DNA of 64,000 nt, from NCBI RefSeq assembly GCF_004123295.1, contig NZ_SDMK01000004.1, positions 310,001 to 374,000 of the forward strand, read 5' to 3'. The notes beneath the pieces were generated by a model. It had not been told where the DNA came from and did no database searches. It saw only the letters and a program-made list of their open reading frames with translations. This DNA is from Silvibacterium dinghuense. Lineage in GTDB: Bacteria > Acidobacteriota > Terriglobia > Terriglobales > Acidobacteriaceae. A program made the position numbers and the translations under genes. Below are positions 1-64,000 of this stretch, piece by piece; the first letter of the stretch is position 1, and each line of letters starts with the position of its first letter.

Positions 1-613
1 TGTACAGCACGCCGTTGCGCACGATGAACAGGTTCTCGCCCGAGCCTTCGGAGAGATAGCCGTTCACATCCAGCGCGATGCCTTCCATGTAGCCGTTCAC
101 ATCGGCTTCCATGCGGATCAGCTGCGAGTTCATGTAATTGCCGCCGGCCTTGGCCAGCGAGGGCATGGTGTTCGGCGCCAGGCGGTTCCACGACGAGACG
201 CAGACATCGGCAGCCTCGGCGTTCACATACTTGCCCCACGGGAAGTTCGCCATGTACACCTCGACCGGCGAGTGCTTCGGGTTCACACCGATCTCACCAT
301 AGCCGCGGAAGGCGATGGGACGGATGTAGCACGGCGCAACACCGTTGGCCTCGATCAGGTCGACGACCGCGGTCGAAAGCTGGTCAAGCGAATACGGCAG
401 CGGCATGCGGTATACCTTCGCCGAGTCGATCAGGCGCTGCATGTGCTCCGGCAGGCGGAAAACCGCTGCGCCCTGGGGCTGTCCATAGCAGCGGATGCCC
501 TCGAATACCGACGAGCCATAGTGGACCACGTGGCTCATAACGTGGATGTTGGCTTTCTCCCAGGGGATGAGGTTGCCGTTGTGCCAGATCTTGCTGGTGG
601 GCTGAATAGGCAT
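1..613 (-). CDS. ilvE: Branched-chain amino acid aminotransferase, 3' part outside window
   Basis: The visible 204 residues are the N-terminal two thirds of a fold-type IV PLP aminotransferase. This enzyme swaps the amino group between glutamate and the keto acids of Val, Leu and Ile in the cytoplasm. The opening (MPIQPTSKIWHNGNLIPWEK) and the segment SSVFEGIRCY are typical of IlvE. The PLP lysine lies in SLAKAGGNYMNSQ and the phosphate-side glutamate in SEGSGENLFI. The ATG at 611-613 is chosen because AAGGAG lies about 9 bases upstream on the minus strand. The gene runs off the left edge of the window. Its upstream side is repeat mosaic, so its promoter is in or just before that. D-amino acid transaminase or aminodeoxychorismate lyase are less likely because of the IlvE-like N-terminus. 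Confidence 0.93.
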   Translation of the reverse strand, partial: MPIQPTSKIWHNGNLIPWEKANIHVMSHVVHYGSSVFEGIRCYGQPQGAAVFRLPEHMQRLIDSAKVYRMPLPYSLDQLSTAVVDLIEANGVAPCYIRPIAFRGYGEIGVNPKHSPVEVYMANFPWGKYVNAEAADVCVSSWNRLAPNTMPSLAKAGGNYMNSQLIRMEADVNGYMEGIALDVNGYLSEGSGENLFIVRNGVLY

Positions 614-1194
614 GCGCGCTCGTGCTCCTTTTTCCTTAACAGGAAATTATATCCGCTGGGACTGGCCGCTGCTTCGCGCAGGGGACTGCGCGTCCGGCGA
701 ATCGCTTCGCGTGGCGCTCCCTTTGGTCGCGGGACTGGCCGTCCGGGCGAATTGCCTTCGGCACCCGCTCCCGCTGGTCGCGATTCAGGTTCTACGCGGT
801 GGAGACGGAAACGGGTGCCCCATCCAAGCTCCGCTTGGGTGGGACGGCGTGAACCTTCGTGACGCGTTCATCCTGCGAACCCATGTCTCAGAAGCGAGAC
901 ATGGGGCACCCACTTTCCCGTTCTGGAATGCCTTTGCGAAACTTTGCGTTCTTTGCGTCCTGGCGCGAAAGGGATGCGCGCAGACGCACAAATCCCTCTG
1001 TGCTCTCTGTGTCCTCTGTGGTGAATCGCCTTTGTTGCCGCCCCACTCAAGCCAACAGAAGGCTTGCATGGGCCACCAGGCAAGATCGCGACCAGCGGGA
1101 GCGCCACGCGAAGCAAAAGGCCGCGCGGGTAGCGCCGACCAAAGGGAGCGGGGGCCGAAGGCGAAAGGCCTGGACGGCCAGTCCCGCGCAGCAG
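614..1194. repeat. Repeat mosaic A-A-B-C-H-F-A-A
   Basis: No gene is seen here. Two A units lie in tandem at about 657-784. A B hairpin is at 814-844 (catccaagc/gcttgggtg), then the spacer gaaccttcgtgacgcgttc, then a C hairpin at 880-911 (cccatgtctc/gagacatggg with a gcaccc tail). An H element (tttgcgaaactttgcg and ctctgtgctctctgtg) covers about 933-1027. An F hairpin is at 1041-1078, and two reverse-oriented A units fill 1085-1193, ending against the TAA stop at 1195-1197. The A-B-C order matches copies elsewhere in the window. Confidence 0.85.
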
Positions 1195-1575
1195 TTAAAG
1201 GCTGGCGGCCAGCAGGCCGGGGAGCTGCCGTGCGTTGCGGGGAAAGATGCCGTCGCCCGCGAGCCCGCTGGTATGCAGCGCCGCATCGGCCAGATAGCCC
1301 ACAAACTGCCTGGGATCGCGGCGTTTGATCGCCACCGCGGTAGCCACTGCCGACTCCACGGCCGTGGCCGACGGAACATCCAGCAGCACCACCGCATGCC
1401 GATGCTCCTGCCAGTGCTCAATCGATGCGGCAAAGCCCTGCACGCAATCCACAACCAGCCCCTGTGCGCCAAGATGCGCGCAGATCGGCTCCATCGTATG
1501 CAGGTTTTCGCCGGCCAGCAGAATCGCGCCCGAAATCGCGCCCCGAAGCGCAGGCGATTCTGAGGTTTCCAGCAT
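1195..1575 (-). CDS. Degenerate receiver-domain protein (pseudo-receiver)
   Basis: The 126-residue product has the outline of a CheY-like receiver. It has a hydrophobic first strand (AILLAGE), a strand with an aspartate at the usual phosphoacceptor place (AVVLLDVPSA), and a final GDGIFPRN segment. The acidic pair at the end of strand 1 is replaced by ENLH and the conserved lysine near the C-terminus is missing. Normal phosphorylation is therefore doubtful. The ATG at 1575 follows GAGGAAG closely. An upstream in-frame ATG at 1722 would add a hydrophobic segment (LCSVVLLVVAAFRV), which is hard to reconcile with a cytosolic receiver but cannot be excluded. The TAA stop is followed within a few bases by an A repeat. 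No partner kinase is adjacent, so its role is unknown. Confidence 0.55.
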   Translation of the reverse strand: MLETSESPALRGAISGAILLAGENLHTMEPICAHLGAQGLVVDCVQGFAASIEHWQEHRHAVVLLDVPSATAVESAVATAVAIKRRDPRQFVGYLADAALHTSGLAGDGIFPRNARQLPGLLAASL

Positions 1576-1722
1576 TTCTTCCTCAGGTAGGGATTCGTTC
1601 GTCAAGAGAGGTCTTCCTGCTTTCCCGTGGCCTGCCTCCGCTGCAGCCTGTCCGGCAAGGCCGGAAACCCGAAACGCGGCGACAACGAGCAGCACCACGG
1701 AACAGAGAGTGGCAACTCGCAT

Positions 1723-2151
1723 GCCATCCTCTACGAATCCATTAATTCATTGATTTTAAATAGCTTAAATCAGAAGCAAAGCAGGCAACCTTTCTCCACA
1801 GGGAAAGCTTTTCACACCGCCCGGAAGTTTTGCTGCTTCGCGCAGGGGGACTGGCCGTCCAGGCCTTTCGCCTTCGGCCCCCGCTCCCGTTGGTCGCGAT
1901 TTTGCCTGGGCCACCGTCGGAAGGTTTGTACCTCCCACCCAAGCAGAGCTTGGATGGGGCACCCTATTTCCCCTTCACTGCATAATTCCCAATGTCTCCA
2001 GAGCGCGACCAAACCCGGGTGCCCCATGTCTCGATTCTGAGACATGGGTTCCCAGAACAAAGGATCGCGACCAAGGGGAGCGCCACGCGAAGCAAAACGC
2101 CGCGCGGTTAGCGCCGCGCAGCAGCGGCCAGTCCGGTACACTGGCGAGACC
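1723..2151. repeat. Repeat mosaic A-B-C-A between divergent genes
   Basis: An A unit is at about 1831-1902, a B hairpin with ggcaccc tail at 1933-1964, a C hairpin at 2017-2053 (cccatgtctcgattctgagacatggg) and a reverse A unit at 2064-2134. The AT-rich stretch 1735-1795 (ttaattcattgattttaaat) is the only candidate promoter DNA. Open frames that run through the repeats upstream of the MarC gene translate the repeat (GAPREAKRRAVSAAQQ) and are not believed. Confidence 0.8.
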
Positions 2152-2859
2152 ATGGCACATCTTCCGGCGATCCTGCTGACGTTTTTCGGTCCCGCCAGTG
2201 CGGCCATGCATGAGCTGCGTTCGACCTACGTGCAGTTCTCCGTGTTGGCGCTGAGTTCGATCTTCTTCCTGGTCGATCCCTTTGCCGCCATGCCGACCTT
2301 TCTCTCCATCACCGCCGGCATGGACAAGCAGCGGCGCAAGGCCATCGCGCGCAAGGGCTGCATCACCTGCTTCATCGTGCTTTCGTCCTTTGCGCTGGCC
2401 GGCCAGCTCATCTTCAAGATGTTCGGCATCACGCTGCCGGCCTTTGAAATTGCCGGCGGCCTCATCCTGCTACTCATCGGCATCGACATGCTCGAGGCCA
2501 AGCGCTCGCCCACGCAGGAGTCCTCCGGCGAAACCGAGGAGGCCAGCCACAAGGAAGACGCGGGCATCGTGCCGCTGGGCATCCCCATGCTGGCCGGCCC
2601 GGGCGCGATCTCCAGCGTCATGGTGCTCGTCGCGCAGGCTCCATCCCGATGGCAGATGTTCGCCATCCTCGGCGCCATCGCCGTCACCGCGACCGCCAGC
2701 TACGCCATCCTGAGCGGAGCCGACCGCGTGCGCAGCGTACTCGGCGAAACCGGCATCCGCATCCTGGTCCGCATCATGGGCCTGCTGCTCGTCGCGCTGG
2801 CCATGCAGTTCTTCGTCAACGGATTGACCGACCTCGGCGTGATCCCCGGCAAGGGATAA
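2152..2859 (+). CDS. MarC family integral membrane protein
   Basis: The 235-residue protein belongs to the MarC/UPF0056 family of inner-membrane proteins, once linked to multiple antibiotic resistance but of unproven transport function. Six hydrophobic segments are visible. Family signatures include FFLVDPFAAMPTFLSI near the N-terminus, ILLLIGIDMLEAKRS in the middle and GIPMLAGPGAISSVMVL after the charged loop. It ends with IRILVRIMGLLLVALAMQF, which is also typical. The charged loop (SSGETEEASHKEDAG) splits the two halves. I chose ATG 2152 because everything upstream in frame is repeat DNA; ATG 2206 (MHELRSTYVQF) is an equally good start by homology. No strong ribosome site is visible. It is monocistronic, with a G-type tandem repeat directly after the stop. 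Confidence 0.85.
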   Translation: MAHLPAILLTFFGPASAAMHELRSTYVQFSVLALSSIFFLVDPFAAMPTFLSITAGMDKQRRKAIARKGCITCFIVLSSFALAGQLIFKMFGITLPAFEIAGGLILLLIGIDMLEAKRSPTQESSGETEEASHKEDAGIVPLGIPMLAGPGAISSVMVLVAQAPSRWQMFAILGAIAVTATASYAILSGADRVRSVLGETGIRILVRIMGLLLVALAMQFFVNGLTDLGVIPGKG

Positions 2860-3053
2860 GAAAAGGGTGTAGGGGTTAGGGTGTAGGGTGTAGTTTTCGT
2901 ACCCGGCATGAAATCCGGGCGGGTTGGCTTGTGTGGGGAGACGAGAGAAGGGCTCGGCTTGAAGGTCTGTGTGAGACCCACCCATGACGGAAAACCTGTC
3001 ATGGGTGGGGCACCCGGGGTTCTACCCCCTACCCCCTAAACCCTATCCCCCAT
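2860..3053. repeat. G tandem tracts flanking an E hairpin
   Basis: Two TAGGG-rich tracts (2863-2893 on the plus strand, 3022-3051 as its complement) flank an E hairpin at 2976-3015 with arms acccacccatgac and gtcatgggtgggg and the common gcaccc tail. The stop codon of the regulator to the right lies 3 bases from the second G tract. Confidence 0.8.
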
Positions 3054-4580
3054 TCACTTCCCCGCCTCCACGTGCGCAGCGATCTCGACTGCCACATTCT
3101 CTTCCTGGCCGGCGAACATCGTTCGCAGCCGGTCGGCGACGCGGCGATGCCACTGCGCGCGCCGCGAAGCAGGCAGGCGCGTATACAGCACCTCGCGATA
3201 GAGCGCATGCGTAAAGACATAAAAGGCCGACTGGCCTCCACCGGGAAGCTCGTCGTAACCGGCGATGCTGACCAGCTTCACCCGCCGCACCAGCTCCGCA
3301 AAGCTCTCTTCCACCTCTTCGAGCGCCAGTCCCAGCGCTGCCGAAACGGCCCATGCCGGGAAGATCGTGCCCGCGACGCTGCCCGCCTCCAGCAGGTGGC
3401 GATCTTCCTCCGAAAGCTTCTCCAGCTGGAACTCGATCAACCCGGCAAGACCCTCCGGCACGCCCAGCTCAATCTCGCCCAGAGGAACGCGCAGGCTCAG
3501 CTCCGCGCCCTCGAGGCGAAAGAGATTCTGCCCCTTGAGATGATCGAGCACCGCGGTCATGAAGAGCGCATTGCCGGCCGAGTGCTGATGGACGAGGCTG
3601 GTCAGCCCCGGCGGCAGCGTCTCGGCGCCAAGCTGGCGGCGCAGGTAGGCACGCACCGATTCCTTATCGAGCGGGCCCAGGCGCACCTCCTGGATACGGC
3701 TGCCCGCCGCGCCGCGCGTGTTGGTGAGCAGGTCCTGCTCCATCTGCCGCAGCGGGTGCCTGGCATCGATATCGGTGCGCCGGTAGCTGACCACCAGCAG
3801 CAATCGCGCCCGCGAGCGGCGGCGGGCCAGCGCGCCGATCAGGTCGAGCGAAGCGCGGTCGGCCCAGTGAATGTCTTCGAAGATCAGCAGCAACGGACGC
3901 GTCGCGGCGAGCGTCTCAAAGGCCTCGCAGAGGCTGGTCACCGACGCGCTGCCGTCGCGCACCGCGGCCTGCAGCGCGGGACGCACCTTCGCCTCATCCA
4001 CGGAGCACATCTCGCTCACCGCTTCGTGAACCGGGTAGAGCGCCTCCTTGCCGGCAAAGCCCTCGATGGCCTGGCCGCGCGCCACGCGCAGGCCGTCGTC
4101 CGTGCCCTGCGCGGCGCAGAAGGCATCCAGCAGCGCCGTCTTCCCGATGCCTGGCTCCCCGGTAAGGATGAGGGTGCTCCGCTCGCCGCTCTTCACCCGC
4201 TTGAGGTGTTCGGCCAGCAGCCGCAGCTCGGCATCGCGGCCCACGAGCCCGCCCGATGCGACCGCCGTCTCCTCGGCCTCGGTCACCGCGGCCAGAAAGC
4301 GATAGCCGCGCTTGGGCACGGTCTGGATGAAGCGCGGGCAGGCCGGGTCGTCGCCCAGCAGCTTGCGCAGCTCGAGAATGTACGTGCGCAGCACCTGCGG
4401 CTGCACATAGGTCTCCGGCCACAGCGCCTCGAGCATCTCGTCGTGCGTGACAAGGCACTGCGGATGTTCCACCAGGTAGCGCAGCACGGCAAACGGGCGC
4501 GGCGTCAGCGCGAGCATCTCCTCGCCGCGCCACACACACTCGTTCCGGGCATCCAGGCGGAATTCAGCAAACTTCAGCAT
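3054..4580 (-). CDS. Winged-helix regulator with AAA ATPase domain, lacking the usual TPR tail
   Basis: Residues 1-100 form an OmpR/CadC-type winged helix (LTPRPFAVLRYLVEHP, then VLRTYILELRKLLGDD and the wing FIQTVPKRGYRFL). A STAND-like AAA ATPase follows, with Walker A GEPGIGKTALL and Walker B PLLLIFEDIHWAD. Known relatives (CyaA-like or MalT-like regulators) bind DNA through the first domain and use ATP and a C-terminal TPR region to sense a ligand or partner. Here the chain stops at AVEIAAHVEAGK, just where the helical TPR region normally begins, so at 508 residues it is about half the family size. ATG 4580 follows CAGGAG at a 12-base spacing; a GTG at 4619 is an alternative. Downstream is only repeat DNA. 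It may be truncated or a minimal variant. Confidence 0.8.
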   Translation of the reverse strand: MLKFAEFRLDARNECVWRGEEMLALTPRPFAVLRYLVEHPQCLVTHDEMLEALWPETYVQPQVLRTYILELRKLLGDDPACPRFIQTVPKRGYRFLAAVTEAEETAVASGGLVGRDAELRLLAEHLKRVKSGERSTLILTGEPGIGKTALLDAFCAAQGTDDGLRVARGQAIEGFAGKEALYPVHEAVSEMCSVDEAKVRPALQAAVRDGSASVTSLCEAFETLAATRPLLLIFEDIHWADRASLDLIGALARRRSRARLLLVVSYRRTDIDARHPLRQMEQDLLTNTRGAAGSRIQEVRLGPLDKESVRAYLRRQLGAETLPPGLTSLVHQHSAGNALFMTAVLDHLKGQNLFRLEGAELSLRVPLGEIELGVPEGLAGLIEFQLEKLSEEDRHLLEAGSVAGTIFPAWAVSAALGLALEEVEESFAELVRRVKLVSIAGYDELPGGGQSAFYVFTHALYREVLYTRLPASRRAQWHRRVADRLRTMFAGQEENVAVEIAAHVEAGK

Positions 4581-4619
4581 GCGTTGAAGGGACTCCTGAT
4601 CCCCCGTTTCAGTTAGCAC

Positions 4620-5078
4620 GTCCCTGGCCGTATATGGCCACGTTCAGACATGCACCCATATCCGCGTCCCGCGCGGCTCCGGCACAACCGCCTGCCCCGC
4701 ACTCTCGCCATGCGCCGCCGAGCAGCGTCCGCAACTGGACACTACTGTCCGTCTCCACTGTCCATCTCCGGGGTGTATCGCCGCAAACGACTGCCCCTTG
4801 TTGGCATTCTGATGTTCCAGGTTCGGCCCGCTCTTCATTTTCGGTCAAAGCAGGATACGCAACCACCCGCTGCCCCGTTCCGAGCCGGAATCGAACGAAT
4901 CTCCGGGAGTACCTGAAAAGTAGGGGGTGTATCCACCCGGAGCGACGCAGTCAATGCCTGGCCAGGCCGTATCCACATAGAGAAGCATTGAAAATAAAAA
5001 ACTTACCACCGCATGGTCATCCCGACATCCACAGACCTGTCATCCCGCTATTCCAATACGGCTCTATGTGGACACGAT
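4620..5078. repeat. Promoter-side spacer plus D-element remnant
   Basis: No convincing gene is present. The first 300 bases hold the upstream DNA of the regulator on the minus strand, with no clear promoter. From about 4920 there are D-type end sequences (gggtgtatccac at 4925 and gtatccacatagag from 4969), and the block closes with ctctatgtggacacgat at 5062-5078. The whole is a shortened D element of about 110-160 bp. Its right end runs into the TAG stop of the GH79-like gene. Confidence 0.6.
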
Positions 5079-6563
5079 CTAACTCTCGGCCGTCACCAAT
5101 ATCGCCGACGCGGCAGGCAGCGTCAGCACGGCGCGTCTTCCGCGAACCGGCAGAACCTCCGGAGCCGAAGGCTCCCAGCCGCCGTCGCCGCTTACCGCCG
5201 CTCCGCCCAGCGTCATGCCATCGGTTGCCGCCAGCGACGGCCCGGTAAGATACAACGCATTCAGCCCGCTCGACTTGCGCCCAAGATCGAGATCGATCTC
5301 CACCGCATCCGTCGATTTGTTGAAAAGCACCACCTTGACCGCGCCGTCCTCGCCGCGCAGCCCGTACGCGGAAACCAGCGGGCTCTCCGGCTCCAGCTTC
5401 GTCTCGATCAGCTCGCCCGCGCCGGCCTGCGCAAAGAGCAGCATGCCGTAGTAGCCGGGACGGACCGAAAACCCCTTTTCCCGCGTGCCGGCAATCGGCG
5501 TGTACCAGCCATAGCCGCCGCCGTGGAAGTTGATCCCCACCCCGCCCGTCGCCGCCACCTGATACATCAGCTCGGCCGTCCACAGCGCCGCGGCGAAGGT
5601 ATTGCTCACGCCCTCCTTGCCGCCCGAGTAGCAGGAGTTCGTCTCCGACAGCCGGAAGGGCACACCCGTCTCCTTGCGCGCCTGCTGCGCCGTAGCCAGC
5701 TCGGCCTGGAGCTTGGAGTTCGGCCCCAGCAGCCGGTCAATGGTCATCGAGGGATCGGTCGGCGGACCCTCGGCGTAATAATGCTCGGTCAGCAGGACCA
5801 GGTCCTTCTGGAACGCCCGCGCGAAGGGCAGCATCCAGTCGGTGCGGTATGCCGTATCCGGCCCGGCAAACCGAGCCTCCGGCAGCCGCTTGCGGAGAAC
5901 GTCGAAATACTTCTGCCACTCGGCGGCAAACTCCGGCTCACCGTAATCCGGCTTGCGCAAACCATTCTGGTGAAAGATATCGGCCTCGTTGCCGATCTGG
6001 AATGCGATCACCCGCTTCCCACAGCTCTTCCACACATACTCGGCCTCGTCCGCCGCAACCTCCGGCGTCCCCGTGGCGAGATTCAGACCATAAATCAGCC
6101 CCCAGCCCGTCGCCTCCAGAAAGCCGTGCAGGTTGTCGATGGCCTGCGGCGTGATTGCCGTCAGCCGCGGCAGCTTCTTCCCCGTATCCGGACCCACCGG
6201 AGCCGAGGCAGCATCCGTCGCAGCTTGGCCGTCGGCCTTCCAGTGCGAGTTCTCGCTGGTATTCCCGCCGATGCGCAGCACGCCGGACTGTCTTCCGTCC
6301 GCCCCGCCCAGGCGCCGAAAGAGCCCGACCAGCGCCTTGTTGTCCGCGGAAAAGAACTCCGGATCGCCAAGCTGCGCGCTCTCATAGCTGAGCCCGGTGA
6401 AATCCCGGCCGATCGTACCGGCAGAGCGGTCCGGAGAGAGGCTGAGGCGCACATTGCCCGGAGCGCTTGTCCGTCCATTCCCCGGAGCGGCAAAAAGCGA
6501 AGGAGAAACAGCCGTGGCGGCGGAAACAGAGAGCGAAAGGCGGAGGAAGTCCCGGCGGCGCAT
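5079..6563 (-). CDS. Secreted GH79-like glycoside hydrolase (glucuronidase type)
   Basis: The 494-residue protein starts with a Tat-like signal (MRRRDFLRLSLSVSAATAV) and continues with a TIM-barrel glycosidase of the GH-A clan. The acid/base glutamate is probably in VIAFQIGNEADIF and the nucleophile in VPFRLSETNSCY. The last 90 residues form a beta domain like that of GH79 enzymes (KVVLFNKSTDAVEIDL). The likely reaction is release of glucuronic acid or a related sugar from plant or microbial glycans, outside the cytoplasm. The stop codon TAG is the first three bases of a D element. The gene stands alone between repeats. Family-level assignment is good but substrate is open, since other clan A families (GH39, GH30) share the layout. 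Confidence 0.75.
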   Translation of the reverse strand: MRRRDFLRLSLSVSAATAVSPSLFAAPGNGRTSAPGNVRLSLSPDRSAGTIGRDFTGLSYESAQLGDPEFFSADNKALVGLFRRLGGADGRQSGVLRIGGNTSENSHWKADGQAATDAASAPVGPDTGKKLPRLTAITPQAIDNLHGFLEATGWGLIYGLNLATGTPEVAADEAEYVWKSCGKRVIAFQIGNEADIFHQNGLRKPDYGEPEFAAEWQKYFDVLRKRLPEARFAGPDTAYRTDWMLPFARAFQKDLVLLTEHYYAEGPPTDPSMTIDRLLGPNSKLQAELATAQQARKETGVPFRLSETNSCYSGGKEGVSNTFAAALWTAELMYQVAATGGVGINFHGGGYGWYTPIAGTREKGFSVRPGYYGMLLFAQAGAGELIETKLEPESPLVSAYGLRGEDGAVKVVLFNKSTDAVEIDLDLGRKSSGLNALYLTGPSLAATDGMTLGGAAVSGDGGWEPSAPEVLPVRGRRAVLTLPAASAILVTAES

Positions 6564-6797
6564 AGCAGCATTTCAACACAAGAGAGGATAGGGTGTAGGG
6601 GATAGGGTGTAGTCGCCGGGTGCCCCACGTCTCGCTTCTGAGACGTGGGAGAGCAGGAGGAAGGCGTCACGAAGAGTTGTACCGTCCCACCCAAGCGGAG
6701 CTTGGATGGGGCACCCGTTTCCGATCCACCCCACAGATCCCAAATCGCGACCAAAGGGAGCGGAGGCCGAAGGCGATTCGCCCTGCGCGTAGCAGCC
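6564..6797. repeat. Repeat mosaic G-C-B-A
   Basis: A G tract is at 6588-6614, a C hairpin at 6618-6650 (cccacgtctcgcttctgagacgtggg), a B hairpin at 6684-6716 and a reverse A unit at 6743-6797. The A unit touches the TGA stop of the GyrI-like gene. The order C-B-A is the composite unit in inverted orientation. Confidence 0.82.
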
Positions 6798-7271
6798 TCA
6801 GGCGATAGGAATCAGCAGCTCTGTCTTCAGCTCGGCCTCGGGTGTCGTCCGCGGATCGTTGAGGTAGTTTTCGACGCAGAACTCCGGGCGCAGCGCGGTC
6901 TGCTTCTCCCCCAGTGTTTTAAAGGCAAAATCGAAGGCCTGCCCGATCTGCGTGTACGAGCCGGTCAGCACAAAGCGCGCGTAGCGTCCGGCAGGCACCA
7001 GCCGATACTTCATCGCGCCGGGAAGCCCCGTGGGCTCCATGGTCAGCGACACGCCTGCCTGGTAGATCATCGCCTCATCGCCGGACTTCTCCTTGTCCAT
7101 GCCGCTGAGTCCGAGAAATTCGAGTATCGCCGGCGGCTCAATGCCCGGAAGCAACGGCGGCAGCGCCTTCCACAGCGGCGCGGCGGTTTCCGCGAATGGG
7201 CCGCGCGCCTCGAGAAAGACAAAGTGCGTGGCGGGACGAGACACCGCTTCAAACTCAGGCGTGAGGTTCAT
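6798..7271 (-). CDS. GyrI-like small-molecule-binding protein
   Basis: The 157-residue product is a stand-alone GyrI-like (SOUL/AraC effector-binding) domain. It has the paired pseudo-repeat pattern: an N-terminal half with FVFLEARGPFAETAAPLWKAL and a C-terminal half with YRLVPAGRYARFVLTGSY and ENYLNDP. Such proteins bind small hydrophobic or cationic ligands, and a few hydrolyse them. No DNA-binding domain is fused here. ATG 7271 is chosen over an upstream ATG at 7304 because AGGGAGA precedes it at 5-6 bases. It is divergent from the GH9 gene across a short spacer containing a D fragment. The TGA stop is followed directly by an A repeat. Confidence 0.75.
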   Translation of the reverse strand: MNLTPEFEAVSRPATHFVFLEARGPFAETAAPLWKALPPLLPGIEPPAILEFLGLSGMDKEKSGDEAMIYQAGVSLTMEPTGLPGAMKYRLVPAGRYARFVLTGSYTQIGQAFDFAFKTLGEKQTALRPEFCVENYLNDPRTTPEAELKTELLIPIA

Positions 7272-7510
7272 GCAAGTCTCCCTGCTGAAATCCGCTCCAA
7301 GCATAGACCAGAATGCGATGCGTGCGTATCGACATAGACCGCGCTGAGAAGCTGGCGTTTACCGCAGGTTTGTCATCCCTGCCGGAGCACTCTTCTGAGT
7401 TGTCATCCCGAGCGAGCAATGCGAGTCGAGGGACCTGCGGTTTCTCCTGCTTCCGCTATCGCAGAAGCTGCACCCTGCCCCTGACACCCTGCCTGTAAGA
7501 TGTGGGCACC
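7272..7510. repeat. Divergent spacer with D fragment
   Basis: A partial D element covers about 7366-7446 (gttgtcatcccgagcgag and gagggacctgcggttt). The remaining bases carry the upstream DNA of the GyrI-like gene (minus) and of the GH9 gene (plus). I see no clear promoter boxes. Confidence 0.55.
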
Positions 7511-9241
7511 ATGCAACGACGTGCTTTCCTTCGTAACGCGGCCGGCAGCCTCGGCGCTGCTGCCCTTCTTCCTGCCGCGCGCGCCCTCGCACTCGACAGC
7601 ACGTCGAGCCCGGTACGCCTCAATCCGGTACACCTCAATCAGGCCGGCTACTCGACCGGGCGCGCCAAATACGCGACCGTCAACGCACAGGCCGCGCAGT
7701 TCACCATCCGTCCCGCAGCCGGAGGAGCCTCCGCTTTTCAGGCAGCCTTGAGCGAAGCGCGTTCGGACGCCGCCTCCGGCGACACCATTCGTATTGCCGA
7801 CTTTTCCGGCTTCTCCCGCGCCGGGCTCTGGAGGCTGGCGCTCGACAACGGCGAGGTCAGCCCGGCCTTCCCGATCGGGCCGCGTCCCTACCACGACGCG
7901 CTGCGGCTCACCATGCGCGCCTATTATGGTCAGCGCTGCGGCTGCAATGTGAACCTCGGCGGCGGCTATCATTACCCGGCCTGCCACCTGCGCGGCGCCT
8001 GGCATCCATCGTCGGGCAAAAGCGGCGCGGTGACCAACCACGGCGGCTGGCACGACGCGGGCGACTACGGACGCTACGTGGTGAATTCGGCCATCACCGT
8101 CGGCACGCTGCTCTGGGCCTGGGAGCTCTACACCCCGCAGCTGCGCACGCTGGCCCTCGGCATTCCCGAATCCGGCGGCAAAACTCCGGACTTCCTCGCC
8201 GAAGTGCGCTGGAACCTCAACTGGATGCTCTCCATGCAGGATGCCGACGGCGGCGTCTGGCACAAGCAGACCAGCGAGCAGTTCTGCGGCTTCGTGATGC
8301 CGCAGTCCGACACCTCGACCAGCTACGTCATCGGCACCGGCTCCACTCCCTACAAGAGCACCGGAGCGACGGTCGGCCTCGCCGCGGCGGCAGCCATCGC
8401 TGCCCGCTGCTACGGTCCCTACGACGCAGCCTTTGCCCAGCGCTGCCTGAGCGCGGCCCGCAAAGCCTGGACATGGGCCTTGTCACATCCCGCCGTGCTC
8501 TTCCGCAACCCGCCAGGAGTCTCGACCGGAGGCTACGAACAGAACGACGTCACCGACGACACGCTTTGGGCCGCGGCCGAGCTCTACCGCACCACCGGCG
8601 AATCGCAATACGAGCAGGCCTTCGGCGCAGTGGTCTCGACGCGGCTGGGAAACCTGGCCCTCACGCCTCCGGGCTGGGGCAACGTCTTCTCCATGGCCTG
8701 CTGGGCCTATGCCTACTCCGGACACAATGCCGACAGCCAGCTGACCGATGCCATCGTAAAAGCCACCGTCGAGACGGCCGATGCGCTGGTGCGGACCGCC
8801 CAGGGCAACGGCTACGGACAGACGCTCGCCGCCGCAGCCTATAACTGGGGATCGAACGGCGAAGCCGCCAACCAGTCGCTGCTGCTGCTGGTCGCCTACC
8901 AGCTGGCCTCGAACCCGGCCTACAAAGCCGCGGCGCTGGCCAACCTCGACTATCTGCTGGGACGCAACTGCTTCGGCGTTTCGTGGGTCACGCAGCTCGG
9001 CTCCAACCCCTTCCAGCATCCGCACCACCGGCCCAGCGCGGCGGACGGCCTGCCCGCGCCCTGGCCCGGCCTGCTCTCCGGCGGCCCGAACGCGCATCCC
9101 GCCGACCCCGCCGCCAACGCACTCGGCCAAAGACCGCCGATGCGCATGTGGATCGACGACCAGGGTGCATACTCCGTCAACGAGGTAGCCATCAACTGGA
9201 ACGCCCCGCTGGTCTTCCTGCTGGCGGCAGTGCAGAGTTAG
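7511..9241 (+). CDS. Secreted GH9 cellulase-type glycoside hydrolase
   Basis: The 576-residue protein has a Tat-like signal (MQRRAFLRNAAGSLGAAALL), an N-terminal Ig-like CelD_N domain (VRLNPVHLNQAGYSTGRAKY) and an (alpha/alpha)6 barrel of family GH9. The catalytic-base aspartates are in GGWHDAGDYGRYV. The conserved histidine is in HPHHRPSAADG and the proton-donor glutamate in SVNEVAINWNAPLVFLLA at the end. GH9 enzymes cut beta-1,4-glucans (endoglucanase or exo-acting) by inversion. The ATG at 7511 is preferred because it starts the twin-arginine signal; an ATG 9 bases upstream is possible. The TAG stop is the first three bases of a full D element. No cellulose-binding module is attached. Confidence 0.9.
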   Translation: MQRRAFLRNAAGSLGAAALLPAARALALDSTSSPVRLNPVHLNQAGYSTGRAKYATVNAQAAQFTIRPAAGGASAFQAALSEARSDAASGDTIRIADFSGFSRAGLWRLALDNGEVSPAFPIGPRPYHDALRLTMRAYYGQRCGCNVNLGGGYHYPACHLRGAWHPSSGKSGAVTNHGGWHDAGDYGRYVVNSAITVGTLLWAWELYTPQLRTLALGIPESGGKTPDFLAEVRWNLNWMLSMQDADGGVWHKQTSEQFCGFVMPQSDTSTSYVIGTGSTPYKSTGATVGLAAAAAIAARCYGPYDAAFAQRCLSAARKAWTWALSHPAVLFRNPPGVSTGGYEQNDVTDDTLWAAAELYRTTGESQYEQAFGAVVSTRLGNLALTPPGWGNVFSMACWAYAYSGHNADSQLTDAIVKATVETADALVRTAQGNGYGQTLAAAAYNWGSNGEAANQSLLLLVAYQLASNPAYKAAALANLDYLLGRNCFGVSWVTQLGSNPFQHPHHRPSAADGLPAPWPGLLSGGPNAHPADPAANALGQRPPMRMWIDDQGAYSVNEVAINWNAPLVFLLAAVQS

Positions 9242-9449
9242 GTTATATCCACATAGAGATGGTCTGAAACTAAAGAACCTACCCTTATCGTTGTCATCCC
9301 GACCGGAGCGCAGCGAAGTGGAGGGACCTGCGGTTTGCGCCTGTCCGGGCAGAAACCCGCAGGTTTCTCCACTCCGCAGGACGATAAAGCTGTCCTGCTC
9401 CGGTCGAAATGACAGCCTTTTACTCTCGCTCTATGGGGATACGGCCTAG
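9239..9449. repeat. D element, full length (211 bp palindrome)
   Basis: The element begins with TAG of the GH9 stop (taggttatatccacatagag) and ends with ctctatggggatacggcctag. The inner parts also mirror each other: gtcatcccgaccggagc and gagggacctgcggttt on the left face aaacccgcaggtttctcc and gctccggtcgaaatgac on the right. The whole can fold as one hairpin of about 100 imperfect base pairs. Confidence 0.85.
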
Positions 9450-9866
9450 GGCTCAGGGCTGCTGCGCGCAGGGCGATCCGCCTTCGGTCTCCGCTCCCTC
9501 TGGTCGCGATCCAGGGCCCTGATACAACCCGGGTGCCCCACATCTCGTTCTGTTCGAGATGTGGGTTCGCAGGATGTCCTCGAAAGGTGAAGGTCCGTCC
9601 CCTCCCACCCAGGCGGAGCTTGGCTGGGGCACCCATGTTCGTATCCACCACACACATCCCGCGTCCCTCACTCAAGCCAAAACCGGGCTTGAATGGGCCA
9701 CCGAGGCCTTTATCCGGCGCATGGTGAAGGTCTCGTCTTCCCGCCCAAGCGGAGCTTGGACGGGGCACCCATTTCCGTATCCACAGCGAAAAAGCCACAC
9801 CGCGACCAGCGGGAGCGGAGGCCGAAGGCGGAAAGCCTGGACGGCCAGTCCCGCACTGTGCACAAG
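9450..9866. repeat. Repeat mosaic A-C-B-F-B-A
   Basis: An A unit is at 9459-9513, a C hairpin at 9531-9566 (cccacatctcgttctgttcgagatgtggg in two arms), B hairpins at 9601-9634 and about 9748-9772, an F hairpin at 9668-9705 (actcaagccaaaaccgggcttgaatggg) and a reverse A unit at 9799-9857. No coding potential is credible. Confidence 0.8.
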
Positions 9867-9899
9867 CAAAAACTCCCGGCTTGCGCCGGGAGTTTTTTG
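9867..9899 (-). terminator. Intrinsic terminator of the respiratory operon
   Basis: The arms aaaaactcccggc (9868-9880) and gccgggagttttt (9885-9897) pair perfectly over 13 bp around the loop ttgc. T runs flank both sides, so it can work in either direction. It lies 24 bases after the stop of the cytochrome b gene on the minus strand. Confidence 0.9.
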
Positions 9900-9922
9900 C
9901 AGGGTCCAGCGAAGGACCGGGG

Positions 9923-11482
9923 CTATTGCGCCTTGGCCGGAGCAGGCTCGGCCTGAGCCGCCGGAGCCGGAACCGCAGCCGGGGTGTTGGCCGCCACTGC
10001 GGCGCGCGAGGCGTCGGTGGCGGCAGGCTGGTTCGCGGGGTGCATGGTGTCGAGGAACTTCACCAGCGCCGTCACTTCCGAAGGCGTGAGGCTCTTGCCG
10101 TAGGCCGGCATGTTGCCGCCGCCCTGCACCACCTGGCGGATCAGCTGATCCTCGGTGAGCCGCGTGGCCACATCGTCCAGAGCCGGTCCGCGCTGTCCGC
10201 CCTCGCCACCGAGAGCGTGGCAGTTGCGGCACTGCTTGGACTGGAGAATCACCGCGCCCTGACGCTCGACCGGCGACAGGTTGTGGGTCATCTTCTCCGG
10301 CACATTCGCGCCGCTCCAGGCGTTCATGACCGGGCTCCACGGGGTGAAGGTCGCGAGGTGCGTAAACGTGCCCCACGAAACCGCCACCAGAGCGAGCACC
10401 ATCACCGCAACCGGGCGGCGATGCCAGCTCTTCTCACCCTCGCCGGCCCAGAAGGGCAGCGCCAGCAGGATCGCAATGCCGACCGCCGGCACAGTGAGCA
10501 GGAACGGGGTTTCGAGCGCCGGAGGCAGGTACGAGAGCACCGCATAGAGCCAGAGGAAGAAGAAGTCCGGCTTGGGCACCGTCTGGATGATCGTCGGGTC
10601 AGGCTGGCCGGTCGGGCCGTAAGGACCGAAGATCGCCGCGCAGACCGCAACCGCCAGCAGAATCGCCGCCGAGAAGACCGCGTCCTTCCACAGGGCGCCG
10701 GGCATAAACGGCAGGCCGTCCTTGTGGGTAAGCTCGTGGTACTCCCGGATGTACGTCTTCTTGTTCACGCGGCGTCCGGGCATCGGCCACTCGTTGATGC
10801 CCAGCTTGACCACCATCCAGATATGCAGGCCGGTCAGGGCCAGCAGCAGGCCGGGGATCACGAAGACGTGCAGGGCGAAGAAGCGGGTCAGCGTCGCGCC
10901 GGCGATAATCGGCCCGCCCAGCATTAACTGGACGGCGGGCGCGCCGATGATGGGGATACGACTGGTGATCGAGGCGCCGATACCGAGGCCCCAGTACGAG
11001 TCCTGGTCGAAGCGCAGCACCTGGCCGGTGAAGGCCATCCCCAGGGTCATCAGCAGCATGATGACGCCGACCACCCAGGTCAGCTCGCGCGGGAACTTGT
11101 AGGCGCCGAACATGAACACCTGGGCCATGTGGATCAGCACCACGGCCACCATGAAGTTCGAGCCCCAGCCGTGCATGGCGCGCAGGAACCAGCCCAGCGG
11201 CAGGTCGTGGTTCAGGATCTGCAGGCTCTTCCAGGCCTCCGCGCCCGAGGGCACGTAGACCAGCGCCAGCAGGATGCCGGTGACGATCTGCAGCATGAGC
11301 AGCGTCGCCGCGGCCGAGCCGAAGACGTACCACCAGCTGGCGGTGCTCTTCGGGACCGGGTGCAGCATGGCCTCTTCGAACGGCGCCTGCAGCTGCACGC
11401 GCTGCTCGACCCAGTTGTAGGCTTCGAGCGCCTTGCCCTTGAGCGACTTGTCTGCGGGCTTGTCGTTTAGCTCTTCTGGCAT
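9923..11482 (-). CDS. Cytochrome b with fused C-terminal cytochrome c domain
   Basis: The 519-residue protein is the quinol-oxidising membrane subunit of a bc-type complex. Eight membrane helices are visible. Haem-ligand histidines occur in AMHGWGSNFMVAVVLIHMAQ and RFFALHVFVIPGLLLALTGLH. The quinol-site motif, PEWY in most relatives, reads PDFFFLW. After helix 8 there is a periplasmic cytochrome c domain with CRNCHALGGEG and the axial methionine in GNMPAYG, followed by a Pro/Ala-rich tail. ATG 11482 (MPEELND) is chosen; ATG 11491 is also possible, and both overlap the Rieske gene end by 16-25 bases, indicating coupled translation. Fusion of cytochrome b and c lets electrons pass directly to the oxidase. 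Confidence 0.9.
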   Translation of the reverse strand: MPEELNDKPADKSLKGKALEAYNWVEQRVQLQAPFEEAMLHPVPKSTASWWYVFGSAAATLLMLQIVTGILLALVYVPSGAEAWKSLQILNHDLPLGWFLRAMHGWGSNFMVAVVLIHMAQVFMFGAYKFPRELTWVVGVIMLLMTLGMAFTGQVLRFDQDSYWGLGIGASITSRIPIIGAPAVQLMLGGPIIAGATLTRFFALHVFVIPGLLLALTGLHIWMVVKLGINEWPMPGRRVNKKTYIREYHELTHKDGLPFMPGALWKDAVFSAAILLAVAVCAAIFGPYGPTGQPDPTIIQTVPKPDFFFLWLYAVLSYLPPALETPFLLTVPAVGIAILLALPFWAGEGEKSWHRRPVAVMVLALVAVSWGTFTHLATFTPWSPVMNAWSGANVPEKMTHNLSPVERQGAVILQSKQCRNCHALGGEGGQRGPALDDVATRLTEDQLIRQVVQGGGNMPAYGKSLTPSEVTALVKFLDTMHPANQPAATDASRAAVAANTPAAVPAPAAQAEPAPAKAQ

Positions 11483-12117
11483 GATCCGCATCCTCCCGGG
11501 GCGTTGGTGATGACCGTCAGACCGCCGTTCGCCGACTGCTCACCGGGGCTGTTGGGGCTGGCCGGGTTGGCGAGGGTCGGCATCTGGCCGGCGTCGATGT
11601 GCAGCTCGCCGCGCACCAGCTTGTAGTCGTACTCGAACAGGCCGCGCTCCGGCGGGCCCGAGGCCCGCGAGCCGTCCTGGTAGTACGCGCCGCCGTGGCA
11701 GGGGCACATGAACAGCGAGGACTGCGGGAACCAGCGCACCGGGCAGCCCAGGTGAGCGCAGTTCACGGCGAAGACCTGGAACTTCTGGCCATCGATGTTG
11801 CGCACCCAGCAGGCGACCTTCGCGGTCTCACCGTCCCAGGGACGGTTGAAGGGGTTCTCATAGGTGGCCAGCCGGGTTTCGCCGGCCGGAAACTGCGTGG
11901 CCGAACCCAGCGAGATCCAGGAGTTGTAGGCGCCCTTCTTCCGGATGGGGCCCAGGATGTAGCGCACCACGGGCACCGCCACGGCGATCCCGACGACGCC
12001 GTTCAGCAGCGCGCCGATGCCCATCAGGATCCAGCGGCGCGTGACGACCTTGGGATCGTCCTGCACGGTGTGATGTTCTGCCTCAACGAGGTCCGGCGTG
12101 TGATTGTTCTCGGTCAT
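11467..12117 (-). CDS. Rieske iron-sulphur protein of the bc complex
   Basis: The 216-residue protein has an N-terminal cytoplasmic stretch, one membrane anchor (LMGIGALLNGVVGIAVAVPVV) and a periplasmic Rieske domain. The [2Fe-2S] ligands are in CAHLGCPVRW and CPCHGGAYY, both canonical. It takes an electron from quinol bound to cytochrome b and passes it to cytochrome c. The gene ends inside the start region of the cytochrome b gene. An unusual C-terminal tail ends in CGSCQKS; its coding sequence overlaps the next gene, so the two cysteines may have no function. The start at 12117 lies 14 bases after the stop of the dihaem cytochrome c gene. Confidence 0.93.
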   Translation of the reverse strand: MTENNHTPDLVEAEHHTVQDDPKVVTRRWILMGIGALLNGVVGIAVAVPVVRYILGPIRKKGAYNSWISLGSATQFPAGETRLATYENPFNRPWDGETAKVACWVRNIDGQKFQVFAVNCAHLGCPVRWFPQSSLFMCPCHGGAYYQDGSRASGPPERGLFEYDYKLVRGELHIDAGQMPTLANPASPNSPGEQSANGGLTVITNAPGGCGSCQKS

Positions 12118-12130
12118 GATCTTCTTCTCA

Positions 12131-12862
12131 CTACTGCTGCGGCGAGGGATAAGGCTGGCCGGGCGTCTTCACCCGGAGCGAGTTCAGGTAGGCGATCACG
12201 TCGGCCACCTGCTGATCGTTGAGCGGATAGCCTGCGACCTGCTTGCCGTGCGCCATGCCGGTCGCATCCGGCATGCCCAGGTCAGGGCGTCCGGCCACGA
12301 GGATGGTGCGCAGCGTCTGGTCGTTCACCAGCGCCAGGTAGGTCGGATCGGTCGGCGTCTTCGTCCCCTGGTGGCACTTCACGCAGGTCGACTCGTAAAG
12401 CTTCTGCCCGCTGGCCGCGTCGCCGGTTGCCGTCGAAGTGTAAGGCAGGCTCGGCCCAGAATCGCTCCCAGCCCCGAATTCACCCTTGACCCCCTTCACC
12501 AGCGCGTCCACCTGGGCATCGGTCAGCATGCCGCCGGAGGACTGGGCGAAGGCCGGCATCTGCGTGCCCGGCTCGCCGCTGGCGATGACCTTGCGCAGCG
12601 TCGCTTCATCGACCCAGTGCGCATAGGCCGGGTTGCCGATCGAGTAGGCCGCGCCGTTCTGCCCCGAGGGACCATGGCAGCCCTGGCAGTTCTGCGTGTA
12701 GAGCGTATGGAAATTGGTGATCGAGTCCGGGCGCTCGACGATCTCGACGCGCTTGGCGCCCGGCGCCTGGTCGCAGCCGGCCGCAAACGCGAGCAGGGCA
12801 GAGACCGCGAGCGCGGGGATCGTGCGTGCGGCAAAGGAAGAGGAGATCAGGCGGAGCTTCAT
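12131..12862 (-). CDS. Dihaem cytochrome c lipoprotein
   Basis: The 243-residue protein carries a lipoprotein-type signal (AVSALLAFAAGCDQ, with the lipobox cysteine) and two class I cytochrome c domains. Their haem sites are CQGCH and CVKCH, and axial methionines are likely in TQMPAFA and LGMPDATGM. It probably sits on the outer face of the inner membrane and carries electrons between the bc complex and the caa3 oxidase. The ATG overlaps the TGA of the preceding gene (ATGA), which fits translational coupling inside the operon. A dihaem carrier between oxidase and bc genes is known in several phyla. Confidence 0.88.
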   Translation of the reverse strand: MKLRLISSSFAARTIPALAVSALLAFAAGCDQAPGAKRVEIVERPDSITNFHTLYTQNCQGCHGPSGQNGAAYSIGNPAYAHWVDEATLRKVIASGEPGTQMPAFAQSSGGMLTDAQVDALVKGVKGEFGAGSDSGPSLPYTSTATGDAASGQKLYESTCVKCHQGTKTPTDPTYLALVNDQTLRTILVAGRPDLGMPDATGMAHGKQVAGYPLNDQQVADVIAYLNSLRVKTPGQPYPSPQQ

Positions 12863-13716
12863 TTACGGTCTTCTCCTGCCTGGTCGTGATCTTCATGGTG
12901 CAGGCCCGAACCTTCGAATCCCAGGCGCATCAGGATGGGCATTGACTGTTTGGTGTAGATCTTCTGCGAATGCGCAACCACCCAGCCGGCGACCACGCCG
13001 AAGGTGATCTGCGAAACCAGGAACCAGCCCCACTGAATACGGGCATCGAGCTCGGGGTTGATGACGCCCATGGTGGCGTGCACCAGGCCGGTCCAGAGCA
13101 CCGGGGCCACCAGGCCGCCGAGCAGGATCGGGCGCTTCGGCAGCATGGGCAGCATGGCGCCGTAGAGCAGGCCGACCAGCAGCGAGGTGATGATGTGGAT
13201 GATACCGGCCACGATCAGGCCCGACAGATGGAAGGAGGCAATGTCGGCCGTCGACGGATTGCGCCAGTTGGCCACGCCCGCGCCGCCCAGCAGGTTGATC
13301 GGATACCAGATCGAGTGCTGCGCCAGCAGACCGTAGATCAGCGCCGGAGGCACCATGGCGATGGCGCCGGCCAGGCCGCCCTTGAGGCCCGAAAGAATCG
13401 GGTAGGTCTCGATGGGCAGGTGCGCGCGGTCTTCGCTCGGCACCACGATGCGCTCGACTTCAGTACGCGTGGTGGTGACGAGTACATCTTCGACCGTCGT
13501 CTCGATGTTTTCGACGTGCTCCCGGGGCAGCACCTGGCGGAACCAGCCGATGGCTCCGGCCAGCGCCAGCACGACGCCCAGAATCGTGAGGCCCAGATTC
13601 GTGACGATGCCGGTGAAGCCCAGCGCCACGCCCAGCGCCATGATGATGGGCCAATGCGTCGGTGCCGGCAGGTGTACGTGCTCTTCGTGGCTCCCTGTGG
13701 AATGATGTTCGCTCAT
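12859..13716 (-). CDS. Operon membrane protein with short subunit IV-like segment
   Basis: The 285-residue protein starts with a His-rich head (MSEHHSTGSHEEHVHL), then two close membrane helices (WPIIMALGVALGFTGIVTNL and GLTILGVVLALAGAIGWF) that resemble small cytochrome oxidase subunit IV. A cytoplasmic linker (EHVENIETTVEDVLV) follows, then at least four more helices (GGLAGAIAMVPPALIYGLLA and others). I do not recognise the second part as a named family. Its place between oxidase subunit III (4 bases upstream) and the dihaem cytochrome (overlapping ATGA) suggests an assembly or supercomplex role, which is inference. The ATG at 13716 is chosen because upstream in-frame codons lie in the subunit III gene. 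Confidence 0.75.
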   Translation of the reverse strand: MSEHHSTGSHEEHVHLPAPTHWPIIMALGVALGFTGIVTNLGLTILGVVLALAGAIGWFRQVLPREHVENIETTVEDVLVTTTRTEVERIVVPSEDRAHLPIETYPILSGLKGGLAGAIAMVPPALIYGLLAQHSIWYPINLLGGAGVANWRNPSTADIASFHLSGLIVAGIIHIITSLLVGLLYGAMLPMLPKRPILLGGLVAPVLWTGLVHATMGVINPELDARIQWGWFLVSQITFGVVAGWVVAHSQKIYTKQSMPILMRLGFEGSGLHHEDHDQAGEDRK

Positions 13717-13720
13717 GTGC

Positions 13721-14317
13721 CTACCTGCCGATGATGTAAACCACGGTGAAGACCACGATCCAGATGGCGTCGACGAAGTGCCAGTAGAGCGCCAGGATCT
13801 GAACCTTTTCGTTGTGCTCATGCTTGAGCTTGCCGGTCAGCGCGAAGATCAGCGTGAGCGTCAGGCCGATGAGACCGAAGATCACGTGCGTCGCGTGCAG
13901 GCCGACCAGCGAATAGAAGGTCGTGCCGAAAAGGTTGGTGCTGATGGTGAGCCCGTCCTCGTGGATCAGCTTGTACCATTCCACGCCCGTGCCATAGAGA
14001 AAGTAGCTGCCGAGCGCGATCGTGATCGCCCACCACAGCGAGAAGCCCTTCATCTTGCCGTGCTCGAGCGCCCGCTCGGCCAGCATGATCGTAATCGAGC
14101 TCGAAAGCAGCGCGATCGAGTTGATGATCGGCACTTCCAGAACCGCAGGCGTCGGCCCGAACGTGGTCTTACCGATATAGAAGAGGTAAGCCAGAACGAA
14201 AATGATGAAGATCGCCGACTCGGCCACGATCAGGCAGTACATGCCGACCTTGCCCTTGGAAGGCAGCTTCCACGGCTGATCGTCAGAAATATGCGGAGTA
14301 AGAGGAATCGCGCTCAT
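13721..14317 (-). CDS. coxC: Cytochrome c oxidase subunit III
   Basis: The 198-residue protein has five predicted membrane helices, as in the short (SoxB/caa3-type) form of subunit III. Recognisable parts are KVGMYCLIVAESAIFIIFVL, SITIMLAERALEHGKM and LVGLHATHVIFGLIGLTL, ending with YWHFVDAIWIVVFTVVYIIG. The subunit stabilises proton uptake by subunit I and contains no metal. The start ATG at 14317 overlaps the TGA of the subunit I gene (ATGA). Confidence 0.92.
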   Translation of the reverse strand: MSAIPLTPHISDDQPWKLPSKGKVGMYCLIVAESAIFIIFVLAYLFYIGKTTFGPTPAVLEVPIINSIALLSSSITIMLAERALEHGKMKGFSLWWAITIALGSYFLYGTGVEWYKLIHEDGLTISTNLFGTTFYSLVGLHATHVIFGLIGLTLTLIFALTGKLKHEHNEKVQILALYWHFVDAIWIVVFTVVYIIGR

Positions 14318-16008
14318 GCTTCGTACTTCCAATCGGGGTCTTCAGGATGCTTGAGGTCCCAGAGCGGACGGCGGCTGCCGACCACAGGATCGATGGCGAA
14401 GTTGTAGTCCGGCGGCGGCGACGAGGTCGTCCACTCCAGCGTCCACGCATCCCAGGGATCGGGACCCGCTTCCTCGCCCTTCCGCAGCGAAACGATCATG
14501 TTGTAGGCGAAGACCAGCGTGGCGATGCCCTGGATGATGCCTCCGATCGAAACCACCAGGTTCCACGGGCCCCAGCCGCGATCCGGCTCGTAGGTGTAGA
14601 TCGAGCGCGGCATGCCCAGGATGCCGGGAACGTGCATGGTGTCGAAGGTGAGGTGGAAGCCGATGATGAACAGCCAGAAGTGCCACTTGCCGATCTTCTC
14701 GCTCAGCATCTTGCCGGTGGCCTTGGGGAACCAGTAGTACAGTCCGCCGAAGATCGCAAAAACCAGCGCGCCCACCAGCACGTAGTGGAAGTGCGCGATC
14801 ACGAAGTACGAGTTATGCAGCTGCCAGTCCCACGGCGAGACCGAGAGCATGATGCCCGTCAGGCCGGCGATCAGGAACTGGAAGAGGAACGCGGTGAGGA
14901 ACAGCATCGGCGTGGCGAAGCGGATCTTGCCGCCCCACATCGTCGCCAGCCAGTTGAAGATCTTGATGCCCGTCGGGATGCCGACCAGCATGGTCGACAG
15001 CGTGAAGAAGGCATTCGACACCGACGTCATGCCCACCGTGAACATGTGGTGCGCCCACACGCCCAGCGAGACGAAGGCGATACCCACCGAGGCCGCGGCC
15101 ATGGCCGGGTAGCCGAAGATCGCCTTGCGCGAGAAGACCGGGATGATCTCGTTCGCAATCGCGAAGGCCGGCAGGATCAGCACGTACACCTCGGGGTGGC
15201 CGAAGATCCAGAAGAAGTGCATCCAGGCTACGGCCGAGCCGCCCGCCTGCGTGTCGAAGAAGTGGCCGCCGAGGTAGCGGTCGATGGTCAGCATGATCTG
15301 CGCGGCGGTCAGCGGCGTGATCGTGATGAGCGTCAGCGCCGAAACGACGAAGAACAGCCACACGAAGAGCGGCATGCGCATCAGCGTCATGCCCTTGCAG
15401 CGCATGCTCACCGTGGTCGCCACGATATTGATCGCCGTGCCCACCGTGCCGATACCGCTGACGATCAGCGAGATGGCCCAGTAGTCGGTAGCGTGGCCGG
15501 GCGAGAAGGCGCGCGCCGTCAGCGGCGCATACGCGAACCAGCCCACGTCCGGAGCCGAGCCCACACCGTACAGGCCGCTGCCGCCCAGGAAGCTGTAGTA
15601 GAGCAGCGTGCCGCCGAAGGCGGTGACCCAGAAGCTGAAGGCGTTCAGGCGCGGAAACGCCATGTCGCGCGCGCCGATCATCAGCGGCACCAGGTAGTTC
15701 GCAAAGCCGAAGATGATCGTCATGCCCACCAGGAACACCATCGTCGTGCCGTGCATGGTGAAGAACTGGTTGTAGGTCTGCGGGCTCAGAAAGTGGTTGT
15801 TGGGCATCGCCAGCTGGATACGGATGGCGATCGCCTCGGCGCCGCCCACCAGCAGCCAGAAGATGCCGAACACCGTATAGAGAATGCCCAGCTTCTTGTG
15901 ATCCACCGTCGTGATCCAGGAATGCGCGATCTCCAGGATCGAGTGCTTGCGCGCAGCTGGAGGAGTAATGTCCAGTGCGCCTTGTATCGGAAGTGTGCTG
16001 TCTGCCAT
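14314..16008 (-). CDS. coxA: Cytochrome c oxidase subunit I (haem-copper, A-type)
   Basis: The 564-residue protein has twelve helices and holds low-spin haem, high-spin haem and CuB. The CuB/active-site motif GHPEVYVLILP carries His, Glu and the cross-linked Tyr. VWAHHMFTVGM gives two more CuB histidines, and HNSYFVIAHFHYVL gives both haem ligands. The D-channel entry GARDMAFPRLNAF is present, with the second Asn of the usual NN pair replaced by Ala. The glutamate of HPEVY places it with A1-type proton pumps. It reduces O2 to water using electrons from subunit II. It is the second gene of the operon, 32 bases after coxB. Confidence 0.96.
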   Translation of the reverse strand: MADSTLPIQGALDITPPAARKHSILEIAHSWITTVDHKKLGILYTVFGIFWLLVGGAEAIAIRIQLAMPNNHFLSPQTYNQFFTMHGTTMVFLVGMTIIFGFANYLVPLMIGARDMAFPRLNAFSFWVTAFGGTLLYYSFLGGSGLYGVGSAPDVGWFAYAPLTARAFSPGHATDYWAISLIVSGIGTVGTAINIVATTVSMRCKGMTLMRMPLFVWLFFVVSALTLITITPLTAAQIMLTIDRYLGGHFFDTQAGGSAVAWMHFFWIFGHPEVYVLILPAFAIANEIIPVFSRKAIFGYPAMAAASVGIAFVSLGVWAHHMFTVGMTSVSNAFFTLSTMLVGIPTGIKIFNWLATMWGGKIRFATPMLFLTAFLFQFLIAGLTGIMLSVSPWDWQLHNSYFVIAHFHYVLVGALVFAIFGGLYYWFPKATGKMLSEKIGKWHFWLFIIGFHLTFDTMHVPGILGMPRSIYTYEPDRGWGPWNLVVSIGGIIQGIATLVFAYNMIVSLRKGEEAGPDPWDAWTLEWTTSSPPPDYNFAIDPVVGSRRPLWDLKHPEDPDWKYEA

Positions 16009-16040
16009 CTCGGTCTACTCGTCGCTTTCCATCGTGAAAG

Positions 16041-17078
16041 TTATTTCAGCGTGGCAAGGTAGGCGGTGAGCTGATCCAGCTGTTCGTCGCTGAGCTTCAT
16101 CGCGGGCATCAGGGCGCCGGGCTTGATGCTGTCCGGGTCCTTGATCCACTGCCGGAGGTTCTTGGGGTTGTTCTCGATCACGCCGGAAGCCAGCGTGTCG
16201 CGGCTCGCCAGGTGGGTCAGATCCGGACCGTAACGGCCGGTCGCCGCCGTGCCTGCCACCGCGTGGCAGTTCATGCAGGCCTGCGTCTCAAACACCTGGC
16301 GGCCGGCGGCCACCGTCGGGTCCTGCACGCCGGGCTTCTGCTGATTCGCCACCCAGGCCTGGAACTGCTCGGGCGTATCCACATACACGCGCAGCAGCAT
16401 CAGCGCATGCTCGGCGCCGCAGAACTGCGCGCACTGGCCCTTGTAGAGGCCGGGATAGAGCGGGTCCATCCAAAGCTCGTTCGGATGATTGGGAATCAGG
16501 TCGGTCTTGCCGGAAAGCTGCGGCACCCAGTAGCTGTGGTCCACGTCGGCCGAAAGCAGCTTGAAGTAGGTAGGCTTGGGATCGGTCTTGCTCGAGAGCG
16601 GGATGTGCAGCTCATTGGCCGTCACGATACCCAGCTGCGGATAGCGGTACTCCCACCAGAACTGGTGGCCCACCACCGTCACATCGACCGCTTCCTTGGG
16701 CTTCGGTGCGTCCTGAATGGCGAAGATCATGCGCGCCGTGGTCAGGAAGAGCACCACCACGATCAGCACCGGGATCACCGTCCAGGCCAGCTCCACCTGC
16801 GTCGAACCGTAGATCTGCGCCGGCTCGCTCTTGTCGTCGTTCTTCCCCGCGCGATAGCGGAAGCAGACAAAGGCCATCAGGCCGCCGACCACCAGGAAGA
16901 TCGCGCCCGTGATCTCGAGCACGAAGTAGGACAGGCTCTGAATCTGCGCCGCCGGTGTCGATGCCGGCGCGTAAATACTAGGGGTAGCCTGCGGCCCCTC
17001 CGCAAGGGCAAGCGCGGTGCCGAAGAGCAGCAGCAGCGCAGCAACCACACCCTTCCTCAATTTCCAAAGCCGAAGCAT
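16041..17078 (-). CDS. coxB: Cytochrome c oxidase subunit II with cytochrome c domain (caa3 type)
   Basis: The 345-residue protein has a signal sequence and two membrane helices (SYFVLEITGAIFLVVGGLMA; LAWTVIPVLIVVVLFLTTA). The periplasmic CuA cupredoxin domain has ligands in DHSYWVPQ and CAQFCGAEHALM. A C-terminal cytochrome c domain follows (CMNCHAVAGTA, with Met in ALMPAMKLS). The fused haem defines a caa3-type oxidase. It is the first gene of a seven-gene operon. ATG 17078 follows GGAGAAAGG on the minus strand. The promoter must lie in the 106 bases up to the next gene. Confidence 0.96.
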   Translation of the reverse strand: MLRLWKLRKGVVAALLLLFGTALALAEGPQATPSIYAPASTPAAQIQSLSYFVLEITGAIFLVVGGLMAFVCFRYRAGKNDDKSEPAQIYGSTQVELAWTVIPVLIVVVLFLTTARMIFAIQDAPKPKEAVDVTVVGHQFWWEYRYPQLGIVTANELHIPLSSKTDPKPTYFKLLSADVDHSYWVPQLSGKTDLIPNHPNELWMDPLYPGLYKGQCAQFCGAEHALMLLRVYVDTPEQFQAWVANQQKPGVQDPTVAAGRQVFETQACMNCHAVAGTAATGRYGPDLTHLASRDTLASGVIENNPKNLRQWIKDPDSIKPGALMPAMKLSDEQLDQLTAYLATLK

Positions 17079-17184
17079 GACAGGTCCTTTCTCCCTAATA
17101 AAGATTCCCGGAGTTGACAGGTGGACGGAAAAAGTAGAGAGTAGCGCGAAAAATTATTTTATCAGTGAATCTTTATGCTGGCCC

Positions 17185-18312
17185 TCAGTCTGCCATCATT
17201 GCGGCCAGTTTCCTTACCCCCGCCGCCAGTCCGGCGAGGTTCATTCCCTGCGAAAAAGCCCGTATCGACGCCCTCTTCAGCAACGGCGAAGAGAGCAATT
17301 TATATCCACGATTCACATCGCTGTAAAACCATCGCGCACCCGAAGTCGAGAGCGCGAGATCGGCGCGCAGCTTCCGCGTGCGCTCCCGGAATTCCGCATG
17401 CGCATTCACGTCCGCGGACACCTCCGTACTCAGCGCAGCAGCAACAGCTCCCGCCGCAGCCTGGCCGCTGACAATCGCAAAATAAATGCCCTCGCCGGTC
17501 AGCGGATCGACAAAGCCGCCCGCATCGCCCACCAGAAAGATGCGCTCCGAAGCCGGCTGATGTCCACCCGCGCCGAAGCCCGCATACTGGCCCATCACCT
17601 CTTCCAGCATCGCGCTTCCGCAGCGATCGTGTACATAGGCCGACAGCCGGGCGCGATCGATCTTTTCATTCCGGTCATAAGAGTAGAGACCCACATTCAC
17701 GTGGTCCCCTTTCGGGAAAAACCAGCCGTACCCATCTCGCACCGGCGCAAAATCGAAAATAAGCTCATCGGCTTCGCGGCCGGAAACCGATATGCACGCC
17801 TCCAGCGCAAAGGCGCGCCAGAACCAGCGGCCTGCATCAGGATCGGTCATGCGCCGCACCTGGCTGTGCACGCCATCGGCCCCGATCAGAAAACGGGCGC
17901 AGAGCTCCTCGCCGTCCACGCGCACGCGGACGGTGTCGGCAGCCTCTTCGATCGACTCGATCGCGCGGATGCGCCGGAACTGCGCTCCCGCGGCCACGGT
18001 CTGCTCGAAGCAGAAGGCATCCAGCTCTTTGCGGACGGTCATAAAACAATAGTCTGCCCGCCGGCGGAGAACCGTGCGGTGATCGCCGTCACGTTCGATG
18101 GTAAGAGCATGGAGCCGCTGCCGGATCACCGGGTCCACGGAGTAGCGCAGCGCCTCGACCGTCTTGGTCGTGAGTCCGCCGGCACAGGCCTTAGGGCGGG
18201 GAAATTCCGCCCGGTCGAGCAGCAGCACGGCATGGCCGGCAAGGGCGAGGTCATAAGCCGCGGCGCAGCCGGCAGGGCCGGCGCCCACGATCATTGCGTC
18301 CCAAATCTTCAT
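17185..18312 (-). CDS. Geranylgeranyl reductase family FAD-dependent oxidoreductase
   Basis: The 375-residue protein opens with the Rossmann FAD site MIVGAGPAGCAAAYDLALAG and has the second FAD motif FLVGDAGGFVDPLTGEGIY. The segment PRPKACAGGLTTKTVEAL is characteristic of the geranylgeranyl reductase family. Members saturate double bonds of isoprenoid chains (menaquinone side chain, lipids, chlorophyll phytyl) or act as halogenase-like monooxygenases. ATG 18312 is chosen because further upstream codons lie in repeat DNA, and AAGGAG sits about 8 bases before it on the minus strand (from ggcaaggagtcc, read in complement, this is weak). The substrate is not clear; a link to respiratory quinones is possible given the neighbouring oxidase operon. 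Confidence 0.8.
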   Translation of the reverse strand: MKIWDAMIVGAGPAGCAAAYDLALAGHAVLLLDRAEFPRPKACAGGLTTKTVEALRYSVDPVIRQRLHALTIERDGDHRTVLRRRADYCFMTVRKELDAFCFEQTVAAGAQFRRIRAIESIEEAADTVRVRVDGEELCARFLIGADGVHSQVRRMTDPDAGRWFWRAFALEACISVSGREADELIFDFAPVRDGYGWFFPKGDHVNVGLYSYDRNEKIDRARLSAYVHDRCGSAMLEEVMGQYAGFGAGGHQPASERIFLVGDAGGFVDPLTGEGIYFAIVSGQAAAGAVAAALSTEVSADVNAHAEFRERTRKLRADLALSTSGARWFYSDVNRGYKLLSSPLLKRASIRAFSQGMNLAGLAAGVRKLAAMMAD

Positions 18313-18503
18313 GAATGGCAAGGAGTCCACCTCTATTGTCGCAAATCTCCCGCACCCTTTGGTCGCGATCCGGCATGGCGGCCCATCCAAGCCCGGGTGC
18401 CCCATCTATGACAGACACGTGGTCATGGGTGGGTCTCACACCGATCCAAAAGCAAGAAAAGGAACCCCACGTCTCGATTCCGGGACACAGGAGCCACGGA
18501 CCT
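18313..18503. repeat. Eroded E and C hairpins with an A fragment
   Basis: An A fragment is at about 18350-18372. An eroded E hairpin covers 18399-18437 (catctatgac and gtcatgggtgggtctcac). A C remnant lies at 18467-18486. The block leads directly into a full D element. Confidence 0.6.
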
Positions 18504-18720
18504 CAGGGCGTATCCACCTATTGCTCAAGCAGGGACCTGTCATTTCGACCGGAGCAGGACTGTTTTCCAGTTCTGCGAAGTGGAGAAACCTGCGGTTTCC
18601 TGCCCGGACAGGCGCAAACCGCAGGTCCCTCCGCTGCACTCGCCTGCGGCTCGCTTCGGTCGGGATGACAAGGCAGGGGTAAGTTTTTACTTCCTATGCT
18701 TCTCTATGTGGATACAACCG
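18504..18720. repeat. D element, full length
   Basis: The element opens with cagggcgtatccacctattg and closes with tctctatgtggatacaacc. Inside, gtcatttcgaccggagcagg and gaaacctgcggtttcc on the left face aaaccgcaggtccctcc and cttcggtcgggatgac on the right. The orientation is opposite to the copy at 9239. It lies between the reductase gene (start side) and the glyoxalase-fold gene. Confidence 0.8.
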
Positions 18721-18771
18721 GACAAAAGCTCAGCACCGATCGAATTTTCGGCGTGGTACAACACTGGTACT

Positions 18772-19773
18772 GTGCGGCGTCTCTCATGGAACCCGAACAA
18801 TTCCGGATCGCGACCAACGGAAGCGAAGGCGCGAAGCGCGGACGCCTGGACGACCAGTCCCCGAAGGCCATTCACCCTGCTCGTCCTCGCCTGCATCGGA
18901 TTTCTCTGCGGCGGATCGCTGCCCGTGCGGGCGCAGACCGCCTCCGGGGAACCCGCCGCAGCCATCGGCAAAGTCGCAGTCGCGCCGCAGTATGACTCGA
19001 CGCACGTCTACGTGGCTCCGGACGATGCGGATGCCTTCGTCAAAAGCTTTCTCGGAACCTTCGGAGGAAAGAGCACGCCGCAGGTGATCGTGACCGTGAC
19101 GCCGACCCCGAGCCGGACCAGCTCGCAACTATTACAGACCCCGGTGGGCATGATTTCCCTGTTTGGCTTCCGCACGCCGATCCCGGTTCCCTTCGGAAGC
19201 GAGCGCAACGGCTATCTGGTCACCGACATGGATACGGCCATCCGCAAGGCGCGCGCCGCGGGAGCCGATGTCCTGGTGACACCCTTCCCGGACGCCATCG
19301 GAGTGGACGCCATCGTGCAGTGGCCGGGCGGCGTCAACATGCAGCTCTACTGGCACACGAAAGCGCCCTCTTATCCGCCGCTGCCCCACATTCCGGAGAA
19401 CCGGGTCTACGTTTCCGAAGATCGGGCCGCAAGCTTCGTGACCGCCTTCCTGCAATTCTCCGGCGGACACGTGGACTCGGATGAAAAGGTTCCCGGCAGC
19501 GTCATCGGCAAAACCGATGGCACCATTCGCCGCATCCGCATCACATCGGATTTCGGAAAGATGGTCGTCTTCGTCACCGATGGCCATCTCGTCTATCCCT
19601 ACGGAGCGGAGACGACCGGCTATGAGGTGGACGACCTTCCGGCCACGCTGACGAAAGCGCAGGCGCAAGGCGTCACCGTGCTGGCCGCTCCCGCAGCGAT
19701 CGATGGCCGGAAGAGCGCCATGGTGCGCTTTCCCGGCGGATACGTCGCAGAGATACATCAGACAAATCCCTGA
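18772..19773 (+). CDS. Secreted protein with two glyoxalase-fold (VOC) domains
   Basis: After an export signal (PFTLLVLACIGFLCGGSLPVRA) come two related halves of about 130 residues. The first starts DSTHVYVAPDDADAFVKSFLG and ends GGVNMQLYWHTK; the second starts NRVYVSEDRAASFVTAFLQF and ends GGYVAEIHQTNP. This is the paired beta-alpha-beta3 pattern of glyoxalase/bleomycin-resistance proteins. An enzyme activity cannot be assigned; metal-ligand Glu/His at the ends of each half are partly kept. The start is unclear: the only in-frame ATG nearby is 18706, at the end of a D element, and GTG 18772 is given here. Either way about 30 residues before the signal are encoded by an A repeat (18804-18861), giving an odd Arg-rich leader. 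Confidence 0.62.
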   Translation: MRRLSWNPNNSGSRPTEAKARSADAWTTSPRRPFTLLVLACIGFLCGGSLPVRAQTASGEPAAAIGKVAVAPQYDSTHVYVAPDDADAFVKSFLGTFGGKSTPQVIVTVTPTPSRTSSQLLQTPVGMISLFGFRTPIPVPFGSERNGYLVTDMDTAIRKARAAGADVLVTPFPDAIGVDAIVQWPGGVNMQLYWHTKAPSYPPLPHIPENRVYVSEDRAASFVTAFLQFSGGHVDSDEKVPGSVIGKTDGTIRRIRITSDFGKMVVFVTDGHLVYPYGAETTGYEVDDLPATLTKAQAQGVTVLAAPAAIDGRKSAMVRFPGGYVAEIHQTNP

Positions 19774-20158
19774 AGCCGAAGCACGCGCCACGCCCAGCCC
19801 TCACAGCCACCGGCGTGTAGGGGGATAGGGTGTAGAAAAATCCTCGGACACGATTCGTCGCGAGGACAAGCACGAGGCAAAGCCGAGGACAGGATTCGCC
19901 ACGGATTTCAGAATCGGGGTTCGTGCCCTCCCGCCCAGGCGAAGCGTGGACGGGCACCCGGCACCTAGAGATTGTGGCGGGAGGGCATCCCCCCACATCT
20001 CAAAGGCGAGACGTGGGGCACCCGGATTCTTATTCTGTTTAAGAGAACAACCTCGAATCGCGACCAGCGGGAGCACCGTGCGAAGCCAAAGGCCGGGACG
20101 GCCAGTCCCACGACCAGCGGGAGCGCGGCGCGAAGCGCAGACGCCTGGACGGCCAGTC
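19774..20158. repeat. Repeat mosaic G-B-C-A-A
   Basis: A G tract is at 19815-19838, a B hairpin at 19926-19960 (cccgcccaggc and gcgtggacggg), a C hairpin at 19998-20031 and two reverse A units at 20056-20158. The last A unit reaches the TAG stop of the GntR gene, so that the minus strand reads tag-gactggccgtcc. The piece 19840-19915 has no recognisable feature. Confidence 0.78.
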
Positions 20159-20962
20159 CTACTCGATCGTCGTCACCGGCACGCGGATCGACGCGCGATA
20201 GCGGTCGCCGCGGTAGCGTGAGACGGCCGCCTCGATGGGCGACTCCTGGGTCGTCATAATGACGCGGGTAATCGAGAGCACGCAGGCGCGGCGCGGAATG
20301 GTCAGCATCTCTGCCTCGTCCGCTGTGGCGTGCAGCGCTTCGATCGTCTCATCGGCATAGCCCACGCGCACGCCGTAGCGGTCGCGCAGCGCCTGGTAGA
20401 GCGAGTGCTGGGCGAAGTCGATGCGCTCCAGGCCGGGAAAGTGGAGCAGCGGAATGTTCGACTCCTCGATGGCCATGGGGATGCCGTCGGCCAGGCGCAG
20501 ACGGCGCAGGCGCAGGATGCGGTCCGTGCTCTTGAGCTTCAGCTTCTCGGCCAGGCCGGGATCGCTGGCCTCGATCACAGCCTGCTCGAGGAGCCGCGAG
20601 CTGGCCTTGAAGCCGCGCTGGCGCATGTCCTCGGTAAAGCCCTGCAGATGCATGATGTTCTTGTCCAGCTTGGGACGGGTGACGAAGGTGCCGCGGCCCT
20701 TTTCGCTGAAGGCGTAGCCCTTCATCTTGAGACCGTGCAGCGCCTGCCGCGCGGTCATGCGGCTCACCTGGTACTGGCGTGAGAGCTCCTCTTCGGAGGC
20801 CAAAGGATCGCCTTCAGAAAGCTGGCCGGACTGGATCTGCTCCATCAGCGCGCGCTCGATCTGGTAGTAGAGGGGGATGAAGCCATTCTTGTCGAGCGGA
20901 TGGATGGGAGCAGGCTGCTGGGCCTGCTGCACCGGCGAGGGCGTGTTATGGCTCTTGGGCAC
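20159..20962 (-). CDS. GntR family regulator, HutC/NagR type with UTRA domain
   Basis: The 267-residue protein has a GntR winged helix (LYYQIERALMEQIQSGQL, then EELSRQYQVSRMTARQALHG) and a C-terminal UTRA ligand domain (TDRILRLRRLRLADGIPMAIE and YAHDE-like contacts). Relatives such as NagR and DasR sense phosphorylated amino sugars and repress sugar uptake and catabolism. GTG 20962 is preferred because AAGAAGGA precedes it by 8 bases; ATG 21037 is an in-frame alternative that would add 25 residues. It is divergent from nanE, and a perfect HutC-type site lies before the SIS gene at 21954. This fits a local repressor of the amino-sugar genes. Confidence 0.85.
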   Translation of the reverse strand: MPKSHNTPSPVQQAQQPAPIHPLDKNGFIPLYYQIERALMEQIQSGQLSEGDPLASEEELSRQYQVSRMTARQALHGLKMKGYAFSEKGRGTFVTRPKLDKNIMHLQGFTEDMRQRGFKASSRLLEQAVIEASDPGLAEKLKLKSTDRILRLRRLRLADGIPMAIEESNIPLLHFPGLERIDFAQHSLYQALRDRYGVRVGYADETIEALHATADEAEMLTIPRRACVLSITRVIMTTQESPIEAAVSRYRGDRYRASIRVPVTTIE

Positions 20963-21092
20963 GTCGTTGATCCTTCTTCCCGGGGATACGGATACGGCAA
21001 CTTCCTGATACGACGAATACGAACTTCGCAACGGCATACAGCTAAGATGGAACCTGTGGCCGGCGCGTTTTTATGCAGACGAAACGGCACGC

Positions 21093-21809
21093 GTGGAGGA
21101 CCCCATTCCGCATTCTGCCTTCCCTGCTTCCCTGCGCGGCACCTTGATTGTCTCCTGTCAGGCAGCGCCCGGCGATCCGCTCGACCACACCGACACCCTG
21201 CGCCGGCTGGCCATCTCGGCCCTGCGCGGCGGCGCGGCCGGACTGCGCGCCAACGGCGCCGAGCAGATTGCCGCCTTTCGCGCCGAGACCGATCGGCCGA
21301 TCCTCGGCATTCTCAAAAAATACGTGGACGGCGAAGTCGCCATCACGCCCGATTTCGCCTCTGCCCGCGCGGTAGCCGAAGCCGGAGCCGACGTCGTCGC
21401 ACTGGACTGCACGGCACGCCGCCTCACCGCCGAAGAGCCGTGGCCCGGGCTGGTGCGGCGCATTCATGACGAGCTGCAGAAGCCCGTCCTGGCCGATATC
21501 GCAACCCTCGCCGAGGCTGAAGCCGCCGTCCAGGCCGGAGCCGATGCCGTGGCCACCACGCTCTACGGCTTCACACCGGAGACGCGCGGCGCGCGCGCCG
21601 TGAACTGGGAGCTGGTGGAAGCGATGGTCGCGCAAACCGGCGTGCCGGTCGTCGTCGAAGGCCACATCAGCCGCCCGGAGGAGGTGCGGCGCGCGCTCGA
21701 TCTCGGCGCCTGGGCCGTGGTCGTGGGCTCGGCCATCACCCGTCCGGAAACGATTACTGCGCGGTTCTGTCAGGCCATCCATGAAGGTTCCGGTCATTCC
21801 CGCTTCTGA
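21093..21809 (+). CDS. nanE: N-acetylmannosamine-6-phosphate 2-epimerase
   Basis: The 238-residue TIM-barrel protein matches NanE along its length. It has LRGTLIVSCQAAPGDPLDHTD at the start, the catalytic-lysine region ILGILKKYV, the strand ADVVALDCTARR, then VVVEGHISRPEEVRRAL with the catalytic glutamate, and GAWAVVVGSAITRPETIT at the phosphate site. It converts ManNAc-6-P to GlcNAc-6-P in sialic acid or ManNAc use. The start codon is GTG (21093); no good ribosome site is seen. It is divergent from the GntR regulator and followed, after an operator, by the SIS isomerase. Confidence 0.9.
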   Translation: MEDPIPHSAFPASLRGTLIVSCQAAPGDPLDHTDTLRRLAISALRGGAAGLRANGAEQIAAFRAETDRPILGILKKYVDGEVAITPDFASARAVAEAGADVVALDCTARRLTAEEPWPGLVRRIHDELQKPVLADIATLAEAEAAVQAGADAVATTLYGFTPETRGARAVNWELVEAMVAQTGVPVVVEGHISRPEEVRRALDLGAWAVVVGSAITRPETITARFCQAIHEGSGHSRF

Positions 21810-22121
21810 GGCTGTTCGCAGAGGCACCCCGATGCTTCTTTTCGCTTGAGGGACGTACAAACCCTCATTCCGCGACCAACGGGAGCACATGCCGAAAGCG
21901 GCCCGCTCTGCGCGAAGCAGCTTCCTCCTCTTGTATCGTCTGGAAGGTAACTTGTCTATACATCATGGTACCTTGAAGAAGAATTCCTGCTCTGGCCCGG
22001 CTTGCGCGGTTCTGGTCCCCTGCACTTCATCTGCGGATACGGGATCGGACAGGGTCTGGTTCCGGCCAAAGCAGCAGGAATTGCGAAAATACTGAAAAGA
22101 TCACTGAGGAAGGCCGAATCT
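21810..22121. repeat. Spacer with A unit and operator region
   Basis: A degenerate reverse A unit is at about 21871-21930 (cgcgaccaacgggagcacatgccgaaagcgg). The rest is upstream DNA of the SIS gene, including a HutC-type operator at 21952-21963 and the ribosome site gaggaagg at 22106-22113. The piece 21965-22100 holds no recognisable gene. Confidence 0.65.
21952..21963. promoter_or_regulatory. HutC/NagR-type GntR operator
   Basis: The core gtctatac (21954-21961) within ttgtctatacat fits the GTMTAKAC palindrome known for the HutC subfamily of GntR regulators exactly. It lies 160 bases before the SIS isomerase and after the nanE stop. The divergent GntR/UTRA gene nearby is the natural binder. 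Confidence 0.6.
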
Positions 22122-23240
22122 ATGTCCCGCAATTTCCCGCACGCGATGTTGAAGGAGATCTACGAGCAGCCGCAGGCGCTGGCTGAGACCGTTGCCCGCT
22201 ATGCTCCCGGCGGCCAGCTTGCCGCAGACGCCTTCCCCGGCATCGCCGAGACCTTTCGCGGACGCCAGCGGCTGGTGATTGCCGCCTCCGGCTCGAGCCG
22301 TCATGCCGGCCTCTCCGGCGAAATCATGCTCGAGGACTACGCCGGCCTTGCTGTCGACGTGGAATACGCCAGCGAGTACTGCTACCGCTCGACCCACACC
22401 CTGCACGATCCTGCCGTGCTGGTCATCTCGCAGTCGGGCGAAACCGCCGACACGCTCGCAGCTCTCCGCGAAGCCAAAGCGCGCGGACTGAAGACCGCCG
22501 CCATCACCAACAACGCCGGATCGACCATGGCCCGCGAGGCCGACTCGTCGCTGCCGACCATCGCCGGCAAGGAAAAGGCCGTCCCGGCCACCAAGAGCTA
22601 CACCACGCAGCTCACCGTGCTGTATCTGCTCTCGCTCTACGTGGCGCGCCTGAATGGCCGCATGACCGCGCCGACCGTCTCCGCGCACCTCGATCAGCTG
22701 AGCCGCCTGCCGGGCCTGCTCGAAGCAGCGCTGCCGGCGTGGGAAGAAAAGGTCGCGAAGATCGCCGAAGACCTCAAGGACTCGAAGCAGTTCCTCTACC
22801 TGGGCCGCGCCGTCCATTACCCCATTGCCCGCGAAGGCGCGCTGAAGCTGAAGGAATCGGCTTACATGCAGGCCGAGGGCTATCCCGCAGGCGAGCTCAA
22901 GCACGGCCCCAATGCGCTGGTCACCGCCGACGCTCCGCTCGTCGTGCTCGCAACCAGGGACGAGGCCGATCCCGACTCCGTGCTGCGCTACCAGAAGACC
23001 GTGCAGCTGATGCGCGACATGAAGGCGCAGGGCGCAACCCTCTTCGCCATCGTGACCGAAGGCGACAAGGAAGCCGCCGCACTCGCCAAGCACTTCATCG
23101 AGGTGCCCGCAGTCGACGAGTTCCTGCTGCCCATCCTCGAAGTGGTGCCCTTCCAGCTCTTCGCCTACTTCACCGCCATCGAACACGGCGTGAACGTCGA
23201 CAGCCCGCGCAACCTGGTCAAGGCCGTCGTCGCGGAGTAA
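22122..23240 (+). CDS. Double-SIS sugar isomerase/deaminase, GlmS isomerase-half type
   Basis: The 372-residue protein contains two SIS domains and no glutaminase domain. SIS1 carries VIAASGSSRHAG and LVISQSGETADTLAAL; SIS2 carries FLYLGRAVHYPIAREGALKLKE. Also present are GYPAGELKHGPNALV and the C-terminal EHGVNVDSPRNLVKAVVAE, both as in the isomerase half of GlmS. Such stand-alone proteins (NagB-II type) usually deaminate glucosamine-6-P to fructose-6-P and ammonia in catabolism. ATG 22122 follows gaggaagg. With nanE and the GntR gene it would complete a route from ManNAc-6-P or GlcNAc-6-P to glycolysis; a GlcNAc-6-P deacetylase is not in the window. Confidence 0.85.
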   Translation: MSRNFPHAMLKEIYEQPQALAETVARYAPGGQLAADAFPGIAETFRGRQRLVIAASGSSRHAGLSGEIMLEDYAGLAVDVEYASEYCYRSTHTLHDPAVLVISQSGETADTLAALREAKARGLKTAAITNNAGSTMAREADSSLPTIAGKEKAVPATKSYTTQLTVLYLLSLYVARLNGRMTAPTVSAHLDQLSRLPGLLEAALPAWEEKVAKIAEDLKDSKQFLYLGRAVHYPIAREGALKLKESAYMQAEGYPAGELKHGPNALVTADAPLVVLATRDEADPDSVLRYQKTVQLMRDMKAQGATLFAIVTEGDKEAAALAKHFIEVPAVDEFLLPILEVVPFQLFAYFTAIEHGVNVDSPRNLVKAVVAE

Positions 23241-23390
23241 GCGGATACGGTGCCGGGTGGTCCACTCAAGCCTGCCGTTGGCTTGAGTAGGGGCGAATGA
23301 TCTCCAAAGCGCTGTCATCCCGACCGCAGCGAGCCAAAGGCGAGCGCAGTGGAGGGACCTGCGGTTTTATTCAGCCGCTCACCCCACGCA
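23241..23390. repeat. F hairpin and D fragment
   Basis: An F hairpin lies at 23260-23290 (ccactcaagcctgccgttggcttgagtagg). A D half-element covers about 23310-23367 (gctgtcatcccgaccgcagcg and gtggagggacctgcggttt). The block separates two convergent genes. Confidence 0.7.
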
Positions 23391-25493
23391 TCAGTGCGCG
23401 TGCATCGGAATCTCCATCACCGTGATGCTCGCATTCGGAAAGGTGTACGTGCCTCCGCTCCTGATTGCCTCGGTGTGCTTCACGCCGGAGATGCGATCGG
23501 GAGCGTACGCATTGTTCTCATCCAGAATGCCGTTGCCCTGAATCGTCGTGATCCCGGCCATCCCGCTCGCCTCTCCGATCGCGCTCAGATCGAGCGTGGC
23601 CTGCTCGGGACGCGTGAGGCTGCGATTGACGCAGAACAGGATCAGCTTCGACTGATCCTCCGACAGCGCCGCCACCACATCCAGATAAGGCGCGTGCGCC
23701 ACGTCCGGCAGCTGCACCAGCCCCTTTGCGATGCTGTATGTCGGCGAGTCATCCTGCACCCGGAGCAGGAAATGCGGCCCGGCCTGCGCGTAACTGCGCA
23801 GCACCCAGTAAGCCGGCGAGGGATACACCTGTCCACGCTTCTTCCAGATGCCGCCGAACTCCAGGATGCCCGTCATGTCGGCGATGGAAACCGTATCCGC
23901 GTGGCGCATCATGGTGTTGAGAAAACCGCCGGCAAAGATCGCTCCGCCGAGGTTGCTGTAGTTCGGCACGGTGTGGGAGTCCGTAATCATCAGCCACTCG
24001 GTGAATGCGAATTTCAGATCCGGCCGGTGCGCCGCGACGGCCTGCTGCCTCATCGCATCGATGCGGCCGGAGAGCCCCCACGGCACCGCGAGCATAGCCA
24101 TCGTGCGGAAATCGTCGGAGGCATTCGGAAGCAGCACGCCTTCGTTCACGATGAAATGGCTGGAGAGATACTCGAAATCCTTCGCATCGTCGGTGAGCAT
24201 CTGCGCGTTCCAGTCATGAAAGAGGCCGCCATCGCCGCCAGTGGCAATCAGGTGAGCCGCCGGATCGACACCGTGCACCGCTTCGCTATTGGCAGCGGTC
24301 AGCCGCGCGGCCTGCGCCGGCGCGGGATAGCCCACCTGGTAGCTTCCCCACAGTTCGTTGCCAAGCTCCCAGGTCAGTCCGCCCTTGCCGTCTCCCCAGT
24401 GAGCATTGACATAGCGCACCCACGCGGCTGCCTGATCCGTGCGGCCCGTGCCGAGATTGAGCGCGATCTGCGGCTGTGCATGAATGAGCGCACAGAAGCG
24501 CAGGAATTCATCGGTGCCGAAGGTGTTGTATTCCGGAATCCCCCATGCAAGGTTCAGCATGCTCACCCGCTTGTCGGCAGGCCCCACGCCGTCATGCCAG
24601 TCGTATGCGGATGTGAAGTTGCCTCCGAAGCGGACCAGCGGCGAGTGCAGCGCACGAGCAAGCGCAATCACCTCCGGGTCCATGCCGTCGACGGCGTCAT
24701 CCGGAAAGAGCGACACGTTATCGATCAGAACCCTGGAGTTGCCTTCGAGTGAGATCGCAAAATCCGCCGGCTCGAGCGAGGCGAGCGTATCCGGCTTGAG
24801 CGCCAGGTGAAATTCGTATGGGTTCCATCCTGCCGATGACGCGGTCAGCACAGTCTCGGCAAGCACCTCGGCCGGACGGGAGCTGCGGCGCAGCGAAAGC
24901 CTGACCTGCGCAGGGCCATCGATCCGCTTCAACCAGATGCTTCCGTGGTACTGGAGTTCGCGAGCGGCAGGCAGATAGACCTGCTCGCGTATGCCCACCT
25001 CTTTCTCCGGCAGCGGCATGAGGAGCATGGACTGCGCCGAGTTCGCCGCATCGCCGCGAATGGGCGCGTAGCGGCTGCCTTCCGCAAAATCGAGCGGCTT
25101 CCATGGCGTCGGCAGGCCGAGCGACGAAGCCGCACGCAGATCCGGGTCTGCATTCCACTGCTCTTCCAGATTTTCCGCCGACCACAAGCCCTCTTCGAAC
25201 GAAGGATTCACCACCACATCCGCCCAGAGGCCTCCGTAGGTGGAGTGGCCGATCGGTTCGAGAAAGCTGCTGAACAGGGTTGGGGCGATCTCCTGCGGCG
25301 TCTGCGGACGGCTGACGCGAATCGCGATGGGACGGCCCGCGGGCAGCGGAGCCGATTCCGACATCTGCGCGGAGCTGAGGGAAACAGCGAAGAGCGATGC
25401 GGACACAAGGGCGAGCAGGCTGTATGTACGGATCGGTGGCAAGCGCGTCCTACCTATCTGGCTGGCATGATCCCGCAGCGGCGGGTATTCCAT
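23391..25493 (-). CDS. Secreted GH51 alpha-L-arabinofuranosidase
   Basis: The 700-residue protein has a signal sequence (TYSLLALVSASLFAVSLSSAQ), a carbohydrate-binding-like beta domain, a TIM barrel and a C-terminal jelly-roll. The acid/base glutamate is in LTWELGNELWGSYQVGY and the nucleophile in LKFAFTEWLMITDSH, both typical of GH51. The enzyme releases terminal arabinofuranose from arabinan or arabinoxylan. Its size and internal barrel match the longer, secreted Acidobacteria/Bacteroidetes form. The ATG at 25493 has no clear ribosome site. It lies 63 bases downstream of the Oar-type receptor gene on the same strand, with a strong hairpin between them, so the two genes may be one transcript with attenuated expression of this gene. 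Confidence 0.88.
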   Translation of the reverse strand: MEYPPLRDHASQIGRTRLPPIRTYSLLALVSASLFAVSLSSAQMSESAPLPAGRPIAIRVSRPQTPQEIAPTLFSSFLEPIGHSTYGGLWADVVVNPSFEEGLWSAENLEEQWNADPDLRAASSLGLPTPWKPLDFAEGSRYAPIRGDAANSAQSMLLMPLPEKEVGIREQVYLPAARELQYHGSIWLKRIDGPAQVRLSLRRSSRPAEVLAETVLTASSAGWNPYEFHLALKPDTLASLEPADFAISLEGNSRVLIDNVSLFPDDAVDGMDPEVIALARALHSPLVRFGGNFTSAYDWHDGVGPADKRVSMLNLAWGIPEYNTFGTDEFLRFCALIHAQPQIALNLGTGRTDQAAAWVRYVNAHWGDGKGGLTWELGNELWGSYQVGYPAPAQAARLTAANSEAVHGVDPAAHLIATGGDGGLFHDWNAQMLTDDAKDFEYLSSHFIVNEGVLLPNASDDFRTMAMLAVPWGLSGRIDAMRQQAVAAHRPDLKFAFTEWLMITDSHTVPNYSNLGGAIFAGGFLNTMMRHADTVSIADMTGILEFGGIWKKRGQVYPSPAYWVLRSYAQAGPHFLLRVQDDSPTYSIAKGLVQLPDVAHAPYLDVVAALSEDQSKLILFCVNRSLTRPEQATLDLSAIGEASGMAGITTIQGNGILDENNAYAPDRISGVKHTEAIRSGGTYTFPNASITVMEIPMHAH

Positions 25494-25517
25494 CGCTACG
25501 CATGTTAAAAGAAGATG

Positions 25518-25549
25518 GCGCGCCCGGCGAGCGATACAGCCGGGCGCGC
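25518..25549 (-). promoter_or_regulatory. Intercistronic GC hairpin
   Basis: The arms gcgcgcccggc (25518-25528) and gccgggcgcgc (25539-25549) pair over 11 perfect bp with a 10-base loop. On the minus strand it is followed by catcttcttttaac, a weak T run. It could end the receptor transcript or stabilise its 3' end before the GH51 gene. Confidence 0.7.
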
Positions 25550-25556
25550 AGAGGCA

Positions 25557-28500
25557 TCAGAAGCGGAAGCGTCCCGTGAACTGAATGTTCCTCGGCGTGG
25601 TGAGCGTCGCAGTGGGCACGCCGAAGGAAGCATCCGTCGGATTCGTATCGGGCAGCGCAAAGGCGTGCCGGTTGAAGGCGTTCAGCAGCTCCGCCTTGAA
25701 CTCGAACGAGATGCCTTCGCGGATAGGCGTCGTCTTCAGAATGCTGATGTCTTCGTTGTAGTACTTCTGCGTCCGCACTTCACCGGTGTAGCGCCGTATG
25801 TTGCCGAAGGAGTAGGCCCCGCTGCCGCGCACCGCGGTGCTGTTCGGATCGATGAACGCAGCCGCATTGAAGTAGCTGCCGTCTGCCGCGACGAACGGAT
25901 TCAGATGCCCGGCACGATACGCCGCGCTGGCCAGCGACTGCGTAGGATCGCGCCGGTAGAAGATGTTGTTCTCCCAGCCGGGAATCGAAGTCGCGCAGCA
26001 GAAAGGAACCGGCTGCCCGCTCTGATAGCGCTGCACGGTTCCGATCTCCCATCCGCCCGCAACATAGCTCGCGAAGCCATGATTGAGATACGCCTTGTCG
26101 TGCCCGAAGGGCAGCTGGTACAGAGGCGCGATCACGAAGGTCTGCGGAATATCCTCGGCGCTGACGGATTTTTCTCCGTGCAGGTTATCGGGATTCTGCA
26201 CCTGGGGAACGCTCAGCCCTGCGCCGGGCACAGCGCTGTCCGCATTGGTGAAGTTCTTTTCCCAGGTGTAGGAAGCCTGCAGCGAAAGCCCGTTGCGATA
26301 GCGGCGGGTGAGCGAAACCAGCATCGCGTTATACGTGGACATGCCCACGTTCTGGAGGCAGCAGCCGGTATCGATGGCATCGTACTGCGCAAACGGACGG
26401 AGAGCACGCTGCACCGGAACATTGGCTCCCCACAGCGAGTAGAAGCCGGCGAAGGGCGGCGCGACGCCTGCCGTGTTCCCATTGAGATTGGCGCTCAACT
26501 CATCGCCGAGCGAGAACTCGCCGATGGAAATGTTGTTGATGTTCTGCAGCGTGGAGCGCAGGTTCTGCGCCTTGTTACCCAGATATCCGATCGTCAGGAT
26601 CAGGTCGGGAGCCAGCTGCTGCTCCACCTGCAGACTCCACTCATAAACGGCGGAAGGCTTACCGAACTGCTTTTCAATATAGTTATCCGTAACCGACTGC
26701 CCGTTGAAGATACCCGGGTCGAGGTCGGGCGGCTGCGCGTATGCGGGAAAGCCGGAGTCAGCCAGAAATGCCGGAGAGAAGCCATCGCTGCTGGTAAAGT
26801 TCGGCTGAATCTTGTAGCCGGCATACATGCCGTTGCCGTCATCGGCATACTGCAGCGGACCATACAGGATCGCGCCGCCGCCGCGAAACACCGTCTGCCC
26901 ATTCGCGAAGGGCGCGAAGGCAAATCCGAAGCGGGGCGCGATGTCCTTGTAATAGGTATCCGCCCAGCGCTTATTGCCGCTGTAGTTCGTGCCGAAGACC
27001 AGCGCACCGGGAACACCGTATTCCGGATCGTTCGCCGTCGGACTGAAATTCGAAGTGAAGTTATGCGCCGCCGTGCGCGGCACATCCACGTCCCAGCGCA
27101 GACCGATGTTGAGCGTCAACTTATCGTTGACCTTCAGATCGTCCTGGGCAAACAGCGCATAGTAGTGCGATGTCCAGCGCGGCTGCGTCGCCACTTCGCC
27201 GGTGTCGAAGCTGCCGCCCTCCACCTGTCCAAGAAAGAGGCTCGCCAGGCTGCTGCCATCGAGTTCGGAATTCGCGGGATCGGAAGCAGACTGCGCGCGG
27301 TCGAAGGTCAGCGCAGGCGTCGGATAGCTGAGCGGCGAGAACTGCTGGATGCGGTAGTCCACGCCGAACTTGAAGCTGTGGCGGCCCTTCTCCTTGCTCA
27401 CGCCGTCATTGAACCGGAAGCCGTTATCGATCCAGTCGTTGTTCAGCGTATTGCCAAGGCCGCGGTACTGGTCGCGGCTGTCAAAGCTGATGGTCGGAAA
27501 GTTAGTAGAGGCCGGAGAGTTGCCGATGCCGATCTGCTGCGCATAGTCGGTGTTGCCCAGCGTGGGATAGGCAAAGTTCGCGCTGTTGGAGCGGTTGAAA
27601 CCGAAGTTGAAATGGTTGAGAAGCGTGGGGCTGAGGACATAATCCCACCCGAAGCGTCCGAAGTGCGTCTCGAAGTTCTGCTGCCAGGTTGCGGAGTCTT
27701 CCGGATAAGGCAGATAAGGCGTTCCGCAGCAGGTGCGGAGATTGTCACGCGTCGAGTAGGAGGCGAAGAACTTATGCTTCGCCGAAGCATTCGCATCGAT
27801 GCGGATGGTGTACGTGGTGTTATTGATCGGGATCGCGCTCGAATAATAGTAGTTGTTATAGAGTCCAGAAGTCGTGGGCTTGGGGATGTAGTTCAGCAGG
27901 TTATTCGCAACCGCGCTGAAGCGGCCGGAAGGAATCACGTTGCCGGCAAATGCGGTGCGGCACGAGGTACCGTTCACCGTGGTTTGCGTAGCAGGATCGA
28001 AGATCTCACCCGGATAGACCGTCTGGCCGTCGCAGGGATTCGTACCCGTGCTGCCGCCGGTCGGCGGCGCGGCCGGATTGTAGAGATCGGTGAAGTCGCC
28101 GCCGCGCTCCAGCAGCGTGGGAACAGTGCTGATCTGCGTGCCGCCTACCGTCCTCGCAAGCTGCTCCCAGGCGAAGAAGAAGAACAGGCGATCCTTCCCG
28201 TTGTACAGGTGAGGAACGATCACCGGACCGCCCAGGCTCACGCCATAATCGTTCTGCTTGTCGTCGGGCCGCCGGTACAGGTCGCGGCAGGTCTCCGTAT
28301 CGCTTGCGCCGCTGCAGTTCGCAATCAGGTCGCCGTTGTTGAACCATGTGTTCGCATCCAGCGCTTCATTGCGGAAGATATCGAAGAACGTGCCGTGAAA
28401 GGTATTTGTGCCGCTCTTGGTGACAAATGTTTCGATGCCTCCACCGGAGCGCCCATACTCCGCCGCGGGAATGCCGGTGATAACGCGAAACTCTGCCAGC

Positions 28501-29183
28501 GCCTCGACCGACGGTGACTCCTCATCGAACGACGAGCCATTTTCGCTGCGCGTCTGGCTCGCGCCATCCAGCAGATCGTCATTCGCAAAGGACTGGCCGC
28601 CGGCAATCTTCAGCGTGTAGATGCCGTTGTTGCTGTTTGCCGTTCCCGGGCCGGTCGTACCGGGCAGAAGAAATTCAAAAGCCTCCGGAGAGCGCAGCGC
28701 GCCGACGCCGCCCAGCGCAAGCGGCAGCTGAACAATCTGCCGGGCCTCGACATTGCCGCCGACGTCAGAAGACTGCGTCTCGACGACAGGCGCGGACGCA
28801 TCCACATGCACCACGGAAGCCGTGCTGCCCGCCCGCAGCGTCAGGTTGAGCGCCGTCGTGCTGCCGATCACAATCTGCACGCCCTGCTGCACCTGCGTTG
28901 AAAATCCCTGCGCCGAAGCGGTGATGTCATAGCTGCCGATGCTGAGCTCGGAGAAGGTATAGGAGCCTTCGGGGCTGGAGACCGTTTCGCGCACGATGCC
29001 GGTATTGGTCTCGCGCGCGGTGATCTTCGCTCTCGGGATCGCAGCCCCCGTCTGATCGAGAATGCTCCCGGCCAGCGAGCCGCGCACCGATTGCGCGTAG
29101 GCCTCAGGAAGCCGCACATCGCAGCTCAAAAACAGAAAAGCTATGCCAGCAAGGAGAGTGACAATCCTGATGATCGTTCTCAT
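25557..29183 (-). CDS. Oar-like TonB-dependent outer membrane receptor
   Basis: The 1208-residue protein has a signal sequence and, at about residues 30-110, a carboxypeptidase-regulatory-like beta sandwich (SVRGSLAGSILDQTGAAIP). A plug-like region (about 140-330) and a long beta barrel ending in FTGRFRF, with the usual terminal aromatic, follow. This is the Oar-type family abundant in Acidobacteria, where it replaces SusC for import of oligosaccharides or peptides. A Ton box is not obvious. ATG 29183 is preferred over upstream codons because GGAGG lies 8 bases before it. Its place next to GH51, a two-component system and GH54 suggests import of arabino-oligosaccharides, which is inference. 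Confidence 0.88.
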   Translation of the reverse strand: MRTIIRIVTLLAGIAFLFLSCDVRLPEAYAQSVRGSLAGSILDQTGAAIPRAKITARETNTGIVRETVSSPEGSYTFSELSIGSYDITASAQGFSTQVQQGVQIVIGSTTALNLTLRAGSTASVVHVDASAPVVETQSSDVGGNVEARQIVQLPLALGGVGALRSPEAFEFLLPGTTGPGTANSNNGIYTLKIAGGQSFANDDLLDGASQTRSENGSSFDEESPSVEALAEFRVITGIPAAEYGRSGGGIETFVTKSGTNTFHGTFFDIFRNEALDANTWFNNGDLIANCSGASDTETCRDLYRRPDDKQNDYGVSLGGPVIVPHLYNGKDRLFFFFAWEQLARTVGGTQISTVPTLLERGGDFTDLYNPAAPPTGGSTGTNPCDGQTVYPGEIFDPATQTTVNGTSCRTAFAGNVIPSGRFSAVANNLLNYIPKPTTSGLYNNYYYSSAIPINNTTYTIRIDANASAKHKFFASYSTRDNLRTCCGTPYLPYPEDSATWQQNFETHFGRFGWDYVLSPTLLNHFNFGFNRSNSANFAYPTLGNTDYAQQIGIGNSPASTNFPTISFDSRDQYRGLGNTLNNDWIDNGFRFNDGVSKEKGRHSFKFGVDYRIQQFSPLSYPTPALTFDRAQSASDPANSELDGSSLASLFLGQVEGGSFDTGEVATQPRWTSHYYALFAQDDLKVNDKLTLNIGLRWDVDVPRTAAHNFTSNFSPTANDPEYGVPGALVFGTNYSGNKRWADTYYKDIAPRFGFAFAPFANGQTVFRGGGAILYGPLQYADDGNGMYAGYKIQPNFTSSDGFSPAFLADSGFPAYAQPPDLDPGIFNGQSVTDNYIEKQFGKPSAVYEWSLQVEQQLAPDLILTIGYLGNKAQNLRSTLQNINNISIGEFSLGDELSANLNGNTAGVAPPFAGFYSLWGANVPVQRALRPFAQYDAIDTGCCLQNVGMSTYNAMLVSLTRRYRNGLSLQASYTWEKNFTNADSAVPGAGLSVPQVQNPDNLHGEKSVSAEDIPQTFVIAPLYQLPFGHDKAYLNHGFASYVAGGWEIGTVQRYQSGQPVPFCCATSIPGWENNIFYRRDPTQSLASAAYRAGHLNPFVAADGSYFNAAAFIDPNSTAVRGSGAYSFGNIRRYTGEVRTQKYYNEDISILKTTPIREGISFEFKAELLNAFNRHAFALPDTNPTDASFGVPTATLTTPRNIQFTGRFRF

Positions 29184-29457
29184 GCGTGTACCGCCTCCAA
29201 AAGACTTTCCAATGCTTGTACAAAGGCCTCGCGCATGGCTTTTGCCTCGGCGCTCAGGCCAATCAAAATCTGGATAAAACAGGGCTAGGCTCCTGCAGCG
29301 AAGACAGTAAGTTTCTGCAGAAGGGAAAGGCAAGATGATGGATGGCCCAAACTCGTCTGGTACAAATGACCCACTTCCGAATCCACCCTGCAAACTTCCG
29401 CAGCAATCGCAGAGAAATCCTTATCGCCTCCTCGAATTTGCCGTACATTTTCTAGGT

Positions 29458-30096
29458 ATGTCTGGCCCCGCCGCTCTGATCCGGGTTCTCATCGTCGACG
29501 ATCATCCCGTCGTCCGCTTCGGTCTTCGCACCATGCTCGAAAGCGAATCCCGCATCTCCGTAACCGGCATGGTCGGCAGCGCGAGAGAAGCCGTGCGGGC
29601 GCTCACAGAAACACCGGCCGATGTGGTGCTGATGGACCTGCGCATGCCGGAGCTCGAAGGCTCGGAGGCCATCCTCGAGCTGAAGCGCACACAGCCCGAC
29701 GCACGCATCCTCGTGCTGACGAACTACGAGTCCGAAGAAGATATCCTCGGAGCGCTGCGCGCAGGCGCAACCGGCTATCTGCTCAAGAACACGCCGCAGG
29801 ATGAGATCGTGCGCGGCATCGAGATGGTCTTCGAAAACCGGCGCTATGTGCCGCCGTCGATCGCCGACCGCCTGATGGAAACGCTGGGACGCGAAGAGCT
29901 GACGCCGAGAGAGCTGGAAGTGCTGATGCTCGTCGCGCGCGGAATGACCAACAAGGAGATCGCGCAGGCGCTCTTCATCAGCGACAAGACCGCGAGAAAC
30001 CACGTGACCAACTGCCTGCTGAAGCTGAAGGCCAACGACCGCACAGAAGCGGTCACCACGGCCATCCGCCGCGGCATCATCCGGATTTCGGAGTAA
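29458..30096 (+). CDS. NarL/FixJ family response regulator
   Basis: The 212-residue protein has a receiver domain (VLIVDDHPVVRFGL; phospho-Asp in VVLMDLRMPEL; Lys in GYLLKNTP) and a LuxR-type helix-turn-helix (LTPRELEVLMLVARGMTNKEIAQALF, DKTARNHVTNCLLKL). It is a transcription activator type controlled by a HisKA_3 kinase. The kinase gene lies tail to tail 14 bases away. ATG 29458 is used because it starts just before the receiver. Its 5' side is divergent from the Oar receptor gene. NarL-type proteins bind paired heptamers, and a 7-2-7 inverted repeat lies before GH54. Confidence 0.92.
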   Translation: MSGPAALIRVLIVDDHPVVRFGLRTMLESESRISVTGMVGSAREAVRALTETPADVVLMDLRMPELEGSEAILELKRTQPDARILVLTNYESEEDILGALRAGATGYLLKNTPQDEIVRGIEMVFENRRYVPPSIADRLMETLGREELTPRELEVLMLVARGMTNKEIAQALFISDKTARNHVTNCLLKLKANDRTEAVTTAIRRGIIRISE

Positions 30097-30110
30097 CCAG
30101 AACCGTTCTC

Positions 30111-31676
30111 TTACGCCGTCGCGGAGCCGCTGAGTGAGGCCGAACCGCCGCTCCAGAGCCTCGAGAGCAGCGTCCTGTCCCAGCGCAGCGGATGCAATTC
30201 CACCACCACGCGCACCGCCGTGCCCTTTCCGATACGGCTCGAGATCTGCAGCGTACCGCGGACATCGCGAGCCCTCTTCAGCATGCCGAGAATGCCGAAT
30301 CCCTGCGATTGAGGACCGTAGTCAAAGCCCCTGCCATTGTCTTCAATCAGAACTTCCACGCGGCGCGGCTGATAGTGCACGGTGATATCCAGCTGGCTGA
30401 GGCCGGAATGTGTCAGGGCGTTGGCAATAGCCTCCTTGCCGATGTGCTGCAAGGCGTCGGCCACGCGAAGACTCAGCGGCTGCGGCGATCCCGTCGCATG
30501 AGGGACGACGAGAATGCCCTGCCCTGCAATCTTCCTGGCCGAGTCGGCCAGCACCTTGAGCAGATCTTCGCGGTCCGAAGCAGGACCCGCGCCGAGCATG
30601 GAGATCGTCTCGCTGGCCTCGGAATGACAACGCCGGATCAGCTGATACGTCACGCTCAGCTGATCCGCAAGATGCTGCGGCTCCGCCATGCCTCCGCGCA
30701 GCAGCGCGCTGCGAATGCCCTGGATGTGATACCCGAGTCCGGCGAAGTTCTGCGCCATGGTGTCGTGGATGTCATGCGCCAGGCGTTGTCGCTCCTGCAT
30801 GATCGTCTCCGACTTCCACTGCTGAAAGCGGTAATAGAGAAGCTGCAGCAGCAGCGCCAGCGCCAGCGTTCCGACAAACAGCTCCGCGATATGCCACGGC
30901 GTCCACCACGGCGGACCGGAGAGCACTACGGGCCGCTCCACCGATTCGGTGTTGCGTTGCAGTTCGAGATAGTCGCCCAGCGTGGCCGGCGAGATATGGA
31001 TATTTCTCCACGCGCCTGTCACATCGACCGCGCGAAGCCCGATGCGCCCGGTCTTCGCGCAGTTGCGCTCCTCGAACGCGACATACGCCTTCTGCAGCGT
31101 GCTGAGGTTCTGCACATAAGCGCCGATCCTGCAGCCATACGCAGTCACGCGCATCCGGTACCACTCATGCGCGCTGACTCCGCCCGGCAGAGGAACCGGT
31201 CTCGCCTCGACCCATCCGAAATTCGACCGGCCGATAATCAGCGTGCCGCCATCCAGCCTGAGTCCGACATAGTAGCCGTTGTAGGCATCGATGCCGTTCT
31301 CCTCATCCTGAGACCGGAGGATGAGCCCGATATCGCCGCGGTCGCTGTCGAAGCGGAGATCGGCGGTCAGCGTGTAGTTCGCCCAGAGCTTCGAACCCGT
31401 GACCAGCTTCGCTCCCCGGTCATCGGAGTGCTTGCTCTCGACGATGTTGTCCCCGAACTGCCAGTTCCCTCCGATCGCATGCCACTCCCCTTCTTGGCCT
31501 TTGGCCAGCTCATACGTGTGCACCGGGACCATGGCGCGGCGGCTGGAGGCAATCATCGCGCAGCCGGCAAGAGCCAGCCCGAGCGCGAGCACGATCGCGC
31601 CGAAGAGATGCGCCCGCGACGGCATCCAGCGGACGCCCGGCTGTACTTCCTTGAGATGCCTGCGATCGAACGCCAT
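30111..31676 (-). CDS. NarX-type sensor kinase with lectin-like ectodomain
   Basis: The 521-residue protein has a first membrane helix (24-43), an extracytoplasmic domain of about 180 residues (50-230), a second helix (about 262-282), then HisKA_3 with phospho-His304 in LAHDIHDTMAQ and an ATPase domain (EAIANALTHSG; IEDNGRGFDYG). The ectodomain looks like a LamG/concanavalin-type jelly roll: AYNGYYVGLRLDGGTLIIGR, NFGWVEARP, EWYRMRVTAYGCRIG, GRIGLRAVDVTGAWRNIHI. The same domain occurs twice in the adjacent divergent GH54 enzyme. The likely job is to sense the polysaccharide or oligosaccharide that the enzyme binds and to phosphorylate the response regulator that is convergent with it. ATG 31676 is chosen because it begins the cytoplasmic head before helix 1. 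Confidence 0.9.
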   Translation of the reverse strand: MAFDRRHLKEVQPGVRWMPSRAHLFGAIVLALGLALAGCAMIASSRRAMVPVHTYELAKGQEGEWHAIGGNWQFGDNIVESKHSDDRGAKLVTGSKLWANYTLTADLRFDSDRGDIGLILRSQDEENGIDAYNGYYVGLRLDGGTLIIGRSNFGWVEARPVPLPGGVSAHEWYRMRVTAYGCRIGAYVQNLSTLQKAYVAFEERNCAKTGRIGLRAVDVTGAWRNIHISPATLGDYLELQRNTESVERPVVLSGPPWWTPWHIAELFVGTLALALLLQLLYYRFQQWKSETIMQERQRLAHDIHDTMAQNFAGLGYHIQGIRSALLRGGMAEPQHLADQLSVTYQLIRRCHSEASETISMLGAGPASDREDLLKVLADSARKIAGQGILVVPHATGSPQPLSLRVADALQHIGKEAIANALTHSGLSQLDITVHYQPRRVEVLIEDNGRGFDYGPQSQGFGILGMLKRARDVRGTLQISSRIGKGTAVRVVVELHPLRWDRTLLSRLWSGGSASLSGSATA

Positions 31677-32072
31677 GACGTGTTCCAGCGAGGGATAACG
31701 GCAAACACTGTACACGGCGGCAGCCGCGCTTAGGAAGCCTTCCTTCTGCGCCCCACGTGTGCCCGCAGCGCCATCGGCCAAGCGCCTGACGCGGAGAAGG
31801 GTCATTCGGATCACTGCAAATTGGTGCACTTGCACCATTGCGGTGATTCGCCGGGTGCATCTAGCATGCGTCTGCTTCGCATAGCGATCGCCACCATGAG
31901 GCCTGGACCATGCCATGCATGGATTCCGCGCCCGAAGGGATGCATGACCCCTTTGCCCGCTCCAGGCGGGCGCTGCGCCGCTGCCGTGAAGCCTCCACAG
32001 CTCTTCGCTTCTCTCCGCTTCGCAACCCGTTCGCCAGAACTGCACCAGCCTGCACTAAGGAGAAAGAGACGT
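31677..32072. promoter_or_regulatory. Divergent promoter region, kinase and GH54
   Basis: This 396-base spacer carries the promoters of the kinase (minus) and GH54 (plus). It contains the 7-2-7 palindrome at 31822-31837 and a purine-rich ribosome site for GH54 (aaggagaaagagac, 32057-32070). The large open frames across it on both strands are low quality and are not called. Confidence 0.6.
31822..31837. promoter_or_regulatory. 7-2-7 inverted repeat, candidate response-regulator site
   Basis: The sequence tggtgca-ct-tgcacca is a perfect inverted repeat of two heptamers with a 2-base centre. That spacing is the one known for NarL-family regulators. It lies about 146 bases before the kinase start and 235 bases before the GH54 start. 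I did not find the same heptamers before the receptor or GH51 genes. Confidence 0.45.
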
Positions 32073-34190
32073 ATGAAATTCAGCCTGGCATCGCTTCTCA
32101 GAGGGAGAGTGCTCACGTTCCTGATCTCTCTCAGCTTTCTCAACGTTCTCACTGGTGTATGTTTCGCCCAGACTCGAGCCAATGGCCCCTGCGATATCTA
32201 TGCGTCAAGCACGCCGTGCGTAGCGGCATTCAGCACCACCCGGGCGCTCTACGCGTCCTACACCGGATCGCTGTACCAGGTCACCCGCGCCTCCGATAGC
32301 ACCACCACAGACATCGGCATTCTTTCCGACGGCTATGCGAATGCCGCCACGCAGGACAGCTTCTGCTCCGGAACCACCTGCACCATCACCGAAATCTACG
32401 ATCAGTCCGCCAATCACAACAACCTCACGCTCGCTCCGCCGGGCGGAGCAGCCACCGGCGCCGGTCCGAATGGCTACGATCTCGCCGCGGTCGCAAACAT
32501 CGCGCCCGTGCAGGCCGGAGGCCACAAGGTCTACGGCGTCTACATCACCGCCGGCGAGGGCTATCGCAACGATGCGACCACGGGCATCGCCGTCAATGGC
32601 CAGCCTGAAGGCGTCTACATGGTGAGCTCGGCGATTCACCTCAACGGCGGGTGCTGCTTCGACTTCGGAAACGCCGAAGTCAACAACGATGACAACGGCG
32701 CCGGCCACATGGATGCCATCAACCTCATCTGCTCCGGCGATCCCTGCTCTCCGGTTGCCGGTCTCGACATGGAGAACGGCATCTACGGCGGTCTCGCCGT
32801 CACACCGGGAACGCCCTTCGTCACCGCGATGGGCGCGAATGACGGCCAGCAAAGCTATACGATCTATCAGGGGAATGCGCAATCCGGCTCGCTCACGACT
32901 ACCGGCTCCGTCAGTCTTCCCTCCGGCTATGCGCCCATGCACCAGGAAGGCGCCATCATCCTCGGCATCGGAGGCGATAACAGCAGCACCGCGACAGGCT
33001 ATTTCTTTGAAGGCGTAATGACCAGCGGCGCGCCATCCGCAACCACGATGAGCTCCGTACAGTCGAACATCATCTCCGCCGGTTATGCCGGCATGCTCCC
33101 CTACCACGACGGCTTCGGAAGCGGTTCAGCCACGGGATGGACCACGTATGACGGCACATGGTCGGTCTCCGGCAGCTCGTACCTCAACAGCACCGTGGAT
33201 ACGGACGGCGACAAAGCCATCACCGGAGCCACGGCATGGGATAACTACACCCTGCAGGGAGACGTTCAAATTACAGGAGGAGGCGGAAACGCGGGCCTCA
33301 ACTTCCGCGTCACCAATCCCGGCGATGGAACCGATTCGCTCGACGGCTACTATCTGGGCGTCGATCTGGACGGCAACCTGGTCTTTGGCCGCGAATACTA
33401 TGGCTGGACACTGCTGCAACAGGCAGCTATCTCAGGCGGAGTCACCAGCAACGTCTGGTATCACCTCACCGTCCAGGCCAACGGATGCACCTTTACCGTA
33501 TCCGGCCAGCCGGTAGGATCGACCACGGCCACATCCTTCACGTACACCGATACCGGCTGCACTTACACCGCAGGCGCCATTGGCGTGCGCAGTTATAACT
33601 CCTCGGCCGCGTGGCGCGATATCTCCGTCGCCGCCGGAGTCACTTCCTCCACGCCGTACTATGCCCCCTTCGCAGCCGGCACAGGGCCATCCGGATGGAC
33701 GACCTACGCCGGAACCTGGTCGCTCTCCGGCGATGATTACATCAACTCCGCCACCGACACCGACGGCGATAAGTCGATCGGCGGCCCCACCTTCGGCAAC
33801 TTCACGCTCTCCGGCGATGTGGACATCACCACCACCGGAGGCAACGCCGGCTTCCTCCTCCGCTCCTCCGACCCGGCGGTGGGCACCGACTCGGTCGACG
33901 CGTATTACTTAGGCGTCGATACAGGCGGCTTCATCGTCATCGGCAAGGAAAACTACGGATGGACAGAGCTCGCATCTGCGCCGCTCAGCGCTGCGCCGGC
34001 CAATACCTGGTACCACCTCACGGCCCAGGTCATCGGCTGCCAGATCCGGCTCACCGCGCAGGCCGCCAACTCCTCCACACCGAGCAACGACGTCACGGTG
34101 AACGATTGCAGCTTCTCCACGGGCCAGGCTGGAGTGCGATCGTACGATACGTCGGCGCAATGGAGGTATCTCAGCGTCGTACCGAACTAA
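32073..34190 (+). CDS. Secreted GH54 alpha-L-arabinofuranosidase with two lectin-like domains
   Basis: The 705-residue protein has a signal sequence (about 1-32), a GH54 catalytic beta sandwich (37-340) and two repeats of a LamG-like domain (344-520 and 528-705). The catalytic part matches fungal AbfB closely (NGPCDIYASSTPCVAAFSTT; GGCCFDFGNAE). The nucleophile is probably E234 in LDMENGIYGG and the acid/base D302 in GIGGDNSSTATG. GH54 enzymes release arabinofuranose from arabinan and arabinoxylan; fungal ones end in a CBM42, which is replaced here. The two repeats share GYYLGVDLDGNLVFGR, YGWT, WYHLT and AWRDISV with the neighbouring kinase ectodomain. ATG 32073 follows aaggagaaagagac. The protein is presumably extracellular. 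Confidence 0.93.
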   Translation: MKFSLASLLRGRVLTFLISLSFLNVLTGVCFAQTRANGPCDIYASSTPCVAAFSTTRALYASYTGSLYQVTRASDSTTTDIGILSDGYANAATQDSFCSGTTCTITEIYDQSANHNNLTLAPPGGAATGAGPNGYDLAAVANIAPVQAGGHKVYGVYITAGEGYRNDATTGIAVNGQPEGVYMVSSAIHLNGGCCFDFGNAEVNNDDNGAGHMDAINLICSGDPCSPVAGLDMENGIYGGLAVTPGTPFVTAMGANDGQQSYTIYQGNAQSGSLTTTGSVSLPSGYAPMHQEGAIILGIGGDNSSTATGYFFEGVMTSGAPSATTMSSVQSNIISAGYAGMLPYHDGFGSGSATGWTTYDGTWSVSGSSYLNSTVDTDGDKAITGATAWDNYTLQGDVQITGGGGNAGLNFRVTNPGDGTDSLDGYYLGVDLDGNLVFGREYYGWTLLQQAAISGGVTSNVWYHLTVQANGCTFTVSGQPVGSTTATSFTYTDTGCTYTAGAIGVRSYNSSAAWRDISVAAGVTSSTPYYAPFAAGTGPSGWTTYAGTWSLSGDDYINSATDTDGDKSIGGPTFGNFTLSGDVDITTTGGNAGFLLRSSDPAVGTDSVDAYYLGVDTGGFIVIGKENYGWTELASAPLSAAPANTWYHLTAQVIGCQIRLTAQAANSSTPSNDVTVNDCSFSTGQAGVRSYDTSAQWRYLSVVPN

Positions 34191-34533
34191 GCTGTGTCCG
34201 TTGCCCGGGTGCCCCACCCATGACAGTTTTTCGTCATGGGTGGGGCACCGAAAAATCTCAACGTCAGGCCCTGGCCGAAGAAAGAAGGGTGCCCCACATC
34301 TCGTGCTGTTCGAGATGTGGGTCCGCAGGATGAAAGCACACCAGGGTTCGTACCACCAAGGTTCGTACCGTCCCATCCAAGCCGAGCTTGGATGGGGCAC
34401 CCGCATCCGATCCACCGCACAGATTCCGGAGTGCGACCAACGGGAGCGGAGGCGCGAAGCGCAAAAGGCCTGGACGGCCAGTCCCTTCGGTCGGGATGAC
34501 AATCTCCATGCTTGTGCGATAAGGGGGATACAC
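34191..34533. repeat. Composite repeat E-C-B-A plus D end
   Basis: An E hairpin is at 34207-34250, a spacer (aaaaatctcaacgtcaggcc), a C hairpin at 34287-34322, a second spacer (cgcaggatgaaagcac, ggttcgtacc), a B hairpin at 34371-34402, a third spacer (cgcacagattccgga) and a reverse A unit at 34434-34488. A D end-piece (cttcggtcgggatgac to gataagggggatacacc) closes the block at about 34533. This is the clearest full copy of the composite, in inverted orientation. Confidence 0.85.
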
Positions 34534-34752
34534 CTAGGGCGTATCCCCCTATATCCAGGCAGGAAATAAGCGCCTTATCTTGCGGATTGTCATTCCGACC
34601 GGAGTGAGCCGTAAGGCGAACGCAGTGGAGGAACCTGCAGTTTTCTCCGGCACAGGCAGAACTGCAGGTTTCTCCACTCCGCAGGACCAAAAACCGTCCT
34701 GCTCCGGTCGAAATGACAATTTGTGGAATGGCGATAAGGGGGATACACCTAG
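34534..34752. repeat. D element, full length (219 bp)
   Basis: The element runs from ctagggcgtatccccctat to gataagggggatacacctag, each end carrying ctag. Inner mirrored parts are gtcattccgaccggagtg with gaggaacctgcagtttt, against aactgcaggtttctcc with gctccggtcgaaatgac. The TAG stop of the XRE gene (minus strand, 34749-34751) is part of the right end. Confidence 0.85.
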
Positions 34753-35525
34753 AGCAGAATCACCAGCTTCATCCCCGGCGCCATCGCGAGGCTCAGCGTC
34801 AGCTGGCGCAGCGAGAGACGTCCCTGCTTCGGATGATGAAAGTTGCGCTCACCACCCTCGCGCTCCAGAACATTCTGCGTGCTCCAGAAGAGGTCGAACT
34901 CCTTGCTCCTGCTGCGCAGCTCCTCGACCTCTCGCTTGATCTCCGGAGTATCCAGCACCGCCCGGCACTCTCCGCGAAACTCCGCCACCAGCCGCTGCGC
35001 CCGCGACGGCCAATCGACGATAAAGCTGCGCGCCTGCGGGTTGAGAAACGCATACCGCAGGAGATTGCGATCCGCCTTCGGCTTGCCCAGCCACTCGGCA
35101 AAGAGCTGCGCCGCCTGCGGATTCCACGCAACCGCATTCCACTCCTGGTCGAGCACGTAGGCCGGCGTCCGGATCTTCGCCACCGCCTCCTTCAGGATGG
35201 CGTCCAGCTGCGGATCGCAGGAGACGCGAGGCCGCTCCGGATCGCGCATCCCGGCCAACTCGAACAGGTAGCTGCGCTCGGCTCGCGACAGGCGCAGCGC
35301 CGCCGCAATCCGCTCCAGCGTCTCCGCCGACACGGCTTCCGTCCGCCCCTGCTCGATCCACGTCAGCCAGGTCGGGCTGATGCCGCACAACGCGGCCAGC
35401 TCCTCTCGCCGCAGACCCTTTGCGCGCCTGCGGAAACCGGGCGCGAGCCCCACCTGTTCGGGGCTCAGGCGATCTCGCCGCGTTCGAATAAACGCGCCCA
35501 GCGACGATGTGGTTTTAGCCTTCAT
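34749..35525 (-). CDS. XRE-type regulator with MmyB-like ligand domain
   Basis: The 258-residue protein has a helix-turn-helix (GLRREELAALCGISPTWLTWIEQGR) and a C-terminal MmyB/MLTR-like domain (TPAYVLDQEWNAVAWNPQAAQLF, and LFWSTQNVLERE near the end). Members of this family bind fatty-acid-like or other small ligands and repress a divergent gene. The divergent neighbour here is a methyltransferase 108 bases away, with a pair of direct repeats between them. The stop codon coincides with a D element end. Confidence 0.85.
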   Translation of the reverse strand: MKAKTTSSLGAFIRTRRDRLSPEQVGLAPGFRRRAKGLRREELAALCGISPTWLTWIEQGRTEAVSAETLERIAAALRLSRAERSYLFELAGMRDPERPRVSCDPQLDAILKEAVAKIRTPAYVLDQEWNAVAWNPQAAQLFAEWLGKPKADRNLLRYAFLNPQARSFIVDWPSRAQRLVAEFRGECRAVLDTPEIKREVEELRSRSKEFDLFWSTQNVLEREGGERNFHHPKQGRLSLRQLTLSLAMAPGMKLVILL

Positions 35526-35546
35526 GACGGTTCAGGCAGGTAGTTT

Positions 35547-35578
35547 TTATACCAGTATAACGAGATATCTTGTACCAG
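35547..35578. promoter_or_regulatory. Direct repeats, candidate operator of the XRE regulator
   Basis: Two copies of TTrTACCAG (ttataccag at 35547-35555 and ttgtaccag at 35570-35578) are spaced 23 bases start to start, about two helical turns. They sit between the divergent regulator and methyltransferase genes. Confidence 0.45.
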
Positions 35579-35632
35579 GATTTCTCCGCTCCTAAAGTCA
35601 TGGCAGCGAGTCATCGCAGGAGGAAGTACCCC

Positions 35633-36391
35633 ATGCCCAGCCACTCTGAAAAGACCGACGATCAATTCGGCAGGACCGCAAACGCTTATCTCTCCAGCAC
35701 CGTGCACAGCCAGGGCCCGGACCTCATCGCCATCGCGGAGAAGTTCACCGGCGCGGCCAAAGCGTCGGTTCTCGACCTGGGCTGCGGAGCAGGCCACGTC
35801 AGCTTCACCATCGCGCCCCATGCGGCATCCGTCGTCGCCTGCGATCTCTCCGCGCGCATGCTTCAGGTGGTTCGCGAAGAAGCCGAGAGACGCGGCCTCG
35901 AAAACATCACCACACGGCCCGGCAAAGCCGAGCAGCTGCCCTTCGCCGACGCGAGCTTCGACTGGGTCTGCACCCGCTACAGCGCGCATCACTGGCAGGA
36001 CGTAAGCCAGGCCATTGGGGAAGTCCGCCGCGTTCTCAAGCCGGGCGGCGGCTTCCTCGTCGTCGACACCTGCGCCCCCGCCAATCCGCTGCTCGACACG
36101 CACATGCAAACCCTGGAGCTGCTCCGCGACGGTTCGCACATCCGCAACTACACCCTCGCCGAGTGGCGCGGCATGCTGGAGGCACAGGGCTTTCAGATCC
36201 GTGCGCACCAATCCTGGAAGATCGACCTGGCCTTCCAGTCCTGGGTAGAGCGGATGCAGACGCCCGCACTCCATGTCGAAGCCCTGCGCTCACTACTGAA
36301 GAATGCCCCGCAGGAGGTACGCGACTATTTCCACGTCGCCGAAGACGGCTCCTTCCAGTCGGACTCACTGCTCATCGAAGCCAGGCGCTAG
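35633..36391 (+). CDS. Class I SAM-dependent methyltransferase, UbiE-like
   Basis: The 252-residue protein has the SAM-binding glycine motif VLDLGCGAGHVSFTIA, the acidic end of strand 2 (VVACDLSARMLQVV), motif with LPFADASFDWVCTRYSAHHW and AIGEVRRVLKPGGGFLVVD. The layout is that of UbiE/YcgJ small-molecule methyltransferases. The substrate is unknown. ATG 35633 follows gcaggagg at a good distance. It is divergent from an MmyB-like regulator that probably controls it. A strong hairpin follows the stop. Confidence 0.88.
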   Translation: MPSHSEKTDDQFGRTANAYLSSTVHSQGPDLIAIAEKFTGAAKASVLDLGCGAGHVSFTIAPHAASVVACDLSARMLQVVREEAERRGLENITTRPGKAEQLPFADASFDWVCTRYSAHHWQDVSQAIGEVRRVLKPGGGFLVVDTCAPANPLLDTHMQTLELLRDGSHIRNYTLAEWRGMLEAQGFQIRAHQSWKIDLAFQSWVERMQTPALHVEALRSLLKNAPQEVRDYFHVAEDGSFQSDSLLIEARR

Positions 36392-36662
36392 GAAAAGACC
36401 TGTCATCCCTCCACTGCGCTACGCTTCGGTCGGGATGACAGGTCTTTGGGGATCATTCGTCCCCACCCGGCGCTGCGCCGGAGCGCGACCAAAGGGAGCG
36501 GGAGCCGAAGGCGATCCGCCCTGCGCGAAGCAGTCTTTCTCTTTTAACAGCGGACCCTTATACCTGTAGCTGGAGAAAAATCTCTCCGCAGATTTCCAAA
36601 TGGCGCATACGGAAGAGCACCCCACGCGAGAGCTTCCGCGATACAGCCAGATCAAGGGACCG
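36392..36662. repeat. Hairpin, A unit and GH92 upstream DNA
   Basis: A short D-derived hairpin is at 36394-36447, then a reverse A unit at about 36471-36525. The remaining 130 bases are the upstream DNA of the GH92 gene. Confidence 0.65.
36394..36447 (+). terminator. D-derived terminator-like hairpin
   Basis: The arms aaaagacctgtcatccc and gggatgacaggtcttt pair over about 16 bp. The loop (tccactgcgctacgcttcggtc) is the inner part of the D repeat. It starts 3 bases after the methyltransferase stop and could end its transcript, although the T run is short. Confidence 0.6.
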
Positions 36663-38990
36663 ATGATGCCACGCCTTTTCCTGCGCAAGCCGCAGCTTTT
36701 ATCCGCCGTATTCCTGCTGGCGGCCTCTTTTGCATGCACAAACGCCTGGCCGCAGAAGACCGCGTCCCCCACCCGCGACCTGACCGCCAATGTGGACCCC
36801 TTCATCGGTGTCGACTGGGGCGGCAACACCTTCGTCGGCGCGGCCATTCCTTATGGCATGGTCAAGGTGGGCCCGGACATGGAGAGCTTCGACGGACGCC
36901 GCTCCGGCTTCGGCTACGCCAGCAGCGGCTATCTTCTCGGCTTCTCACATCTGCATCTCAGCGGCGCGCAGGGCAAGTACGGCAACATCCTCGTGACACC
37001 GACGACCGGCCCGCTCGAGATCACCGACATCAAGACGCCGCGCTCGAGCGAGGTGGCGAAGGTGGGCTATTACGCTGTCGAGCTGGCGCGCTACCACGTG
37101 AAGGCAGAGATCACCAGCAGCCGCCGCGTCGGCTTCCATCGCTATACCTTCCCTGCGTCGCAGCAGTCGCACATCGTTCTCAACGTGGCCTCGGCGCTGA
37201 ACCTCGGCACCGGCTGGGAGGCGCAGCGCTTTCTCGGCGCCGAGGTCCATGTCGTCTCCGATCGCGAGGTGCAGGGCGTCGCGCGCTTTACCGGCGGCTG
37301 GAATCGCGGCGGTGAGTACAAGGTCTATTACTCCATGGTGCTGGACACGCCGGCCCGCGACGTGCAGACCTGGAGCGGCGCCACGCTCTCCGATGCGAAG
37401 GATGCAACCGCAGGCGCGAACACTCCCATCGGAGCCTCTTTTAACTTCATCACGCATGCTCACCAGGTGATCCAGGCCAAGGTCGGCATCTCCTTTCTCA
37501 GCGCGGAGCAGGCAAGACAGAATGTGCAGCAGGAGATCCCCGCGTGGAACTTCGACGCCGTGCACGCCGCAGCCACGGCGCTCTGGAACAAGGAGCTCGC
37601 CAAGCTGAGCCTGAGCGGGGAGACCGCATCGCAGCGGCGCCAGCTCTACACCGCGATGTATCACATCATGCTGATGCCGACCGACCGCACCGGCGAGAAC
37701 CCGGACTGGCAATCCTCGGAGCCCTATTACGACGACTACTACTGCATCTGGGACACCTTCCGCACCTCGAGCCCGCTGCTCACGCTGATCTCGCCCGACC
37801 GGCAGCGCGACATGATCCGCTCGCTGATCGATATCTATCGCCACACCGGTTACATGCCCGACGCGCGCAGCGGCAATGACAACGGGCGCACGCAGGGCGG
37901 CTCGAACTCCGATGTCGTCATTGCCGATGCCTTCGTGAAAGGCCTGAAGGGCATCGACTATAAGACCGCCTTCGCCGCCATGGTGCATAACGCCGAAGTG
38001 CCGCCGGCCGATGCGCAGAAGGAAGGCCGCGGCGGCCTGAAGGACTACAACGAGAAGGGCTACGTCACCCTCGCCGACGAGCGCTCCGGCTCACGCACCG
38101 TGGAGTACAGCTATGACGACTTCGCCCTCGCCGAGGTAGCCTGCGGCCTCGGCCACACGCGCGAAGCAGCGCTCTACGCCGGGCGCACGCATAACTTCGA
38201 GCACCTGTGGGACAAGGACATGACCGTCGAAGGCTTTCACGGCTTCCTGCGCCCGCGCAATCCCGATGGCAGCTGGGCCGCGCCCTACCTGGTCGTGCGC
38301 GGCACCTGGCCCGACTTCTTCTACGAGGGCGATATCTGGACGTACTCCATCTATGCGCCGCAGGATATGCGCCGTCTCATCGCAATGGCCGGAGGCGATG
38401 CGGCCTTTGTCCAGCGCCTCGACTGGACCTTCCTGCGCGGCCACTTCGACGTCACGAACGAACCTGGATTTCTGCTGCCCGTGCTCTACAACTATGCGCT
38501 CCGCCCCGATCACAGCGCGGAAGTCGTGCACATGCTGCTGGAGAAGGCCTTCACCGACACGCGTGCCGGCATCCCCGGCAACGACGATTCCGGCGCCATG
38601 TCGAGCTGGCTCATCTTCTCCACGCTCGGCATCTTTCCCATCGCCGGGCAGGATGTCTATCTCATCAGCACGCCAAGCATTCCCGACGCGACGCTCTCGC
38701 TCGGCAACGGCAAGAAGCTGCGCATCATCGCCAGGAACCTTGATCCGCAGGGCCTGAACCGCTTCGTGCAGTCCGCCACGCTGAACGGAGTGGACCTGCC
38801 GAATGCCTGGTTCCGCCACGCGCAGATTCAGGACGGCGCCACGCTCGTGCTCACGCTGGGCTCGGCACCATCGCCGACATGGGGCAGATCGGTACCGCCG
38901 CCTTCCATGAGCGATCACGGGAGCGATCGAGGGAGTGATCCGGGCTTCCAGCTCTGCCCCACAACCACCTCCGCGGAACCAGAGCGCTGA
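36663..38990 (+). CDS. Secreted GH92 alpha-mannosidase
   Basis: The 775-residue protein has a signal sequence (PQLLSAVFLLAASFACTNAW), an N-terminal beta sandwich and an (alpha/alpha)6 barrel of family GH92. Family motifs include NVDPFIGVDWGGNTFVGAAI, YGMVKVGPDME, YCIWDTFRTSSPLLTLI, GFLRPRNPDGSW and GNDDSGAMSSWLIFSTLG. These calcium-dependent enzymes remove alpha-mannose (mostly 1,2 linked) from fungal or other glycans. After the usual end of the domain (LVLTLGSAPSPTWGR) there are about 30 low-complexity residues with repeated DHGSDRGSDPG. The start is at ATG 36663 or 36666. It is monocistronic; the stop is followed by an A fragment and a composite repeat. Confidence 0.92.
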   Translation: MMPRLFLRKPQLLSAVFLLAASFACTNAWPQKTASPTRDLTANVDPFIGVDWGGNTFVGAAIPYGMVKVGPDMESFDGRRSGFGYASSGYLLGFSHLHLSGAQGKYGNILVTPTTGPLEITDIKTPRSSEVAKVGYYAVELARYHVKAEITSSRRVGFHRYTFPASQQSHIVLNVASALNLGTGWEAQRFLGAEVHVVSDREVQGVARFTGGWNRGGEYKVYYSMVLDTPARDVQTWSGATLSDAKDATAGANTPIGASFNFITHAHQVIQAKVGISFLSAEQARQNVQQEIPAWNFDAVHAAATALWNKELAKLSLSGETASQRRQLYTAMYHIMLMPTDRTGENPDWQSSEPYYDDYYCIWDTFRTSSPLLTLISPDRQRDMIRSLIDIYRHTGYMPDARSGNDNGRTQGGSNSDVVIADAFVKGLKGIDYKTAFAAMVHNAEVPPADAQKEGRGGLKDYNEKGYVTLADERSGSRTVEYSYDDFALAEVACGLGHTREAALYAGRTHNFEHLWDKDMTVEGFHGFLRPRNPDGSWAAPYLVVRGTWPDFFYEGDIWTYSIYAPQDMRRLIAMAGGDAAFVQRLDWTFLRGHFDVTNEPGFLLPVLYNYALRPDHSAEVVHMLLEKAFTDTRAGIPGNDDSGAMSSWLIFSTLGIFPIAGQDVYLISTPSIPDATLSLGNGKKLRIIARNLDPQGLNRFVQSATLNGVDLPNAWFRHAQIQDGATLVLTLGSAPSPTWGRSVPPPSMSDHGSDRGSDPGFQLCPTTTSAEPER

Positions 38991-39328
38991 TGCCGCCGAA
39001 GGGACTGGCCGGGACGGCCGCTCCGGCCGGATGCCCCACCCATGACGGTTTTTCGTCATGGGTGGGTCTTCGAAGATTCTCAACGTCAGGCCCCACATTT
39101 CGTGCAGTTCGAGATGTGGGCTCGCAGGATGAAAGCACCATCAGGGTTCGTACCCTCCCACCCAAGCGGAGCTTGGATGGGGCACCCGCATCCTCACTTA
39201 TTTAAAAACGCAGGTCCCTCCACTGCGCTACGCTTCGGTCGGGATGACAGGTTAGAAGTGTGCTTCGCTCAGAATGGCAGGGCTTTGGCAAGGCTTTCCT
39301 CTTCCATGCGCCTGTCTGTGGATACGCC
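38991..39328. repeat. Composite repeat A-E-C-B followed by D
   Basis: An A fragment is at 38997-39025, an E hairpin at about 39028-39066, a C hairpin at about 39092-39120, a spacer (tcgcaggatgaaagcac) and a B hairpin at about 39150-39187. A shortened D element covers 39206-39331 (gcaggtccctccactgcg to ctgtggatacgcctta). It supplies the TAA stop of the synthase gene. Confidence 0.8.
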
Positions 39329-40384
39329 TTAGCGGCCGGAGCGGATCTGTTCCTCGGTATCGCGAATCAGCCCTTCGATCCAGCTGCGCAGCATCCGGTT
39401 GGAGGGTATGCGCGGCAGCGAGCCTGCGATGATCCGGTAGACGTCGTTGCGGCGGATCTTCGCGGGGTGTTGCGGATCGAGCCAGCACTCGCTGGCGACC
39501 AGAAGCCGGAAGGTCTCGAGGCCGATGACGATGGGCCACACACAGGCCAGCCGGAGACGCACAGCCGTTCGCGGCAATGCCGTCGTGTACTCGAGTCCGG
39601 CGCGGAAGTGATCGAGCGCGATGCGGGTCAACTGCAGCAGCACGGGCCGCGCGCGATGCGAGTTCTCCGGACGCAGCAGGTCTTCCGGTGAAAGGCCCGC
39701 CTCGGCGAGCATGGTCTGCGGCAGATAGCAGCGGCTGATGCGCAGATCCTTCGGACAATCGCGCAGAATATTCGTCAACTGCAGCGCTTTGCCCAGGCGG
39801 ATGCCGCGCTCGATCATCGTGGCCTCATCCTCGCCAAGCCGGGCGGTGACGTGCGCATAGGTCATCCTCGTCCAGAACTCACCGACACAGCCCGCCACCA
39901 TGTACGTGTAGCGGTCGAGCTGGCTGTATGCCTCGAGCGCGACGACGCGGCCGGAGAATTCTTCGGGAAAGGTTCTGAGATCGAACTCCATGCCTTCGGT
40001 GAGCGTGGAGACGATGCCGCGGATGGCGACGATATCGGCATCGGAGAACTGCGCGATCATCTCCAGCGCAGGACCGAGCGATTCGAGCAGGGTGCGTTCG
40101 TCGGAGTCCTTCTGCTGCGTTGCAATCTCGTCCACGATTTCGCGCAGCGATGCCGCATCCGGCTCGCCATTGACCTGCCGGCGCAGTGACAGGAGCAGCT
40201 CGAGGCGCTTGCCCGGCGCGATCAGCGCAGTATCGGCGATGGTATCGGCCGCGCGGGCCAGCAGATACGCCAGGCCGACCGGATCGCGCATGCCTGCGGG
40301 CAGGATGCTGAGCGTCAGGTAGAAGGAACGGGAAACGCCCTTTAACAGAGGGCCCAGGAGCTGCCTGCGGTCGGTCGTGGCCAT
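39329..40384 (-). CDS. Squalene/phytoene synthase family protein
   Basis: The 351-residue protein is a head-to-head prenyl synthase. The first aspartate motif is in LLARAADTIADTALI, and the second in GKALQLTNILRDCPKDLRISRCYLP. VSRSFYLTLSILP near the start and YTYMVAGCVGEFW are typical of bacterial squalene synthase-like enzymes. It joins two farnesyl or geranylgeranyl diphosphates, giving squalene for hopanoids or phytoene for carotenoids. The longer C-terminus and TYMVAG favour squalene. A 42-residue protein gene precedes it by 6 bases on the same strand. The stop TAA is the first triplet of a D element end. Confidence 0.88.
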   Translation of the reverse strand: MATTDRRQLLGPLLKGVSRSFYLTLSILPAGMRDPVGLAYLLARAADTIADTALIAPGKRLELLLSLRRQVNGEPDAASLREIVDEIATQQKDSDERTLLESLGPALEMIAQFSDADIVAIRGIVSTLTEGMEFDLRTFPEEFSGRVVALEAYSQLDRYTYMVAGCVGEFWTRMTYAHVTARLGEDEATMIERGIRLGKALQLTNILRDCPKDLRISRCYLPQTMLAEAGLSPEDLLRPENSHRARPVLLQLTRIALDHFRAGLEYTTALPRTAVRLRLACVWPIVIGLETFRLLVASECWLDPQHPAKIRRNDVYRIIAGSLPRIPSNRMLRSWIEGLIRDTEEQIRSGR

Positions 40385-40390
40385 GGACTC

Positions 40391-40519
40391 TTAGGACTCG
40401 CGGCGCTCGGGCTGCCACTGATCTTCGGAATGGCGGTTGACCCAGTCGCTGCGGTCTTCGCGCTCACGCTGCTCGCGCTCGCGTTCTTTCTGTTCGCGTT
40501 CTTCGCGTCCGTCGCTCAT
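40391..40519 (-). CDS. Tiny charged protein upstream of the synthase
   Basis: This 42-residue frame begins MSDGREEREQKEREREQRE and ends with DQWQPERRES. It is almost all Arg, Glu and Gln, then a short aromatic tail (DWVNRHSEDQWQ). The TAA stop lies 6 bases before the synthase ATG, so the two would be translated from one message. It could be a leader that controls the synthase or a small helical protein. The ribosome site is weak (tagagac), so it may not be real. I do not recognise the family. Confidence 0.5.
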   Translation of the reverse strand: MSDGREEREQKEREREQREREDRSDWVNRHSEDQWQPERRES

Positions 40520-40652
40520 GTCTCTATTTTATCTGCTTCGTGCAGGGGACTGGCCGTCCAGGCCTTCTGCCTTCGGCTCCCGCTCCCTCTGGTCGCGATT
40601 GAGATTCTGGTGAGACCCACCCATATCCTCGCTATCCCCTACACCCTACGCC
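40520..40652. repeat. A unit, half E hairpin and G tract
   Basis: An A unit is at 40538-40600. One E arm (gagacccaccca) follows at about 40612-40623. A G tract (accctatccccta repeats on this strand) covers 40637-40677 and enters the end of the permease gene, where it encodes the last residues and the stop. Confidence 0.78.
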
Positions 40653-42029
40653 CTATCCCCTATACCCTATCCCCTTGCCTGCGATCATCTGCCAGCCAAG
40701 CCCCAGCGCCAGGTATCCGAGGTAGAGATACGGCAGCCAGTTATAGGGCGCGGCGGGGATGGGATAGAGCGTTCCGGCGAGGGCGAGCAGCATGGCGACG
40801 ACTCCGGCAGCGGAGAGGGCGAGAACGCCGGGGCTCAACTTCTCCGTACGGCGCAGGTGCAGCGGCAGGGCCACACACACCAGCGCGTAGACGGTGATGA
40901 AGCCGTAGGTGGCAAGCGAGCCCATCCAGCCGTAGATGTTATCCGCCGAGACGCCGCGCAGCGCGAGCCCTGCGGCAGGCAGCAGCGTGGCAAGCGCAGT
41001 CACCAGGACAGCGCTGTGCGGCGTCTCGTTCCTGGCGTGCGTGCGTGCCAGGCTCTTATGCGCGAAGCCATGGTGGCTCATGAGCATGAGCACGCGCGAG
41101 GCGGCGGTGATGCAGGCCAGCACGCAGGCGAACATGCTGATCATGGCGCCGATATCGACCAGGGTGCCGAGCAGACCGACCTTTGCATGCACGGCGAGGA
41201 CATGCAGCGGCGCGGCAGCCTGATCGAGCGGCAGGTGCATGTCGCGATAGCCAAGCACTTCAGCATAGATACAGAGGATGAAGAACGCGCCGCAGCCGAT
41301 GGCGCACTGCAGCACGGCGCGGGGGATGGTCCTGAGCGGCTCGCGGGCCTCTTCGCCGAGCGCGGTCGCGGACTCGAAGCCGACAAAGCTGAACAAGGCA
41401 AGTACCAGTCCGAGACGGAAGCCGCTGCCCGTGGCGTCGTGGAGACGAAGCTGCGGCCAGTCGAGATGCAGTCCGTGGCGCGCGGCCACAACGGCGAGGA
41501 TGACGGCGATGCAGGTGACGGATGCGCCCTCCATCCAGAGCATCATCTCGGCCGAGAGCTTGATGTCGCGCCAGGCCATGGCTCCGGCGAGCACCACGGC
41601 CACGGACATCAGCACCACGGGCGGCGTCGCGATACCGAGCGCGGCATGGAGCAGAACATTTGCGAAGTTAAAGAATCCGGCAGCGACCGACGACGCCGTG
41701 GCCACGTAGGCCAGCAAGAGCGCCCATCCGGCGATGCCCGCGACCCAGGGCGGAAGCGACTGCGAAACATAGGTAAAGAGCGAGCCGGGCGAGGCGGAGC
41801 GGCGGCCGAAGCATCCGATGACCAGGCCGACCAGCACCAGCGCCAGCGTGGCGGCGAGATAGACGAGCCACGTCGCGTTGCCGGCCAGGGCAAAGACCAG
41901 CGGGATGGTCATGGCCGGGGTCGCGGTGGGTGCGATGGCGGAGACGGACTGGGCAAGCGTCTCCCAGGGACCGAGGATATGACGGCGCAGGCCGTAGCCG
42001 GGACGGGTTTCTTCCTGTAATTGGGGCAA
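40653..42029 (-). CDS. APC family amino acid/base permease
   Basis: The 458-residue protein has about 12 membrane helices and the APC signatures of helix 1 (SVSAIAPTATPAMTIPLVFA) and helix 6 (ALFSFVGFESATALGEEAREP, then IPRAVLQCAIGCG). It imports amino acids or related amines with a proton or by exchange. The C-terminal residues GIGYRG and the TAG stop are encoded by the start of a G tandem repeat, so the repeat has become coding at its edge. It is divergent from the cytosine-deaminase-like gene. Confidence 0.88.
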   Translation of the reverse strand: MPQLQEETRPGYGLRRHILGPWETLAQSVSAIAPTATPAMTIPLVFALAGNATWLVYLAATLALVLVGLVIGCFGRRSASPGSLFTYVSQSLPPWVAGIAGWALLLAYVATASSVAAGFFNFANVLLHAALGIATPPVVLMSVAVVLAGAMAWRDIKLSAEMMLWMEGASVTCIAVILAVVAARHGLHLDWPQLRLHDATGSGFRLGLVLALFSFVGFESATALGEEAREPLRTIPRAVLQCAIGCGAFFILCIYAEVLGYRDMHLPLDQAAAPLHVLAVHAKVGLLGTLVDIGAMISMFACVLACITAASRVLMLMSHHGFAHKSLARTHARNETPHSAVLVTALATLLPAAGLALRGVSADNIYGWMGSLATYGFITVYALVCVALPLHLRRTEKLSPGVLALSAAGVVAMLLALAGTLYPIPAAPYNWLPYLYLGYLALGLGWQMIAGKGIGYRG

Positions 42030-42216
42030 GTGGGACGTTTCGCTCCTAGCCTTTAGCTCTTAGCTTCCAGCTGAAGCAGTGCTGTGGCAAGCTTTCTCTT
42101 CTGGACTGCCTGCTGCGCGCAGGGCGGGACGCCTTCGGGGACTGGCCGTACCGGCGGGATGACACGTGGGTTAGGTTTGAGCTAGAGGCTAAAAACTAAA
42201 AGCCAGGAGCTGAGAC
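42030..42216. repeat. I inverted pair with A unit in the middle
   Basis: The arms gctcctagcctttagctcttag (42044-42066) and ctagaggctaaaaactaaaagcc (42183-42206) are imperfect inverted copies. An A fragment (ctgctgcgcgcagggcgg to ggactggccg) is between them. The promoter of the deaminase must lie here. Confidence 0.6.
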
Positions 42217-42660
42217 ATGAACTACGAAGCGATGCTGGATGTAGCGATGACCGAGGCGCGGACGGGGCTGGCCGAGGGTGGGATTCCGATCGGAGCGGCG
42301 ATCTTCCGCGCCGACGGGACGCTGGTGAGCTCGGGACACAACCGGCGGGTGCAGGAGGGCGATCCCTCGGCGCATGGGGAGACGGATGCCTTCCGGCGCG
42401 CGGGGCGGCAACGCTCGTACCGGGAGCTGATCCTGGTGACGACGCTGGCTCCGTGCTGGTATTGCTCCGGGCTCATCAAGCAGTTCGGATTCGGGACAGT
42501 GGTGGTCGGCGAGAGCCGCAACTTCGAGGGCGGCGTGGCGTGGTTGCAGGAGCAGGGCGTGCGGATTCTCAATTTAGACTCGCCGGAATGCGTGGAGATG
42601 CTGGATCGGTACATTCGTAATCATCCCGAGGTATGGAACGAAGATATTGGCGTGGATTGA
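42217..42660 (+). CDS. Cytosine/nucleoside deaminase family enzyme
   Basis: The 147-residue protein belongs to the zinc-dependent CDA fold. The zinc ligands and proton-shuttle glutamate are in SAHGETDAFRRAG and LAPCWYCSGLIKQFG. Overall it resembles yeast cytosine deaminase, including the EGGIPIGAAIF opening and the C-terminal region with NPEVWNEDIG. It probably deaminates cytosine or a similar free base in the cytoplasm. It is divergent from the APC permease, which might import the substrate (inference). Guanine deaminase is an alternative. Confidence 0.85.
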   Translation: MNYEAMLDVAMTEARTGLAEGGIPIGAAIFRADGTLVSSGHNRRVQEGDPSAHGETDAFRRAGRQRSYRELILVTTLAPCWYCSGLIKQFGFGTVVVGESRNFEGGVAWLQEQGVRILNLDSPECVEMLDRYIRNHPEVWNEDIGVD

Positions 42661-42839
42661 GCCGATAAGGGGGTCAGCATCCGGCCCCACGATCACACAG
42701 GCGCGCAGAGCGGGGTGCCGATCTGTAGACCGAATCCGGGATGGGATCAGCTGCAGCCGCACCAGCGGAGGCCGGGCAATGCCGGAGCGAGGCAGCGCCA
42801 CCGGACCCGCCGCGGACCAGGCGCTGTTCCGGAAGAAGG
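42661..42839. other. Spacer before the PAS kinase
   Basis: This 179-base stretch carries no repeat family seen elsewhere. It is the presumed promoter region of the kinase. The start of the kinase is uncertain, so part of this stretch could be coding. Confidence 0.4.
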
Positions 42840-45266
42840 ATGGCTCGACTCCGGGTGGAAAGAACCTACATCGCAATGATCGCGGGCACCGGCCTGGCCG
42901 CAGCCCTGCACTCGCCCGGCTGCATGGAGGCGATGCAGCAGTCCTGGCCGCGCTGGGGTGAGGCGGCCTGGAACGGGGTCACCGCCTTCTGTTATCTCGG
43001 CATCTACACCACGCTGGTCTGGACGCTGCTGCGGCTGCGCCGGGGACCGAAGCTGCCGCGCCTGCGCTGGCTGCTGGACTGGATGATCGCCTTCGTGATC
43101 TCGGACGGCGCGACGCGTCTGGCGCGGATCGCGGCCATCTGGCTTCCGCTGCGGCAGGTGGAGCTGGCGCTGCGCGTGGGCAGCGTGCTGGTCGGCGTAG
43201 GGCTGGCGCTCTATTTGTGGAGCGCCGTGCCGCACCTGGTGGAGACGCTGGAGGAGTTCCTGGCCGTGCTGGCCAAGCGGCAGAAAGAGGCGGCGACCCG
43301 GACGCTCGAGGCCCGCGAGGCGGCCGAGGCAGCCAACGCCGCGCTGGCCGAGTCCGATGCCCGCTTCCGGCTGATGGTGGAAGGGATCAAGGATCACGCC
43401 ATCTATACCGTCGATCCGCAGGGGATGGTCACCAGCTGGAACCGCGGGGCGCAGCGGCTGATGGGCTACACGGAGCAGGAGATCGTCGGCCAGCACTTTA
43501 CCCGCATGATGACGCCGGAGCTGGTGATGACCGGCGAGGCGGAGGTCATCCACGCCCGCGCCACCGAACTGCGCCAGTCGGAGGACGAGGGATGGCGGCT
43601 GCGGGCCAGCGGCGAGCGCTTCTGGGCGCGGGTGAGCAAGAGCGCCCTGCTCGATGAACAGGACCAGATCCGGGGCTTCGTGGTCATCGTGCACGACCTG
43701 ACGCAGCACCGCCGCGCCGAGCGCGCGGTACGGGAGCAGGCGCTGCGCATCAAGGCCTTCGTCGAGAGCGCGAACGACGGGGTGATCACCATCGACGCGC
43801 GGGGCATCATCGACAGCTATAACCCGGCCTGCGAGCGGATCTTCGGCTACAGCGCGGCCGAGGCGATGGGAAAGAACATCAAGATGCTGATGCCGGAGCC
43901 CTATTACAGCGAGCATGACGATTACCTGGATCGCTATGCGAAGACCGGGGTGCGGCAGATCATCGGCACGGCGGGCCGCGAGGTCAGCGGACGGAGAAAA
44001 AACGGCAGCACCTTCCCGATGGACATCTCGATCAGCGAGTTCCGGCTCGAAGACGGGCAGCACTACTCGGGGATCATCCGCGACATCACCGAGCTGAAGC
44101 GGGTAGAAGAGGCGCTCGAGGAGAACCGGACGCACCGGCTGAAGATGCAGGAGCGCTTTCTCTCCCATGTCTCTCACGAGCTGCGCACGCCGCTGACGGC
44201 GATTTACTTCTTCGTCAGCAATGTGGTGGACGGGCTCTTCGGCGACCTGACGCCGGACCAGCAGGAGCAGCTGCGGCTGACGCTCGAAAACACCCGCCAG
44301 CTCAAGGACATGGTCAGCGACCTGCTGGACATCACGCGGATCGACACGCATAAGCTGGCCATCTCCTCGCAGCCCTCGAACCCGGCGCGGCTGGTGCTGG
44401 AGGTGCTGAGCACCTGCCGCAAGAACGCGGGCGAGGCGCAGGTGGAGCTGGTCAGCCAGCTCGAAGGACGGCTGCCGTTTGTGTGGGCCGATCCCTCCCG
44501 GGTGCGGCAGATCCTGACCAACCTGATCGAGAACGCCATCAAGTTCACCCCGCCCGGCGGACGGGTGACGGTGGGCAATCAGCCTTTCCACGAAGGCGAT
44601 GAGCTGCTGTGCCTGAAGGTGGCCGATACCGGCTGCGGCATCCGCCGCGAAGACCAGGAGCGCATCTTCGACCGGCTGGCGCAGGCCGAGAACGCGAACG
44701 AAAACAGCCGTCGCGGACTGGGGCTGGGACTGTTCCTCTGCCGCGAGCTGGTGACGCGGCACGGCGGGCGGATCTGGGTGGAGAGCGAGCCGGGCGCGGG
44801 CAGCACCTTCTTCTTCACGCTGCCGGCCTTCAGCCTGCAGCAGTGGTGCGAGCGGGCGCTCGAGCAGCGCGACGGCGAAACCATCCAGATCACGCTGCTG
44901 GCCCTGGATCTGTGCACGCACGGCGAGGCCATCACCGGAGAGCTGCTGCATGACTGCAAGCGCATGGCCGAGCGCTGCATCCATCCCGGACAGGATGTGC
45001 TGCTGCCGATTACCGGGCGGGAACGGGAGACCAGGCCGACCATCTTCATCGCCGCCTGCGCGGGGGCGCAGGGCATTGCGATCATCGAGAGCCGCATCCG
45101 GAGGGAGTTCACCGGAGCGGCAAACCTGGCCGGCATCACGGTCTCGATTACCGCGACGCCGGTGCACGTGACCCAGGAAGCAGCCCGGGAGCAACAGACA
45201 GCAGAGGTGACCGCGCAGATTGAGAAGCTGATCGACGCGCACCTGGTAGTACGGAAGGAGAACTGA
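42840..45266 (+). CDS. Membrane-bound PAS-PAS sensor histidine kinase
   Basis: The 808-residue protein has four or so membrane segments at the N-terminus (about 10-135), a coiled linker (LAKRQKEAATRTLEAREAAEAANAALAE), PAS1 (DHAIYTVDPQGMVTSWNRGA), a FixL-like PAS2 (DGVITIDARGIIDSYNPACE), HisKA (FLSHVSHELRTPLTAIYFF) and an ATPase domain (NLIENAIKFTPPGG, DTGCGIRREDQ, GLGLGLFLCRELV). PAS2 has the usual FixL-type sequence (RKNGSTFPMDISISEF) but lacks a clear haem histidine. The last 125 residues form a domain I do not recognise. The CheY-like protein 3 bases downstream is the likely partner. ATG 42840 has no well placed ribosome site; ATG 42876 is possible. Confidence 0.85.
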   Translation: MARLRVERTYIAMIAGTGLAAALHSPGCMEAMQQSWPRWGEAAWNGVTAFCYLGIYTTLVWTLLRLRRGPKLPRLRWLLDWMIAFVISDGATRLARIAAIWLPLRQVELALRVGSVLVGVGLALYLWSAVPHLVETLEEFLAVLAKRQKEAATRTLEAREAAEAANAALAESDARFRLMVEGIKDHAIYTVDPQGMVTSWNRGAQRLMGYTEQEIVGQHFTRMMTPELVMTGEAEVIHARATELRQSEDEGWRLRASGERFWARVSKSALLDEQDQIRGFVVIVHDLTQHRRAERAVREQALRIKAFVESANDGVITIDARGIIDSYNPACERIFGYSAAEAMGKNIKMLMPEPYYSEHDDYLDRYAKTGVRQIIGTAGREVSGRRKNGSTFPMDISISEFRLEDGQHYSGIIRDITELKRVEEALEENRTHRLKMQERFLSHVSHELRTPLTAIYFFVSNVVDGLFGDLTPDQQEQLRLTLENTRQLKDMVSDLLDITRIDTHKLAISSQPSNPARLVLEVLSTCRKNAGEAQVELVSQLEGRLPFVWADPSRVRQILTNLIENAIKFTPPGGRVTVGNQPFHEGDELLCLKVADTGCGIRREDQERIFDRLAQAENANENSRRGLGLGLFLCRELVTRHGGRIWVESEPGAGSTFFFTLPAFSLQQWCERALEQRDGETIQITLLALDLCTHGEAITGELLHDCKRMAERCIHPGQDVLLPITGRERETRPTIFIAACAGAQGIAIIESRIRREFTGAANLAGITVSITATPVHVTQEAAREQQTAEVTAQIEKLIDAHLVVRKEN

Positions 45267-45269
45267 ACC

Positions 45270-45671
45270 TTGAATACGAAAAAAATCCTGATTGTGGACG
45301 ACGACCAGCACCTGCTGATCGGCCTGACGGCGCGCCTGAAATACCACGGCTACCACGTGGTGACGTCCATGGATGCGGTCTCGGCGATCGCCGTGGCCAA
45401 ACGGGTTTCCCCGGACCTGATCATTCTCGACCTGGGCCTGCCCGCAGGGGACGGCTTCCTGGTGCTGGAGCGGCTGAAGGAGATCCCCGATCTGTCCGTG
45501 ATTCCGGTGATCGTACTCAGCGCGCGCGACCCGGTGCCCAACAAGCAGCGCTCCATGGATGCCGGCGCCGTGGCCTTCTTTCAGAAGCCTCCGGAGAATC
45601 ATGCATTCATGGCCGCCGTGCATCACGCGCTGGGAGAGACCACGGCACTGAATGTCTTTCTGACCACCTGA
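45270..45671 (+). CDS. Single-domain response regulator (CheY-like)
   Basis: The 133-residue receiver has KILIVDDDQHLLIGL at strand 1, phospho-Asp in DLIILDLGLPAGDG, the Thr/Ser position in VIVLSARDP and Lys in AFFQKPPE. No output domain is present. The start is TTG 45270, with aaggag 11 bases before. It is coupled to the PAS kinase by a 3-base gap. Its last 49 bases overlap the C-terminal coding part of the hypothetical gene on the other strand. Confidence 0.9.
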   Translation: MNTKKILIVDDDQHLLIGLTARLKYHGYHVVTSMDAVSAIAVAKRVSPDLIILDLGLPAGDGFLVLERLKEIPDLSVIPVIVLSARDPVPNKQRSMDAGAVAFFQKPPENHAFMAAVHHALGETTALNVFLTT

Positions 45672-46540
45672 ATGCCCACTGCGCGTGGCGCGACTCGCCT
45701 TCGGCATCCGCTCCTCCCCTGACTCCGATGCCGGGCCCAGAGGCTGGGCACGATGCCGGGGTGCGGAGTCTCCGCTGCATCCGGTTGCGCCGTGCTTGCG
45801 GAGACCTCGGGCGACTCAGCCTCCTGCGATTCCGCTGGTGCAGCAGGTTTCTCTGGAGCAGGCGGCGCGTATCCCGACTCGGGCAGTGGCCGGCCGGCCT
45901 GATCGGGAAAGAGGCTGTCGCGCAGGAAGCGGTCGAAGCTCCACTCGCGAGCGGCGGACTTCTCCTCATCCTTCTCGTCCATCGTCTCCTCGACCCACGG
46001 CGCGGGCGGAGCCAGCTCTTCGCCGTTGGGGCCGAGGATGTACTCGTCTACCTGCGCGGGCCCGGGCTGCGTGAGTCCTGGCTGCGTGAGTCCGGGCTGT
46101 GTGAGTCGGGGCTGCGCGGGCGGCGCCGAGGCCGCGGGCACAACGGGAGCTGTATCCTTATGCGCACCCGTCTCTGCATCGGAACGGACGCGGGCAGCGC
46201 TGCGGCGCGGAGCTTTTCCCTCAGCAGCATTCTTTGGCCCGAGCAGCTGCGCAGCCGAGCGGATGACGGTGAGCAGCAGGCGCGCACGCTTGTCGTCGAG
46301 GGTGCCGTCGGCGATGGCGCGCGCGATGTCCGTGTAGAGATGCACCAGGTCCGAACGGTCTTCGAGCAGCGGAATATGGAGACGGCCGGGCGAACGGAGC
46401 TGGCGGCGGAGATCGTATCCGTGCGCGTAGCAGTAGAGCTCGCCACGAAGCGCGCGACGAGGGCAGGGATGGCCCGCAGCCCGGAGGTACTGGCAGCGCT
46501 GGGGCTGGGATGCGACGGAAAATGTAATGGGCTGCGACAT
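45623..46540 (-). CDS. Hypothetical protein with N-terminal Cys/His motif
   Basis: The 305-residue protein begins with a compact motif, RCQYLRAAGHPCPRRALRGE followed by LYCYAHGYD, whose Cys and His could bind zinc. A short helical region (LVHLYTDIARAIADGTLDDKRARLLLTVIRSAAQL) follows. The rest is Pro/Ala-rich and low complexity, with three to four copies of LTQPG. From about residue 262 on (GIVPSLWARHRSQGRSGCRRR) the sequence is encoded by an A-like repeat and then by the reverse strand of the response regulator, so the true functional end may be earlier. ATG 46540 follows AGGAGG perfectly. I do not know its function; similar proteins seem to be common in this group. Confidence 0.65.
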   Translation of the reverse strand: MSQPITFSVASQPQRCQYLRAAGHPCPRRALRGELYCYAHGYDLRRQLRSPGRLHIPLLEDRSDLVHLYTDIARAIADGTLDDKRARLLLTVIRSAAQLLGPKNAAEGKAPRRSAARVRSDAETGAHKDTAPVVPAASAPPAQPRLTQPGLTQPGLTQPGPAQVDEYILGPNGEELAPPAPWVEETMDEKDEEKSAAREWSFDRFLRDSLFPDQAGRPLPESGYAPPAPEKPAAPAESQEAESPEVSASTAQPDAAETPHPGIVPSLWARHRSQGRSGCRRRVAPRAVGIQVVRKTFSAVVSPSA

Positions 46541-46803
46541 GATGCCTCCTGAAGATGCAAGACAGCGGAAATGGAAGTGCGGGCGGAGAGCAGGGCGAAG
46601 CGGAGAACGCCGGGCAGGGACAAAAAGAAGAGGCGCGGAGGGTGAACCCCGCGCCTCTGTGATTTGATCTGCTCTTAATTTCAGTATAGGAAATTCGGCA
46701 GAAAATCATGCCAATTTGGGCAACTTTTATCGCCTTTGTTTTCTTTTACTTGCAAAAAATCTTGCCCAAGGGGGGCTTGACAGGATTTCGCCGCGCGCCG
46801 GTT
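46541..46803. promoter_or_regulatory. 5' region of the hypothetical gene with hairpin and T run
   Basis: On the minus strand a possible -10 (TATACT) lies at 46683-46688. About 30 bases downstream is a hairpin with arms gaggcgcgg and ccgcgcctc (46630-46657), followed by ttctttttg (46619-46628). That arrangement is an intrinsic terminator inside the 5' leader, or the end of the doxX transcript. Farther up, ttgggcaa and ttgcccaa (46715-46722, 46763-46770) form another inverted pair in AT-rich DNA. Confidence 0.5.
46619..46657 (-). terminator. Hairpin with T run before the hypothetical gene
   Basis: Nine-base arms gaggcgcgg and ccgcgcctc flank a short centre (agggtgaacc). The minus strand continues into ttctttttg. 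It could end the DoxX message or attenuate transcription into the hypothetical gene. Confidence 0.65.
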
Positions 46804-47244
46804 TTACTTCTCACCGAAGAGCGCTGCGTCGAGGCTGTAGCGGCCCGGTCCGGCAACAACCAGCGTGGCCATGATGGCGAGGTAGAGCACGATCAGTTCG
46901 CCATGATCCGAATCATGTCCGAAGAAGAGGAAGTGGTGCACGAAGGCCCAGGCCACCAGCAGGTTCACGAGCGAAACCAGCGCCGCCCAGCGGGTGAACA
47001 GGCCGAGGAGCAGCAGGATGCTGGCGATGGCGTCTCCGAGCATCGCGCAGATGAGGCTGGGCACGGCGCCGATGTGCAGCGGATCGGGAAAGTGCGCGGC
47101 CATCTGCGAAAAGGTGAAGAGCTTTTCGAGGCCATGCTTGAGCAGCAGCGGCGTAACACCGAGCAGGCGCAGCAGGAGCAGACCGGCGTCCTGTCCGGCA
47201 GGGAACAAAGGGATGCGGGCCAGATTCTTCAAGGGGCGCGCCAC
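46804..47244 (-). CDS. DoxX family membrane protein
   Basis: The 146-residue protein has four membrane helices: PAGQDAGLLLLRLLGVTPLL, then PSLICAMLGDAIASILLLLG, AALVSLVNLLVAWAFVHHFL and LIVLYLAIMATLVVAGPGRYSLD. The GRYSLD ending is the DoxX hallmark. These proteins act in thiol or quinone redox systems, with no fixed reaction. The start is GTG 47244; a TTG four codons later with better spacing to aaggag is possible. Confidence 0.8.
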   Translation of the reverse strand: MARPLKNLARIPLFPAGQDAGLLLLRLLGVTPLLLKHGLEKLFTFSQMAAHFPDPLHIGAVPSLICAMLGDAIASILLLLGLFTRWAALVSLVNLLVAWAFVHHFLFFGHDSDHGELIVLYLAIMATLVVAGPGRYSLDAALFGEK

Positions 47245-47610
47245 TCCTTCCGATTCCGTTGTACGTGGGTATCCTCAGTATGCCGCGTCCAGCTCCGCGG
47301 AGCCACATAAAAATAATCCGGCGTAACGGTACCTGGGAAAATTACTGCACATCGCAAGTATTTTCGAGAGAGCAGGGACTGGCCGTCCCGGCCTTTCGCC
47401 TTCGGCCCCCGCTCCCGTTGGTCGCACTCCGGAATCTGTGCGGTGGATCGGAAACGGGTGCCCCATCCAAGCTCGGCTTGGGTGGGACGGTACGGACCTT
47501 GATGGTACGAACCTTCGTAGTGCTTTCATCCTGCGAACCCACATCTCGAACAGCACGAGATGTGGGGCACCCGGCGTATCGCCCTGCGCGCAGCAGTGCG
47601 AAGCGGTGTG
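47245..47610. repeat. Composite repeat A-B-C
   Basis: An A unit is at 47373-47427, a spacer (ccggaatctgtgcggtgga), a B hairpin at 47457-47490, a spacer (tacgaaccttcgtagtgctttc in part) and a C hairpin at 47537-47573. A second A end (cgccctgcgcgcagcag) reaches to about 47597, 14 bases from the FadR-type gene stop. The first 100 bases are the doxX upstream DNA. Confidence 0.82.
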
Positions 47611-48405
47611 TCAGCTGGGGGCCGGGATGGATTCGAGGGCCGCGTCGGCGGACTCGGTGCGGGGCTTGCTGTTGGCCGTTTTGGCTGTGGCGCGAGGCTT
47701 GGCCTGTATCCGTTCGAGTCCCTGGTTGGTCTTGGCGCTTTCGAGGTGCTTTTCCATCAGGCGGCGCGCCTCTTCGGGCTTGCGGCCGCGGATGGCGCGG
47801 TAAATCTCGCGGTGCATCTCGGCGGACTCGCGGAGATCGATGGAGTGCTCGACGGTATTGCGGCGGGCGTCGTACATGGACGAGCTGACCGTCTCCATGA
47901 TGGCGGCGAGGATGGGATTGCCGGCAGCCTGCGCGATGATGCGGTGGAAGAGCACGTCGTGGATGAGGTATTCGGAGGGCTTCTCGACGGAGGCGAACAT
48001 CTCGGCTACCTCTTCGGCGAGGGCGGCGTGGTGCTCCTCTTTGCCGCGCTCCGCGGCGAGAGCGGCGAGACCGCTTTCGAGCAGGTTGCGAGCCTCGAAG
48101 AGATGCCAGTTCTGAAAGCCGTGCAGGGCTCCGATGAGCGAGAGCTGGCCCTGGCCGAACTCGGGCGGGCCGTCGGCGACGAAGGTGCCGACGCCATGCT
48201 TGATCTTCATGACGCCGAGCGCGGCGAGATAGCCGATACCGGCGCGGAGGCTGGCGCGCGAGATGTGCAGCTGGCGCGCAAAATCGCGCTCGGGCGGAAT
48301 CTTGTCGCCGGGCTTGAGCGTGCCGTTCTCAATGAGGGCACGGATGTGGTTGACCACCTGCCGGGTGCGATCGTTCTCCGCGCTATGCTGCATGGGCTGA
48401 GTCAT
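47611..48405 (-). CDS. GntR/FadR family regulator with FCD domain
   Basis: The 264-residue protein has a GntR winged helix (DKIPPERDFARQLHISRASLRAG) and an all-helical FCD ligand domain with metal-binding His/Asp positions (DVLFHRIIAQAAGNPIL; EMHREIYRAI). Relatives (UxuR, ExuR, KdgR-type) sense sugar acids or fatty acyl groups. The place next to two GH28 pectinases makes galacturonate or a similar acid likely, but that is inference. A Lys/Arg/Ala-rich tail of about 30 residues is extra. The end lies close to a repeat unit. Confidence 0.85.
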   Translation of the reverse strand: MTQPMQHSAENDRTRQVVNHIRALIENGTLKPGDKIPPERDFARQLHISRASLRAGIGYLAALGVMKIKHGVGTFVADGPPEFGQGQLSLIGALHGFQNWHLFEARNLLESGLAALAAERGKEEHHAALAEEVAEMFASVEKPSEYLIHDVLFHRIIAQAAGNPILAAIMETVSSSMYDARRNTVEHSIDLRESAEMHREIYRAIRGRKPEEARRLMEKHLESAKTNQGLERIQAKPRATAKTANSKPRTESADAALESIPAPS

Positions 48406-48761
48406 AGGTATAGATCCGTAAGTTGTCTGCTGCTGCGCTCAGGGCTGAGCGCATGCTTGATGCCCCATAGGCTCCCGCTGCTGGCATCGATAGAAAGAGA
48501 AAGGCATTTCACCACAGAGGACACAGAGAGCACAGAGGCATTCTCGCAACCTTTGCGGCTATTGTGTCTTCGCGCAGAAAAAGGGCATCTCATGCGAGCA
48601 CGCTCCCTCTGTGTCCTCTGTGCTCTCTGTGGTGCATCAAGCGGTCTTGCCGTTTCGCCCGCACAGGTTGCGCTTCGATCGGGATGACAGGGGTGAACCG
48701 CATGTGAAGAGGATACATTCCCACCCAGGCCAAGCCTGGGCGGGACATCCTCGACGGGCAG
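48406..48761. repeat. H element with inverted ends, D fragment and B hairpin
   Basis: An H element is bounded by caccacagaggacacagag (48510-48528) and its near mirror tctgtgctctctgtggtg (about 48617-48634). The ends are permuted copies of the same short words. A D fragment (cttcgatcgggatgac) is at about 48673-48688, and a B hairpin at 48718-48752 (cccaggccaagcctggg). No gene is seen. Confidence 0.72.
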
Positions 48762-50036
48762 CTATTGGAGCGAGACATGGGCCTCGGGTCCTGTGACGAT
48801 GCCCTGCCCTTTCGGCGTGACGACCGTTACGTTCGAGCCGGTAACGGTGGCGTAGCCGATGGTGAGCGGGGTTTCGGCGGAGAGGTGAACGTTCTTCAGC
48901 GTGAGGTTGAGGACCGGCGACTCGGGCAGGCCGACGATGGCGCCCGCGGATTTCGTATCCGTGGCGGTTACATTCTCGATGGTGATGTTGTGGAAGTGCG
49001 GGGTGAGACGGGTGATGGGCTGCGGCGCCTCGACACCTTCGGCGGGCAGAACCTTGGGGTAGTACTCGCTGACGATGATGGCGTTCTTGACGTTCTTCAT
49101 GTCGATGTCGCGGAAGACAAGATCGCTGACGTCGTTGCCGCGGTCGCGGTTGGCCTTGACGCGGATGCCGTTGTCGGTGCCGTCGAAGTGGATGCGCTCG
49201 GCACGGATGCGCTGCGCTCCGCCGGCGATCTCACTGCCGATGGAGAGGCCGTGACCGTGGAGAAAATTGCAGTCGGTGATGGTGATGTCCTGGCTGGGCG
49301 AGTCGGGACCGGGCGAGTTGATCTCCCCGGACTTGATGGCAATGTCGTCGTCGCCGACGTCGGCGAGGACGTGATCGATGGTGATGTGCGTGGAAGAGAA
49401 GGGGTCGATGGCGTCGGTGTTGGGTGAGTGCTGCGGCGCGAGGACGCGGACATTGCGGATGACGATGTCGTCCGAATAGTAGGGGACGATCTGCCACATG
49501 GGCGAATTCTGGACGGTGACGCCCTCGATACGAATGTGATGGCAGTGGTCGAAGACGACCAGGCGCGGGCGGGGGTGGTCATTGCCGAGGATGCCGCTGT
49601 CCTTGTACTTGTGCGCCTCCTCCCACCAGCTTTCGCCGTTGCCGTCGATGGTGCCTTCGCCGGTGATGGCGAGATGGTCGGCGTTGGTGGCGGAGACCAG
49701 CGACTGCAGGCCGGGAGCGCGGAACTCGGTCTTGGCCGGATAGGCGGCGTGGTCGGGCGTGCCGAGGAGCGTGGCGCCCTTGTCGAGCTGGAGGGTGATG
49801 TTGCTGCGCAGGACGATGGGCGCGGAGAGGTACGTCCCGGCGGTGAGGCGGACGGTGCCTCCGCCCTGCCGGGCACAGTGATCGATGGCGCCCTGGATGG
49901 CGGCGGTGTCGAGGGTGGCGCCGTCGGCCTTCGCTCCGAAGCTGCGGGCGTCGCAGACGGTGGGCGCGGCAAAGGCGGCGGGCATAAGCGCAAGGGCGGC
50001 AGCGAGGACGAGCGAAGAATGCGACAGAGAAAGCAT
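48762..50036 (-). CDS. Secreted GH28 polygalacturonase-type enzyme
   Basis: The 424-residue protein has a signal sequence (SLVLAAALALMPAAFA) and a right-handed parallel beta helix. All GH28 signatures are present: SPNTDAIDPFSS, DVGDDDIAIKSG, HGHGLSIGSEI and NGIRVKANR. The three catalytic aspartates and the histidine are in these motifs. The enzyme hydrolyses alpha-1,4-galacturonan of pectin or its side chains, outside the cytoplasm. It is near a second GH28 gene on the opposite strand and the FadR-type regulator. Confidence 0.92.
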   Translation of the reverse strand: MLSLSHSSLVLAAALALMPAAFAAPTVCDARSFGAKADGATLDTAAIQGAIDHCARQGGGTVRLTAGTYLSAPIVLRSNITLQLDKGATLLGTPDHAAYPAKTEFRAPGLQSLVSATNADHLAITGEGTIDGNGESWWEEAHKYKDSGILGNDHPRPRLVVFDHCHHIRIEGVTVQNSPMWQIVPYYSDDIVIRNVRVLAPQHSPNTDAIDPFSSTHITIDHVLADVGDDDIAIKSGEINSPGPDSPSQDITITDCNFLHGHGLSIGSEIAGGAQRIRAERIHFDGTDNGIRVKANRDRGNDVSDLVFRDIDMKNVKNAIIVSEYYPKVLPAEGVEAPQPITRLTPHFHNITIENVTATDTKSAGAIVGLPESPVLNLTLKNVHLSAETPLTIGYATVTGSNVTVVTPKGQGIVTGPEAHVSLQ

Positions 50037-50650
50037 GGATATCGACCTGGGCGGGATTGTACGCCGTTAGAGGTCCGACCACCAAGGGGATGGGGAGATA
50101 TTTCTGGATTTGCGCCTTCCCCGCCTCAGAAGCGAGATGTGGCGCACCCGGAACGTCTTCATTCCATGGTTGTCATCCCGACCGGAGCGGAGCGCAGTGG
50201 AGGGACCTGCGGTTTGTTTACGAGAAAGAAATTTGCTTTATCTACGTCGTAGCCACATAGAGATATAGCGTGATTGCAAATGAAAGACTTCTATCACGAA
50301 TTGTCATTCCGACCGGAGTGAGCCGTAAAGCGAACGAAGCGGAGGAACCTGCAGTTTTCTCCGCTTCGCAGGACGATGAAGCTGTCCCGCTCCGGTCGAA
50401 ATGACAACTTTTTCTGGTTGCTCTATGGGGATACGACCTAGAGCGCACACCGCAGGTCTCTCCACTGCGCGAGACGATGAAACCGTCCCGCTCCGGTCGA
50501 GATAACAGAATTTTCGTAACGCACCCAGGCCAGCCGGAGACACATGGACGCTACACCTTGCACCTTATCCCCCCATCCCCTCGCTTTACGCAGTGGCCAG
50601 TTGCGACCGGGTGCGTTTAGGATGGCGGCGTGGTCTGTCCACTTCTTTCT
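50037..50650. repeat. D elements between two GH28 genes
   Basis: A half C hairpin is at about 50130-50152. A D fragment is at 50167-50215, a full D element at 50249-50442 (gtagccacatagag to ctctatggggatacgacctag) and another D fragment at about 50445-50510 (accgcaggtctctccac to ccgctccggtcgag). An irregular G-like stretch is at 50562-50585. Promoters of the two divergent GH28 genes must lie at the edges. Confidence 0.8.
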
Positions 50651-52030
50651 ATGAGACTGAGAATCCTCTTCCCCGCTGCCCTCTGCCTCGCTTTGCTTGC
50701 CACTGCCTTCTCCTGCGCTTTTGGGCAGGATGCTCGCACGGTCACCGAGCCGAAAATCCCGCAGGCCTGCGCTGAAATCAGGGCAGCGCTGGCGGCTCCG
50801 GGCGGGGCTATCACAGCCAGCGATGAAGCCAAACTCGATACGGCGCGCATCCAGGCGGCCATCGACGGCTGCAAGGGCGGGGCGGTGGTGCTCCGGGCTG
50901 ACGGCGCGCGGAATGTCTTCCTGACCGGGCCGCTGGAGCTGCGCTCGGGCGTGTGGCTGGTGGTCGATAAGGATGTAGCGCTGGTGGCCTCGCGCGATCC
51001 GCGGGTGTATGACCTTCAGCCGGGCAGCTGCGGCGTGGTGACGGAAAAAGGCCACGGATGCCGGCCGCTGATCCATGGTGCGAACGTGACCGATGCAGGT
51101 GTGGCGGGCGATGGCGCGATCGAAGGACGCGGCGGCGCAACGCTGCTGGGTGCGAAGGTGAGCTGGTGGGACCTGGCGCAGGAGGCGAAGGTTCGCGACC
51201 TGAACCAGAGCGTGCCCTGGCTGATCGTGGTGAGCGGGGCGCGGAACTTCACGCTGTACGGCATCACGCTGCGCAACTCGCCGGGCTTTCACGTGGCGGT
51301 GGGGCAGACGGACGGCTTCACGGCGTGGGGGGTGAAGATTCTGACGCCGAAGACGGCGCGGAATACGGACGGGATCGACCCCGGCTCGTCGCGCAACGTG
51401 ACCATTGCGCACTGCTGGATTCACGCGGGCGATGACAATGTGGCCATCAAGGCCGGAAAAACCGGGCCGACGACGAACGTCTCGATTCTCGACAACCACT
51501 TCTTTACCGGGCACGGGATGTCGATCGGCAGCGAGACGAATGGCGGGGTGAGCCACGTGCTGGTGCGCGGCCTCACCATCGACGGCGCGGACAACGGCAT
51601 CCGCATCAAGAGCGACCCGAGCCGCGGCGGCCTGGTGGAAGACGTGACGTATGAGAACGTCTGCATCCGGAATACGAAGGACCCTCTGGTCTTTACCCCG
51701 GCATACATGAAGAAGAGCGGCGACCTGCTGCCGGTCTATCGCGGGATCACGCTGCGCGATGTGCATATCGAGTCGCCGGGCAGCTACACGCTGGACGGCC
51801 TCGATGCCGGACATCGGCTGGAGCTGCGCTTCGACAATGTGTGGGCCGAGGGGCTGGCGCAATCGAAGTTCGAGGCGCAGGCGGCGAGGATCGTGCGTGG
51901 ACCGAGACTCGGAAATTTTGCGGTGACCGGGCAGGACGTCATCACCACCGACGACGCGGGCAGCAAGGCAGGAACGCCGCCGGCCTGCGCGGCTCGCTAT
52001 GCGGATTTTCCGGAGACAGACGCGCCCTAG
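50651..52030 (+). CDS. Secreted GH28 polygalacturonase-type enzyme, second copy
   Basis: The 459-residue protein has a signal sequence (ILFPAALCLALLATAFSCAFG) and a GH28 beta helix with ARNTDGIDPGSS, HAGDDNVAIKAG, TGHGMSIGSETNGG and NGIRIKSD. It is not a close duplicate of the enzyme on the other strand (NTDAID and GDDDIA there), so the two probably have different pectin substrates. ATG 50651 is preferred because it begins the signal; an ATG at 50630 is out of place before it. The TAG stop is also the start of a degenerate D element. Confidence 0.92.
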   Translation: MRLRILFPAALCLALLATAFSCAFGQDARTVTEPKIPQACAEIRAALAAPGGAITASDEAKLDTARIQAAIDGCKGGAVVLRADGARNVFLTGPLELRSGVWLVVDKDVALVASRDPRVYDLQPGSCGVVTEKGHGCRPLIHGANVTDAGVAGDGAIEGRGGATLLGAKVSWWDLAQEAKVRDLNQSVPWLIVVSGARNFTLYGITLRNSPGFHVAVGQTDGFTAWGVKILTPKTARNTDGIDPGSSRNVTIAHCWIHAGDDNVAIKAGKTGPTTNVSILDNHFFTGHGMSIGSETNGGVSHVLVRGLTIDGADNGIRIKSDPSRGGLVEDVTYENVCIRNTKDPLVFTPAYMKKSGDLLPVYRGITLRDVHIESPGSYTLDGLDAGHRLELRFDNVWAEGLAQSKFEAQAARIVRGPRLGNFAVTGQDVITTDDAGSKAGTPPACAARYADFPETDAP

Positions 52031-52603
52031 AGAATATCGGCATAGAGCCACGAGAAAGGGTTGTCCTTTCGACCGGAGCGCAGCGCAGTGGAGGGACCTG
52101 CGTTTTTTTAACAAGTGAGGACGAGGGTGCCCCATCCAAGCTTTGCTTGGGTGGGACGGTACGAACCTTGATGGTACGAACCTTCGTAGTGCTTTCATCC
52201 TGCGAACCCACATCTCGAACAGCACGAGATGTGGGGCACCCTTCTTTCTTCGGTCAGGGCTGACGTTGAGATTTTTCGGAGACCCACCCATGACGAAAAA
52301 CTGTCATGGGTGGGGCACCCAGACGGTGACCTACACACGCCAGCTTGCGACCAACGGGAGCGGAGGCGCGAAACGCAAAAGGCCTGGACGGCCAGTCCCT
52401 TCGGTCGGGATGACAGGGCTTTGGAGATCATTCGCCCCCACTCAAGCCAACAGCGGGCTTGCATGGGCCACCCGGCAGGTGGATGCGTTCTGGATGCGTG
52501 ATGGACTTGCCCGCGCGGCGGGGCGGTGAACGGAAAACAGACAGCATGACGACAAGCCGGGCTGCTATGCTCGACACGTTGGCCGATCTCTCCCTATAGG
52601 CGC
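52028..52603. repeat. D remnant and composite B-C-E-A-F
   Basis: A degenerate D element spans 52028-52112, starting with tagagaatatcggcatagag. A B hairpin is at 52126-52158, a spacer (tacgaaccttcgtagtgctttc in part), a C hairpin at 52207-52241, a spacer (cggtcagggctgacgttgag), an E hairpin at 52282-52320, a reverse A unit at 52345-52399 and an F hairpin at 52437-52473. The last 130 bases are the cyclase upstream DNA. Confidence 0.84.
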
Positions 52604-54160
52604 ATGCTGTGCGCAGATTGGCCTGTGAGCCCGATTGCAACGCGGGAGAATACGTTGAGACGGACGCACGGACTGTTTCTCGGTGCCGGCTTTCTCCTCC
52701 TGTACGGACTTTGCCTGGCGATGGTGAAGCCCTACAGCATGGCGGTCTCCTATCCATTCCAGCTGGCGGCTGCCTACGCGGCGGTAGCGGCATGCGCGTG
52801 GCGCGCGATGAAGGCGCGGTCTCCGGTACAGCTGGGCTGGTGGCTGGTGAGCCTGAGCCTGCTGCTGTGGGCGGCGGGGCTTTCCGTCTCGGCATGGGAG
52901 GACCTGGGACAGCATGCGACGGTCGATTTCGCCAAGCTCTCGGACCTGATCTATTTCCTCTTCGGCGTGCCGCTGCTGGTGGCGCTTTCGCTGCCGGCGA
53001 GCGGGCGCGAGGAAAAGCTGTTCGCCTGGCTGGACGGGCTGCAGGCCGCAATCACCGCCTGCGCCATCTACGTGGCAATGTTCTCGTCCCTGCCCTTTGT
53101 CCACGGCTCGAACAAGCCGATTTCCGCATCCCTGCTGGCGCAGGCATATAACGGGGAAAACCTGCTGCTGGCCAGCGCGGCCACGCTGCGGCTGCTGGCC
53201 GAGCAGACGTCGGGCGAGAGACGGCGCCTTTATGGCCTGCTGACCGGGTTCCTGTGGTGCTATGCGATCTGCGCAGGCTGGTACAACCAAACGACGATTG
53301 CCCTGCAGGAGCAGGTGGGACTGTACGACCTGCTGGTGGCCCTGCCGGTGACCGTGCTGGCCGTGGGCGCGCTATGCGTTCCTCTGGCAACATCCGATGG
53401 AGACTACACGGTCGAGAAAAGAACTCTCTCGGAGCTGATCGACGGCATCGTTCCAGTGCTGTATACCTTCGCGCTGCTGACGCTCGGGGTCTTCGTCATC
53501 CGCACGCACTTCTACTGGGGAGCGACGGCGCTGGTGGTGGCGCTGGCCGTCTTCGTGATCCGCTCGACAGTTCTGCATAGCCGCCTGCTGCGGTCGGAGC
53601 TGGCGCTGCGCGAGGCGCATGACCGGCTGGAAGAGATTGCGCTGACCGATGCGCTGACGTGCGTGGCTAACCGCAGAAGCTTCGACAGGAAGCTGCAGGA
53701 GGAGTGGAGCCGGTCGCGGCGGTCGCATGCGCCACTGTCGCTGTTACTGATCGATATCGACTTCTTCAAGCCGCTGAATGACAGGCTGGGGCACCAGGCG
53801 GGCGACCAGTGCCTGGTGCGCGTGGCCGCGGCGCTCCAGAGCACGATGCTGCGCAACGGCGACCTGCTGGCGCGCTACGGCGGCGAAGAGTTTGCGGCGA
53901 TCCTGGCCGATACGCACCGCGACGGCGCCGAAGAGGTCGCGGCCCGGATGCAGGCGGCGGTACGGGAGCTGAAGGTCGCGCACGCGACGGCGATCGGCGA
54001 GTTCGTCTCGGTGAGCATCGGCATCTCGACCTGCGAAGAGGCGGAGGCGGAGGCCTTCGAGTGGCTGGTCGAGACCGCAGACCGCGCGCTCTACCTGGCC
54101 AAAGCGCGAGGGCGCAACCGGGTGGAACACATCCCCTATCAGCGCGTGGAGACGCGTTAG
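52604..54160 (+). CDS. Membrane-bound GGDEF diguanylate cyclase
   Basis: The 518-residue protein has a membrane domain of about 10 helices (25-335) and a C-terminal GGDEF domain. The active site reads ARYGGEEFAAIL, with ALTDALTCVANRRSFDR and IDIDFFKPLNDRLGHQAGD also intact. It should make c-di-GMP from GTP. I do not see a clear RxxD inhibitory site before GGEEF. The signal sensed by the membrane part is unknown. The start is probably ATG 52604, but a later start near 52655 (TLRRTHGLFLGAG) is possible. The TAG stop is the first triplet of a D element. Confidence 0.9.
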   Translation: MLCADWPVSPIATRENTLRRTHGLFLGAGFLLLYGLCLAMVKPYSMAVSYPFQLAAAYAAVAACAWRAMKARSPVQLGWWLVSLSLLLWAAGLSVSAWEDLGQHATVDFAKLSDLIYFLFGVPLLVALSLPASGREEKLFAWLDGLQAAITACAIYVAMFSSLPFVHGSNKPISASLLAQAYNGENLLLASAATLRLLAEQTSGERRRLYGLLTGFLWCYAICAGWYNQTTIALQEQVGLYDLLVALPVTVLAVGALCVPLATSDGDYTVEKRTLSELIDGIVPVLYTFALLTLGVFVIRTHFYWGATALVVALAVFVIRSTVLHSRLLRSELALREAHDRLEEIALTDALTCVANRRSFDRKLQEEWSRSRRSHAPLSLLLIDIDFFKPLNDRLGHQAGDQCLVRVAAALQSTMLRNGDLLARYGGEEFAAILADTHRDGAEEVAARMQAAVRELKVAHATAIGEFVSVSIGISTCEEAEAEAFEWLVETADRALYLAKARGRNRVEHIPYQRVETR

Positions 54161-54654
54161 GGCGCATCCACTTATAGATGTTCTGAAAATAGAGAACCTA
54201 CCCTTATCGTTGTCATCCCGACCGGAGCGCAGCGAAGTGGAGGGACCTGCGTTTTTGCCGGTACAGGGAGAACCGCAGGTTTCTCCAGTCCGCAGGACGA
54301 TGAAACTGTCCTGCTCCGGTCGAAATGACAGCCTTTTACGATCGCTATAAGTCGGGTGCCCCACATCTCGTGCTGTTTGAGATGTGGGTTCGCAGGATGA
54401 AAGCACCACCAGGGTCCGTACCGCCAAAGTTCGTACCGTCCCACCCAAGCAAAGCTTGGATGGGGCACCCGTTTTTGTATCTGGATCTGAAACCGCAGGG
54501 CCCTCCACTTCGCTGCGCTCCGGTCGGGATGACAACGGAAGAAGAGTGTTCAAGTCGCGATGACAAATCAGAAGGGTGCTGCGCTCGGGATGACAACCTC
54601 CTGCTTATGCGATAGGGGGATACGACTGAGAGTTTGTCATCGAACCATGGCCTG
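54158..54654. repeat. D element, C-B composite, D fragments
   Basis: A D element runs from tagggcgcatccacttatag (54158) to about 54350, its right end cut short by a C hairpin. The C hairpin is at 54356-54390 and a B hairpin at 54437-54470, with the spacer tcgcaggatgaaagcacc between. D fragments fill about 54492-54632, ending gggggatacgactgag. Confidence 0.8.
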
Positions 54655-55035
54655 TTATGAACTTTCCCGCGGAGGCTCGTCCGGCAGGAGGACAAAGGCG
54701 CGAGTGGCTTCCTGGTAGCTGTAGCGGGCTCCGCAGCCGGGGCAGATGGCGCGCCAGGTGCGGACCATGCGATACCGGCGATAGAAATGGCTTCGGTCCA
54801 ACTCATCGCGCATCTTCGCCCACTCGGCGTCGGCAAGTGCGAGAGCCTCTTCTCCCAGCAGCGCGCCGCACCGGACGCAGCGGGATTGCCGCGCAGCCTC
54901 CCGCATCTGCTGCCGGGTTCGCTTCTCCGCCCTGACTGCGAACCCTACGGCCACCGCCACCACGCCCACCAGGATGAGCAGCGCGATCTCGATACAACGC
55001 GAAATGATTTCGAGCCAAGACCACAGGAGCGACAT
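54655..55035 (-). CDS. Small membrane protein with zinc ribbon
   Basis: The 126-residue protein has one N-terminal membrane helix (CIEIALLILVGVVAVAVGFAV), a basic stretch and two CxxC pairs (SRCVRCGALLG and AICPGCGARYSYQ) 50 residues apart that together look like a zinc ribbon. The spacing between the pairs is long. I do not recognise a family or function. It starts 28 bases after the GH18-type gene start region... on the opposite side of its 3' end, so the two are neighbours on the same strand with the GH18 gene upstream. Confidence 0.6.
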   Translation of the reverse strand: MSLLWSWLEIISRCIEIALLILVGVVAVAVGFAVRAEKRTRQQMREAARQSRCVRCGALLGEEALALADAEWAKMRDELDRSHFYRRYRMVRTWRAICPGCGARYSYQEATRAFVLLPDEPPRESS

Positions 55036-55062
55036 GCTCTTCCGATCCTTCTGCCTCCGGCG

Positions 55063-57105
55063 TTACGGCTTTGCCGGATAAGCATGCAGCAGCGGGCCAA
55101 GGTTGTTCGAGTACCTGTAGTTCTCGCGGCGATCGTCATCGAGCGTCCAGTACATCGCGCCCAGCAGCCCGGGATAGCCGGCCGGATTCACCAGCGGATA
55201 GGTCGCGTCCGCCGGCTTTTTGCCGGTCACCAGGTAGTCGATGCCGTGGTGCATCGTCTCCGGCCCTTCATAGCCGGTGAGGAATCCCACGGCAACCTTC
55301 TCCGCAGGCATGCCGGGGAAGAGTTCGTTCGGGTCGCCGCCGACTGCGAAGCCGTGCAGCAGAAGCTCGGTCATCGCCGCGTGATAGTCCGTGGTGGCGG
55401 CCTGGTACACCTCGCCGTCGAGACCCTGCAGCGGCGGCGTGTTGTAGTCCTGCACGTCCACGAAGGAGAGGATGTCCCGCAAGCCATAGGCGAGCGGCAG
55501 ATAGCTGCCGAACTGCCCGCCGTAGGCCGGAGCCCCGCCGGGGATCTGCGTGCCTTCCGGAACCAGGCTGATCATGAAGTGGGGGCCAAAGTGCTCACGG
55601 AGCTGCCGCAGACCATCGATCAGGTGCACGACCGAGGGCGTAGTGGGATGCCGGAAGTCGCGGTCATTCGCATCGAGGTTCAGCGACGGACTTTCGAAAT
55701 CGATATCGACGCCGTCAAAACCATATTTCGTAACAATGTCTGTGACAGACGCGACAAACACCGCCTGACTCTCGGGCGTGGACGCGGAAAAGAACTGGCC
55801 TCCGCCGCCGAGCGAGATCATCACCTTCTTGCCCTTCGACTGCATAAAGGCGATATCGGCCTTCAGCTCCTCCGCGGTGTAACCCCTGGGCGGCGCAAAG
55901 CGAAGCGAGCCCTCCGGAGCCGTGTGATCCGGCGTGGCAAAGGCCTCGATGATGATGTCCCACTGCGGCGAGATGTCGCGCAGACGGAAATCCTGGGAGC
56001 CGGTCCAGTAGCCGATCAGGCGATGCGTACCGGGCTCGTCGTTCGGGATGGCGGCAACGGTGGGAGCGGTGATGCCTGCCGCATCCATGCGGCGAGGGAC
56101 ACAGGGCTCGGCCGGCGCGGTCAACGCATCCTTGTCGGGAAAGCTATAGGTGGCCGAAGCCGCGCCAGTGTACCAGGAAAGCAACGCGATGTTGCTGAGG
56201 TGATAGCTCTTCGAGCCGGCGGAGGCGAGATACGGCGCGGAGACGGGGAAATTGTTTTTGTGATTCGTATTGGTCGGCTGCAGCAGGAAGTATGCGGAGC
56301 CGATGCCGCCTCCGCCGCAGCCGCCGTGCGGCATCACCCACGGGGAGACGAGGTTGCCGGTAGGCGTGTTGCCCGGCGCGAGCGGATCGTGCAGCGGGTC
56401 GTGGAAGAACTCGGCGAGCTGCTGCGTGAGCGGCTGAATGTCGCGCTCGCGCACGATCTCCGGCGTGTTCGCGAAGTAGGAGCCGAGCACGAACGATGTG
56501 CCTGACGCCTTGTCGATGCCGTGCGTGCCGGTCGCGCAGCAGATGGTGTCATCGCCTTCGGCATAGAAGGTCGCGTTGTGCGTGACAGCAAGCACCAGGC
56601 TGCCATCCTGCTTTGGCAATTGCTTGAAGAGCTCCCGCTGCACGTACTGCATATCGACCACGGCGACCTGGCCGCCGTTCTTTTTCGAGGTGAGGAGATA
56701 GCCATATCCGGCGGGGATGGCGATGGTGACGGGCTTTACCGATAGCTTCTCGAGCAGGGTATGCCCTTTGGCCGCGGCTCCGAAGTTGCTCCGCAGCAGC
56801 GCGTCGGTGTATTGCGTGTCGCCGCCCGCGGGAAAAGAGAAGCGCCGGAAGACAGGCGACGCGAGGATGGGCCGCACATCGGCACGCGCATCGAGCGTGT
56901 CGGGATGCGCGCCGGAGAAGGTCAGCGTCACCGGCACCAGCGTGACCGGGATGCGCGTCTTCATCCCTCCGGGAATATCTCCGCCGGCGAGCGTAAAAGT
57001 GTGGCCGTTCAGCGAGGCTTGAAAGACAGGGACCGTGCCCTGGGCGCGCGCGGCAAGAAAGGACAGGACACTCAGCATCGACAGGCAAAACAACTTCACT
57101 CGCAT
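55063..57105 (-). CDS. Secreted protein: unknown N-terminal domain fused to GH18
   Basis: The 680-residue protein has a signal sequence (LFCLSMLSVLSFLAARAQ). Residues about 25-350 form a domain I do not recognise, with VLAVTHNATFYAEGDDTICC, FFHDPLHDPL and GGCGGGGIGSAYFL. Residues about 365-680 are a GH18 barrel with the catalytic motif YGFDGVDIDFES (DxxDxDxE intact) and a final GAMYWTLDDDRRENY. GH18 enzymes cut chitin or related GlcNAc polymers using the substrate N-acetyl group. The N-terminal part has several Cys and Gly-rich turns and may bind substrate. ATG 57105 starts the signal. The zinc-ribbon gene follows on the same strand. Confidence 0.8.
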   Translation of the reverse strand: MRVKLFCLSMLSVLSFLAARAQGTVPVFQASLNGHTFTLAGGDIPGGMKTRIPVTLVPVTLTFSGAHPDTLDARADVRPILASPVFRRFSFPAGGDTQYTDALLRSNFGAAAKGHTLLEKLSVKPVTIAIPAGYGYLLTSKKNGGQVAVVDMQYVQRELFKQLPKQDGSLVLAVTHNATFYAEGDDTICCATGTHGIDKASGTSFVLGSYFANTPEIVRERDIQPLTQQLAEFFHDPLHDPLAPGNTPTGNLVSPWVMPHGGCGGGGIGSAYFLLQPTNTNHKNNFPVSAPYLASAGSKSYHLSNIALLSWYTGAASATYSFPDKDALTAPAEPCVPRRMDAAGITAPTVAAIPNDEPGTHRLIGYWTGSQDFRLRDISPQWDIIIEAFATPDHTAPEGSLRFAPPRGYTAEELKADIAFMQSKGKKVMISLGGGGQFFSASTPESQAVFVASVTDIVTKYGFDGVDIDFESPSLNLDANDRDFRHPTTPSVVHLIDGLRQLREHFGPHFMISLVPEGTQIPGGAPAYGGQFGSYLPLAYGLRDILSFVDVQDYNTPPLQGLDGEVYQAATTDYHAAMTELLLHGFAVGGDPNELFPGMPAEKVAVGFLTGYEGPETMHHGIDYLVTGKKPADATYPLVNPAGYPGLLGAMYWTLDDDRRENYRYSNNLGPLLHAYPAKP

Positions 57106-57305
57106 AGGGGAACGGCCTCAACCATTGTGAATGTTTCGTTGCAGTCAGTATGCAACAGCGGGGCATGGAGATTCCGGACGATCGCGAAGGTTTTCGAGAC
57201 TTTGGCGCATAGATTGCCCGCCCTGAAGCGGCTATGTTTGGCTTGAGTGGCCTTCGCCGTGGCAAGGCAATGCCACACAGTCAACGGAATACAGAGGAGT
57301 GGACG

Positions 57306-58196
57306 ATGCGTGTTTTTCTGACAGGTGCGACAGGCTTCATCGGTTCGGCGCTGATTCCCGAGCTCATCGGCGCAGGGCACACGGTACTGGGGCTGACGCG
57401 CTCGGATGCAGGCGCGGAAGCGCTGAAGAAAGCAGGCGTGGATGTGCTCTACGGCAATACCGAAGACCACGACAGCCTGCGCAAGGGCGTGACCGATGCG
57501 GACGGCGTGATTCATCTCGCGTTCAATCACGACTTCTCTCAGTTCCAGAAGAACTGCGAAGACGACCTCAAGGCGATTGAAGCGATGGGCGAGGCGATGC
57601 TGGGCACGAACAAACCACTGGTGATGACCTCGGGCACAGCGATTGCGGCCAACGTAGACGGCAAGCCCTCGGCCGAGGACAGCCCGACCGCTTCCTGGAA
57701 TATGCGCGGAGCCTCCGAGGCTGCGACGCTGGCGCTGGCCGAACGTGGCCTGCATGCATCGATCGTGCGGCTTGCGCAGATCCACGATCCGCGCAAGCAG
57801 GGGCTGGTGCCGTACCTGCTGATGACAGCGCGGCAGAAGGGCGTCTCGGCATACATTGGCGACGGCAGTAACCGCTGGCCGGCGGCGCATGTCTCGGACA
57901 CGGCGCGGCTCTACCGGCTGGCGTTGGAGAAGTCGAAGCCGGGCGCGATCTATCACGCCGTGGACGAAGAAGGCGTCACGATGAAGGCCATCGTCGAGGC
58001 GCATGCCCGCGGGCTGAAGGTGCCGGTGGTCAGCATCAAGCCGGAAGAGGCAGAGGCGCACTTCGGCTGGCTGGCGCGCTTCGCCGGGCACGATATGCCG
58101 TCGTCGAGCGCGATCACGCGGCGGGAGCTGGGATGGACGCCGACAGGGCCAGGGCTGATCGCGGACCTGGACGCGATGGACTATTCAGCGGAATAA
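57306..58196 (+). CDS. NAD(P)-dependent SDR-type epimerase/dehydratase family protein
   Basis: The 296-residue protein opens with the dinucleotide motif FLTGATGFIGSALIPELI and is an extended/atypical SDR. The usual YxxxK is not clear; the segment around SWNMRGASEAATLAL takes its place. It resembles the group of nucleoside-diphosphate-sugar epimerase-like proteins with GXXGXXG and unknown substrates. ATG 57306 follows gaggag. It is followed by a strong intrinsic terminator. Confidence 0.82.
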   Translation: MRVFLTGATGFIGSALIPELIGAGHTVLGLTRSDAGAEALKKAGVDVLYGNTEDHDSLRKGVTDADGVIHLAFNHDFSQFQKNCEDDLKAIEAMGEAMLGTNKPLVMTSGTAIAANVDGKPSAEDSPTASWNMRGASEAATLALAERGLHASIVRLAQIHDPRKQGLVPYLLMTARQKGVSAYIGDGSNRWPAAHVSDTARLYRLALEKSKPGAIYHAVDEEGVTMKAIVEAHARGLKVPVVSIKPEEAEAHFGWLARFAGHDMPSSSAITRRELGWTPTGPGLIADLDAMDYSAE

Positions 58197-58212
58197 AAAC
58201 GAGAGCACACCC

Positions 58213-58246
58213 ACCGGCAGCGCAATCCGCGCTGCCGGTTTTCTTT
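58213..58246 (+). terminator. Intrinsic terminator after the SDR gene
   Basis: The arms accggcagcgc (58213-58223) and gcgctgccggt (58229-58239) pair over 11 bp with loop aatcc and are followed by ttttcttt. The structure lies 17 bases after the stop. Confidence 0.92.
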
Positions 58247-58308
58247 GTGCTGCATCCATGACTTAGCCTTGTAGATGCGGCTGCAATCTCAGAGCCTGGT
58301 GGTGCGGT

Positions 58309-60063
58309 GTGGATGTGGGAACGGTCGTGCTGGAGCGGGCTCCAGTGCGTGGCAATCGAGGACGACGGCTGATCTTCCGCAGGCCGGTGCGGGTGATCGA
58401 GGCATGGCAGCCGGATGAGGTGCACGCGGCGCTCGCGGCCATCGATACAGCTTTGAACGAAGGCCTGCATGTGGCCGGCTTCCTCGGCTATGAGGCCGGG
58501 CTTGCGCTCGAGCCGAAGCTGCGTGATCTACCCATGATGCCTCCTGCGGGCGAGCCTCTGCTGTGGCTTGGCTGCTATGCGGGCGTGGAGCAAGACACGG
58601 TAGAGTGTGCAGCTCCCATGTCTCAGGTGCGAGACATGGGGCACCCGCTGTTGTCGCTCGAGGAAGCGGAGTATGCGCGGCGCGTGGATGCAGTGCAGGC
58701 GCTGATCGCAGCAGGCGAAACCTACCAGGCCAATCTCACCCTGGACGCGCGCTGGCGCAGCGAGGAGTCCGCGGCTGCGATGTATGCGCGGCTGCTGCAG
58801 GCGCAGCCCGTGGCCTATGCGGCGATGCTGCGTCCCCGCGAGGACTGGCACGTGCTGTCCTTCTCGCCGGAGCTCTTCTTCCGGCGCGAGGGCGGGCGCA
58901 TGGTGACGAAGCCGATGAAGGGCACGGCCGATCCCGGCTTCGACATGGCAGAGGCGCGGGCGCAGGCAGCGTGGCTCGTGGCGGATGAAAAGAATCGCGC
59001 CGAGAACGTGATGATCGTAGACCTGCTGCGCAACGATCTGGGGCGCGTATGCCGCATGGGATCGGTGCAGGTAACCGAGCTGTTCGCGGTCGAGCGCTAT
59101 CCGACCGTGCTGCAGATGACCTCGACCATCGAAGGACAGCTGCGCGAGGGCGTGGGTTATGCGGAGATCTTTGCGGCGCTCTTTCCTTCAGGCTCCATCG
59201 TGGGCGCGCCAAAGGTGCAGACCATGCGGCGGCTCAGCGAGATCGAAGGGCGGCCGCGCGGCGTCTATACGGGCGCGATCGGATATATCGCACCGCACGG
59301 CGAGGCGGAGTTCAACGTGGCCATCCGCACCCTCAGCCTGCACAACCGCGAGGCACGCATGGGCGTGGGATCGGGAATTGTCACCGACTCGGTTGCAAAT
59401 CTGGAATATGCCGAATGCCGGACCAAGCTGGCCTTCCTGACGCGCGATGCGGAGACGGATTTCTCGCTGATCGAGACGCTGCTGCTCGAGGACGGCACCT
59501 ACACGCTGCTCGCGGAACACCTGGAGCGCATGGCGGAGTCGGCAGAGTATTTCTTCCTGCGTTTCGATGAGTCGCACGTGAAGGCGGTGCTTGAAGAGGC
59601 GCGACGGGATGCAGGCGGCAAACGCATGCGCGTGCGGCTGCTGCTCGACCGCGAAGGCCACGCCACCTGGAGCTCCAGCGTGATGCCAGTAGGCGATGCG
59701 GGCCCGGTGAGCGTGCTCTTCTGGCCCGAGACGACCGACTCGCAGGATCGCTTTCTGCGCCACAAAACAACGCGGCGCGCGCTCTACGACAAGGCGCTGC
59801 AGGCTGCGCTGGCGGCGGGCTGTGCGGATGCGATCTTTACCAACGAACGCGGCGAAATCACCGAAGGCGCGATCCACAACGTGATCGCAGTGATCGACGG
59901 CCAGTGGATCACGCCACCGCTCGCATGCGGTCTGCTGCCGGGCGTGTACCGGCGCAAGCTGCTCGCAGAAGGCCGTATTAAGGAAGGCGTATTGCGGCGC
60001 GAGGATCTGGAGCGGGCCGAGGCGATATACCTGTGCAACTCGGTACGCGGCCTACGGGACTGA
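58309..60063 (+). CDS. pabB: Aminodeoxychorismate synthase component I fused to lyase (PabB-PabC)
   Basis: The 584-residue protein joins a chorismate-binding domain (about 115-365) to a fold-type IV PLP lyase domain (about 380-584). The first carries GETYQANLTLDARW, PMKGTADPGFD, NVMIVDLLRNDLGRV and VGAPKVQTMRRLSEIEGRPRG, and makes aminodeoxychorismate. The second carries LIETLLLEDGTYTLLAEHLERM, FTNERGEITEGAIHNV and NSVRG and would release p-aminobenzoate for folate. The N-terminal domain is split by residues APMSQVRDMGHP, encoded by a C hairpin (58615-58646) read in frame. The C-terminus (GLRD and the TGA stop) is encoded by the first bases of an A repeat. The start is GTG 58309, about 60 bases after the SDR terminator. 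Confidence 0.9.
   Translation: MDVGTVVLERAPVRGNRGRRLIFRRPVRVIEAWQPDEVHAALAAIDTALNEGLHVAGFLGYEAGLALEPKLRDLPMMPPAGEPLLWLGCYAGVEQDTVECAAPMSQVRDMGHPLLSLEEAEYARRVDAVQALIAAGETYQANLTLDARWRSEESAAAMYARLLQAQPVAYAAMLRPREDWHVLSFSPELFFRREGGRMVTKPMKGTADPGFDMAEARAQAAWLVADEKNRAENVMIVDLLRNDLGRVCRMGSVQVTELFAVERYPTVLQMTSTIEGQLREGVGYAEIFAALFPSGSIVGAPKVQTMRRLSEIEGRPRGVYTGAIGYIAPHGEAEFNVAIRTLSLHNREARMGVGSGIVTDSVANLEYAECRTKLAFLTRDAETDFSLIETLLLEDGTYTLLAEHLERMAESAEYFFLRFDESHVKAVLEEARRDAGGKRMRVRLLLDREGHATWSSSVMPVGDAGPVSVLFWPETTDSQDRFLRHKTTRRALYDKALQAALAAGCADAIFTNERGEITEGAIHNVIAVIDGQWITPPLACGLLPGVYRRKLLAEGRIKEGVLRREDLERAEAIYLCNSVRGLRD
58615..58646. repeat. C hairpin translated inside pabB
   Basis: The sequence has arms cccatgtctc and gagacatggg with the centre aggtgc and the tail gcaccc. 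It is the same hairpin as the intergenic copies at 880 and 2017, but lies in frame inside the N-terminal part of the enzyme. Confidence 0.85.
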
Positions 60064-60654
60064 CCGTCCAGGCCTTTCGCCTTCGGCTGCTGCGCGCAGC
60101 GCGGATCGCCTTCGGCACTCGCTCCCGCTGGTCGCGGCGCTAACCGCGCGGCCTTTTGCCTTCGGCACTCGCTCCCGCTGGTCGCGGCGCTAACCGCGCG
60201 GCCCTTCGCCTTCGGCCTCCGCTCCCGTTGGTCGCGATCCGGGATCTTTGCGGTGGAGACGAGAATGGGTGCCCCACATCTCGATTTTGAGATGTGGGAA
60301 AGCACGAACCCCGGAAGCGAGAATCCTGCGAACCCACATCTCGAATAGAACGAGATGTGGGGCACCCGTCTTTCTTTTATCCGGGCTTTCCTTGAAGGTC
60401 TTCGGAGACCCCCCATGACCAACCACACGTCATGGGTGGAGCACCCGGCCCTTCGCCTTCGGCACCCGCTCCCGCTGGTCGTGATCGAGGTTAGTCTTCC
60501 ACACGAGCCATGGCATCTCTTCCGTAATCAACAAGCTTTCCTTCGCGATGGACCGGAATCGAACACCACTGCGAGACTGCGCGAGAAAAGACCGTTGCTG
60601 ATCGGCGCGAAATTCTGCGATGCTTGTGCCTCATAGGCCGCGAGGTGTTCACCG
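60057..60654. repeat. Triple A unit and composite with two C hairpins and E
   Basis: Three A units follow each other from 60057 to about 60237. Next come the spacer gggatctttgcggtggaga, a C hairpin at 60266-60299, a second C hairpin at 60330-60365, the spacer ccttgaaggtcttcggag and an E hairpin at about 60406-60446. A last A fragment ends at about 60487. The remaining 165 bases are the permease upstream DNA, without clear promoter boxes. Confidence 0.82.
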
Positions 60655-63111
60655 ATGCTCCTCTCCCGTGTTATCGACCGGCAAGACCTGCTTTACGCTC
60701 TCCGATCCGCACGCCGCACACCTCTGCTGACATTGATTGCCGTGCTGGCGCTGTCGATCGGCATCGGGCTGAACACGGCAGTGTTCACCATTCTGAACCT
60801 GATGCTGCTGGCACCGCCGACGCGGGAGCATCCGTCGACGTTTGTGCAGGTGTATCCGCGCTACGAGGGCTGGTTCACAGGCGCGTCGCTTTCGACAGCG
60901 GTCAACAGCGACGACTTCGATGCGATCCGCGCACAGACGCACTCGCTCAGCGATGTGGCCGCGTATGAGACGCTCGCCGCCATCCTGGAGGAAGAACACC
61001 AGAAGAGCACGATGCAGCTGGTGACCTGCAACTACCTGCGCGTGATGGGTGTGGGGCAGCCGGTGATGGGGCGGTTCTTCGATGCTTCCGAATGCGCTCC
61101 CGGCACGAGCGCGCGCGTTGTGGTGCTGGGCGAACCGCAGTGGCGAGCACACTTCGATGCGGATCCTCACATCGTGGGCAGAGTCATCCATATCAACGGA
61201 CAGGCGCTGACGGTCATCGGCATCGCATCGGCGGATCACACGAATCATCTGCCGGCGACCATCTGGGCTCCCTATACGCTGCAGCCGCTGTTTAACCACG
61301 GCAACAGCTCCTTCACCGAGCCATGGCCGTGGCTCACCGTGGTCGGGCGGCTGCACAACGGATACACGCGCAACGCGGCAGCCGCGGAGCTGCAGACCAT
61401 CCTGCAGAGCAGGGATCGTCTTTACAACGGCAACCAGAGCCATCTGCACACGCGCAGAACTTCGATCACGGCGACCAACGGATCGTTTATCGACACCCCG
61501 GCCGTGAAGACGATCCTGTTCGGCATGATGGTGCTGATCCTCGGCCCGCTCTCGCTGGTTCTGCTGCTGGCCTGCACGAATATCACGATGCTCTTCCTCT
61601 CGCGCGTTCTGATGCGGCGCGGCGAGCTGGCCGTGCGCCTTGCGCTGGGCGCAGGCCGCGCGCGGCTGATGCGCATGCTGGCCGTGGAGAGCTTCCTCGT
61701 GGCCACGGCGGCGGGTCTGGTCAGCATCTTTCTCGCGGCGCGCTTACCCAACATCATCATGGGCGCCATTGATCCGCTCGAGAGAAATGCTTTGCCGGCG
61801 ATCCATCCGGACTGGAGGGTCTTTGTTTATCTCGGCGTGCTGGTGTTCGTCGCGACGGTCGCATCGGCCATCGCGCCGCTGGCCGAGTCTTTCCGCCTCG
61901 ACCTGGTGACGGCGCTCAAAGGCCGCGAAGGCTCCGTGACAGCGCGCTCCCGCAGCACAAGCATCCTGATCTTCGCGCAGATTGCGATGAGCTTTGTGCT
62001 GCTGGCAGCGGCCGTGCTCTTCCTGCGGCTGCCTTCGACGATCACGAACATCGACCCGGGCTTTGCCATGCGAAGCCTCATGACGGTACCGCTGGACGTC
62101 GAGCTTCCGCCGTATACGCAGAGCTCGGCGCTGAACTTCTATCGCACCCTGAATGAGCACATCGCACGCATTCCCGGCGTGCAGTCGATTGCCTACACCA
62201 GCGTCCCTCTTTTTGAAAGCGCGCCGCAGCAGGAGATCCGCACCGGGCGGCAGGCCAGGGGACAAGGGCGCGAGACCGGTGTCGATGAGGTCTCGGCGAA
62301 CTTCTTTTCCACCTTTGGCATTCCGCTGTTGCGCGGACGCGCGTTTGCCGCGCAGGATGTGCCGGCTCACGGCAACACCCTGGTCGCCGTGGTCACGCGG
62401 TCCTTCGCGCAGGCGATGTGGGGCGACGCCGATCCCGTCGGAAAGATCGTGGTGATGGCGGACAATCGCCCGCTCACCATCGTCGGAGTGGTGCAGGATG
62501 TGCGCTCGGAGCGGTTCGGCGCGCTTGACGATCCGCGCGTCTACACGCTGCGCAATGCGGATGCGATCCAGGGCAATCTTTATGCGCGCTTCGTGGGCGA
62601 TGCGGCTCCCATTGCCGAGTCGATCCGCCAGGCGATTCGTTCTCTCGACCCTACCCAGCCTGATATCCCGCAGTCGATCGAACACTTTCTCGAAGAAGAT
62701 GCGGTCGAGATCGCCGCCTCGGCACGGGTCATCATGGCCATGGCCGCGGTCGCAGTCGTGCTCGCGATGACGGGGCTGTTCGCGGTGCTGAACTTCGTCG
62801 TGCAGCGGCGCACGCGCGAGTTCGGCATCCAGGTGGTGCTCGGAGCCAGCCGCGGCCGGATCTTCCGCAGCGTGATCGGCAGAGGCATGGTCCAGATTGC
62901 GGCGGGGCTCGTTGGCGGCGTGGTGCTGGCTGCTCCGGCGGCGTGGGAGTTTTCCCGCGTCACCGCGCGATCCATGGTGCCGATCCATCCCTTCGATCCA
63001 TCGATCTACCTTGTCTCCGCGCTGGTGCTGGCTGCGGTGTCGCTGTGCGCAATGAGCCTTCCGGCGCTGCGCGCCACGCGCGTCGATCCGATGCAATCGC
63101 TCCGGGACTGA
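60655..63111 (+). CDS. FtsX/MacB-type ABC transporter permease
   Basis: The 818-residue protein has the double layout of the large Acidobacteria permeases. A first helix (TLIAVLALSIGIGLNTAVFTI) is followed by a periplasmic MacB-PCD domain, three helices with the FtsX region (LACTNITMLFLSRVLMRRGELAVRLALGAG), then a second periplasmic domain and a second FtsX region (LNFVVQRRTREFGIQVVLGAS). No ATP-binding gene is next to it. Such permeases form a mechanotransmission or efflux unit; the substrate is unknown. ATG 60655 has no strong ribosome site. The last residues LRD and the TGA stop are encoded by the first bases of an A repeat. Confidence 0.88.
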   Translation: MLLSRVIDRQDLLYALRSARRTPLLTLIAVLALSIGIGLNTAVFTILNLMLLAPPTREHPSTFVQVYPRYEGWFTGASLSTAVNSDDFDAIRAQTHSLSDVAAYETLAAILEEEHQKSTMQLVTCNYLRVMGVGQPVMGRFFDASECAPGTSARVVVLGEPQWRAHFDADPHIVGRVIHINGQALTVIGIASADHTNHLPATIWAPYTLQPLFNHGNSSFTEPWPWLTVVGRLHNGYTRNAAAAELQTILQSRDRLYNGNQSHLHTRRTSITATNGSFIDTPAVKTILFGMMVLILGPLSLVLLLACTNITMLFLSRVLMRRGELAVRLALGAGRARLMRMLAVESFLVATAAGLVSIFLAARLPNIIMGAIDPLERNALPAIHPDWRVFVYLGVLVFVATVASAIAPLAESFRLDLVTALKGREGSVTARSRSTSILIFAQIAMSFVLLAAAVLFLRLPSTITNIDPGFAMRSLMTVPLDVELPPYTQSSALNFYRTLNEHIARIPGVQSIAYTSVPLFESAPQQEIRTGRQARGQGRETGVDEVSANFFSTFGIPLLRGRAFAAQDVPAHGNTLVAVVTRSFAQAMWGDADPVGKIVVMADNRPLTIVGVVQDVRSERFGALDDPRVYTLRNADAIQGNLYARFVGDAAPIAESIRQAIRSLDPTQPDIPQSIEHFLEEDAVEIAASARVIMAMAAVAVVLAMTGLFAVLNFVVQRRTREFGIQVVLGASRGRIFRSVIGRGMVQIAAGLVGGVVLAAPAAWEFSRVTARSMVPIHPFDPSIYLVSALVLAAVSLCAMSLPALRATRVDPMQSLRD

Positions 63112-63426
63112 CCGTCCAGGTCTTCCGCCTTCGGCTGCTGCGCGCAGGGCGACACGCCTTCGGAACCCGCTCCCGCTGGTCACGGCGCTAACCGCGCGGC
63201 CTTTTGCCTTCGGCACTCGCTCCCTTTGGTCGCGATCCGGGATATTCGCGGTGGAGACGGATATGGGTGCCCCACATCTCGATTTTGAGATGTGGGAAAG
63301 CACGAACCCCGGAAGCGAGAATCCTGCGAACCCACATCTCGAACAGAACGAGATGTGGGGCACCCGGGTTTTCTACACCCTACACCCTATCCCCTGCACC
63401 CTATCCCCTACACCCTTGTCCCACGG
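63105..63426. repeat. A units, two C hairpins and G tract
   Basis: Two A units cover 63105-63238, a C hairpin is at 63268-63300, a second C hairpin at 63332-63367 and a G tract at 63370-63418. The order and spacers are nearly the same as in 60057-60365, pointing to a shared composite. Confidence 0.85.
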
Positions 63427-63999
63427 CTATTCGTTTAATGGCACCTGGCCGCGGATGTGGAAGTGAACGAGGATCGAGGCGCGGCCGGTGGGGCAGCCCA
63501 CGATGAGCAGGCTCTTGCCCTGTCCCTTGAACGAGTACGAGATGTGCGCGATGCCCATGGGATCGGTCTTCGTGACCGTGGGCTGCGCGTCGTCGCGGAC
63601 CTTGTCGGTATCGACGAACTCGGCGCTGGCCCAGAGCAGCTGCTCGTGCAGCGCGGGGTCGAGTGCGATGGGCACCTGGAGATCGATTGCCATGTTCACC
63701 TTATTGCACTCGACAGTGAGACCGGAGACCTTGTTGTCGCGGATGGAGTCGACCGTATCGAGGATGGGGTTGTTGTGATACACGCGCGCAAAGAAGGTGT
63801 ACGCATCAGCGGAACGGCTGCCCGGCTTGACGATGTTGATGTGGTCGGCGTCGATCTGCTGCGGCGGCGTGTCGACATCGCAGCCATATGTGGCGCTGTA
63901 GAAGCTGACCACGCGGGTGCGGGCGTGGAGATAGCGGCCGATGCCCTCGCCCGCGGCGGTGTCGCGCGTCTCAAAGGCGCAGTAGCGATGGATGCGCAC
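63427..63999 (-). CDS. Unknown protein, 5' part outside window
   Basis: The last 190 residues are visible. The first triplet here is a GTG at the window edge, so the true start may lie outside. The segment VVSFYSATYGCDV followed by DADHINIVKPGSRSADAY has the look of the final strand and catalytic-histidine region of an alpha/beta hydrolase, with His in ADHIN. A C-terminal domain of about 110 residues (SGLTVECNKVNMAIDLQVPI; AHISYSFKGQGKSLLIVGCP) is unfamiliar. No function can be given. The TAG stop is followed by a G tract. Confidence 0.5.
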   Translation of the reverse strand: MRIHRYCAFETRDTAAGEGIGRYLHARTRVVSFYSATYGCDVDTPPQQIDADHINIVKPGSRSADAYTFFARVYHNNPILDTVDSIRDNKVSGLTVECNKVNMAIDLQVPIALDPALHEQLLWASAEFVDTDKVRDDAQPTVTKTDPMGIAHISYSFKGQGKSLLIVGCPTGRASILVHFHIRGQVPLNE

Positions 64000-64000
64000 G

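Follow-up and report, generated by a model that had tools for sequence, protein, structure and literature searches.

A histidine kinase with a CBM66-like ectodomain shares a locus with a GH54 arabinofuranosidase carrying related modules in Silvibacterium dinghuense

Sugar sensing through a sugar-binding protein coupled to a sensor kinase occurs in systems such as XylFII-LytS and ChvE-VirA, and NarL-type regulators follow a 7-2-7 inverted site rule. Membrane serine/threonine kinases of Planctomycetota have DUF1080 (PF06439) as their periplasmic domain, according to the accessible text of PMC11032199, an earlier description of this domain in membrane-bound kinases. They and the kinase described here draw their periplasmic domain from one Pfam family, in keeping with a receptor role for our ectodomain, but as described in that text the Planctomycetota proteins have one membrane span and are not two-component histidine kinases. 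The RsgI anti-sigma factors of Clostridium thermocellum use enzyme-type carbohydrate-binding modules, including CBM42, as external sensors (available portion of PMC12203970). Their modules are extracellular and signal through proteolysis and a sigma factor, whereas our locus has a kinase and a regulator; no RsgI domain was among the kinase's Pfam matches, and a response regulator adjoins it instead. Fungal GH54 enzymes carry a sugar module C-terminal to the catalytic domain; one such module, AkCBM42, binds arabinofuranose (accessible text of PMC10992016). The literature searched contained no description of Acidobacteriota sensing plant polysaccharides via such a system, and the available portions of papers on the phylum mention two-component systems but none of this type.

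We examined a 64,000-nt window of the Silvibacterium dinghuense genome (GCF_004123295.1, NZ_SDMK01000004.1), which contained the following features.

23391–25493, minus strand: GH51-type alpha-L-arabinofuranosidase (PF06964, 51.7 bits)
25557–29183, minus strand: Oar-type TonB-dependent receptor (PF25183, E 6e-187; PF13620, CarboxypepD_reg, E 3e-19)
29358–29373, no strand: candidate operator in the Oar/regulator divergent promoter, TGGTACAAATGACCCA, one mismatch to TRGTNCANNTGNACYA
29458–30096, plus strand: NarL-type response regulator, convergent with the kinase (PF00072, E 3e-26; PF00196, E 4e-19)
30111–31676, minus strand: sensor histidine kinase, 521 aa (PF06439; HisKA_3, residues 295–359; HATPase_c, residues 406–494)
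Kinase residues about 24–42 and 263–281: hydrophobic stretches flanking the ectodomain
30993–31487, minus strand: CBM66-like kinase ectodomain (PF06439, residues 64–228; model pLDDT 94.2)
31822–31837, no strand: candidate operator TGGTGCA-CT-TGCACCA between the kinase and GH54 starts, a perfect 7-2-7 palindrome
32073–34190, plus strand: GH54 alpha-L-arabinofuranosidase, 705 aa (PF09206), with an N-terminal signal-like stretch recognized by eye
32187–33089, plus strand: GH54 catalytic domain (PF09206, residues 39–339, E 1.7e-114)
33126–33629, plus strand: first CBM66-like C-terminal domain of GH54 (PF06439, residues 352–519; model pLDDT 95.0)
33684–34187, plus strand: second CBM66-like C-terminal domain of GH54 (BLASTP; 50% identical to the first)

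Pfam models recovered the GH51 enzyme, Oar receptor, and NarL regulator that the original prediction had placed at the locus. The best NCBIfam model for the GH51 gene was ArfA (160 bits, E 9e-47), under its cut-off of 625. This gene follows the Oar gene at a distance of 63 bp, and the two likely belong to the same operon. By Pfam, the kinase (HisKA_3 plus HATPase_c) and the regulator (receiver plus GerE) have NarX-type and NarL-type architectures, and a 7-2-7 inverted site extends the likeness to NarX/NarL. However, the ectodomain is different, and both proteins scored far under the NCBIfam cut-offs, with 50.5 bits vs 578 for the NarX equivalog and 130.8 bits vs 250 for NarL; a nitrate-sensor identity was rejected for the kinase.

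The kinase ectodomain and both C-terminal domains of GH54 had been proposed to be homologous, with shared motifs in the same order, and Pfam and BLASTP bore this out. Kinase residues 64–228 scored 42.6 bits against PF06439 (cut-off 26.8), and the whole GH54 protein 59.8 bits over two stretches. The first GH54 domain exceeded the cut-off by itself; the second by itself was unlisted in the genome search with PF06439, and its family membership comes from the two-stretch match of the whole protein and from BLASTP. The ectodomain matched the first domain at 31% identity (E 2e-30) and the second at 32% (E 2e-21). The motifs aligned as proposed, with W, GxW, G..GL..R, GYYxG, GR/GK, YGW/FGW, WY, GC, a second C, GxxGxR, and WR in common. 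The window GH54 differs from the fungal GH54-CBM42 enzymes in having two CBM66-like modules; only PF09206 and PF06439, and no CBM42 model, were among its Pfam matches up to E 1, in agreement with the contrast originally drawn.

Structure models of the kinase ectodomain and the first GH54 domain had the same CBM66 beta-sandwich fold. The top PDB match of both (rank 1) was CBM66 4b1m, with E values of 7e-9 and 4e-9, TM scores by target length of 0.81 and 0.79, and 17–21% identity in the fold alignments with CBM66. A sequence profile of 46 sensor rows and 2 GH54 rows had CBM66 4azz as its best PDB match (E 6e-6), and because this match is weak we use the label CBM66-like. The nearest solved structure is therefore a carbohydrate module, as predicted: the fructan-end-binding CBM66 of the Bacillus subtilis levanase SacC (4b1m, 4azz). 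Unlike in SacC, the modules here belong to a histidine kinase (one copy) and a GH54 enzyme (two copies), and the sensors swap conserved acidic positions. Family membership does not settle specificity, since one other CBM66 recognizes xanthan rather than fructan (accessible text of PMC11002231).

The window kinase is one of five in its genome with this ectodomain, and the other four are 33–44% identical to it. We searched a genome collection for relatives using a sensor alignment (A2) and two short peptide patterns, a scan that misses divergent relatives. The recurrent acidobacterial set consisted of an Oar-type transporter, a periplasmic, sugar-binding Peripla_BP_4 lipoprotein, a CBM66-like kinase, and a NarL regulator. 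The sugar-binding gene lay beside all 54 kinases with an OB-like domain and at least 1.2 kb of upstream sequence, and beside 0/12 kinases without that domain; the branch of the window kinase lacks both the gene and the domain. Long-branch loci thus resemble XylFII-LytS and ChvE-VirA in coupling a binding protein with a kinase and regulator, but here CBM66-like and OB-like domains lie within the kinase, with the binding protein missing from the window branch. Genes for glutaminase A-like proteins, a GH92 enzyme, S9 peptidase, and hydantoinase lay near the window kinase's relatives, which means that arabinose need not be what this short branch recognizes.

Arabinofuranosidase-type enzymes were enriched near the sensors. 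Around 54 sensor-type matches in 36 genomes, with the kinase domain confirmed for part of the set, GH127 formed 19 pairs within 10 kb (0.79 expected) and GH51 five (0.58 expected), while the GH92 control gave two (1.03 expected) among the 150 GH92 matches listed. This set left out enzyme matches (G167, G245, and the GH54/GH39-like genes of G000, G360, and G396) and the seven weakest matches (E 5e-8 and weaker). The loci are related, and the events behind these and the operator statistics are not independent.

The palindrome TRGTNCA-N2-TGNACYA was present in both divergent promoters of the window locus and recurred at many family loci. A first consensus, TGGTRCANNTGYACCA, gave 19 promoter matches against 0 for the reversed control and a single match (L107) on ten short-type relatives; it was too narrow and was widened for a scan of 70 loci (71 entered, L170 being without an anchor). 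Because the consensus was derived from the same loci, the resulting counts are partly circular: the window had only two matches at ≤1 mismatch, one per divergent promoter (mean of 0.13 in shuffles, with two matches in 1/100); promoters of the 70 loci had 49 matches in 113,710 bases (reversed-pattern control 6) and the other bases 21 in 953,627 (control 47), with sites at ≤2 mismatches in 40/70 loci; and genome-wide the perfect pattern was hardly more common than its reversed control (34 vs 29 in 23 genomes). No promoter site at ≤1 mismatch was found at two loci of the window's own genome (L009, without a site, and L011, with one intragenic site) or at L066 and L149, where a GH54 gene lies near an ectodomain-type kinase.

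Independent evidence for the operator came from two sources. The only other perfect match to the window-copy motif in its own genome fell within the promoter at a different family locus, and with one mismatch allowed the motif occurred in four places vs three for the control. In a Granulicella GH54/Oar/GH51 cluster (L058), outside the motif-finding set, GH54 and Oar were each preceded by one site (mean of 0.08 in shuffles, with two sites in 0/100); the 19.5 kb read there contained no kinase of this type. A further locus, L056, from a genome showing no such kinase, had no site at ≤1 mismatch. The putative functional coupling of sensor, GH54, and Oar gains support from the family neighborhoods and the shared palindrome.

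We favor, with moderate confidence, a reading in which the window kinase's ectodomain responds to an arabinofuranose-type sugar in the periplasm and the regulator, acting at the palindromes, turns on GH54, GH51, and Oar. The kinase would be the sensor of a derived branch, without a sugar-binding protein, in an acidobacterial two-component family. Its CBM66-like domain would most likely recognize the end sugar of an oligosaccharide, with an arabinofuranoside as the probable ligand, and binding would alter kinase activity. The NarL-type regulator would then act at the 7-2-7 palindromes recognized in the two divergent promoters, controlling Oar and GH51 on one side, GH54 on the other, and its own genes. 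The two modules of GH54 would represent a separate, enzyme-type lineage, probably anchoring the enzyme to substrate ends, such that sensor and enzyme uses would be joined by shared regulation and not by a recently shared module or one of demonstrably the same specificity.

Residue comparisons bear on how the ectodomain might work. Across 69 sensor rows, in which at least six genes were entered twice, four positions differed consistently from the enzyme domains, and R87, R140, W155, and E157 were almost invariant. Acidic residues at positions 89 and 140 (kinase numbering), common to enzyme domains and CBM66, were replaced by arginine or alanine in the sensors, and these swaps, seen in the alignment, may mean that the sugar site is altered or gone. 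The loss would suit an ectodomain that binds no sugar itself and instead serves docking or dimerization, with the sugar-binding protein, the Oar receptor, or another protein as partner. In at least seven of the loci examined, moreover, the ectodomain was encoded on its own by a small gene next to the kinase, and since a sugar-binding lipoprotein adjoins every long-branch kinase with adequate upstream sequence, that protein could read the sugar there. Nevertheless, the window branch retained the ectodomain without the sugar-binding gene and OB-like domain, which makes the OB-like domain the better docking candidate, and the near invariance of the four residues also counts against a docking role. 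We regard such a role as unlikely, though it is the strongest competitor to direct sugar sensing.

The original prediction went further, holding that the sensor probably reads the polymer with the same module the enzyme uses to hold it. Homology, a common fold, one locus, and likely co-regulation favor a module of one specificity, as does the situation in G396, where a GH39-like enzyme bearing two of these domains lies about 13 kb from an ectodomain-type kinase. However, the enzyme domains grouped as a single clade in a tree of 72 rows, with the window kinase domain placed in another clade, and AU tests rejected forcing the groups together (p-AU 0.021 and 0.011, long branches being a possible influence). 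On the strength of the trees and these tests, we rejected a recent module swap between kinase and enzyme. Each of the four other kinases outscored the GH54 domains against the window kinase. Scored by BLASTP, the first domain of GH54 was nearer to three of these four ectodomains (37–39% identity) than to its neighbor's (31%); for the second, the neighbor was the second-best kinase (87.8 bits vs 90.5 for the best). The consistently different positions point the same way.

Conserved kinase-GH54 linkage was sought and not found as a rule. GH54 was absent from the stretches examined around ten relatives of the window kinase, and G245 had the GH54 domains with no ectodomain-type kinase found at the sensitivity used. 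One of 20 further GH54 neighborhoods (L066) had such a kinase within about 5 kb, and the kinase search yielded a second case (L149); both kinases were long-type, and neither GH54 was annotated with extra domains. Elsewhere GH54 lay about 23 kb from a split-type match (G343) and about 32 kb from a long-type kinase (G360). The ectodomain sits between two membrane helices, predicted from the hydrophobic stretches, and should therefore be periplasmic, meeting imported or trimmed sugars and not the polymer; arabinan as the signal was inferred from neighbor genes. What stands is a common family and fold in a locus that looks co-regulated, while the same module with the same ligand is unsupported and, in our view, improbable. 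Retained 3-keto-glycoside hydrolase activity, with the domain sensing or processing 3-keto sugars, is very improbable, given that the profile and both models best matched the binding module CBM66, although PF06439 takes in a 3-ketotrehalose hydrolase and a proposed 3'-ketolactose hydrolase (accessible text of PMC9007349).

Returning to direct sensing of an arabinofuranose-type sugar, we tentatively extend it to a circuit class specific to Acidobacteriota, at somewhat lower confidence than for the window itself. A CBM66-like NarX-type kinase, usually with a sugar-binding lipoprotein, would act through a NarL regulator at TRGTNCA-N2-TGNACYA on Oar and arabinofuranosidase-type enzymes, some carrying an anciently separated copy of the module, and in the short branch the CBM66-like domain would be the direct sugar receptor. 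Acidobacteriota are abundant soil bacteria, and the data supply a receptor domain, a regulator, a short operator, and targets, all testable with purified parts. One binding fold is used in both enzymes and receptors, with charged residues visibly changed between the two uses.

The NarL-type regulator, NarX-type kinase and GH54 enzyme lie where the original prediction had placed them:

29458-30096, + strand, NarL-type regulator
30111-31676, - strand, NarX-type kinase
32073-34190, + strand, GH54 enzyme

That prediction held that the kinase ectodomain and the C-terminal domains of the GH54 enzyme are the same module, with the sensor probably reading the polymer as the enzyme holds it. Kinase residues 64-228 matched PF06439 at 42.6 bits (Pfam cut-off 26.8), and the C-terminal half of the GH54 enzyme matched it twice (59.8 bits for the whole protein); the second GH54 domain alone was not listed in the PF06439 search of the genome. 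In direct BLASTP comparisons the ectodomain shared 31% identity with the first GH54 domain (E 2e-30) and 32% with the second (E 2e-21), a sequence similarity far above chance. The ordered motifs first noticed were present and also conserved in relatives. In an alignment of these CBM66-like domains with 69 sensor rows, at least six genes being included twice, and nine enzyme rows, the conserved positions included a cysteine pair: C182 in 69/69 sensor rows and C206 in 68/69 (one gap), with both in 9/9 enzyme rows.

Structure models were built from alignments of the window and related-locus sequences, with pLDDT values of 94.2 for the kinase domain and 95.0 for the first GH54 domain. The two models showed the same fold, so the refuting outcome named with the original prediction, different folds, did not arise: in the PDB both matched best to 4b1m_A, the levanase CBM66 from B. 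subtilis (for the kinase domain E 7.1e-9 with a TM by target length of 0.81; for the first GH54 domain E 3.8e-9 with 0.79). A sequence profile searched against the PDB gave three levanase CBM66 entries below E 0.1, the best at E 6e-6. The family's Pfam label, "3-keto-disaccharide hydrolase", is no indication of activity here.

Sensor and enzyme modules separated within this fold. A 72-row tree grouped all nine enzyme domains (two from each of three GH54s, two from a GH39-like enzyme, and one from another protein) in a single long-branched clade (100/99) and placed the window kinase in a clade of short kinases. Topologies that forced the enzyme domains together with the window kinase (p-AU 0.021) or with all short kinases (p-AU 0.011) were rejected, though these p values are modest and long branches are involved. 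Position 89 (kinase numbering) was A in 63/69 sensor rows versus D in 9/9 enzyme rows, position 140 was R in 67/69 versus D in 7/9 and N in 2/9, and position 151 was A/S in 64/69 versus E in 9/9. Position 87 was R in 66/69 sensor rows, with N, D, T and Q in the 7/9 enzyme rows shown. In the same alignment, CBM66 carries D at the first three of positions 87, 89, 140 and 151 and F at the last.

The kinase belongs to a larger family. Four further kinases with the same ectodomain occur in its own genome (5.1 Mb), in neighbourhoods with a sugar-binding lipoprotein-type gene (assigned to Peripla_BP_4 at the one locus tested), a NarL-type regulator and a receptor like the TonB-dependent receptor Oar, the receptor match at L011 being partial. 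The same genome also encodes a protein that combines an FHA domain with two PF06439 stretches (L008:4434-6572; C1:1494433-1496571), in surroundings that by eye resemble a type VI secretion cluster. Ectodomain matches were found in 45/399 genomes of the class. Scanning genome contigs turned up 58 loci. Almost all carry the label Acidobacteriota or that of one of its genera (Granulicella, Edaphobacter, Bryocella, Acidipila and others); the exceptions are one record each under Formivibrio, Bacillota and Streptomyces.

Three forms were distinguished. The long form combines ectodomain, OB-like domain and kinase and is accompanied by a sugar-binding gene; the split form encodes the ectodomain as a separate small gene; and the short form, which includes the window kinase, has neither OB-like domain nor sugar-binding gene. 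At seven split receptors (L113, L114, L115, L117, L120, L124, L174) the small gene sits beside a kinase retaining the OB-like domain. "OB-like" is a reading from sequence; the only Pfam match, to Rep_fac-A_3, was below threshold. The sugar-binding gene accompanied 54/54 OB kinases for which 1.2 kb or more of upstream sequence was available, four apparent misses having it by tblastn and L174 being excluded for too little upstream sequence, and 0/12 kinases without the OB-like domain (11 short-form kinases and L116, an odd split form). Because the short form is a single clade (95/90) nested among long forms in the 72-row tree, the absence of domain and gene looks like one joint loss, not many independent events.

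Pairing of sensor and enzyme was not conserved. Ectodomain-like matches on the GH54 gene itself occurred in 3/54 GH54 genomes: the window's own, G245 and G360. In the latter two the GH54 gene adjoins Oar and GH51, and the 19.5 kb read at each locus (L056 and L058, respectively) held no kinase of the CBM66-like type; the G245 genome had none at the sensitivity of the ectodomain search. Nor was GH54 found near the other ten short-form kinases, around which 5.4 to 19.5 kb were covered. A second co-occurrence of enzyme and sensor was seen in G396, where a GH39-like enzyme bearing a pair of enzyme-type CBM66-like domains (L118:4431-7622, with L119) is encoded ~13 kb away from a long-form kinase locus that includes GH51 and Oar.

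Two candidate operators flank the regulator and kinase genes:

29358-29373, candidate operator between Oar and the regulator (widened pattern, at most one mismatch)
31822-31837, candidate operator between the starts of kinase and GH54; its 16 bases, TGGTGCA-CT-TGCACCA, form a perfect palindrome

NarL-type sites have the same 7-2-7 spacing. The widened pattern at up to one mismatch had two matches in the 64-kb window (shuffles, mean 0.13). Apart from 31822-31837, a slightly relaxed palindrome matched the genome perfectly at a single place, C4:69033 (L025:5034), which lies in the Oar/sugar-binding-protein promoter of a different kinase locus; with one mismatch the palindrome matched 4 places versus 3 for the reversed pattern used as control. 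Across 70 family loci, TRGTRCANNTGYACYA at up to two mismatches occurred 49 times in 113,710 promoter bases (reversed control 6) and 21 times in 953,627 bases of other sequence (control 47), giving 40/70 loci with a site. In 23 genomes, 12/34 perfect sites fell within 4 kb of a sensor-type match versus 0.10 expected; the remainder are probably background, because the total of 34 is near the reversed control's 29.

L058, which was outside the loci used for the pattern, carries sites starting 289 bp before GH54 and 248 bp before Oar (L058:8644 and L058:11372; two sites in 0/100 shuffles). At up to one mismatch there was no site at L056, from the genome without such a kinase, at L066 and L149 (GH54 near long-form kinases) or at L009, and L011 had no promoter site and a single match inside a gene. 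We propose TRGTNCA-N2-TGNACYA as a candidate regulator site; it occurs in promoters both within the CBM66-like kinase family and in the L058 cluster, which has no neighbouring kinase.

Neighbouring genes may point to the ligand. Around 54 sensor-type matches in 36 genomes, GH127 within 10 kb gave 19 pairs versus 0.79 expected and GH51 gave 5 versus 0.58, for which Poisson probabilities are too strong because related loci have common ancestry; the GH92 control gave at least 2 pairs among the matches listed versus 1.03. A GH127 gene accompanied 17/54 matches and a GH51 gene 5/54. GH127 genes also lie near the regulator of long-form loci at L157:10813-12921, L161:10769-12802 and L066:10694-12748. 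Downstream of the window locus is a GH92 gene (796 aa ORF, 36600-38990), and the genome has at least 10 GH92 matches. Four short-form kinases (L106, L107, L110, L131) have glutaminase A-like (DUF4964/DUF5127) genes as neighbours, joined at L110 by GH51, and part of the short branch may have a different ligand. Elsewhere in the short form, L138 has a GH92 gene nearby, L111 an S9 peptidase gene, and L109 both hydantoinase and ASPIC genes.

Families GH127 and GH51 consist mainly of L-arabinofuranosidases, with some members acting on other substrates, and the first-studied CBM66 member binds terminal fructosides. Two further reports give xanthan as the ligand of another CBM66 member (PMC11002231) and arabino-oligosaccharide as that of a LamG-type module of a Ruminiclostridium arabinofuranosidase (PMC10992016). 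From these neighbours and ligands, a furanoside ligand would therefore be reasonable for the sensor domain.

The principle of an enzyme-type binding module in a membrane sensor is known: the RsgI proteins of Clostridium thermocellum are such sensors, with CBM42 among their modules (PMC12203970). Searches of open-licence literature on PF06439 and Acidobacteria yielded no description of a histidine kinase that uses a CBM66-like domain as its sensor. In long-form relatives the sugar-binding protein probably works via the OB-like domain, because both are absent together. In the window, Oar would import oligosaccharides, as its family suggests, and the CBM66-like domain, which is flanked by two hydrophobic stretches, would act in the periplasm by binding a small sugar or the end of a chain. 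The signal would then pass from the kinase to the NarL-type regulator, as is established for these families, and the regulator, presumably bound at the palindromes found here, would turn on Oar-GH51, GH54 and its own genes.
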